34,533 bases of DNA from Janthinobacterium sp. GTDB lineage: Bacteria; Pseudomonadota; Gammaproteobacteria; Burkholderiales; Burkholderiaceae_D. This document shows, piece after piece, positions 1-34,533 of this stretch. The notes below the pieces were generated by a model that ran no database searches, was not told the DNA's origin, and was given only the letters and a program-made list of their open reading frames with translations. The translations under genes were made by a program, and so were the position numbers. The stretch spans positions 1 through 34,533 of the forward strand of contig JANXSQ010000094.1 of the NCBI GenBank assembly GCA_025356595.1. Reading direction: 5' to 3'. Positions within the stretch are counted from its first letter, which is position 1. Each line of letters starts with the position of its first letter.

Positions 1-1
1 C

Positions 2-1339
2 GCACAGGCGCCTAAAAACATCCTGTTTTTCCTCGGCGACGGCATGGGCCTGACGACGATGACGGCGGCGCGCATTTACAAGGTCGGCGAAGATGGCGAC
101 CTGACGATGGACACGCTGCCCGAAACCGCGTTCATCAAGACTTTTTCGGCCAACGCGCAGGTCACCGACAGCGCGCCGTCGATGGCCGCCTACATGACCG
201 GCGTCAAGATGAACAATGAAGTCATCTCGATGTCGGCCAACACCACCGCCACCGAACCGGGCAAGGACGTCAACGGCAACCTGGGCGTCAACAACTGCGC
301 GGCCGGCAACGGCACGCCGGCCACGACCATCCTGGAACTGGCGAAGGCGAACGGCAAATCGGTCGGTTCGATCACCACCACCGAACTGACCCACGCCACC
401 CCGGCCGCCACCTTCTCGCACATCTGCAACCGCAACGCCCAGTACGCGATCGCCGCGCAACTGGTGCCGGGCGGCGTGGGCAGCAACACCGCGCTGCTGG
501 ACGGCGTCGACGTCCTGATGGGCGGCGGGCGCAACCACTTCACGCCGTATGTCGCCGTGACCAACAAGGCCGGCCGCGCCGACGCGCGCAATCTGCTCAC
601 CGAGATGGCCGCCAAAGGCTACACCGTGGCCGCCAACAAGACCGAAATGGCCGCCGCGCCGGCGGGCAAGAAGTTCATCGGCCTGTACAGCAGCAAGAGC
701 CATCTGGAATACGATCTGGACCGCACCGCCACCCCGCCGAAGGGCGAAGGCGCGACCCAGCCTAGTCTGGCCGAAATGACCGTCAAGGCCATGGACCTGC
801 TGTCGGGCAACGACAAGGGTTACTTCCTGATGGTCGAAGGCGGCCGCATCGACCACGCCCTGCACGGCACCAACGCCAAGCGCGCCCTGGTCGACACCAT
901 CGCCTTCGATGACGCCATCAAGGCGGCGCTGGACAAGGCCAAGCTGACCGACCCGACGCTGGCCAACACCCTGATCGTCGTCACCGCCGACCATGACCAC
1001 ACCCTGGCCTTCAACGGCTACGCCAAGCGCGGCAACCCCATCCTCGACATCAACCGCAACTACAAGGATGGCAAACCGAGCCTGGACGCCGACGGCAACA
1101 CCTACACCACCCTGGTGTTCGGCAACGGTCCGAACCGTCCCAACCTGCGCACCGCCGTCGACAGCACCGTCGCGCTGGGCGACAACTACATGCAGGAAAC
1201 GGGCGTGCGCCTGGCCAGCGAAACCCACGGCGGCGGCGACGTCAAACTGTTCGCCACCGGCGCCGGCACCAAGAGCTTCAAGGGCACGCTGGACAACACC
1301 AAGGTGTTCAGCCTGCTGAAATCCGCGTTCGGTTTCTAA
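2..1339 (+). CDS. phoA: Alkaline phosphatase, PhoA family (5' end cut off)
   Basis: Zinc/magnesium-dependent phosphomonoesterase, normally exported, that releases inorganic phosphate from organic esters. The frame is open from base 2, so the signal peptide and true start lie outside the window; an in-frame ATG at 44 sits inside the GDGMG metal-binding motif and is not the start. The motif TDSAPS (about 164-181) holds the nucleophilic serine (AGC at 170-172) in the family's Asp-Ser-Ala context. Further motifs in family order are VEGGRIDHALHG (Glu/Asp/His metal ligands), TADHDH and SETHGGGD, which supplies the last zinc-binding His. The 445 residues present cover nearly the whole catalytic domain and end at TAA. 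PhoA is a family-level assignment. Members are usually induced by phosphate limitation, but the promoter is outside the window. Confidence 0.93.
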   Translation, partial: AQAPKNILFFLGDGMGLTTMTAARIYKVGEDGDLTMDTLPETAFIKTFSANAQVTDSAPSMAAYMTGVKMNNEVISMSANTTATEPGKDVNGNLGVNNCAAGNGTPATTILELAKANGKSVGSITTTELTHATPAATFSHICNRNAQYAIAAQLVPGGVGSNTALLDGVDVLMGGGRNHFTPYVAVTNKAGRADARNLLTEMAAKGYTVAANKTEMAAAPAGKKFIGLYSSKSHLEYDLDRTATPPKGEGATQPSLAEMTVKAMDLLSGNDKGYFLMVEGGRIDHALHGTNAKRALVDTIAFDDAIKAALDKAKLTDPTLANTLIVVTADHDHTLAFNGYAKRGNPILDINRNYKDGKPSLDADGNTYTTLVFGNGPNRPNLRTAVDSTVALGDNYMQETGVRLASETHGGGDVKLFATGAGTKSFKGTLDNTKVFSLLKSAFGF

Positions 1340-1476
1340 GCCACCCCGCAACAAGTTTCTAAGTTAAACCAGCGGCACAGAGCCGGGGTCGGAGCCAGCG
1401 CCAAGGCGCGCGCCCCGCCCCCGCTTCCCTGCCCCTGGTTTTTTTCGCCGTATCGGCACGATAAGAAAGCCCCCGC

Positions 1477-2190
1477 ATGAAATCCCCCATCCTGTTCCTC
1501 GCCGCCGGTCTGCTGTGCACCCTCGCCCAGGCCGCCGCGCCCGCGCCCGACCTCGACCTCGGCATCCAGTACTACAGCCGCGTGCTGACGCCCGAAGGCG
1601 TGACGCGCGAGAGCCGCTACGAGGAAAAAATGCTGCGCCGTCCCGGCCACATCTGGGTCGAACGCGTGCTGCCGAAGAGCGTGGCCGCCAAGGACGCGCC
1701 GGCCGCCGGCGCGACGAAGCAAAAAGTCGCCTTCAAGCCGGCCCAGCACGAACACAAGGAATTCAATCACGTCGTCATTCCCCGCCACGTCATTCTGGAG
1801 AAGAACAAAGTGCGCCTCGAATACGTCGACGCGGACGACAAGCAGGTGATCTCGATTCCGCCCACGGAATACGAGAACGTCAATTTCGACGGCTCCTGGG
1901 AAAACAGCTTCTACCTGCTCAATCCGGCCCTGGTGGCGGCCATTCCGCTCTCCAAACAAGCCTCCAGCGTGGCCGGCGCGCGCTGGCACGAAGTCGAGAA
2001 AAACGGCGTCTTCCAGCGCGTGCTGTGGGACGATCAAAAGCAGATCGCCCTGATCATCGAGAGCGGCGACAAGGCCAACACCTTCTACCGCCGCGTCGAT
2101 GTCAAGCCGCAGGCCAGCCTGAGCGCCGAGCTGCCGTGGACCAAGGTCAAGGGCTACGGCCTGAAAGAGTATTCCGACTTCCTCGATTAA
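1477..2190 (+). CDS. Exported protein of unknown function
   Basis: A 237-residue protein whose function I do not recognise. The N-terminus (MKSPILFLAAGLLCTLAQA, then AAPAPD) is a clear Sec signal peptide with an AQA-type cleavage site near residue 19, so the mature protein should be periplasmic or secreted. The mature part is mixed polar and charged, has no further hydrophobic segment, no Cys pair and no enzyme motif I can name, and is rich in aromatic and charged residues (for example YYSRV and FDGSWENSFYLL). It lies 137 bp downstream of the alkaline phosphatase on the same strand, so co-transcription is possible but unproven. The start is chosen because the signal peptide begins directly at this ATG; the ribosome binding site is weak (GAAAG). 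Confidence 0.75.
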   Translation: MKSPILFLAAGLLCTLAQAAAPAPDLDLGIQYYSRVLTPEGVTRESRYEEKMLRRPGHIWVERVLPKSVAAKDAPAAGATKQKVAFKPAQHEHKEFNHVVIPRHVILEKNKVRLEYVDADDKQVISIPPTEYENVNFDGSWENSFYLLNPALVAAIPLSKQASSVAGARWHEVEKNGVFQRVLWDDQKQIALIIESGDKANTFYRRVDVKPQASLSAELPWTKVKGYGLKEYSDFLD

Positions 2191-2420
2191 ACCGGCCTTG
2201 AGCGGGGCCGCCGCGCCCCGCCACGGCGGCGGCGCGCGCTGAAGCGGGCGCGGCCGCGCCGTGCGCAACAAGCGCGCGCCCGACCGCCCCATCGGTCCGG
2301 GCGGGCCGCTCGCCTCGAGCAGCCCGTAGCACACACTCTGTAAAACATCCCCACCTCACCCGGATCGTACCTGCGCTTGCGCATGAAGCGGCGTCGGCGC
2401 ACGGCGCAATCGGCGCACGT

Positions 2421-2463
2421 AAAAAAACGGCGACAGCACTTGCGCGCTGTCGCCGTTTTTTTT
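2421..2463 (-). terminator. Bidirectional intrinsic terminator between the exported protein gene and topB
   Basis: A perfect 11-bp stem (ACGGCGACAGC at 2427-2437 with GCTGTCGCCGT at 2446-2456) and an 8-nt loop. A run of A precedes the stem and a run of T follows it, so it can act on either strand. It lies 14 bp beyond the topB stop on the minus strand. The rest of 2191-2476 is very GC-rich and shows no gene. Confidence 0.9.
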
Positions 2464-2476
2464 GTCGCGCCGCCGC

Positions 2477-5161
2477 TTACTCGGCGACGGCGGCCTTCTT
2501 GGCCGGGGCTTTTTTCACCGCGGCTTTTTTCACCACGGTCTTCTTGGCGACGGCTTTCTTGGCCGGGGCCTTGGCGGCGGCCTTCTTCACCGCCGTCTTG
2601 GCCGGCGCCGCCTCGGCGGCGTCCGCACCCTCGGCGCCGTCGGCGGCGACTGCCGCCGCCTTGCCCTTGGCCGGCGCCTTCGCCTTGCGCTCCTCGAACT
2701 CGAAGCTGATCTTGCCGTCCTTGCCCTTGACCAGGAAGGCCTTGAAGGGACGGCGCGTGCGCTGCGAGACGAAGCCCGGCATCAGGTCGGTCTTGCCGGC
2801 CGTCAGCAGTTTCACCATTTGCTCAGGCAAAATCTCCTGCTGCAGGATGATGCGCCCGCTGCGGAAGTCGCAGGTCTTCGGCCGCGCCACGCTGTTTTCG
2901 CACACATAGGCCAGGCCCATTTCGTAGACGCCGGCGGCGCACTTCGGACACGGTCCCAGCGCCGTCTGGGCGCTGAAATCGACCGGTTCGGCGTTTTCAT
3001 CGTCGTCGTTCTGGCCGAAGTCGAACTCCAGCTTGAAGTTGCTGATGTCCTCGTCGCGCACGATGCGCAGGATGGCCGCGAACGGCCGCCCCATCTTCGA
3101 GCGGAAGCCCTGCAGCGGACCGATGGTGCGGTTGGTCAGCAATTCCTCGACTTCGGCGATTTCGAACTGGCGGCTGCCCGGCGTCTTGCTCATCGAGAAG
3201 TCGCACTTGGTGCAGGCGAAGCGCCGGTAGTTTTCCTTGACCACGCTGCCGCAGTTCGGGCACGGCGTCGTCATCGTCGCGTAGTCGCCGGGGATGGTGT
3301 CGTTGTCGTATTCCTTGGCGCGCTTGACGATGATTTGCGTCATCTGGGCGATTTCGCGCATGAATTCCTCGCGCGAGATCTTGCCTTTTTCCATCTGCGA
3401 GAGCTTGTATTCCCACTCGCCCGTCAGTTCCGGCGCCGTCAGTTCGTTCACGCCCAGGCCGCGCAGCAAAGTCATCAGCTGCGACGCCTTGGCCGTCGGA
3501 ATCAGTTCGCGGCCTTCGCGGATCAGGTAGCGCTCGGTCAGCAAGCCCTCGATGGTGGCCGCGCGCGTCGCCGGCGTGCCCAGGCCCTTGCCGGCCATGG
3601 CGTCGCGCAACTCGTCGTCGTCGATCAGCTTGCCCGCGCCCTCCATCGCCGACAGCAGCGTCGCCTCGGTGTAGCGGGCCGGCGGCTTGGTCACCAGGCC
3701 GTTCGCGCTGACTTTCTCGGTCAGCACCTTCTCGCCCTTGGCCACCGGCACCAGATTGCCGTTGCCGCTGTTTTCCTTGTCTTCGTCGGTCGACGCTTCC
3801 TTGCCGTAGATCGCCAGCCAGCCCGGATTGGTCATGACCTTGCCTTCGGTCTTGAACTGATGGCCGGACACTTCGGTGTAGCGGGTCGTGACCTGGAACT
3901 CGGCCGCCGGGAAGAACACGGCCATGAAGCGGCGCGTCACCAGGTCGTACAGCTTCTGTTCCGGCTCGGACAGGTTCTTCGGCGCGATGGTGGTCGGGAT
4001 GATGGCGAAGTGATCCGAGATCTTGGTGTTGTCGAAGATGCGCTTGTTCGGCTTGACCCAGCCCTTGTCGATGATCTGCTTGGCGAACTGGTGGTAGTTA
4101 TTGTTTTCCATCACCGTCTCGAGCGCCTGCTTGACGGTCGGGATGTAGTCTTCCGGCAGGTGGCGCGAATCGGTACGCGGATAGGTCAGCACCTTGTGCT
4201 TTTCATACAGGGCCTGCGCCAGGCCCAGGGTGTTCTTGGCCGAGAAACCGAAACGCGAGTTGGCCTCCCGTTGCAGGCTGGTCAGGTCGAACAGGGCCGG
4301 CGCCATCGAGGTCGTCGGTTTCGATTCCTCGCTGACGATGCCCTGGCGGCCGCGGCAGGCGGTGGCGATGGAGTCGGCCGCCGTCTTGCTCCACAGGCGC
4401 TCGGCGCGCTTCTCCGGGTCCGTCTCGTCCTTCTTGAAGGCCGTGTCGAGCCAGCGGCCCTCATAGATGCCGGCCGCGCAAACGAACTCGGCGCGCACTT
4501 CCCAGAAGTCGCGCGAGACGAATTTCTTGATCTTGTCTTCGCGCTCGACGACGATGGACAGCGTCGGCGTCTGCACCCGGCCGACGGTGGTCAGGTAGAA
4601 ACCGCCCTCTTTCGAGTTGAAGGCCGTCATGGCGCGCGTGCCGTTGATGCCGATCAACCAATCGGCTTCCGAGCGGCAGCGCGCCGCGTCGGCCAGCGGC
4701 AGCATTTCCTCGTCGCTGCGCAATTGCGTGAAGCCGTCGCGGATCGCGCCCGGCGTCATCGACTGCAGCCACAGGCGCTTGATCGGTTGCTTGGCCTTGG
4801 CGTTCTGCGCGATCAGGCGGAAAATCAGCTCGCCCTCGCGCCCGGCATCGCAGGCGTTGATGAGCGCGGTGACATCCTTGCGCTTGATTAATTTGTTCAA
4901 TACTTTGAGGCGCGCCTCGGTCTTGGCGATCGGGTTCAGCGCGAAGTACGGCGGGATCATCGGCAGATGCGCGAAGCTCCACTTGCCGCGCTTGACGTCG
5001 TGCTCTTCCGGCACGGCGATCTCCAGCAGATGGCCGACGGCCGACGACAACACGTATTCGTCCGATTCAAAGTACTCATCGTGCTTGGTGAAGCCGCCAA
5101 GCGTCTTCGCGATATCGTTCGCGACAGAAGGCTTCTCGGCGATGATGAGGGTTTTTGTCAT
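2477..5161 (-). CDS. topB: DNA topoisomerase III with a histone-H1-like Lys/Ala tail
   Basis: Type IA topoisomerase that passes single strands to decatenate and relax DNA. The 894-residue product opens with a Toprim domain (KTLIIAEKPSVA; acidic motif DAGREGE at residues 105-111). The catalytic tyrosine is Y327 in LTYPRTDSRHLP. The C-terminal part has two four-Cys zinc-binding units (C634/C637/C650/C653 and C738/C741/C754/C764), each followed by a repeat of the type often attached to these enzymes (MGRPFAAIL; RRPFKAFL). Residues 826-894 are almost only Ala, Lys and Pro, in repeats such as KKAPAKKAAV, like histone H1 tails; this is probably disordered and DNA-binding. It is the last gene of the lysM-dprA-smg-topB block, 189 bp after smg, and is followed by a strong terminator. 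The start is ATG at 5161 with a weak GAGA. Confidence 0.95.
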   Translation of the reverse strand: MTKTLIIAEKPSVANDIAKTLGGFTKHDEYFESDEYVLSSAVGHLLEIAVPEEHDVKRGKWSFAHLPMIPPYFALNPIAKTEARLKVLNKLIKRKDVTALINACDAGREGELIFRLIAQNAKAKQPIKRLWLQSMTPGAIRDGFTQLRSDEEMLPLADAARCRSEADWLIGINGTRAMTAFNSKEGGFYLTTVGRVQTPTLSIVVEREDKIKKFVSRDFWEVRAEFVCAAGIYEGRWLDTAFKKDETDPEKRAERLWSKTAADSIATACRGRQGIVSEESKPTTSMAPALFDLTSLQREANSRFGFSAKNTLGLAQALYEKHKVLTYPRTDSRHLPEDYIPTVKQALETVMENNNYHQFAKQIIDKGWVKPNKRIFDNTKISDHFAIIPTTIAPKNLSEPEQKLYDLVTRRFMAVFFPAAEFQVTTRYTEVSGHQFKTEGKVMTNPGWLAIYGKEASTDEDKENSGNGNLVPVAKGEKVLTEKVSANGLVTKPPARYTEATLLSAMEGAGKLIDDDELRDAMAGKGLGTPATRAATIEGLLTERYLIREGRELIPTAKASQLMTLLRGLGVNELTAPELTGEWEYKLSQMEKGKISREEFMREIAQMTQIIVKRAKEYDNDTIPGDYATMTTPCPNCGSVVKENYRRFACTKCDFSMSKTPGSRQFEIAEVEELLTNRTIGPLQGFRSKMGRPFAAILRIVRDEDISNFKLEFDFGQNDDDENAEPVDFSAQTALGPCPKCAAGVYEMGLAYVCENSVARPKTCDFRSGRIILQQEILPEQMVKLLTAGKTDLMPGFVSQRTRRPFKAFLVKGKDGKISFEFEERKAKAPAKGKAAAVAADGAEGADAAEAAPAKTAVKKAAAKAPAKKAVAKKTVVKKAAVKKAPAKKAAVAE

Positions 5162-5350
5162 ATTTTTGGTCTCGAAAAATGCTCTAGGATTGGTTCGGCA
5201 AGCGCATCATACAGTGCATCGCGCGGCGCGAACGCTTTTGCTGCAAGGCATCGTATTGGAATAGTCTTATCAAGCGGCTAATGATAAGCGGGTAGCCGTG
5301 AAATCCGCAAGGGGGCTGGAGCGGTGCGGCGCGGCGCCGGAAAGGGCGAA

Positions 5351-5815
5351 TTAATGCAGCAGGCGGGGGGCGCGCTCTTCGTCGCCGCCGAACAGGTCGT
5401 CGAACATCAGCGCGTCCGGCTCCTTGCCCTGGCTCCACAGCAGCATCAGCACGATCACCTTCAGCTTGCCCAGCGCGACCGGCGATTCGTCCAGCGCCAG
5501 CGCGCGCTCGACGACGATCTCCCGCTGCAGCGGACTGAGCACCTTGGCGCTTTCCAGGAAGGCGATGAAGCCGATCGCCGCCGTGCCCAGGGTGTCGCAC
5601 TCTTCCTGCACGTAGAAGCGCGTGCCGGTCGAGCCGGCCGTCAGCAACTGCGGCTCCACCGCCATCGCCGTCAGGTCGGTCAACCACACCAGCGCCTCGG
5701 AAATCTCCTCCTCGTCGAAACCGACGGCCGACAGCTTACGCGCCAGCGCGGCCGGCTCGGGGCAGGCGTCGGGGCGGTAATAGGTTTCGTAGAGATATAC
5801 AAGGATGTCGAACAT
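5351..5815 (-). CDS. smg: Smg family protein (DUF494)
   Basis: A 154-residue protein of the Smg/DUF494 family, whose molecular role is not established. The N-terminus [13 protein letters not shown] and the acidic helical segment [13 protein letters not shown] are characteristic. The central part ([13 protein letters not shown]) and the end ([11 protein letters not shown]) also match what I recall of the family. The length is normal. It lies between dprA and topB on the minus strand, its usual neighbourhood in Beta- and Gammaproteobacteria. Here a 167-bp palindromic repeat sits in the 216 bp between dprA and smg, so transcription entering smg from dprA must cross it. Confidence 0.9.
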
Positions 5816-5868
5816 AGCTCTACTCTATCAGCTAAGCTCCTTGCGGCACAAGGGCCGCCGCCGCGGCT

Positions 5869-6035
5869 CTCAGAGGCTGAGAGTATTTCGGACGTGGGCG
5901 AGCAGCGCGCCAGAAGGTGGCCGATCAAGGCGCAAAGCACAGCCATAGCTCGGGCTATGGCGAGCATTTGCAACGCCGAGCGGGCACTTTCTGGCGTGAT
6001 GAGCGCGCATGAACGAAAGCCTCTCAGCCTCTCAG
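5869..6035. repeat. 167-bp palindromic dispersed repeat, copy 1
   Basis: This stretch matches 11070-11236 in the same orientation at 164 of 167 positions (differences at 5885, 6020 and 6028) and the match stops sharply at both ends. It is an imperfect palindrome throughout. The ends pair as AGAGGCTGAGAG with CTCTCAGCCTCT, a middle block pairs CGCCAGAA with TTCTGGCG, and the tip is a perfect 8-bp stem GCCATAGC/GCTATGGC (5942-5949/5954-5961) with a TCGG loop. The last bases CTCTCAG carry the TGA stop of dprA (6032-6034 on the complement). It lies between smg and dprA. ERIC-like or MITE-like is inference from architecture; I do not recognise the family. Confidence 0.9.
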
Positions 6036-7147
6036 TCGCCAAGGCGCTGGAAGACGCCGCCGGGCAGGCGCTCGACGCGGCCGTCCAGCTCCAGCGCCAG
6101 CAGGCGCCCGACGACGCCGGCCACGTCCAGGCCGGCGCGCGCGGCCAGCGTGTCGGCGCTGGCCGGATCGTGCCCCAGCAGGGCCAGCAGGGCCGCGTCC
6201 GCCGCCGGGGCGGCCGGCGCCTGCGCGGCGGCGGGCGGCGCCGGCAGATTCAACTCCTGCAACACGTCGGCCGCCGTCTCGACCAGCTTGGCGCCCTGCT
6301 TGATGAGCGCGTGGCAACCCTTCGCCAGCGCCGCGTGGATGGAGCCGGGAATGGCGAACACCTCGCGGCCCTGCTCGGCGGCCAGGCGGGCCGTGATCAG
6401 CGAACCGGACTGCGCGGCCGCCTCGACCACCAGCACGCCGCGCGCCAGGCCGCTGATCAGCCGGTTGCGGCGCGGGAAGTTGGCCGCCAGCGCGGGCGTG
6501 CCCAGCGCGTACTCGCTGACGATGCAGCCCTCTGCGGCGATGCGCCGCGCCAGCGCGCCGTTGGCGGCGGGATACTGGCGGTCGGCGCCGGTGCCGATCA
6601 CGGCGATGCTCGAGCCGGCGCCGCGCAGGCCGCCCTCGTGCGCGGCCGCGTCGATGCCCAGCGCCAGCCCGGAGACGATGCACAGGCCCGCCTCGCTGAG
6701 CGCCTGGGCGAAGCGCAGGGCGTTGGCGGCGCCCTGGGCGCTGGCGTTGCGGCTGCCCACCAGCGCCAGCGCCGGCCCCGACAGTAGCGCGGCGCGGCCG
6801 CGCACATATAAGAGCAGCGGCGGATCGGGAATCTCCAGCAGATAGGGCGGATAGGCGGCGTCGCCCAGCGTCAGCACGGCGTTGCCGGGCAGCGCCAGCC
6901 AGGCCAGCGTGGCGTCGAGCTGGGCCGTCAGGCGGGGCGGCGTGCGCGCCAGCGCGTCCGCCGGCTGCGCGCCGAGCAGTTCGCGCAGCTCGGCCTGGCC
7001 GGCGCGGAAGATGGCGCCCGGCAAGGAGAAGCGCGCCAGCAGGCGGCGCGCCGTCAGCGCCCCCACCCCGGCCGTCATCTGCAGGCGCAGCCAGTGGACC
7101 AGGGCGTCGTCGCCGGCGGCGGGGGGCGGGGTGTCCGTGGCGTGCAC
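6032..7147 (-). CDS. dprA: DNA-processing protein DprA
   Basis: DprA (Smf) loads RecA onto incoming single-stranded DNA during natural transformation. The 371-residue product has a helical N-terminal domain (residues 10-80), the Rossmann-like DprA core with ALVGSRNAS, SGLALGIDAAAH, IGTGADRQYP, NFPRRNRLISGL and SGSLITA, and a C-terminal winged-helix-like region (about 310-371) after an Ala/Pro linker. The start is GTG at 7147, 7 bp after the stop of the upstream lysM gene, so the two are probably co-transcribed. Its TGA stop lies inside the right end of the 167-bp repeat, so the extreme C-terminus may have been set by insertion of that element. An intact dprA fits competence, but no other competence gene is in view. 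Confidence 0.95.
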   Translation of the reverse strand: MHATDTPPPAAGDDALVHWLRLQMTAGVGALTARRLLARFSLPGAIFRAGQAELRELLGAQPADALARTPPRLTAQLDATLAWLALPGNAVLTLGDAAYPPYLLEIPDPPLLLYVRGRAALLSGPALALVGSRNASAQGAANALRFAQALSEAGLCIVSGLALGIDAAAHEGGLRGAGSSIAVIGTGADRQYPAANGALARRIAAEGCIVSEYALGTPALAANFPRRNRLISGLARGVLVVEAAAQSGSLITARLAAEQGREVFAIPGSIHAALAKGCHALIKQGAKLVETAADVLQELNLPAPPAAAQAPAAPAADAALLALLGHDPASADTLAARAGLDVAGVVGRLLALELDGRVERLPGGVFQRLGD

Positions 7148-7154
7148 GGCGGGC

Positions 7155-8252
7155 TTACTCCGGTGAGGTGGCGACGTCGCCGATCTGCACCGGTTCCGTG
7201 ACCTGCATGATCAAGCCGTAGGAAATGTGCTTGAAGACGCGGAAGATGAACAGGCTGCCGTATTGTTCGTCGGGCAGCTTGACCTGCGGTTTACCCATGC
7301 CGTGCCAGCCCTTCGGGCCGGTCGCGTCAGTCACCGTCTTGCCGTCATGGTACAACTGCAGCACGGCGCCGATGTCGAGCCCGTCAAGGGCGCCGCGATT
7401 AACGCTGACGATCTGGTTCTGTCCGGCGAAGCCGACCCCGCCGTAGATCGACATCACCCGCGCGTCGACCTGGCGCTCGGGCGGGTGCGGCGCGTAGTTG
7501 CGCATCGGCGTGGGCGGCGCCTGCAGCAACTGGTCGCCCACGCCCATCTCCTCCTTGGCGCTGGCGACGGCGAAGGTGTGCACCTCGCCGCCCGGCTTGG
7601 CGGCCGCGCTCAGCATCAGCGTGCCCAGGTAGAAGGCTTCGTAGCCGAGCACGGCGTGGGTGACCGGATCCTTCAGCGGCTGGCCGGGGCGGAAGACCTG
7701 GAAGGAGTTGCCGCCCTTCAGGTCGCCGCGCACATAGGCCTTGTCGCCCTTGCCGATGAATAAATGGTTTTCCTGGGTGGCGACGATGCGCGGCGCGCCC
7801 GCCAACTCGTCGGCCTCGATGATCAGGGGCTGGGTCAGGAAGGGTTCGATGACGCCCGAGGGAATCGAGGCCACCGCGTCCTTGCCCAGGCCCTCGACGC
7901 GCAACTGCGGCGCCAGGCGCGTGTCCCGCGGCGCGCCGGCCGCGCCGGCGCCGATCGGCCGGCCCAGGCGCAGGCGTCCGGCGGTGCGGTCCAGGTAGAC
8001 GATCTGGCCCGGATAGATCCAGTGCGGGTTGTGGATTTCCTCGCGGTTCAGGCCCCACACCTGGCCCCAGCACCAGGGGTGCTCGAGGAATTTCCCGGAA
8101 ATGCCCCACAGGGTGTCGCCCCTGACGACCTCGTGCTGGTCCGGCGCGTCGGCCAGGAAGGCGCAATTGGCCGCCTGCGCGGCGCCGCCTGCGGTGGCGG
8201 CGAAAAGCGCCGCAAAAACAAGGCGGGCCCCGACTGTGCTAAAATTTTCCAT
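7155..8252 (-). CDS. Exported LysM-domain protein
   Basis: A 365-residue exported protein with one LysM module (about residues 39-90: HEVVRGDTLWGISGKF, then NPHWIYPGQIVYL), a fold that binds peptidoglycan glycan chains. The remaining roughly 270 residues contain no catalytic motif I recognise. I chose ATG at 8252 because MENFSTVGARLVFAALF followed by an AQA-type cleavage site makes a proper signal peptide and GGA lies upstream; an ATG at 8276 would add eight polar residues and has no ribosome site. It is the first gene of the minus-strand lysM-dprA-smg-topB block and is divergent from def. LysM genes beside dprA are common in Burkholderiales; the role is probably cell-wall related. Confidence 0.88.
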   Translation of the reverse strand: MENFSTVGARLVFAALFAATAGGAAQAANCAFLADAPDQHEVVRGDTLWGISGKFLEHPWCWGQVWGLNREEIHNPHWIYPGQIVYLDRTAGRLRLGRPIGAGAAGAPRDTRLAPQLRVEGLGKDAVASIPSGVIEPFLTQPLIIEADELAGAPRIVATQENHLFIGKGDKAYVRGDLKGGNSFQVFRPGQPLKDPVTHAVLGYEAFYLGTLMLSAAAKPGGEVHTFAVASAKEEMGVGDQLLQAPPTPMRNYAPHPPERQVDARVMSIYGGVGFAGQNQIVSVNRGALDGLDIGAVLQLYHDGKTVTDATGPKGWHGMGKPQVKLPDEQYGSLFIFRVFKHISYGLIMQVTEPVQIGDVATSPE

Positions 8253-8580
8253 TAATATGTCCGTAAAGTGCGGCATTGGCGGAAAGCCGAAGCGCGTCCG
8301 ACCCGGCGCAATCGCTGCCCGGGCCTGTGTCTGCGCCGGAAACAGCCGTCTGACACGCTGCCCCGGCGACGCCGGGGCTTGCCGAACTGAATCAAATTCT
8401 GCCCATAAAACCTTGAACTAGCAAGAGAAACCGCGCTCCGGACACCCCGGCCGCTGTTGCGTTTTGGGCCGGAACCGATTCCGCCGGCGAATTCAGCGCC
8501 GACCGACGCCGCTGGCCCATCGCGCAAGCGTCCGCACTATCCTATACTTTATTGTGTAGCCACTAACCTGCCGAATTCGT
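8253..8580. promoter_or_regulatory. Divergent promoter region between lysM and def
   Basis: These 328 bp separate the divergent lysM and def genes. TATACT at 8543-8548 is a credible -10 element for def, but no good -35 is visible. A perfect 8-bp hairpin GCCCCGGC/GCCGGGGC (8360-8367 and 8371-8378, loop GAC) would lie in the leader of the lysM transcript if its promoter is near 8390-8420. I see no gene in the region. Confidence 0.45.
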
Positions 8581-9123
8581 ATGTCCATCCTAAATATTCT
8601 CCGTTATCCCGATCCGCGCCTGCACACCATCGCCAAACCCGTCGCCGTGTTCGACGAGCGCCTCAAGCAACTGGTGGCCGACATGGCCGAAACCATGTAC
8701 GAGGCGCCCGGCGTCGGCCTGGCCGCCTCGCAGGTGGACGCGCATATCCAGCTCGTCATCATCGACGTCACCGAAACCAAGGACGCGCTGCAGGTGTTCA
8801 TCAACCCGGAAATCATCTGGGCCAGCGCCGAGCTGCAAGTCTACGACGAAGGCTGCCTGTCGGTGCCCGGCATCTACGACGGCGTCGAACGCCACGCCGA
8901 GGTCAAGGTGCGCGCGCTCGACCTCCAGGGCCAGCCCTTCGAAGTGGCCGCCGACGGCCTGCTGGCCGTCTGCATCCAGCACGAAATGGACCATTTGCTG
9001 GGCAAGGTCTTCGTCGAATACCTGTCGCCCTTGAAACGCAACCGCATCAAGGCCAAGATGGTCAAGGAAATCCGCGGCCTGGAACGCGAAGCGGCGCTGC
9101 GCGCCCAGGGCCGCCGCTTCTGA
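8581..9123 (+). CDS. def: Peptide deformylase
   Basis: Metal-dependent enzyme that removes the formyl group from the N-terminal Met of nascent proteins. All three family motifs are present: GVGLAASQ (residues 44-51), EGCLS with metal ligand C92, and QHEMDHL with ligands H134 and H138 and catalytic E135. The 180-residue length is normal. It precedes fmt by 73 bp on the same strand, the classic def-fmt pair in which Fmt adds and Def removes the formyl group. Confidence 0.97.
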
Positions 9124-9163
9124 TCCGTAGCATCACGGGGCCGCCCGTCGTGCGGCCTGTAGG

Positions 9164-9181
9164 GTGGCGCCCAGGCGCCAC
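9164..9181. other. Small hairpin between def and fmt
   Basis: GTGGCGC (9164-9170) and GCGCCAC (9175-9181) form a perfect 7-bp stem with loop CCAG, ending just before the fmt ribosome binding site (AAGGA). It has no T-run, so it is not a clear terminator. It could modulate fmt translation or be the remains of a small repeat. Confidence 0.35.
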
Positions 9182-9196
9182 AAGCCAAGGAAAAGC

Positions 9197-10153
9197 ATGA
9201 AAGTCATCTTCGCCGGCACGCCGGAATTCGCCGCCGTCGCCCTGCAGTGCCTGCTCGACGCCGGCTTCGCGATCCCGCTGGTGCTGACCCAGCCCGACCG
9301 CCCGGCCGGGCGCGGCATGCAGATGCACGCCTCGGCCGTCAAGCAACTGGCCCTCAAGCACGGCATCGAGGTGCTGCAGCCGCTCTCGCTGCGCCGGGAC
9401 AGCAAGGACGCGCAACGCGCGGCCGAGGCGCAGGCGGCCCACGCGCGCCTGCTGGCGACCGACTACGACGTCATGGTGGTGGCCGCCTACGGCCTGATCC
9501 TGCCGCCCGGCACCCTGGCCATCAAGCCCTGTCTGAACATCCACGGTTCCCTGCTGCCGCGCTGGCGCGGCGCGGCGCCCATCCACCGCGCCATCGAGGC
9601 CGGCGACGACGAGACCGGCGTCACCATCATGCAGATGGAAGAGGGCCTCGACACCGGCCCGATGCTGGCCGTCGAGCGCGTCACCATCGCCGCGCAGGAC
9701 AACACCGGCAGCCTGCACGACAAGCTCGCCGCGCTGGGCGGCAAGATGATCGTCGCCGCGCTGCGCAAGCTGGAACAGGGCGCGCTGGAAGCGGTGCCGC
9801 AACCGGAGGCCGGCGTCACCTACGCCGCCAAGATCAGCAAGGACGAGGCGGCGCTGGACTTCAATCTGCCGGCGCTGGAACTGGGCCTGAAGATCCGCGC
9901 CTTCAACCCCTTCCCCGGCGCCAGCGCCCAGCTGGGCGGCGTGACCGTCAAGCTGTGGGCGGCCGAGGCCCTGGAGAGCGACAGCGAAGAGGATCCCGGC
10001 CAGGTGCTGGCGGCCGACGCCCAGCACGGCATCGTGGTCGCCTGCGGCGCCGGCGCGCTGCGCCTGACCGAACTGCAGAAACCGGGCGGCAAGCGCCTGC
10101 CGGCGGCCGAGTTCATCAAGGGCTTCGCCCTCGACGGCGCCCGCTTCTCCTGA
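9197..10153 (+). CDS. fmt: Methionyl-tRNA formyltransferase
   Basis: Transfers a formyl group from 10-formyl-tetrahydrofolate to initiator Met-tRNA. The 318-residue product begins with [12 protein letters not shown]. Its catalytic region has N114 and H116 (LNIHGS), the [12 protein letters not shown] loop (118-129) and D152 in LDTGPM. The C-terminal domain has the usual [11 protein letters not shown] and [10 protein letters not shown] segments. The start at 9197 is fixed by the family N-terminus and by AAGGA about 7 bp upstream; an earlier in-frame ATG at 9164 would add a non-homologous, basic stretch. The LysR gene begins 4 bp after the stop. Confidence 0.97.
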
Positions 10154-10157
10154 GCCG

Positions 10158-11060
10158 ATGGACCAACTGGCGGCGCTGCGCGCCCTGCGCAGCGTCGTCG
10201 AACTGGGCGGCTTCACGGCCGCCGGCGCGGCGCTGGGCGTGTCGCACACGGCCGTGTCGCGCCAGATCAGCCAGCTGGAAAGCCGCCTCGGCGCGCAATT
10301 ACTGAACCGCACCACGCGGCGCTTCGCCCTGACCGAGGCCGGCCGCCGCTACTACGACGCCGGCCGCGCCATCCTCGACGCCCTCGACGCGGCCGACCGC
10401 GCCGTCGGCCAGCACCAGACGCGCCCCTCGGGCACGCTGCGCATCAACGCGCCGATGGCCTTCGGCACGCTGGAGCTGGCGGCCTGGCTGCCGCAATTCC
10501 TCGCCGCCTATCCGGAACTGAAGGTCGACCTGGTCTGCAACGACCGCATCGTCGACCTGATCGAGGACGGCTTCGACGTCGCCCTGCGCCTGACGCGCGG
10601 CCTGCCCGATTCGACCCTGATGGCGCGCCGCCTAGCCGCCAGCCAGGTGATGCTGGTGGCGGCGCCCGCCTACCTGGCCAGGCGCGGCGCGCCGGGCACG
10701 CCGCAGGAACTGCTCGGGCACGACTGCCTGACCTACACCCAGGTGGCGAAACCGCAGGAATGGCGCTTCACCGGCCCGGACGGCGCCGCCCACAGCGTCA
10801 CCGTGCGCGGCAGCCTGCAGGCCAACACCGGCATCGCCCTGCGCGCCGCCGCCATGGGCGGCCTGGGCATCGCCACCACGGCCTCCTTCATCGTCCACGA
10901 GCAATTGCGCGGCGGCGAGCTGCTGCGCGTCCTGCCCGACTACGCCATCGAGCCGCGCGAACTGTACGCGCTGTATCCGCACAACCGCCACCTGTCGCCC
11001 AAGGTGCGCGTCTTCGTCGATTTCGCCGCCGAGCTCTACAAGACGCGCCGCTGGGACTGA
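10158..11060 (+). CDS. LysR-family transcriptional regulator
   Basis: A 300-residue LysR-type regulator. Residues 1-60 form the winged helix-turn-helix (GGFTAAGAALGVSHTAVSRQISQLESRLG, shown here by its ends GGFTAAG and LESRLG, with LLNRTTRRFALTEAG following). Residues 90-295 form the effector-binding domain (GTLRINAP, VDLVCNDRIVDLIEDGFDVALRL). It starts 4 bp after fmt, so it can be transcribed from the def-fmt promoter. It faces the isochorismatase/tautomerase pair tail to tail across the second 167-bp repeat. The effector and targets cannot be read from sequence. LysR genes often regulate neighbours, but here the obvious candidates are convergent rather than divergent. Confidence 0.93.
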   Translation: MDQLAALRALRSVVELGGFTAAGAALGVSHTAVSRQISQLESRLGAQLLNRTTRRFALTEAGRRYYDAGRAILDALDAADRAVGQHQTRPSGTLRINAPMAFGTLELAAWLPQFLAAYPELKVDLVCNDRIVDLIEDGFDVALRLTRGLPDSTLMARRLAASQVMLVAAPAYLARRGAPGTPQELLGHDCLTYTQVAKPQEWRFTGPDGAAHSVTVRGSLQANTGIALRAAAMGGLGIATTASFIVHEQLRGGELLRVLPDYAIEPRELYALYPHNRHLSPKVRVFVDFAAELYKTRRWD

Positions 11061-11069
11061 GGCGGCGGC

Positions 11070-11236
11070 CTCAGAGGCTGAGAGTTTTTCGGACGTGGGC
11101 GAGCAGCGCGCCAGAAGGTGGCCGATCAAGGCGCAAAGCACAGCCATAGCTCGGGCTATGGCGAGCATTTGCAACGCCGAGCGGGCACTTTCTGGCGTGA
11201 TGAGCGCGCATGAACGAAAGACTCTCAGTCTCTCAG
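11070..11236. repeat. 167-bp palindromic dispersed repeat, copy 2
   Basis: Second copy, in the same orientation and offset by exactly 5201 bp, with 164 of 167 bases identical to copy 1 and no indels. The apical 8-bp stem is at 11143-11150 and 11155-11162. It fills the gap between the convergent LysR gene (stop at 11058-11060) and the tautomerase gene, whose TGA (11233-11235 on the complement) lies in the terminal CTCTCAG. The near-identity of two non-coding copies suggests recent spread or gene conversion. Confidence 0.9.
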
Positions 11237-11640
11237 ACCGCGTCGAGCTCCTTCCTGACGGCGCGCCACTGCTGCGTCGCGCCGCCGTAGCCCCAGGCGG
11301 CCACGCGCGCGTCGTGCACGTGCACGTAGCTGACTTCGTGCAGCGCGCCCAGCAGTCCGTCCATCGCGCGGAACACGGCGCCGATGTAGGCCGCCTTTTG
11401 CGCCGCCGTGTTGGTTTCGTCCGTGACCAGGATGTCGAGGAAGAAGCTGGTCTTGCCCTGCGATTCCAGCGAGGTGCCGCCGACGAACCAGTGCTCCGGC
11501 GCGACGTGGCGTATCGCCACCGAGGTCAGCGCCGAGTCCTTGTGCAGGATCTGCTCGGTCAGGCGCGCCAGCGCGGCCGCCACGGCGGCGCTGCGGGCCG
11601 GATCCGCCGCGCCGGAAAGACTCACATTGAGGATGGGCAT
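11233..11640 (-). CDS. Tautomerase-superfamily protein
   Basis: A 135-residue protein of the 4-oxalocrotonate tautomerase/MIF superfamily. These enzymes use an N-terminal proline, exposed after Met removal, as general base. Two nearby starts exist: ATG at 11646 (Met-Ser-Met-Pro) and ATG at 11640 (Met-Pro-Ile-Leu). I chose 11640 because it gives the catalytic N-terminal Pro and because GGGGGA then lies about 6 nt upstream, whereas it would abut the ATG at 11646. The end (VSYVHVHDARVAAWGYGG) matches the family's C-terminal strand and Trp/Tyr-Gly region. It follows the isochorismatase-like gene by 2 bp, so the two are translationally coupled. Its TGA is inside the 167-bp repeat. The substrate is unknown. 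Confidence 0.85.
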   Translation of the reverse strand: MPILNVSLSGAADPARSAAVAAALARLTEQILHKDSALTSVAIRHVAPEHWFVGGTSLESQGKTSFFLDILVTDETNTAAQKAAYIGAVFRAMDGLLGALHEVSYVHVHDARVAAWGYGGATQQWRAVRKELDAV

Positions 11641-11642
11641 GC

Positions 11643-12263
11643 TCATTCCCCCACTGGTAGGGCGAGGATGGCGTCGCTGCGCAGGATCTCGGCGAAATTG
11701 TCGGCCAGCGCGCTCAGGGTGGCGCGGTGCAGCTCGGCGTGGCCCAGCACCCCGCCGTCCCAGCCCGGCAGATCGCGCGTCGCGCAGGCGTCGGCGGCGA
11801 CGATGCACTGGTAACTGAGGGCACCGAACTGGCGCGCGTCGCGCACCGCCGTCGACACGCACATATGCGTCATCAGGCCGGCCACGATCAGCGTCTTGAT
11901 GCCGCGCGCCTGCAACTGGGCGTGCAGATCGGTGCTGGCGAAGCTGCTGGTGGTGCTCTTGCGCAGCACGCGGTGCCGGGGCGCCGGCTGCAGCCCGGCG
12001 TGGAAGGCGACCGTCGCGCCGCCCTCGGCGAAGAGGGGCGCGCCGGCGTCGCACACGTGCTGGATGTGGAACACCGGCAAGCCGTGCGCGTCGGCCATGC
12101 CGACCAGGCGGCGCGCGTTGGCCAGCGCGGCCGCGCCGTCCGGGATCGGCAGGCGGCCATCGAAATACTCGTTCTGGAAATCGATCAGCAACAGGGCGCT
12201 GCTGGCGGCGGCGATGCCGGTGGCGGCGCTGGCGCCGCCTATGCTGCGGATGGTCTGGTTCAT
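11643..12263 (-). CDS. Isochorismatase-family cysteine hydrolase
   Basis: A 206-residue member of the isochorismatase-like cysteine hydrolase family, which includes nicotinamidases, N-carbamoylsarcosine amidases and related amidases. The expected triad is present: D28 (LLLIDFQNEYF), K102 (VLRKSTTSSF) and C135 (GLMTHMCVSTAVRDA). THMCV, rather than the Asp-Cys of true isochorismatases, favours an amidase or hydrolase of unknown substrate. AGGAG lies about 6 nt upstream of the ATG. It is the first gene of a two-gene unit with the tautomerase and is divergent from trhP over a 190-bp gap that holds a perfect palindrome. Pairing with a tautomerase suggests a small catabolic or detoxifying step, which is inference. 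Confidence 0.92.
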   Translation of the reverse strand: MNQTIRSIGGASAATGIAAASSALLLIDFQNEYFDGRLPIPDGAAALANARRLVGMADAHGLPVFHIQHVCDAGAPLFAEGGATVAFHAGLQPAPRHRVLRKSTTSSFASTDLHAQLQARGIKTLIVAGLMTHMCVSTAVRDARQFGALSYQCIVAADACATRDLPGWDGGVLGHAELHRATLSALADNFAEILRSDAILALPVGE

Positions 12264-12340
12264 GCGAGGCTCCTGGTGGATTAAGATGCGACCATGTTAT
12301 CCGTGCGTCCGCCGTCGTGGTAGCCGTGGCGGCGCACATG

Positions 12341-12363
12341 ATTTGTGCGTTTTTCGCACAAAT
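12341..12363. promoter_or_regulatory. Perfect inverted repeat between the isochorismatase-like gene and trhP
   Basis: ATTTGTGCG (12341-12349) and CGCACAAAT (12355-12363) are perfect 9-bp arms around TTTTT. The repeat lies 77 bp from the hydrolase start and 90 bp from the trhP start. The symmetry fits a dimeric regulator's operator in a divergent promoter region. It could also form an RNA hairpin. No regulator can be assigned. Confidence 0.5.
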
Positions 12364-12453
12364 TACCCCTCTTCCCCCTCCTTTCGGCGGATATCCACCC
12401 CGCCGACGGGACGCGATAATGAGACTGGCCAATTTTCGTCCCTCATTTCCACC

Positions 12454-13821
12454 ATGCTCAAAGCTCCAGAACTCCTCCTTCCCGCCGGCTCGCTGGCCAA
12501 AATGCACGCCGCCTTCGACTTCGGCGCCGACGCCGTCTACGCCGGCCAGCCGCGCTACAGCCTGCGCGTGCGCAACAACGACTTTTCCACCCACGACATG
12601 CTGGCCACCGGCATCAACGACGCCCACGCGCGCGGCAAGAAGTTCTTCGTCGCCAGCAATATCTTCGCCCACAACGCCAAGCTGAAAACCTATCTGGCCG
12701 ACATGGCCCCGGTCATCGCGATGCGTCCGGACGCCCTGATCATGGCCGACCCGGGCCTGATCATGATGGTGCGCGACAAATGGCCCGAGGTGCCCGTGCA
12801 TCTGTCGGTGCAGGCCAACGCGGTGAACTGGGCCGACGTCAAATTCTGGCACCGCATGGGCCTGACGCGGGTGATCCTGTCGCGCGAACTGTCGCTCAAC
12901 GAGATCGAGGAAATCCGCCAGCGCTGCCCGGAGATGGAGCTGGAAGTGTTCGTCCACGGCGCCCTGTGCATCGCCTATTCCGGCCGCTGCCTGCTGTCGG
13001 GCTACTTCAGCCACCGCGACTCGAACCAGGGCGCCTGCACCAATTCCTGCCGCTGGGACTACAAGGTCGAGAACGCCGCCGAGGACGCCAGCGGCGACCT
13101 GGCGCGCATCGCCCCGGAGTCGATCGGCTTCAACTACCGGCAAGCCATGGAGCAGGCAGAACAGCAGCCCTTCTCGGCCCTCGGCGAGCTGCCGCGCCAC
13201 CCGCTGGCCGATCGCCCCTACCTGATCGAGGAGTCCGAGCGGCCCGGCCAGATGATGCCCATCCTTGAAGACGAGCACGGCACCTACATCATGAATTCCA
13301 AGGATCTGCGCGCCGTCGAGCACGTCGAGCGCCTGGTCAAGATCGGCGTCGACTCGCTGAAGATCGAGGGCCGCACCAAGTCCCTGTACTACGCCGCGCG
13401 CACCGCCCAGGTGTACCGCCGCGCCGTCGACGACGCCGTCGCCGGACGCCCCTTCGACATCGACCTGCTGGGCCAGTTGCACGGTCTGGCCAACCGCGGC
13501 TACACGGACGGTTTCCTGCAGCGCCACCACACCCAGGAGCACCAGAACTATATGCACGGCGCCTCGCAGGCGCACCGCAGCCAGTACGTCGGCGACGTGC
13601 GCGCGCAGGCCGACGGCTGGGCCACCGTCGAGGTGAAGAACCGCTTCGCCGTCGGCGACCGCCTGGAGATCATCCACCCGTCCGGCAACAGCGTCGTCGC
13701 GCTGGAGCAGATGCGCGCGCTCGACGACAGCGCCATCACGGTGGCGCCGGGCAGCGGCCACGTCGTGCGCATCCCGCTCGCCGCCGGCCTCGACGGCGCC
13801 CTGCTGGCGCGCTTCCTGTAA
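12454..13821 (+). CDS. trhP: tRNA uridine-34 hydroxylation protein TrhP (YegQ, peptidase U32 family)
   Basis: A 455-residue U32-family protein closely resembling E. coli YegQ, now TrhP, which acts in prephenate-dependent 5-hydroxyuridine formation at tRNA position 34. Family signatures are PELLLPAGSL, GADAVYAGQPRYSLRVRNN, HLSVQANAVNW, RVILSRELSL and GTYIMNSKDLRA. C172, C179, C195 and C199 (GALCIAYSGRC; GACTNSC) are the likely iron-sulfur ligands. YIMNSKDLRA and SLKIEGRTKS place it with YegQ rather than the 23S rRNA homologue RlhA (YdcP). The start is set by homology at ATG 12454, although the frame stays open far upstream. It is convergent with the metalloprotease gene, separated by a terminator-like hairpin. 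Confidence 0.93.
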   Translation: MLKAPELLLPAGSLAKMHAAFDFGADAVYAGQPRYSLRVRNNDFSTHDMLATGINDAHARGKKFFVASNIFAHNAKLKTYLADMAPVIAMRPDALIMADPGLIMMVRDKWPEVPVHLSVQANAVNWADVKFWHRMGLTRVILSRELSLNEIEEIRQRCPEMELEVFVHGALCIAYSGRCLLSGYFSHRDSNQGACTNSCRWDYKVENAAEDASGDLARIAPESIGFNYRQAMEQAEQQPFSALGELPRHPLADRPYLIEESERPGQMMPILEDEHGTYIMNSKDLRAVEHVERLVKIGVDSLKIEGRTKSLYYAARTAQVYRRAVDDAVAGRPFDIDLLGQLHGLANRGYTDGFLQRHHTQEHQNYMHGASQAHRSQYVGDVRAQADGWATVEVKNRFAVGDRLEIIHPSGNSVVALEQMRALDDSAITVAPGSGHVVRIPLAAGLDGALLARFL

Positions 13822-13840
13822 GCTTCGCGCCGGCCACGCG

Positions 13841-13874
13841 AAAAGGGCCGGGCGACTCGCGTCGACCGGCCCTT
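13841..13874 (-). terminator. Terminator-like hairpin between trhP and the metalloprotease gene
   Basis: AAGGGCCGG (13843-13851) pairs with CCGGCCCTT (13866-13874), with an inner CGAC/GTCG stem and TCGC loop. Read on the minus strand the stem is followed by TTTT, so it best serves the metalloprotease gene; on the plus strand the T-run is poor. It lies between convergent stops at 13821 and 13926. Confidence 0.7.
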
Positions 13875-13925
13875 CCGCGCATCAGCCGCCGCGCCCGATA
13901 GCCGGGCCCGGCGGCGACTCCCCCA

Positions 13926-16205
13926 TCACTTGTTCGGCAGACTCACCAGGCGCGCCTTCAGGCTGGTCGACAGGCTCACTTCGAACCTCCCGCCGGCCGG
14001 CAGTTCGCGCACGTCGAGCGAGGCGCCGCCGCCCGTCAGCGCGGGCGCCAGCAAGGTCCTGGCGCCGTTCGCCGCGATATACAGCACCGACACGTAGGGC
14101 TCGGCGCCGGCGTTCCAGCGCAAGGCCAGTTGGCCGTTCCGCAGCGTCCAGTCCAGCCTGGCGGGGCCGGCGCCGCTGGCGGCGACGCCGGCGCTGGTCA
14201 GCGCCGCGTTCGCGCCGCTCTTGTTGCGCGCCATCCGCGGCAGGTCGCGCGCGCCGGGCAACACCTCGACGCTGGCGATCTCGCCGGGATTGGCCAGGCT
14301 CACGCGGAAATGGCGCACTTCCTCTTTCGCGTCGCCCAGGGCGGCGGCGTCGAAGGGCAGGTCCAGCGTCCGCCCGGCCACCGTCAGCACGCGCAGGATG
14401 TAGGCATGGTGCGCGCCCACCGCCTCGTCGCCCAGGCGCGCGCTGGAGGCCAGCGCGGGACGCAGTTGCACGCCGCCGGCGCTGATTTTCCCGGCGATGG
14501 TCAGATAGCCGTCGGCCGGCGCCGCCGCGCCGCTCAGCGCCTGCGGACGGCTCAGATTGCGCGCCTCGGCGAACTGCTGGGCGCGGAGGTAGCTGTAGTC
14601 GGAGAACCAGGCGCCCTTGCAATAACTCATCACGTCGCGCATCGTCGTGGCGAGGCCCCCGTCCAGATATTCCGGCGCGCTGGCGGCGCCGATGCCGTCG
14701 CCGCCGGCCGCGCCGTCATACAAGGGCAGATTGATGTTCAGCTTGCCATCCACATAGGGGTAGTCGCTCACCGCGTTCTTCACCGCGCCGCACGCCACAT
14801 GGTTCAGGGAATGGTTGTGCCCGACCTCGTGCACCAGGGTCGACAACCAACCCGGCCAGGCGTTGCCGAACGCGTCCTGCGAGGCGGCGATGTTCCAGTT
14901 CGCGTCGACCCCCATCGCCGAGCTGAATTCGCGGCCGAAGATGCGCTCGCCGATGTAACCCAGGCCCACCGTGTCGTCATCCGTGCCGCCCGGCGCGATC
15001 GCATAGTAATAGGCGCTCGGGTCTTCCTGCGCGCGCAGGGTGTCGAGGCGCGCCAGGGTCGCTTCCCACCAGGCGAAATCGCGGCTGGAGCCGGGCACGT
15101 CGAGCACGTCGAGCCACTGCGCCCGGCTGGTCACGGTGATGTCGTTCGCCGCGTAGGGATAGGTGCGCAGCAAGGCTTGCTTGACCTGCGCCAGGTCGGG
15201 CAGTCTGGTGAAGCCCTGCGCCGTCAGCAAGCGCACCAGCACCAGCTTGATCTTGCCGGTGTTGCTGATGATGGGATCGGCCCTCTGGAACAGGCCGCCG
15301 TTGCCGGCCGTGACCACCGTCTGCACGCCCGGCTGCACCCACGCCGCCGGCAAGACCGCGTTGTAGGTGCCGGCCATGCGGGCCGCGTCCTTGACGGTCG
15401 GCATGGTCGCCGGACCCGTCATTGGCAGCGCGCCGAGATAGGCGCCGCCGGCGGAGTAGACGGCCAGCTTGACGGCCGGGCTGGCGATGCCGGCCGTGGC
15501 GGCCAACACGCTGGCGCGCACCACGGCCGGCTTGCCGCGCGTCAGGCGCAGGTCCGGGTCGCTGATGTTGCGGCTGAACACCTGGGCGAAGTCGACGCTG
15601 CCCAAGGTGAAGTTCTGCGCGCCGACCGCGCCGGCGTCGACCCCGTCCTGGTAGGCGGAGGCGAGGCGCACGCTGCCCTGGGCGCCGAGCGGCGCCGACA
15701 GCAGGATCTGGCTCGCCGTCCTGCTGGCGATGGTGGCGCTGTCGGCGCCGACCCTGGCGCTGCTGACGATGTCCAGATTACTGCCCTGCACCAGGATCTT
15801 CAGCGCGGCGCCCTCGACCTTGCTGCTCACCGAGCTGACGCTGATCGGCGCGACCACGCTGTACACGGTGCTGGTGCTGATCTGGTTGTAGCTGCCGGTG
15901 AAGCTCAGCACGCCGGACGCGGCGCCGGCCGGCACGATGAAGGTCGCGCTGGTGTCGGAGTGGCCGGCGTCCAGAGGCGCCAGCGTGCCGTTGGCGAAGC
16001 GCACCTCGGTGGCCGACTTCAAGCCCTTGCCGTTGACCGTCACGAGCGAACCGGGCACACCGCCCGCCGGGGCGAAATCGCTGACGGCGAGCAGCACCGG
16101 CGCGGGCGCGGGCGCCGCCGCCGTGGTTTCGGGACTGCCGCCACCGCCGCCGCCGCAAGCGGACAAGGCGAACACAAGGCAAAGAAACGCTACACGGGTT
16201 TTCAT
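13926..16205 (-). CDS. Putative zinc metalloprotease lipoprotein (M66/metzincin-like)
   Basis: A 759-residue lipoprotein. ATG at 16205 gives a short signal peptide ending in the lipobox LSAC (Cys17) followed by a run of glycines, with GGAG about 8 nt upstream; an earlier ATG (16259) would bury this signal. Residues about 35-120 look like an IPT/TIG immunoglobulin-like domain (FAPAGGVPGSLVTVNGKG), with a possible second one after it. The catalytic motif HEVGHNHSLNH (H459, E460, H463, H469) is the extended HExxHxxxxxH zinc site. DVMSYC with M526 resembles a metzincin Met-turn. HEVGHN recalls M66 (StcE-like) peptidases. The last 200 residues appear beta-rich. It probably acts on extracellular protein from the outer membrane, which is inference. 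It is divergent from metH. Confidence 0.82.
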   Translation of the reverse strand: MKTRVAFLCLVFALSACGGGGGGSPETTAAAPAPAPVLLAVSDFAPAGGVPGSLVTVNGKGLKSATEVRFANGTLAPLDAGHSDTSATFIVPAGAASGVLSFTGSYNQISTSTVYSVVAPISVSSVSSKVEGAALKILVQGSNLDIVSSARVGADSATIASRTASQILLSAPLGAQGSVRLASAYQDGVDAGAVGAQNFTLGSVDFAQVFSRNISDPDLRLTRGKPAVVRASVLAATAGIASPAVKLAVYSAGGAYLGALPMTGPATMPTVKDAARMAGTYNAVLPAAWVQPGVQTVVTAGNGGLFQRADPIISNTGKIKLVLVRLLTAQGFTRLPDLAQVKQALLRTYPYAANDITVTSRAQWLDVLDVPGSSRDFAWWEATLARLDTLRAQEDPSAYYYAIAPGGTDDDTVGLGYIGERIFGREFSSAMGVDANWNIAASQDAFGNAWPGWLSTLVHEVGHNHSLNHVACGAVKNAVSDYPYVDGKLNINLPLYDGAAGGDGIGAASAPEYLDGGLATTMRDVMSYCKGAWFSDYSYLRAQQFAEARNLSRPQALSGAAAPADGYLTIAGKISAGGVQLRPALASSARLGDEAVGAHHAYILRVLTVAGRTLDLPFDAAALGDAKEEVRHFRVSLANPGEIASVEVLPGARDLPRMARNKSGANAALTSAGVAASGAGPARLDWTLRNGQLALRWNAGAEPYVSVLYIAANGARTLLAPALTGGGASLDVRELPAGGRFEVSLSTSLKARLVSLPNK

Positions 16206-16553
16206 AAGCGGGCTCCGGTTTCCAACAGCGCGGAGCGGCTCGACGATCGCTTGAGACATGGCATTTTCGATTAAATTCTACATTTGATAATATTCCATTA
16301 TTAAACATTTAATGCCATACGGCAATCGTTAAGTGAATTATTTTCATCTTTACTTAAATGACAGCAAAGCTGCCCGGCGCCGCCCGAGTGTCGCGCCGGC
16401 GCCCAGGGAAGGCAACATATAAGCCAGCGGCCGAAACCAAAGCGGCACGATACCGTATAATTTTAGACCCGGCGGCGCCCGGGCCAGGAGCGCCACCGGC
16501 GCCCCCGCCCGCGCCCCGCAGCCGCCGCCCGCCCCGTCTTTAGAAAGCTTGAA
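16206..16553. promoter_or_regulatory. Divergent regulatory region of the metalloprotease gene and metH
   Basis: This 348-bp gap has an AT-rich core (about 16265-16365) that stands out from its surroundings, followed by a GC-rich metH leader. TATAAT at 16456-16461 is a consensus -10 for metH with no clear -35, consistent with activator dependence. A MetR-type box lies at 16334-16346. I found no SAH or cobalamin riboswitch core, and the short open frame at 16358-16543 has no ribosome site. Confidence 0.55.
16334..16346. promoter_or_regulatory. Putative MetR box upstream of metH
   Basis: TGAATTATTTTCA fits the enterobacterial MetR consensus TGAA-N5-TTCA exactly. A weaker look-alike, TGATAATATTCCA (6 of 8 specified bases), lies at 16285-16297, 49 bp away. 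MetR activates metH in enterobacteria with homocysteine as co-effector. Use of the same site here is inference, and the AT-rich context raises the chance of a coincidental match. Confidence 0.4.
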
Positions 16554-20378
<3,825 letters not shown>

Positions 20379-20405
20379 ACGGCGCGCCGCGGCGCTGACG
20401 CCGCG

Positions 20406-20448
20406 GCCGGATCCGGCCTCCCTTGCGGGGCCGGATCCGGCTTTTTTT
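20406..20448 (+). terminator. Intrinsic terminator of metH
   Basis: A perfect 11-bp stem, GCCGGATCCGG (20406-20416) with CCGGATCCGGC (20431-20441), is followed directly by seven T (20442-20448), 28 bp after the metH stop. Confidence 0.93.
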
Positions 20449-20591
20449 CGCCCCGCCGGCGCGCGCCGGAGGGCGCCGGAAATCGAACTTTTCCGCCCCC
20501 GCGCGCACTAATCCTGTACGCGGGCGGCGCAAGCGGCGGCCTCGCCGACTGGCCTGCCCGGACCCATCCGATGACAGCGAAGGAGGTAGAT

Positions 20592-20966
20592 ATGGCAACG
20601 AATCTCTCGGCAAGACGCTGGCAAGACCAGCTCATCCTCGTCCTCGGCCTATGGCTGATCGTCACCCCCTGGGCCTTCGCCTACCCTCAGCAGTCGCCGC
20701 AAATGATCAACGCCGTCGTCTCCGGCCTGGTCATCGCGGTGCTGGCCGCCTTCGACCTGTACAAGACCTATTTCTGGGCCGTCGTGCTCAATCTGCTGGT
20801 CGGCGTCTGGGTCGCCGTGGCGCCCTGGGTGCTGCGCGTGGCCGGCGATCGCTCGGTTCTGTGGAACGAGCTCATCGTCGGGGTGGCCGTGGCCGTCCTG
20901 GCCCTGTGGGAGTTGCGCACCGATCCGGACCTGCACAAGCACTGGCCCGGCAGCGCGGCGACCTGA
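20592..20966 (+). CDS. SPW-repeat integral membrane protein
   Basis: A 124-residue inner-membrane protein with about four hydrophobic segments and two SPW-type repeats: LGLWLIVTPWAF (about 18-29) and LVGVWVAVAPWVL (about 69-81), the signature of the SPW family. The biochemical role of the family is unknown. ATG at 20592 is chosen because a complete Shine-Dalgarno sequence, AAGGAGGT (20580-20587), lies 4 nt upstream, the strongest ribosome site in the window; an in-frame ATG at 20571 lies before it. The gene is a single transcription unit: the metH terminator precedes it and a 14-bp hairpin follows it. The ribosome site suggests high translation. Confidence 0.88.
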   Translation: MATNLSARRWQDQLILVLGLWLIVTPWAFAYPQQSPQMINAVVSGLVIAVLAAFDLYKTYFWAVVLNLLVGVWVAVAPWVLRVAGDRSVLWNELIVGVAVAVLALWELRTDPDLHKHWPGSAAT

Positions 20967-20969
20967 AAC

Positions 20970-21003
20970 GACAACGGCGCCGCGATGAGGCGGCGCCGTT
21001 GTC
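20970..21003. terminator. Symmetrical hairpin between convergent genes
   Basis: A perfect 14-bp stem, GACAACGGCGCCGC (20970-20983) with its complement at 20990-21003, and loop GATGAG. It lies between the convergent stops of the SPW gene (20966) and the EAL-HDOD gene (21025). There is no T-run on either strand, so it is probably a transcript-end stabiliser or weak terminator. Confidence 0.65.
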
Positions 21004-21024
21004 GGCGGAACTAGAAACCAGGGA

Positions 21025-22305
21025 CTACAAGGCGTAGCGCACGACGTTGTCGCTCCACTCGAAGGCCGCCATTTCCAGCTCGACCAGATCGTCCGTCGAC
21101 ATGGCCAGTTCGCGCAGGGTCGGCACGATCTGGTCTTCCATGTCCTCGATGCGCTCTATGCATTCGGCCAGCTTGAGCAGGTCGCCGTAGAAACCGGCGC
21201 GGCTCAAGAGGGCCTCGCCCACTTCGTCGATCACCTGGATCTGCTTGAGGATTTCCGTCATCGACACGCCGAACAGGGTGTCCATCAGCGACATGATGCC
21301 GACCGTGAAGGCGACGTCGGCCGCGTGGGGGTGGCTGGGGCGCAGCTTGGTCGCCAGCAATTCCAGCAGGCGGCCGCGCGTCGTGGCCAGCATCAGCAGC
21401 GGCGTCATGCTGTGGCCGCGCTTGCTCGGTTCCGCGTACAGCATGATCTGCAACCAGCGCTGCAACTGGCGCCGGCCCAGCACGGAGACGGCCTGGCTCA
21501 GCGAGTCGATGCGCTGGCGCGCGCCGACGGCCGGTGTGTTCACCAGGCGCAGCAGGTTCAGCGCCAGCGACACGTCGCGCTTGATGGCGCGCTCGATGTC
21601 CATATTGTCGGCGTCGGAAGTGACCAGCGTCATCAGCTCCATCACCGCCAGTTGCGACGGCGACAGCTTCTTGCCGCTCATGATGGCCGGCTTGGCAAAA
21701 TAATAGCCCTGGAAGTAGTCGAAGCCCATGTCCAGGCCGGTCTTGAATTCCTCGCGCGTCTCGACTTTTTCCGCCACCAGCTTCTTGCCGTCCTGCTTGA
21801 AACGGGGCGCCAGCGTCGACAGCACGGCCAGCTCGACCTTGCTCATGTCCATCTTGACGTAGTCGACCAGCGGCATCAATTCCTGCACCTGGCTGGTGTC
21901 GGCGACGACGTTTTCCAGCGCGAAGGTGAAACCGTGTCCGACCAGTTCGGTGATGCGGCTGTAGATCTGCGGCGTCACCTTCATCGATTCGACGATTTCC
22001 AGCACCACTTTTTCGCGCGGCAGGAAAACGAAGATGTCGCTCATGATGACGTCGGCGTCGACGTTGACGAAGCCCAGGCCGTCGCCGATCACTTTTTCCA
22101 TCCCCAACTGGGAGGCGTGGGCGATCACGGAGGCGGTCGCGGACAGGTCGCTGGTGATATTCGCCGGCCCGATCGGGGCGTTGCGGAATAACAACTCATA
22201 GCCGAACAGGGCCTGGTTCCGATCCAAAATCGGCTGGCGTCCCAGATAGAACTCGCGCACGCGCAAGGGTTTCGGGGCGATATCGGTGCTAGAAATGTCG
22301 ATCAT
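21025..22305 (-). CDS. Degenerate EAL plus HDOD domain signalling protein
   Basis: About 426 residues with an N-terminal EAL-like domain (from YLGRQPILDRNQALFGYELLFR) and a C-terminal HDOD domain (from about residue 205: LSPSQLAVMELM, LLRLVNTPAVG, LSQAVSVLGRRQLQRWL). This is the YuxH-type architecture. The EAL active site is eroded: the motif is ELL, the usual Asp-Asp-Phe-Gly segment reads ALENVVAD, and AEGVE reads AEKVE, so c-di-GMP hydrolysis is unlikely. A scaffold or adaptor role is inference. The start is uncertain: ATG at 22305 has a weak AAAG upstream, and GTG at 22335 would add ten residues but has no ribosome site. Confidence 0.88.
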   Translation of the reverse strand: MIDISSTDIAPKPLRVREFYLGRQPILDRNQALFGYELLFRNAPIGPANITSDLSATASVIAHASQLGMEKVIGDGLGFVNVDADVIMSDIFVFLPREKVVLEIVESMKVTPQIYSRITELVGHGFTFALENVVADTSQVQELMPLVDYVKMDMSKVELAVLSTLAPRFKQDGKKLVAEKVETREEFKTGLDMGFDYFQGYYFAKPAIMSGKKLSPSQLAVMELMTLVTSDADNMDIERAIKRDVSLALNLLRLVNTPAVGARQRIDSLSQAVSVLGRRQLQRWLQIMLYAEPSKRGHSMTPLLMLATTRGRLLELLATKLRPSHPHAADVAFTVGIMSLMDTLFGVSMTEILKQIQVIDEVGEALLSRAGFYGDLLKLAECIERIEDMEDQIVPTLRELAMSTDDLVELEMAAFEWSDNVVRYAL

Positions 22306-22374
22306 TAAATCTTTATCATTCACGTCGAGTGACACGCCGCGGCCGGGTAGGAGACTGGGCTTGGCATGTCGAGG

Positions 22375-22386
22375 GTCAATATTGAC
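22375..22386. promoter_or_regulatory. Palindrome GTCAATATTGAC upstream of the EAL-HDOD gene
   Basis: A perfect 12-bp palindrome in the AT-rich 120-bp gap (22336-22455) between the EAL-HDOD gene start and the amidotransferase stop, followed by CCGTACGG, another short palindrome. It may be an operator for the EAL-HDOD gene. There is no supporting regulator assignment. Confidence 0.3.
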
Positions 22387-22455
22387 AATACTTTACCGTA
22401 ATATGTGTGCCGTACGGGTATTTTGGCACCAATATTTCGACTTGTCTTGGACAAA

Positions 22456-23235
22456 TTACACCGATTCGGCCTCCACGGGCCATCCATCCACAAATAATTT
22501 CAATTCTCCGGGCGCGAACGGCGTCCAGGCCTCGTTCGTCGTCAGCGGCTGGGTGACGATGACGGCCACCCGGTCCCGCGGCGTGGTGAGGGTCGCGAAG
22601 TCCACCGTCACGTCCTCGTCGGACAGTTTCGCCGTCACGAAGGGGTGCTGGCGCACCACGTAGAACAGGCTCGTCGAGCAGTGCACGAACATCTCGGCGC
22701 CGCTCGAGAGCAGCATATTGAAGGTGCCGTGGGCGGCGATCTCGCGCGCCAGGTCGGCCAGCGCCGCGCGCAGGGCCGGCAGCGCCGGCGCCTCGGCGCC
22801 GAAGCGGGCGCGCAATTGCTGCAGCAGATAGCAGAAGGCGCGCTCGCTGTCGGTGTTGCCGACCGGGCGGTAGGCGCCGTTCAGTTCGGGATGGAAATCC
22901 TTCAGGTCGCCGTTGTGGGCGAACACCCAGTAGCGCCCCCACAGCTCGCGCACGAAGGGATGGCAATTCTCCAGCGCCACCCGGCCCTGGGTCGCCTTGC
23001 GGATATGCGCGATGACGTTGGTCGATTTGATCGGATAGCGCTTGATCAGTTCGGCCACGGGCGAGGCCACGGCCGCCTGGTGGTCGACGAAATGGCGCAC
23101 TCCGGCGCCCTCGAAAAAGGCGATGCCCCAGCCGTCGTGGTGGGTATCGGTGCGGCCGCCGCGCTGGGCGAAGCCGGTAAAGCTAAAAACAATGTCGGTG
23201 GGGACATTGCAGTTCATTCCGAGAAGTTGGCACAT
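22456..23235 (-). CDS. Class II glutamine amidotransferase (YafJ-like)
   Basis: A 259-residue stand-alone N-terminal-nucleophile glutamine amidotransferase domain. Cys2 (MCQLLGMNC) is the catalytic nucleophile after Met removal. Supporting motifs are HHDGWGIAFF, HIRKATQG, ENCHPF, FAHNGDL and NTDSERAF, matching the YafJ/class II GATase family, which has no synthetase domain of its own. The ammonia acceptor is unknown; Nit-type or damage-control roles have been discussed for relatives, but nothing here decides. It is transcribed toward the EAL-HDOD gene, 120 bp upstream of it. Confidence 0.92.
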   Translation of the reverse strand: MCQLLGMNCNVPTDIVFSFTGFAQRGGRTDTHHDGWGIAFFEGAGVRHFVDHQAAVASPVAELIKRYPIKSTNVIAHIRKATQGRVALENCHPFVRELWGRYWVFAHNGDLKDFHPELNGAYRPVGNTDSERAFCYLLQQLRARFGAEAPALPALRAALADLAREIAAHGTFNMLLSSGAEMFVHCSTSLFYVVRQHPFVTAKLSDEDVTVDFATLTTPRDRVAVIVTQPLTTNEAWTPFAPGELKLFVDGWPVEAESV

Positions 23236-23315
23236 GGTTAGTTTGTTGCTCGCACATAACGGACGAACCTTACCACGGGCGCGCGTCCACGGGGCGCGCG
23301 CCCGCGACTAGTGTG

Positions 23316-23573
23316 TCAGTGCAAGAGCACCGGCTGGCTCATCAGCGACTCGTAGCCGCCCAGGAATTCATCGATTTCCTCCACGCTCGGCTCGCTCGCG
23401 ATCAACTGGTTGACGTCGCGCCGGAACGATTGCGCCAGCGCGCCGGCGATGAAGGTTTCGCGCCGGCCACCCTTGTCGACGATTTCGTAGCCGCCGAAGC
23501 GCAGGGCCTCCAGTTCACGGTCGGCGCCGAACTCGACGACGCTGTATTGCTCGCTGTTGTAGATCAGATTCAT
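23316..23573 (-). CDS. DUF3567 family protein
   Basis: An 85-residue protein of the DUF3567 family, which I know only from Burkholderiales and relatives and which has no assigned function. Signature segments are MNLIYNSEQYSVVEF, LRFGGYEIVDK, RRETFIAGALA and EEIDEFLGGYESLM, ending QPVLLH. ATG at 23573 is set by homology and by AAGGA 8-9 nt upstream. The open frame extends 26 codons further upstream, but that part is unlike the family. It lies 80 bp upstream of the amidotransferase gene on the same strand. Confidence 0.9.
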   Translation of the reverse strand: MNLIYNSEQYSVVEFGADRELEALRFGGYEIVDKGGRRETFIAGALAQSFRRDVNQLIASEPSVEEIDEFLGGYESLMSQPVLLH

Positions 23574-23714
23574 GTTCGTTTCCTTCGCTGCAGCGACGGG
23601 CAGTGGCGCCGTCTTCACAAACGAGGTGGGGCTGGCGGCGGCCCATTTCAAGTGAGCCGGGGCGCGCCGTTTTGTAAGGAAATGCTACCGGGAGCGGCGC
23701 TTGCCGCCGTCGCT

Positions 23715-24116
23715 TCAGTCTTGCCGCGCGGCGGGCAGCGCCGCGACGTCGACGTCGGCTTGCAGCGCCAGCAGGGTGTCGTAGGGCGGCGCAGCCAGCC
23801 ACAGGCGCAGCTGCTCGCTATGCGCGGCGTTGGCCACGCTGATGTAGAGATGCGCCGGGGGCCGGCGCAGCAGGCGGTTCAAGGTCACGCGCAACACCAG
23901 GTTGCCGCTGCAGCACAGGCAACCGGGGGCGATGCGCAGCACGCCGGCGGCGGCCTCGCCTGTGAGTTCGGCCAGCGCCGAATTGGCTTCGGCCAGGCCT
24001 TCCAGGATGGCCGCCGCGCCGGGACGCAGCGCGGCCGCGATATACGCCTCGCGCGCCGCGGCGCCGGCGCCGCGGACCAGGGTCACGCTGGTGGCGCCGG
24101 CCTCGCCGGGGGTCAA
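23715..24116 (-). CDS. Short CobW-like protein lacking a P-loop, coupled to the NtrX gene
   Basis: About 133 residues. The segment GCLCCSGN (C66, C68, C69), followed by LVLRVTLNRLLRRPPAHLYI, matches the CxCC metal-binding region of CobW/COG0523 GTPases. The expected N-terminal Walker A (GxxGxGKT/S) is replaced by VTLVRGAGAAAREA, which lacks the Gly-Lys-Ser/Thr, and the long C-terminal domain is missing. It is therefore unlikely to hydrolyse GTP as a normal family member; a small metal-binding protein is possible. The start is uncertain: a TTG at 24116 overlaps the NtrX stop as TTGA, with AAGGG just upstream, and a GTG at 24086 is an alternative. Its place after NtrX implies co-expression. Confidence 0.72.
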   Translation of the reverse strand: MTPGEAGATSVTLVRGAGAAAREAYIAAALRPGAAAILEGLAEANSALAELTGEAAAGVLRIAPGCLCCSGNLVLRVTLNRLLRRPPAHLYISVANAAHSEQLRLWLAAPPYDTLLALQADVDVAALPAARQD

Positions 24117-24826
24117 ACGCCCTTTTTCGCCAGCTTGCCCGGCTCGACGCCGAGTTGCTTGAGCTTGCGATACAGATGGGTGCGTTCCAGGCCCGTCTTC
24201 TCCGCCACCCGCGTCATGCTGCCGCCTTCGCGGCCCAGGTGGTGCTCGAAATACATGCGCTCGAAGGCGTCGCGCGCCTCGCGCAGCGGCAGGTCGAAGG
24301 ACAGGCTGAAGGTGTGGCCCTCGGCGCCCGGTTGCACCAGCGCGCCGGCGCGGACCGGCGCGTGCTGCGCCGGCGCGCCGTTGCCGAAGGCGACGCCGGC
24401 CGCGGCCTCGTCGGGTTGCGGCTGAGGCCGCGGCGCCGGCGCCGGCGCGCGCACCGTTTCCTGGGCCCGCGTCAAGCCTTGCTGCACCGCCTTCAGCAGT
24501 TTTTGCAGGGCGATCGGCTTTTCCAGGAAATTCATCGCGCCGATGCGCGTCGCCTCGACGGCCGTGTCGATCGTCGCGTGGCCCGACATCATGATCACCG
24601 GCATCGTCAACAAGCCGTCGCGCTGCCATTCCTTGAGCAGGGTGACGCCGTCCGTGTCCGGCATCCAAATGTCGAGCAGGACCAGATCCGGCGCGCCGGC
24701 CGCGCGCGCCTCGCGCGCCTGCTGGGCGTTTTCCGCCAGTTGCACCGCGTGCCCCTCGTCTCCAAGAATCTCCGAGAGCAGCTCGCGGATCCCCATTTCA
24801 TCATCAACTACGAGAATGTTTGCCAT
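24113..24826 (-). CDS. ntrX: NtrX-like response regulator (receiver plus Fis helix-turn-helix, no AAA+ domain)
   Basis: A 237-residue response regulator, partner of the NtrY kinase encoded just upstream. The receiver domain (1-120) has the acidic pocket VVDDE, phospho-acceptor D52 (LLDIWMPDTDG), S81 and K103. A Pro/Ala-rich linker (about 125-175) leads directly to a Fis-type helix-turn-helix (about 185-237: VAEKTGLERTHLYRKLKQLGV). Classical NtrX has a sigma-54 AAA+ domain between these parts; none is present, so it cannot remodel sigma-54 polymerase and probably acts as a DNA-binding regulator or repressor. AAGGA lies just upstream of the ATG. A 118-bp gap to ntrY could hold its own promoter. 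Confidence 0.9.
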   Translation of the reverse strand: MANILVVDDEMGIRELLSEILGDEGHAVQLAENAQQAREARAAGAPDLVLLDIWMPDTDGVTLLKEWQRDGLLTMPVIMMSGHATIDTAVEATRIGAMNFLEKPIALQKLLKAVQQGLTRAQETVRAPAPAPRPQPQPDEAAAGVAFGNGAPAQHAPVRAGALVQPGAEGHTFSLSFDLPLREARDAFERMYFEHHLGREGGSMTRVAEKTGLERTHLYRKLKQLGVEPGKLAKKGV

Positions 24827-24944
24827 CTATCCTTGCCTTCCTCATTTCGCCGGTTCCGTTGCACATTCTATGCGCCTTCACGACAGCTCTAATTTTATTA
24901 GTGTTTTAAGCGTTAAGCCAGATTAACCGGAGTCCAAGAATCCG

Positions 24945-27236
24945 TCAGCGCGTCGGCATGGTGGCCTGGTGCTGAACAGCTCCTAACTTTAACAGCAAAA
25001 TGACGATGGACGCGCCACTTCCGTCGACCCGGTTTTCGATATCGATCCTGCCGCCATGCTCGTCGATGATTTTCTTGACCATGGCCAGTCCCAATCCAGT
25101 GCCGCGCGCCTTCGAGGTGACATACGGCTCGAAGGCGCGCGAAAGAATTTTCGGGGCGAAGCCGGGACCATTGTCGCTGATCGCCAGCCGCACCGCGACG
25201 TTGACGGCGCCGTCGGCGCCGCGGTAATGGATCGCCTCGGTGCGCACGTCGATGCGCGCGCGCGCCGCGCCGGGCGCCAGGTCGGCCATCGCGTCCTGCG
25301 CGTTCTGCAGCAAATTGTGTATCACCTGGCGCAACTGGGTGGTGTCGCCCATCACCAGGGGCAGGCCGGGCGCCAGTTGCGGATGGATGATGTCGGCGTC
25401 GTCGCCGCCCAGGTAGAGGTGCAGGATCTCCTCGATCAGCGCGTTCAGGCTGAGCGGCGAGAGCACCGCCGGCGGCGTGCGCGCGTAGTCGCGGAAATCG
25501 TCCACCATGCGCTTCATCGCCGCCACCTGGTTGACGATGGTCGTCGTGCTGCGGTTCAGCAGGTCGACGTCGGCCCGCTCCAGCTTGGACTCCAGCTTCA
25601 TCTGCAGGCGCTCGGCCGAGAGCTGGATCGGCGTCAGGGGATTCTTGATCTCGTGCGCCAGGCGGCGCGCCACCTCGCCCCAGGCGATCGAGCGCTGCGC
25701 CGAGATAACGTCGGAGATGTCGTCGAAGACCACCACGTAGCCGCTGCCGGTCTCCAGCGGCAGGCGCGAGCCGCGCGTCAGCAGCGTCAGCTCGTGCTCC
25801 TCGCCGGCCTCGGCGCGGCGCGGGATCTCGATCTGCTGCTGCCAGTGCAGGCGCTGCAGATTGCGCCCCGAGGCCGACTGCGCGCTCTGCGCCGAGAAGG
25901 CGCTGATGATGGCGGCGGCGAACTCGGCCATCCCGGCGATGGCCGCCAGCGGCTGGCCCACCATCGCCACGCCGGGATGCTGCAGGATGCGCTCGACCGA
26001 CTCGTTGCAGGTGACCAGGCGGAACTCGCCGTCGAGCACCATCACGCCGGCCGACATGTTCGCCAGCACCGATTCCAGATGCGCCTTGGCGTTCTGCAGC
26101 GCGGCGCGGTTGCTCTCGACGGCGGTGCGCGCCTCGAACAATTGCCGCGTCATGGTGTTGAACGATTGCGTCAGCGTGCCCAGCTCGTCCTTGCTGGCGA
26201 CGATGGGGCGCGGCGACAGATCGCCCTCGGCCACCGCGCGCGTGCCCTCGGCCAGCAGCAGCAGCGGCTGCGCCAGGTTGCCGGCGATCAGGAAGGCGCT
26301 GGCGATGGCGCCGAAGATGGCCAGCAGCAGCGTCAGGGTCAGGGTCTCGATGTACATCTTGCGCAGGCCCGAGCGCGCCACCGAGCGCGCCTTGTATTCG
26401 CTGAAGGCGACCTGCAGCACCTCGCCGTTGATGGCCAGGCTGGTCGGCACCGACTGCAGCACCTGCAGGTAGCGCGCCGGCGCGCCGGCGATCGGCACGA
26501 TGACGCGCAGGCGCAGGCCGGTGCTGGCCTCGGCCGGCGCGCCGTGCAGGCCGGCGCCCTCCTTGCCGTCCTCGTGCAGCTCGATGCCGCCCTCGGGCGC
26601 GCCGTAGCCGTCCGCCACGCCGGCCTGGCGCAGCATGGCCGGCGTTGGCAGCTCGGCCGCCAGGCGCGCGTTCGGCACGGCGCCGGCGCCGCCGGCCAGG
26701 CGCCCGTCGGCGCGCACGATCAGGGCCGTCTGCATGCCGCGCTCGCGCAGCAGGCGCGCCAGGGTGGCCTGGTTCTCTTCGGCCGGCTCGGCCGCCAGCG
26801 CCTGCGCCGTCTTCTCGGCGCGCCCGCGCAACTCCAGCACGGCCGCGTCCAGGCCGGCGTGGCCCAGGTTCAGGCCGGCCTCCAGGGCCGCCTCGATCTT
26901 CACGTTGAACCAGGAATCGATGGAGTGCGAGACGAACTGCACCGAGACGAGGAAGATGACCAGGCCGGGCAGGATGCCGATGCCGGCGAACAGCAGCACC
27001 AGGCGCGCCATCAGCTTCGAGCCGAACTTGCCGCTCTTGTAGCGCGCGTACAGGCGCGCCAGCGACAGGCCCACCAGCACCAGCAGCGAGACGGCGACGG
27101 CCGTGTTCAGGCCCAGCAGCCAGGAATAGTAGCGGTCGAAGAAACCGGAGTTGTCGGACGCCGAGGCGAGCAGGAAGAGCATGATGCTGACGATGCCGCC
27201 GCCCACCACCAGCGCGTAGCGCAAGGCTTGATTCAC
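24945..27236 (-). CDS. ntrY: NtrY-like membrane sensor histidine kinase
   Basis: A 763-residue sensor kinase. Residues 1-105 contain three hydrophobic segments (about 8-25, 42-60, 78-100). A periplasmic sensing region of about 190 residues follows, then another membrane helix (about 299-318), a HAMP domain (319-370), a PAS domain (about 385-505), HisKA with phospho-acceptor H528 (RRLAHEIKNPLTPIQ) and an HATPase domain (HNLLQNAQDAM; DNGPGF; GTGLGLAMVKKI). HEIKNPLTPIQLSAERL is typical of NtrY. The start is GTG at 27236, directly after the TAG of the DUF4390 gene, with GGAG upstream, indicating translational coupling. The signal sensed is unknown; relatives link nitrogen, redox or envelope state to gene expression. 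Confidence 0.95.
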   Translation of the reverse strand: MNQALRYALVVGGGIVSIMLFLLASASDNSGFFDRYYSWLLGLNTAVAVSLLVLVGLSLARLYARYKSGKFGSKLMARLVLLFAGIGILPGLVIFLVSVQFVSHSIDSWFNVKIEAALEAGLNLGHAGLDAAVLELRGRAEKTAQALAAEPAEENQATLARLLRERGMQTALIVRADGRLAGGAGAVPNARLAAELPTPAMLRQAGVADGYGAPEGGIELHEDGKEGAGLHGAPAEASTGLRLRVIVPIAGAPARYLQVLQSVPTSLAINGEVLQVAFSEYKARSVARSGLRKMYIETLTLTLLLAIFGAIASAFLIAGNLAQPLLLLAEGTRAVAEGDLSPRPIVASKDELGTLTQSFNTMTRQLFEARTAVESNRAALQNAKAHLESVLANMSAGVMVLDGEFRLVTCNESVERILQHPGVAMVGQPLAAIAGMAEFAAAIISAFSAQSAQSASGRNLQRLHWQQQIEIPRRAEAGEEHELTLLTRGSRLPLETGSGYVVVFDDISDVISAQRSIAWGEVARRLAHEIKNPLTPIQLSAERLQMKLESKLERADVDLLNRSTTTIVNQVAAMKRMVDDFRDYARTPPAVLSPLSLNALIEEILHLYLGGDDADIIHPQLAPGLPLVMGDTTQLRQVIHNLLQNAQDAMADLAPGAARARIDVRTEAIHYRGADGAVNVAVRLAISDNGPGFAPKILSRAFEPYVTSKARGTGLGLAMVKKIIDEHGGRIDIENRVDGSGASIVILLLKLGAVQHQATMPTR

Positions 27237-27803
27237 CTACTCCGCCTTGTACAGGAAAGATTTTTTGTTCGAGCTCAGGCGCCAGTCGCTGTTGTTGAAG
27301 GCGTTCACCTGGATGGGCTTGGGCAGGTAGTCGCGGTCCATGCCCATGCGCAGCGTGACGTTGTAGGTTTCGCCCGGCTTGAGCACGCCGCGCCCGGCCA
27401 CCAGCCAGCGGCTGGGCCGGCGGATCAGGAACAGCGCGTCGTCCAGCGTCGTGAAGACCTGCTGCACGCTGCCGGCCACGGTGACGTGGTACTGGCGCGT
27501 CAGCACGTTGTAGTAGATCTTGCTGGTCTGCTTGGCGACGATGGCCTTCTCGTCGAACCAGTACCAGCGCGGCCGGGTCAGCTCGATCTCGGTGGTGAAG
27601 AACAGCGGCACGCCGGACTGCACGGCGCCCTCGAGGTCGTGGTTCAGGTCGAAGGCGTAGCTGGCGGCCAGCTTGTAGCCGGTGTCGGCGGCCTCGATGT
27701 AGGCGCGCGTGATTTCGACGCCGTCGGCCGCCCGGGCGCGCGGCAGCGCGCACGCGCACAACAGCAGCAAGGCGGCGAAGAGTCGAAAAAAGCGTGTTGT
27801 CAC
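27237..27803 (-). CDS. DUF4390 family exported protein
   Basis: About 188 residues with an N-terminal signal peptide (TTRFFRLFAALLLLCACALPRARA) and a DUF4390 body: VEITRAYIEA, YAFDLNHDLEGAVQSGVPLFF, RPRWYWFDEK, YYNVLTRQYHV. It is exported or membrane-tethered, with function unknown. It usually sits between rsmB and ntrY in this order, and its direct junction with ntrY (TAG then GTG) suggests a functional tie to NtrY sensing, which is inference. The start is uncertain: GTG at 27803 places the signal peptide at the N-terminus, while TTG at 27839 would add twelve polar residues and lies inside a T-run behind rsmB. Confidence 0.88.
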   Translation of the reverse strand: MTTRFFRLFAALLLLCACALPRARAADGVEITRAYIEAADTGYKLAASYAFDLNHDLEGAVQSGVPLFFTTEIELTRPRWYWFDEKAIVAKQTSKIYYNVLTRQYHVTVAGSVQQVFTTLDDALFLIRRPSRWLVAGRGVLKPGETYNVTLRMGMDRDYLPKPIQVNAFNNSDWRLSSNKKSFLYKAE

Positions 27804-27837
27804 AAGTGGGCCGGTGCTCAGTGATTCCGTCGTGGTC

Positions 27838-27856
27838 AAAAAAAGGCGCTGCGCCT
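27838..27856 (-). terminator. Weak terminator-like hairpin after rsmB
   Basis: On the minus strand, AGGCG-CAG-CGCCT (27856 to 27844) is followed by seven T (to 27838), starting within the rsmB stop codon. The stem is only 5 bp, so partial termination or attenuation between rsmB and the DUF4390-ntrY-ntrX genes is the most it may do. Confidence 0.4.
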
Positions 27857-29279
27857 ACCCGGCCTGTTTTTGGAACAGGGCGTAAAACAGGCCGTCGTGA
27901 TCCTGCTCCAGCGCGCCGGTGGGCAACAACTGGCCCGGCGCCGCCAGGCGCGTCGCCTGGTTGCGCACCGCGAAGGCGGCCGCCTGCGCCTCCGACTCCT
28001 GCGGCCACACGGAACATGTCACGAACAGCAATTTACCATCGGGGCGCAGCATCTGCCAAAGGTTGTCGAGAATTTTGGCCGAAAGTGTTGCAAGTTGGAG
28101 CGCGTCGCCCTTGCGGCGCAACCAGCGGATGTCCGGATGGCGCCGCACGATGCCCGAGGCCGTGCACGGCACGTCGGCCAGGATGCGGTCGAACTGCCGG
28201 CCGTCCCACCAGGCGTCCGACTGCGCGTCCTGCGCCTTCAGGGTGGCCGTCAGGCCGAGGCGCTCGAGGTTCTCGGCGATGCGCGGCAGGCGCTTGGCGT
28301 CGGCGTCGATGGCGGTCAGCTCGACGTCGGCCAGTTCCAGGATGTGGCAGGTCTTGCCGCCCGGCGCGGCGCAGGCGTCCAGCACGCGCATGCCGTCGCG
28401 CAGGTCGAGCAAAGGCGCGGCCAGCTGGGCGCCGGCGTCCTGCACCGACACCAGGCCCTGCTCGAAACCGGGGATCAGGCCGACGCCGATGGCCTTGTCC
28501 AGGCGCACCGCCGAGGGGCCCACCTGGGACGCGCCGATGCCGGCCTCGGCCAGCGTGGCGAGGAAGGCGGCCGGCGTCGTCTTGCGCAGGTTGACGCGCA
28601 GGGTCAGCGGCGGCGCCGCGTTGCCGGCCGTCAGGATGGCCTGCCAGTCGTGCGGATAGGCGGCGCGCGCCGCGTCTATCCACCACTGCGGATAATTCCA
28701 TTGCGCCAGCGGCTGCTGCAGGGCGGCCTCCAGCAGCGACTTGCGCTCGCGCAGGAAGCGCCGCAGCACGGCGTTCACCATGCCCTTGGCGTGCGCCATG
28801 TCGGGGTGCGAGGTGGCCACCGTGACGGCCTGGTCGACGACGGTGAACTCCTCGTAGGGCTGCTCGCCCGGCTCGGCCGACATCAGGCTCAGCGCGCAGC
28901 ACAGCAGCGCCGCCAGCATCGGCGGCTCGGGCGCCTTCGAAGTCATCAGGGCGATCAGCGTCTCGCTGCGGCCCAGCTGGCGCATGGTGCGGTAGGAAAT
29001 GTCCTGGATCGCCCCGCGCGCCTGCGGCGGCGCGCCGTTCTGCGCGAAGACCTTGGCCAGCGCCTGCGGCAGGGCCGTGCCGGCGCGCACCTGGGACACC
29101 GCGTTGCAGGCGCCGAGCAGGCAGAAGGCCAGCGAGTCGACGCGCAGATCGGGCTGGAAGCCCGGTTGCAGCACCGGCTTCAGATCCGGGTGGTAGGTGG
29201 GCCGCAGCTTGGCCGCCTCCGCCGCCGTCGGGGCGGGCTTCGAGACAATCTTCAACTTCAGCAGGGGGCGCTTCATCAT
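27855..29279 (-). CDS. rsmB: 16S rRNA (cytosine-967-C5) methyltransferase
   Basis: Methylates C967 of 16S rRNA using SAM. The 474-residue protein has an N-terminal NusB-like RNA-binding domain (about 50-180) and a Rossmann methyltransferase domain with the SAM loop DACAAPGGKTCH. It has both cysteines of the m5C family: C372 (VPCTASG) and C422 (VTCSVWPQE), one of which is the nucleophile. I chose ATG at 29279, with GGAT about 7 nt upstream; ATG at 29276 is equally possible, and the open frame extends 29 non-conserved basic residues further. It heads the rsmB-DUF4390-ntrY-ntrX block and is divergent from argS. Confidence 0.95.
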   Translation of the reverse strand: MMKRPLLKLKIVSKPAPTAAEAAKLRPTYHPDLKPVLQPGFQPDLRVDSLAFCLLGACNAVSQVRAGTALPQALAKVFAQNGAPPQARGAIQDISYRTMRQLGRSETLIALMTSKAPEPPMLAALLCCALSLMSAEPGEQPYEEFTVVDQAVTVATSHPDMAHAKGMVNAVLRRFLRERKSLLEAALQQPLAQWNYPQWWIDAARAAYPHDWQAILTAGNAAPPLTLRVNLRKTTPAAFLATLAEAGIGASQVGPSAVRLDKAIGVGLIPGFEQGLVSVQDAGAQLAAPLLDLRDGMRVLDACAAPGGKTCHILELADVELTAIDADAKRLPRIAENLERLGLTATLKAQDAQSDAWWDGRQFDRILADVPCTASGIVRRHPDIRWLRRKGDALQLATLSAKILDNLWQMLRPDGKLLFVTCSVWPQESEAQAAAFAVRNQATRLAAPGQLLPTGALEQDHDGLFYALFQKQAG

Positions 29280-29613
29280 AATCAAATCCGGTGTCGGTCT
29301 GCGCGCGCGGCGGGCGCGCACACGCAATGTAAAGGGTCGATTGTAGCGGTTGTCGGGCCGCTTCACCTAAGCGAATGCGGGCGGCGCCGCAAAAGCGTGA
29401 CGAAAACCGTCATATAAGGGCCAAATACGCGAAAGCAAGCGGGCCGCTCGCCGGCCGCGGCGCATTTCCTTGCCGCGCCGGCGCCGGGCACGGCGCACGG
29501 CGCGCATTGCTGGCGCGCCCGAACCAGTATAATTACCGCTGTTTGGACGGCGCCCGGCGCCGTCCCTTTAGCCTTTCGAATTTATTTAGCGCGGCCCAGC
29601 CGCCACCACGCTC
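29280..29613. promoter_or_regulatory. Divergent promoter region between rsmB and argS
   Basis: These 334 bp hold TATAAT at 29528-29533, a consensus -10 for argS, with TTGCTG (29507-29512) as a possible -35 at a short 15-bp spacing. The predicted argS leader is about 75 nt. The rest is GC-rich and shows no gene; no rsmB promoter could be fixed. Confidence 0.5.
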
Positions 29614-31323
29614 ATGCTCGCTCAACAAAAACAAGAAATCATCGCCCTGTTCCAGGCCGCCCTCGCTCCCGTCCTGGCCGGCACCGCGCTGGCGCCGACG
29701 GTGGTGCTGGAGCGTCCGCGCGACCCTTCGCACGGCGACGTCGCCTGCAACATCGCGATGCAGTTGGCCAAGCAGCTGAAGCTCAATCCGCGCGAACTGG
29801 CGCAGACCATCGTCGCCGCCCTGCTGGCCAACCCGGCCGCCAAGGGCCTGGTCGAGTCGGCCGACATCGCCGGCCCCGGCTTCATCAACGTGCGCGTGCC
29901 CGCCGGCGCCAAGCAGGCCGTCGTCAAGGCCGTGCTTGAGCAGGGCGCCGCCTTCGGCCGCAGCCGGGCCGGCGCCGGCAAGAAGGTCGTCATCGAATTC
30001 GTCTCGGCCAATCCGACCGGCCCGCTGCACGTCGGCCACGGCCGCCAGGGCGCGCTGGGCGACGCCCTCGCCGCGCTGTTCGACGCGCAGGGTTTCGCCG
30101 TCACGCGCGAGTATTACTACAACGACGCCGGCGTGCAGATCGAGACCCTGGCCAATTCCGTGCAGGCGCGCCTGCGCGGCTTCAAGCCGGGCGACGCCGC
30201 CTGGCCGGAGTCGGCCTACAACGGCGACTACATCGCCGACATCGCCGCCGACTTCCTGGCCGGCAAAACCGTCGCGGCCGCCGACAGCGCGCCCGTCACG
30301 GCCAGCGCCGACATCGCCGACCTCGCTTCGATCCGCGCCTTCGCCGTCGCCTACCTGCGCAACGAGCAGGACATCGACCTGCAGGCCTTCGGCGTCAAGT
30401 TCGACAACTACTATCTGGAGTCCTCGCTGTACGGCGACGGCAAGGTCGACGCCGCCGTCGCCGCGCTGATCAAGGCCGGCAAGACCTACGAGCAGGAGGG
30501 CGCGCTGTGGTTGCGCACCACCGACTACGGCGACGACAAGGACCGCGTGATGCGCAAGACCGACGGCACCTTCACCTACTTCGTGCCCGACGTCGCCTAC
30601 CACATCGTCAAGTGGCAGCGCGGCTACACCCAGGCCATCAACATCCAGGGCAGCGACCACCACGGCACCATCGCGCGCGTGCGCGCCGGCCTGCAGGCGG
30701 TCGACCTGGGCATCCCGCAGGGTTATCCCGACTACGTGCTGCACAAGATGGTCACCGTGATGAAGGACGGCGAGGAGGTCAAGATCTCCAAGCGCGCCGG
30801 CTCCTACGTCACGGTGCGCGACCTGATCGAATGGTCCGGCGGCGGCGACATCACCAAGGGCCGCGACGCGGTGCGCTTCTTCCTCATCTCGCGCAAGGCC
30901 GACACCGAATTCACCTTCGACGTCGACGTCGCGCTCAAGCATTCGGACGAGAACCCGGTCTACTACGTGCAGTACGCCCACGCGCGCATCTGCCGCATGC
31001 TGGAACAGTGGGGCGGCGACGAGGCTACCCTGGCCGGGGTCGACCTGGCGCCGCTGACGGCGCCCTCCGAGGCCACGCTGCTGGCCACCCTGGCCGCCTA
31101 TCCGGACGCGCTGGCGCGCGCCCAGGCCGAACTGGGCCCGCACCAGATCGCCTTCTACCTGCGCGAACTGGCCGCCAACCTGCACAGCTTCTACTTCGCC
31201 GAACGCGTGCTGGTCGACGACGAGGCCTTGAAACTGGCCCGCCTGGCGCTGGTGGTGGCGACGCGCCAGGTGCTGCGCAACGGCCTGGCACTGATCGGCG
31301 TCTCCGCGCCCAACAAGATGTAA
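29614..31323 (+). CDS. argS: Arginyl-tRNA synthetase
   Basis: Class I aminoacyl-tRNA synthetase charging tRNA-Arg. The 569-residue product has the N-terminal Add-1 domain ([19 protein letters not shown]), the HIGH motif as H139-V-G-H142 in [11 protein letters not shown], and a KMSKS-like loop KISKR (390-394) in [16 protein letters not shown]. The anticodon-binding helical domain ends at LALIGVSAP. It starts the + strand run argS-SPOR-dsbA-SDR-birA-coaX; the SPOR gene begins 20 bp after its stop. Confidence 0.97.
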
Positions 31324-31343
31324 TCACCGAGATCCCATCGCAC

Positions 31344-32078
31344 ATGAACGTCGCTTCCCGCTCCACCCACCGCACCCGCTCTCGCCAGCAGGGCAACACC
31401 CTGGTCGGCATCATCATCGGCCTGGTCATCGGCCTGGTCATCGCCGTGATCGTCGCGCTGGCCATCACCAAGGGGGCGACGCCGTTCACCGACAAGGGCA
31501 AGGCCGGCAAGGCGGTCGAGCCGAGCGCCGGCCAGGTCTCCGATCCGAACAAGCCGATGTACGGCAACAAGGAGGCGGCCCGGGAGGCCGCGCGCGACTT
31601 CTCCCAGGAGCCGCGCGAGGCCGCCGCGCCGAAGGAGGCGACCGCGCCGAAGGAAGTGAAGGAGGCCAGCCCGCCGAAGGAAGTCAAGGAAAGCAAGCCG
31701 GCGCCGGCGGCCGACCCGCTGCAACAGGTCATCGCCAGCTTCAGCAAGGAACCGCTGGCGTCCGCCAAACCGGACGCCAAGGCCGGCGCCGACAAAGCCC
31801 GCCAGGCGGCCGCGCCGGCCAAGGCCGAGACGGGCGACGAGAAAGCCGTCTATTATCTGCAGATCGGCGCCTTCCGCGAAACGGCCGACGCCGAAAGCGC
31901 GCGCGCCAAGCTGGCCCTGCTCGGCTTCGAGGCCAACGTCAGCGACCGCAGCACCGACAACGGCGTGCTGCACCGCGTGCGCCTGGGTCCCTACAACCAG
32001 GCCGAGGCGATGAACCGCGCGCGCGGCAAGCTCGCCGACAGCGGCGTCAGCGCCGACATCGTGCGCATCCAAAAATAA
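31344..32078 (+). CDS. SPOR-domain membrane protein
   Basis: A 244-residue bitopic inner-membrane protein: a short basic cytoplasmic N-terminus, one membrane helix (about 20-43, rich in Gly/Ile/Val), a long low-complexity linker rich in Ala, Lys, Glu and Pro with PKE(V/A) repeats (about 90-120), and a C-terminal SPOR domain (about 168-244: YYLQIGAF, LGFEANVSD, VRLGPY). SPOR domains bind denuded peptidoglycan at the division septum, so a role in late division resembling FtsN is likely. FtsN-like is by architecture only. ATG at 31344 is set by the membrane anchor; the frame is open upstream into argS. The dsbA-like gene follows 12 bp later. Confidence 0.9.
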   Translation: MNVASRSTHRTRSRQQGNTLVGIIIGLVIGLVIAVIVALAITKGATPFTDKGKAGKAVEPSAGQVSDPNKPMYGNKEAAREAARDFSQEPREAAAPKEATAPKEVKEASPPKEVKESKPAPAADPLQQVIASFSKEPLASAKPDAKAGADKARQAAAPAKAETGDEKAVYYLQIGAFRETADAESARAKLALLGFEANVSDRSTDNGVLHRVRLGPYNQAEAMNRARGKLADSGVSADIVRIQK

Positions 32079-32090
32079 GCGAGGACTCCC

Positions 32091-32756
32091 ATGCTGAAAA
32101 AACTATTCCTGGCGCTGGCCCTGTGCGGCGCCGCCCTGGCGGCCTCGGCCTCCCCGGCCGATCCGAAGAACGGCGTCGAGTACCTGACGCTGGCGACGCC
32201 GCAGCCCGTCGCCGCCGGCAAGAAGATCGAAGTCACGGAATTTTTCGCCTACTACTGCCCGCACTGCAATGTGCTGGAGCCGGACATCAGCGCCTGGGTC
32301 AAGAAGCAGGGCGAGAACATCGTCTTCAAGCGCGTCCACGTGCAGCGCGGCGACGCCGTCGCGCCGCAGCAGCGCCTGTTCTACACCCTCGAAGCGATGG
32401 GCCTGCTCGATCAACTGCACGCCAAGGTCTTCCACGCCATGCACGCCGAGCGCGAACGCCTGGGCAGCGACGAAGCCGTCTTCGATTTCGTCGCCAAGCA
32501 GGGCGTGGAGCGCGCCAAGTTCATCGACACCTACCGCTCCTTCGGCGTGGCCGGCCGGGTGCGCCGCGCCAACGCGCTGATGGAAGCCTACCAGGTCGAT
32601 TCCTGGCCCCTGATCGCCATCGACGGGCGCTTCATCACCTCGCCCTCGCTGGCCGACGCCGGCGCGAAAGCGGCGCGCACCGAAGGCCAGCTGGACGCCC
32701 AGGCCCTGACGGTGATGGACTTCCTCGTCGCCAAGGCGAAAGCGGACAAGAAATAA
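32091..32756 (+). CDS. dsbA: DsbA-like periplasmic thiol:disulfide oxidoreductase
   Basis: A 221-residue exported thioredoxin-fold protein that introduces disulfides into periplasmic proteins. It has a signal peptide (MLKKLFLALALCGAALAASA) and the redox motif CPHC (C56, C59) in FFAYYCPHCNVLEP, with the helical insert that follows in DsbA. The cis-proline P173 is preceded by Trp (DSWPLIAIDG), where classical DsbA has Val, which may alter substrate or DsbB interaction. AGGA lies about 7 nt upstream of the ATG. It is 12 bp after the SPOR gene and 7 bp before the SDR gene, so the three are probably one operon. Confidence 0.93.
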   Translation: MLKKLFLALALCGAALAASASPADPKNGVEYLTLATPQPVAAGKKIEVTEFFAYYCPHCNVLEPDISAWVKKQGENIVFKRVHVQRGDAVAPQQRLFYTLEAMGLLDQLHAKVFHAMHAERERLGSDEAVFDFVAKQGVERAKFIDTYRSFGVAGRVRRANALMEAYQVDSWPLIAIDGRFITSPSLADAGAKAARTEGQLDAQALTVMDFLVAKAKADKK

Positions 32757-32763
32757 ACATGCG

Positions 32764-33570
32764 ATGCACGGCGATGCGCAGCCCGCGCGCCCGCGCCTGA
32801 TGCGGCGGGTCTTCATCACCGGCGCCTCGAGCGGCCTGGGCGCCGCCCTGGCGCGCCGCTACGCCGAACTGGGCGCCACGCTGGGCCTGCTGGCGCGCCG
32901 CGGCGACGCCCTGCAGGCGCTCATCGCCGGCCTGCCGAATCCGCACCTGCACCGCGCCTACCCGGCCGACGTCACCGACCACGCCGCGCTGCGCGCCGCC
33001 GCCGCCGACTTCATCGGCCACGCCGGCGGCGTCGACATCGTCATCGCCAGCGCCGGCGTGTCCTTCGGCACGCTGAGCGAATTCCCCGAGGACCTGGCGG
33101 CCTTCGAAACCATCATGGCCATCAACGTCACCGCCACCGTGGCCACCTTCGCGCCCTTCATCGCGACGATGAAGGCGCAGGCCACGCCGGCGCGCCTGGT
33201 CGGCATCGGCAGCGTGGCCGGCATCCGCGGCCTGCCCGGCGCCGAAGCCTACAGCGCCTCGAAGGCGGCCGTGATCAGTTATTGCGAATCGCTGCGCCTG
33301 GAACTGAAGCCGCACGGCATCCGCGTCGTGACCATCACGCCCGGCTACATCGCCACGCCCATGACGGAAAAGAACGCCTACGCCATGCCCTTCCTGATGC
33401 CGGCCGATCGCTTCGCCGCCAAGGCCGCCGCCACCATCGCCGCCGGCAGCAGCTACCGGGTGATCCCGTGGCAGATGGGCGTCGTCGCCAAGTTGCTGCG
33501 CCTGCTGCCCAACCCGCTCTACGACCTGGCCTTCGCGAAGGCGCCGCACAAGGCGCGCCGCGCGCCATGA
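32764..33570 (+). CDS. Short-chain dehydrogenase/reductase
   Basis: A 268-residue classical SDR with the cofactor motif TGASSGLG (19-26), N121 in the NVTA region, and the catalytic set S150, Y163 and K167 (YSASK). The substrate is unknown. LLARR after strand 2 (residues 42-46) favours NADP(H), which is inference. The C-terminal 50 residues have a hydrophobic, basic stretch (MGVVAKLLRLLPNPLYDLAF), suggesting membrane association and a lipid or sterol-like substrate, as in related bacterial SDRs. Two starts are possible: ATG 32764 and ATG 32800 (MRRVFITG), neither with a good ribosome site. Its stop overlaps the birA start as ATGA. Confidence 0.92.
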   Translation: MHGDAQPARPRLMRRVFITGASSGLGAALARRYAELGATLGLLARRGDALQALIAGLPNPHLHRAYPADVTDHAALRAAAADFIGHAGGVDIVIASAGVSFGTLSEFPEDLAAFETIMAINVTATVATFAPFIATMKAQATPARLVGIGSVAGIRGLPGAEAYSASKAAVISYCESLRLELKPHGIRVVTITPGYIATPMTEKNAYAMPFLMPADRFAAKAAATIAAGSSYRVIPWQMGVVAKLLRLLPNPLYDLAFAKAPHKARRAP

Positions 33571-34361
33571 ACGCGATCCTCACCGGCGCCGCCATCGGCG
33601 CCCGCTGCGCCGCCAGCGCCGCCCACGTGGCCATCGAAGTGGTGGCCGAAACCGGCTCCACCAACGCCGATCTGCTGGCGCGCGCCGCCGCCCTGCCCGG
33701 CCCGACCCTGCGCATCGCCCTGCAGCAGACGGCCGGACGTGGGCGCGCCGGACGCCCCTGGTTGTCCGAGCCGGGCGCCACCCTGATGTTCTCGCTGGCC
33801 TGGCAGTTCAAGGGCCCGCTGCAGCGTCTGGTCGGCCTGCCGCTGGCGGTCGGCGTCGCGCTGGCCGAAACGCTGGCCGCGCTGGGCGCGCCGGTGAAAC
33901 TGAAATGGCCGAACGACTTGATCAAGGACGGCAGCAAGCTGGCCGGCATCCTGGTGGAAACCCAGGTCGGCGCCGGCGGCAGCGTCTGGGCCGTGGTCGG
34001 CCTGGGCTTGAACCTGCTCATGCCGGACAAGCTGGAAAGCGCCATCGGGCGCAGCGCCGCCGCCCTGCCCTGGCTGGCGCAGATGGAGCGCAACGAGCTG
34101 ATGGCGCAATTGCTCAGCCGCCTGGCCGGCGCGCTGGCCGAATTCGACGACACCGGCTTCGCCGCCTTCAGCGAACGCTGGAACCGCCTGCACGCCCACC
34201 AGGGCCAGGCGGTGCAGATCCTCGACGCCGGCCGCGTCCTGCAACAGGGCGTGGCGGCCGGCGTCGACCAGATCGGCCGCCTGCTGCTCGACACGGCGCA
34301 GGGGCGCGTCGAAATCCTGTCCGGCGACGTCTCGCTGCGCGCCGCGCCGGAGGCGCCATGA
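33567..34361 (+). CDS. birA: Biotin--[acetyl-CoA-carboxylase] ligase, without DNA-binding domain
   Basis: Activates biotin and attaches it to the biotin carboxyl carrier protein. The 264-residue product has TGSTNADL, the biotin loop GRGRAGRPW (57-65), KWPNDL (113-118) and K124 in KLAGILVE, and a C-terminal SH3-like domain (GQAVQILDAG). It lacks the N-terminal helix-turn-helix of bifunctional BirA, so it should not repress biotin genes directly. ATG at 33567 overlaps the SDR stop (ATGA), and its own stop overlaps the coaX start the same way. birA-coaX adjacency is common in betaproteobacteria. Confidence 0.95.
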   Translation: MNAILTGAAIGARCAASAAHVAIEVVAETGSTNADLLARAAALPGPTLRIALQQTAGRGRAGRPWLSEPGATLMFSLAWQFKGPLQRLVGLPLAVGVALAETLAALGAPVKLKWPNDLIKDGSKLAGILVETQVGAGGSVWAVVGLGLNLLMPDKLESAIGRSAAALPWLAQMERNELMAQLLSRLAGALAEFDDTGFAAFSERWNRLHAHQGQAVQILDAGRVLQQGVAAGVDQIGRLLLDTAQGRVEILSGDVSLRAAPEAP

Positions 34362-34533
34362 TGTTGCTCGTCGACGCAGGCAACACGCGCGTCAAATGGG
34401 CCCTGGCCGAACCCGGCGCGCCGCTGGGCGCGTGGCTGGCCGGCGGTGCCGTGGCGCACGCCGACATCGCCGCGCTGGCGCAGGATTGGGCGGCGGCGCT
34501 GGCCGGCCGGCCGCTGCGCGGCGCCCTGCTGGC
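34358..34533 (+). CDS. coaX: Type III pantothenate kinase (3' end cut off)
   Basis: First step of coenzyme A synthesis, ATP-dependent phosphorylation of pantothenate. Only the first 58 residues are in the window. The phosphate-binding motif LLVDAGNTRVKWALA (Asp-x-Gly-Asn-Thr) is diagnostic for the CoaX type. Two adjacent ATGs (34358, 34361) are possible; the first overlaps the birA stop as ATGA and has GGAG upstream. Confidence 0.93.
   Translation, partial: MMLLVDAGNTRVKWALAEPGAPLGAWLAGGAVAHADIAALAQDWAAALAGRPLRGALL

Follow-up and report, generated by a model that had tools for sequence, protein, structure and literature searches.

The two near-identical repeats of the window (the whole stretch of DNA analysed, 34,533 nucleotides from Janthinobacterium sp.) are probably non-autonomous, MITE-like transposons that hold no protein gene and combine a conserved structured hairpin, most likely an RNA, with exchangeable ends. 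They have sharp ends and a 3-bp TNA duplication within CTNAG, occur in dispersed copies, match the left end of an IS1182 element, are missing from the corresponding loci of relatives, and fold into a structure with compensated base changes.

An earlier note on this DNA had placed the repeats at 5869-6035 and 11070-11236, and they are indeed found there, identical at 164 of 167 bases and without indels. Its description of sharp edges was also borne out, while the length of 167 bp turned out to comprise the element plus its target: the element proper is a 159-bp palindrome (5873-6031 and 11074-11232) with terminal inverted repeats of 11 bp, lying between TCA duplications within CTCAG. The features are as follows.

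5869-6035, plus strand: copy 1 including its target, read as C, TCA, the 159-bp element, TCA and G.
5870-5872, no strand: left 3-bp target duplication of copy 1 (TCA), from the flank sequence and family statistics.
5873-6031, plus strand: element proper of copy 1, a palindrome of 159 bp that belongs to family A and is included in alignment A3.
5873-5883, plus strand: left terminal inverted repeat of copy 1, GAGGCTGAGAG, identical to the left end of an IS1182-family element.
5918-5985, plus strand: conserved core hairpin of copy 1, common to several arm families (R2 model match, covariation).
5942-5961, plus strand: apical stem-loop of copy 1, GCCATAGC-TCGG-GCTATGGC, 8 of 8 pairs with compensated changes across families.
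6021-6031, minus strand: right terminal inverted repeat of copy 1.
6032-6034, no strand: right target duplication of copy 1 (TCA), the dprA stop codon TGA on the minus strand.
6032-7147, minus strand: dprA (PF02481, 246 bits; PF17782, 59 bits), with copy 1 inserted at its stop codon.
11070-11236, plus strand: copy 2 including its target.
11071-11073, no strand: left target duplication of copy 2 (TCA).
11074-11232, plus strand: element proper of copy 2 (159 bp), which folds to -105.0 kcal/mol here and to -77.0 on the opposite strand.
11119-11186, plus strand: conserved core of copy 2 (R2 model match, 79.2 bits).
11233-11235, no strand: right target duplication of copy 2 (TCA), the tautomerase stop codon TGA on the minus strand.
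11233-11649, minus strand: tautomerase-family gene (PF01361, 32 bits; approximate start), with copy 2 inserted at its stop codon.

The terminal arms, the mid-arm and the 8-bp apical stem with its TCGG loop proposed beforehand are all present in the sequence, and the repeat folds as one long hairpin, far from chance (copy 1 reaches -104.7 kcal/mol, shuffled sequences average -61.5, z is -10.9, and none of 200 shuffles equals it). The 159-bp element of copy 1 reaches -102.4 kcal/mol on the plus strand compared with -83.4 on the other, and its core matches the R2 model, which has copy 1 itself among its sequences, with 79.2 bits (E 2.8e-19). Both copies are non-coding apart from a terminal stop codon, as had been claimed, the right duplication supplying the TGA of a minus-strand gene in each case.

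The number of copies extends well beyond the two in the window, a point on which the earlier reading depended: the genome contains six near-full copies and one fragment, and the end sequence of this family (family A) occurs in at least 120 stretches of other records, mostly Burkholderiales and from many genera. A matching triplet is present on both sides of 51 of the 59 family members (TCA 45, TGA 3, TAA 2, TTA 1) and of 23 of the 29 further members that were held out (TCA 22, TGA 1), the left CTNAG being forced by the search pattern in most members and the right CTNAG unforced. On the right flank, an open reading frame (minimum 100 codons, or 60 where it runs off the contig) ends exactly at the stop-like triplet in 35 of 48 elements, compared with 19 and 5 for the other frames, and the held-out elements gave 18 of 25 (9 and 2 for the other frames). 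The same effect is weak in the CTAG families (other frames 5 and 0, 4 and 1). Empty sites were sought in 39 relatives, of which 29 loci were read; 28 of them span the dprA junction without the element (L278 does not span it, and the edges are not resolved to single bases). A phage origin was rejected, as the phage collection returned no match.

The ends of family A resemble those of an IS1182-family element. An IS1182-family element of 1685 bp from Rhodoferax (L171; 348 bits, cut-off 270) has a left end that matches family A and a right end that fits it less well, and in the window's own, fragmented genome the search for an autonomous IS1182 partner recovered only a C-terminal remnant plus one further weak match. 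The target duplications, the IS1182 element with a matching left end and the relatives without the insert make the repeats MITE-like, in agreement with the suggestion of an ERIC/MITE-like element. Other arms have other partners, namely an IS5 element (364.7 bits, cut-off 140) and an IS630 element (233.8 bits, cut-off 100), and the window's genome alone holds three arm families, the second of which has an IS630 partner (268.2 bits, cut-off 100). In the genome G041, two intact IS1182 elements have ends unlike the palindromes of that genome; G062 has putative IS5-like elements whose ends resemble its palindromes.

Beyond what the earlier note had described, the apical core is common to a wider set of palindromes with ends of other IS families, and the fold is biased to one strand. 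Covariance models of the core (~67 nt), whose training sequences came in part from genomes that were also surveyed, detected it in 84 of 300 genomes of the order, 84 of 369 of the class and 91 of 398 of the phylum, with unrelated arms. Palindromes with arms that match the ends of IS5- or IS630-family elements also contain the core, which is therefore not tied to one transposase. When 107 of 119 loci were classed by end and core (8 were left out for want of core or arms, and 4 were repeats), the end classes were regular expressions over the first 40 bases that misplaced some rows (e.g., L037 and L055), and we therefore relied on the confirmed IS matches: ATAG-type cores are confirmed with ends of the IS1182, IS5 and IS630 types, and IS630-type ends accompany AGG as well as ATAG cores.

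Compensatory changes, whose absence the earlier note had named as a refuting result, are present. In family A, 20 of 62 pairs have compensated changes, compared with the 5-11 that slid controls also yield, and the covariation score is 0.164 against 0.028-0.045 (alignment A3, 53 of 59 elements, unusual lengths and two poor rows being left out). Across families, the core has compensated changes in 18 of 19 pairs, slid controls themselves giving 11-14, and scores 0.446 against 0.043-0.115; alignment A5 comprises 57 of 68 matches (ten matches under 30 bits and an additional one in L260 were left out). Unpaired bases of the internal loops are also conserved across arm families. The compensated changes and the dispersed copies together support the proposal that the element spread recently or that its RNA fold is under selection. 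Rfam gave no match on the elements within 5600-11500 (E up to 5) and none on those at 20 loci of other families, where a glycine riboswitch lies beside one element only (E up to 0.1), and we found no description of the core in the open-licence literature searched.

Reading the core as AGGCGC...GCAACG defines the stable strand. It folds better than its complement in 55 of 60 elements (p 3.8e-11; duplicates removed, 60 of 78 loci kept, the others being excluded because their core or arms were weak or because they were repeats, such as L100, a repeat of L036), in 29 of 29 held-out members of family A, and in 25 of 29 arm families once the core is removed; two of the four families without the bias hold members with a second, opposed core. 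With duplicates removed, the arm mismatches on this strand are G·U rather than A·C (222 versus 50) and G·A rather than C·T (167 versus 36). The bias is weak within the cross-family core (G·U 40 versus A·C 26), and in family A 33 of 62 pairs contain any G·U and 21 of 62 any A·C, where the cells count related copies and both sets of counts include repeated places (L077, L092). The arms thus tolerate mismatches as one strand, and therefore selection acts on one folded strand. In family A the stop-supplying gene reads the less stable strand, and in the CTAG families the orientation relative to this gene is balanced (7 left, 7 right); a sense-strand 3'-UTR element is therefore rejected as a general rule.

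That the selected strand is RNA appears most likely from the sequence patterns, and we prefer RNA to single-stranded DNA with reasonable confidence. A hairpin that works as single-stranded DNA, during replication, conjugation or uptake, would also produce a strand bias if one DNA strand folds, and since G·T and G·A are milder mismatches in DNA as well, RNA is not proven over it; we nevertheless regard this explanation as rather unlikely. Replication-strand bias was discarded as the cause of the asymmetry, with no clear trend (19 of 52 elements have their top strand as the leading strand, p 0.07) in three complete genomes from which 52 of 60 hits were used after weak ones were dropped (G041, 15 of 18; G062, 8 of 9; G226, 29 of 33), the origin being set at dnaA and the terminus assumed opposite. 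A transcription terminator or insulator between convergent genes would suit the flanking genes, which by a crude ORF caller converge at 14 of 49 elements of family A and at 15 of 42 others and diverge at 6 and 7, respectively, but the element lacks a terminal run of T, some copies sit between co-directional genes (dprA and DUF494 in the window), and conserved internal loops are unnecessary for termination, which makes this role decidedly improbable.

Two further explanations dispense with a selected core. Quasi-palindrome correction is a known mutational process that gives paired changes, and template switching within the hairpin at replication could in principle keep the palindromes perfect without selection; it predicts neither the excess of G·U over A·C in the arms nor the unpaired loop bases conserved across arm families, and we judge it very unlikely. 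A plain MITE that arose by deletion from one IS1182 element and has no special core would fit the ends, size, target duplication and copy pattern, but the core template has no match inside the L171 element, and the recurrence of the core with IS5- and IS630-type ends contradicts an origin from a single IS, so that this account is hardly credible.

Bacterial MITEs (Correia, Nezha and similar elements) are small and non-coding, have terminal inverted repeats and a target duplication, and presumably depend on an IS for movement in trans. The elements described here are likewise short and non-coding, with inverted repeats, a target duplication, IS-shared ends and empty sites. To our knowledge, each MITE described so far is characterised by a single IS partner and its ends, whereas these elements keep their inner core and differ in the IS family that their ends match. 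ERIC is a long imperfect intergenic palindrome of similar size, but it is not known to resemble ours in sequence, and target duplications and IS-type ends are visible here. REP/BIME elements are also dispersed palindromes with a conserved stem; those are short and linked to Y1 (RAYT) transposases, whereas ours have ends that match DDE transposons and use TNA or TA targets. IS1272, which belongs to the same IS1182 family as the partner of family A, prefers stem-loops as targets and replaces the target stem-loop, leaving no duplication (PMC5678879); the TNA duplication seen here departs from such stem-loop replacement. PMC4853749 describes other MITEs.

As judged from the ends, the elements very probably transpose in trans: resident or visiting IS1182, IS5 or IS630 transposases would move them through the ends that they recognise. 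Core-bearing elements may meet IS ends at common CTAG/CTNAG targets, and new ends could then be acquired and duplicated around the hairpin. The selected strand would be an RNA produced by read-through from neighbouring genes. Our best guess, which we hold tentatively, is that it acts in cis, with a widespread RNA-binding or processing protein docking on the hairpin and on its conserved internal loops; we propose that insertions at gene ends would therefore be tolerated. It is conceivable, if somewhat doubtful, that a phylum-wide structured RNA family absent from Rfam is a mobile module that changes carriers (IS1182, IS5 and IS630 ends) while its core is kept for an RNA function.

MITEs are generally regarded as inert remnants of a single IS. 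The elements of this study instead combine a conserved interior with exchangeable ends, and selection acts on their fold as a single strand. If this strand is RNA, it represents an unlisted and widely spread RNA family, and the window's family, positioned at stop codons, can enter transcripts. Two questions thereby become testable: the way in which non-autonomous elements change from one transposase to another, and the identity of the host factor that recognises the core.

The palindromes reported in the earlier note are indeed near-identical: positions 5869-6035 and 11070-11236 agree at 164 of 167 bases in the same orientation, and the first copy folds at -104.7 kcal/mol, compared with -61.5 kcal/mol when shuffled (z -10.9). 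They are also more than a local pair, since six near-full copies occur in the host genome G000 (5.67 Mb in 419 contigs), along with a further match of 48 bases; two of the copies lie at contig starts, as happens when assemblies break at such repeats. Among 40 relatives, none gave a full-length match to the repeat and three gave partial ones, of which one (32 query bases in genome G013) is probably due to chance.

To delimit this family, hereafter family A, we scanned named genomes with an end-sequence pattern, which returned at least 120 stretches, the matches listed including Massilia glaciei, Acidovorax, Polaromonas, Rhizobacter, Hydrogenophaga, Rhodoferax and others. The 80 stretches examined at first, together with the host loci, provided 59 elements, mostly 157–159 bp long, and 40 loci unused at first provided a held-out set of 29 elements. 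Identical TNA triplets flank both ends in 51 of the 59 elements (in element orientation TCA in 45 of these 51, TGA in 3, TAA in 2 and TTA in 1) and identical triplets do so in 23 of the 29 held-out elements (TCA in 22 of the 23). The matching triplets point to a CTNAG target with a 3-bp duplication, which places the true bounds of the two window elements as listed here, and the near-constant TCA indicates that the orientation of insertion is almost fixed relative to the asymmetric target.

5873-6031, copy 1: next to dprA (PF02481), whose TGA stop is the right duplication
11074-11232, copy 2: next to a tautomerase gene (PF01361), whose TGA stop is the right duplication

Insertion at a neighbour's stop codon is common in the family. 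Counting right-flank ORFs of at least 100 codons (at least 60 when running off the contig), the ORF ends exactly at a stop-like right triplet in 35 of 48 cases, with 19 and 5 in the other two frames; the held-out set gave 18 of 25, with 9 and 2. The duplication rebuilds the stop codon and so preserves the reading frame. The empty sites that the earlier note proposed to seek were found at the dprA junction, where a search of 39 relatives gave 29 loci, 28 of which cross the site and lack the element, with 121 bases in 26 of them, 85 in one and 186 in one, against 84 in the query, the edges being blurred at the base level because the intergenic DNA is too diverged. The remaining locus (L278, G022:C7) does not span the site; between its two matches at the dprA-DUF494 junction, where copy 1 lies in the window, is other DNA of about 1 kb that includes a 130-aa ORF.

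The inner part alone, an apical hairpin that we term the core, is common to the relatives G021 and G022 and to plasmids of Cupriavidus, Variovorax and Mitsuaria, each time within a palindrome having different arms. A covariance model of 12 sequences (R1) detected it in 84 of 300 genomes (56 of 135 genera) in an order survey and in 84 of 369 (68 of 272 genera) in a class survey, and a model of 57 diverse cores (R2) in 91 of 398 genomes (51 of 213 genera) in a phylum survey; these tallies take in G000 and other genomes that gave training rows, and per-genome counts are lower bounds because few candidates (17, 14, 13) were scored per genome. In G000, the 14 R1 matches comprise six of family A and those of two further arm families:

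Family B: ends CTAGTGTCCTGAATCAC; four R1 matches, plus a fifth element recognised from its ends
Family C: ends AAGGAGCCGTGAATAAATA-like; four R1 matches

Four loci (L057, L060, L061 and L064) are palindromes of ~260 bp holding two cores in opposed orientation. At 322-521 of L066 (G000:C371), two glycine riboswitch aptamers adjoin a family C element, the second being truncated where the stretch ends.

The arms resemble the ends of different insertion sequences. A 1685-bp element of Rhodoferax ferrireducens has a left end as in family A, flanks CTCA/TCAG and an IS1182-family transposase (348 bits, cut-off 270), its right end fitting family A less well; in G000 itself, contig C307 has a C-terminal IS1182 remnant and contig C52 a second weak match. 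That remnant lies in the right arm of a 3.15-kb unit with family A ends (L026, G000:C307:30500-37000, about 1735-4887), whose long inverted arms contain 81-nt and 66-nt stretches (89% and 92% complementary) and whose genes resemble a glutathione transferase, a PPOX-type flavoprotein and a TetR regulator, all under NCBIfam cut-offs; it is possibly a passenger-carrying transposon without an intact transposase. Elsewhere, the arms in G022 agree with the end of an Aromatoleum element annotated IS5 at 22/22 bases and with that of a Paraburkholderia element scoring as IS5 (364.7 bits, cut-off 140) at 24/25; the Cupriavidus arms match a Variovorax paradoxus IS630 element (233.8 bits, cut-off 100) at 26/27, and the family B arms an IS630 element in genome G1085 (268.2 bits) at 25/28 by manual count. 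ATAG-type cores occur with ends of IS1182 (L001), IS5 (L011) and IS630 (L028) type, and IS630-type ends enclose an ATAG core in L028 but an AGG core in L065. In agreement, a rough classing of 107 elements, of which 28 fell in no end class, assigns ATAG cores to each of the three end classes, with 21, 29 and 7 elements, and gives CTAGTG-like ends 18 AGG and 21 ATAG cores. Ends and cores have therefore been reshuffled, and the common CTAG/CTNAG targets suggest that ends may have been exchanged there. A very short palindrome on Cupriavidus sp. KK10 plasmid p1 (L258, about 1501-1559) has Cupriavidus-type ends without a core.

The elements are MITE-like and show all the MITE features tested, but unlike in MITEs the core is conserved more than the ends. 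IS1272, an IS1182-family member, takes the place of stem-loops and leaves no duplication (PMC5678879), unlike the present elements. Rfam gave no match to the elements tested, and the literature searched contained no description of them.

The fold is under selection, mostly as one strand. Family A shows covariation, for which the earlier note proposed to look: in 53 elements the window-copy structure is kept in 94.3% of cells, with compensated changes in 20 of 62 pairs (5–11 in slid controls, 10.6 in shuffles) and 145 compensated cells versus 8–23 slid. Across families, 57 cores show compensated changes in 18 of 19 pairs (11–14 slid, 11.6 shuffled), 171 compensated cells versus 31–61 slid and a covariation score of 0.446 versus at most 0.115 in controls, and almost no variation is seen at the unpaired positions beside the AGGCGC and GCAACG stems. 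Of 60 distinct elements, 55 fold more stably as the strand named by the core, with a mean advantage of 13.5 kcal/mol (p 3.8e-11; 56 of 61 with repeated places included). This strand is also the more stable in all 29 held-out family A elements, folded whole, and, once the core is removed, in all 53 family A elements and in 25 of the 29 arm families (p 1e-4).

A DNA cruciform as the selected form would be expected to be symmetric, whereas arm mismatches comprise 222 G·U versus 50 A·C and 167 G·A versus 36 C·T; inside the core this bias is weak (40 G·U versus 26 A·C), all these cells counting related copies. Selection on one strand predicts exceptions where a second core is opposed, and this fits two of the four arm families lacking the bias, some of whose elements have such a core (L060, L061 and L064, not L063). 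The selected strand could be single-stranded DNA but is more probably RNA. No sense-strand preference relative to genes was seen in the CTAG families. Replication-strand bias was likewise not clear (19 of 52 elements), a result that leans towards RNA.
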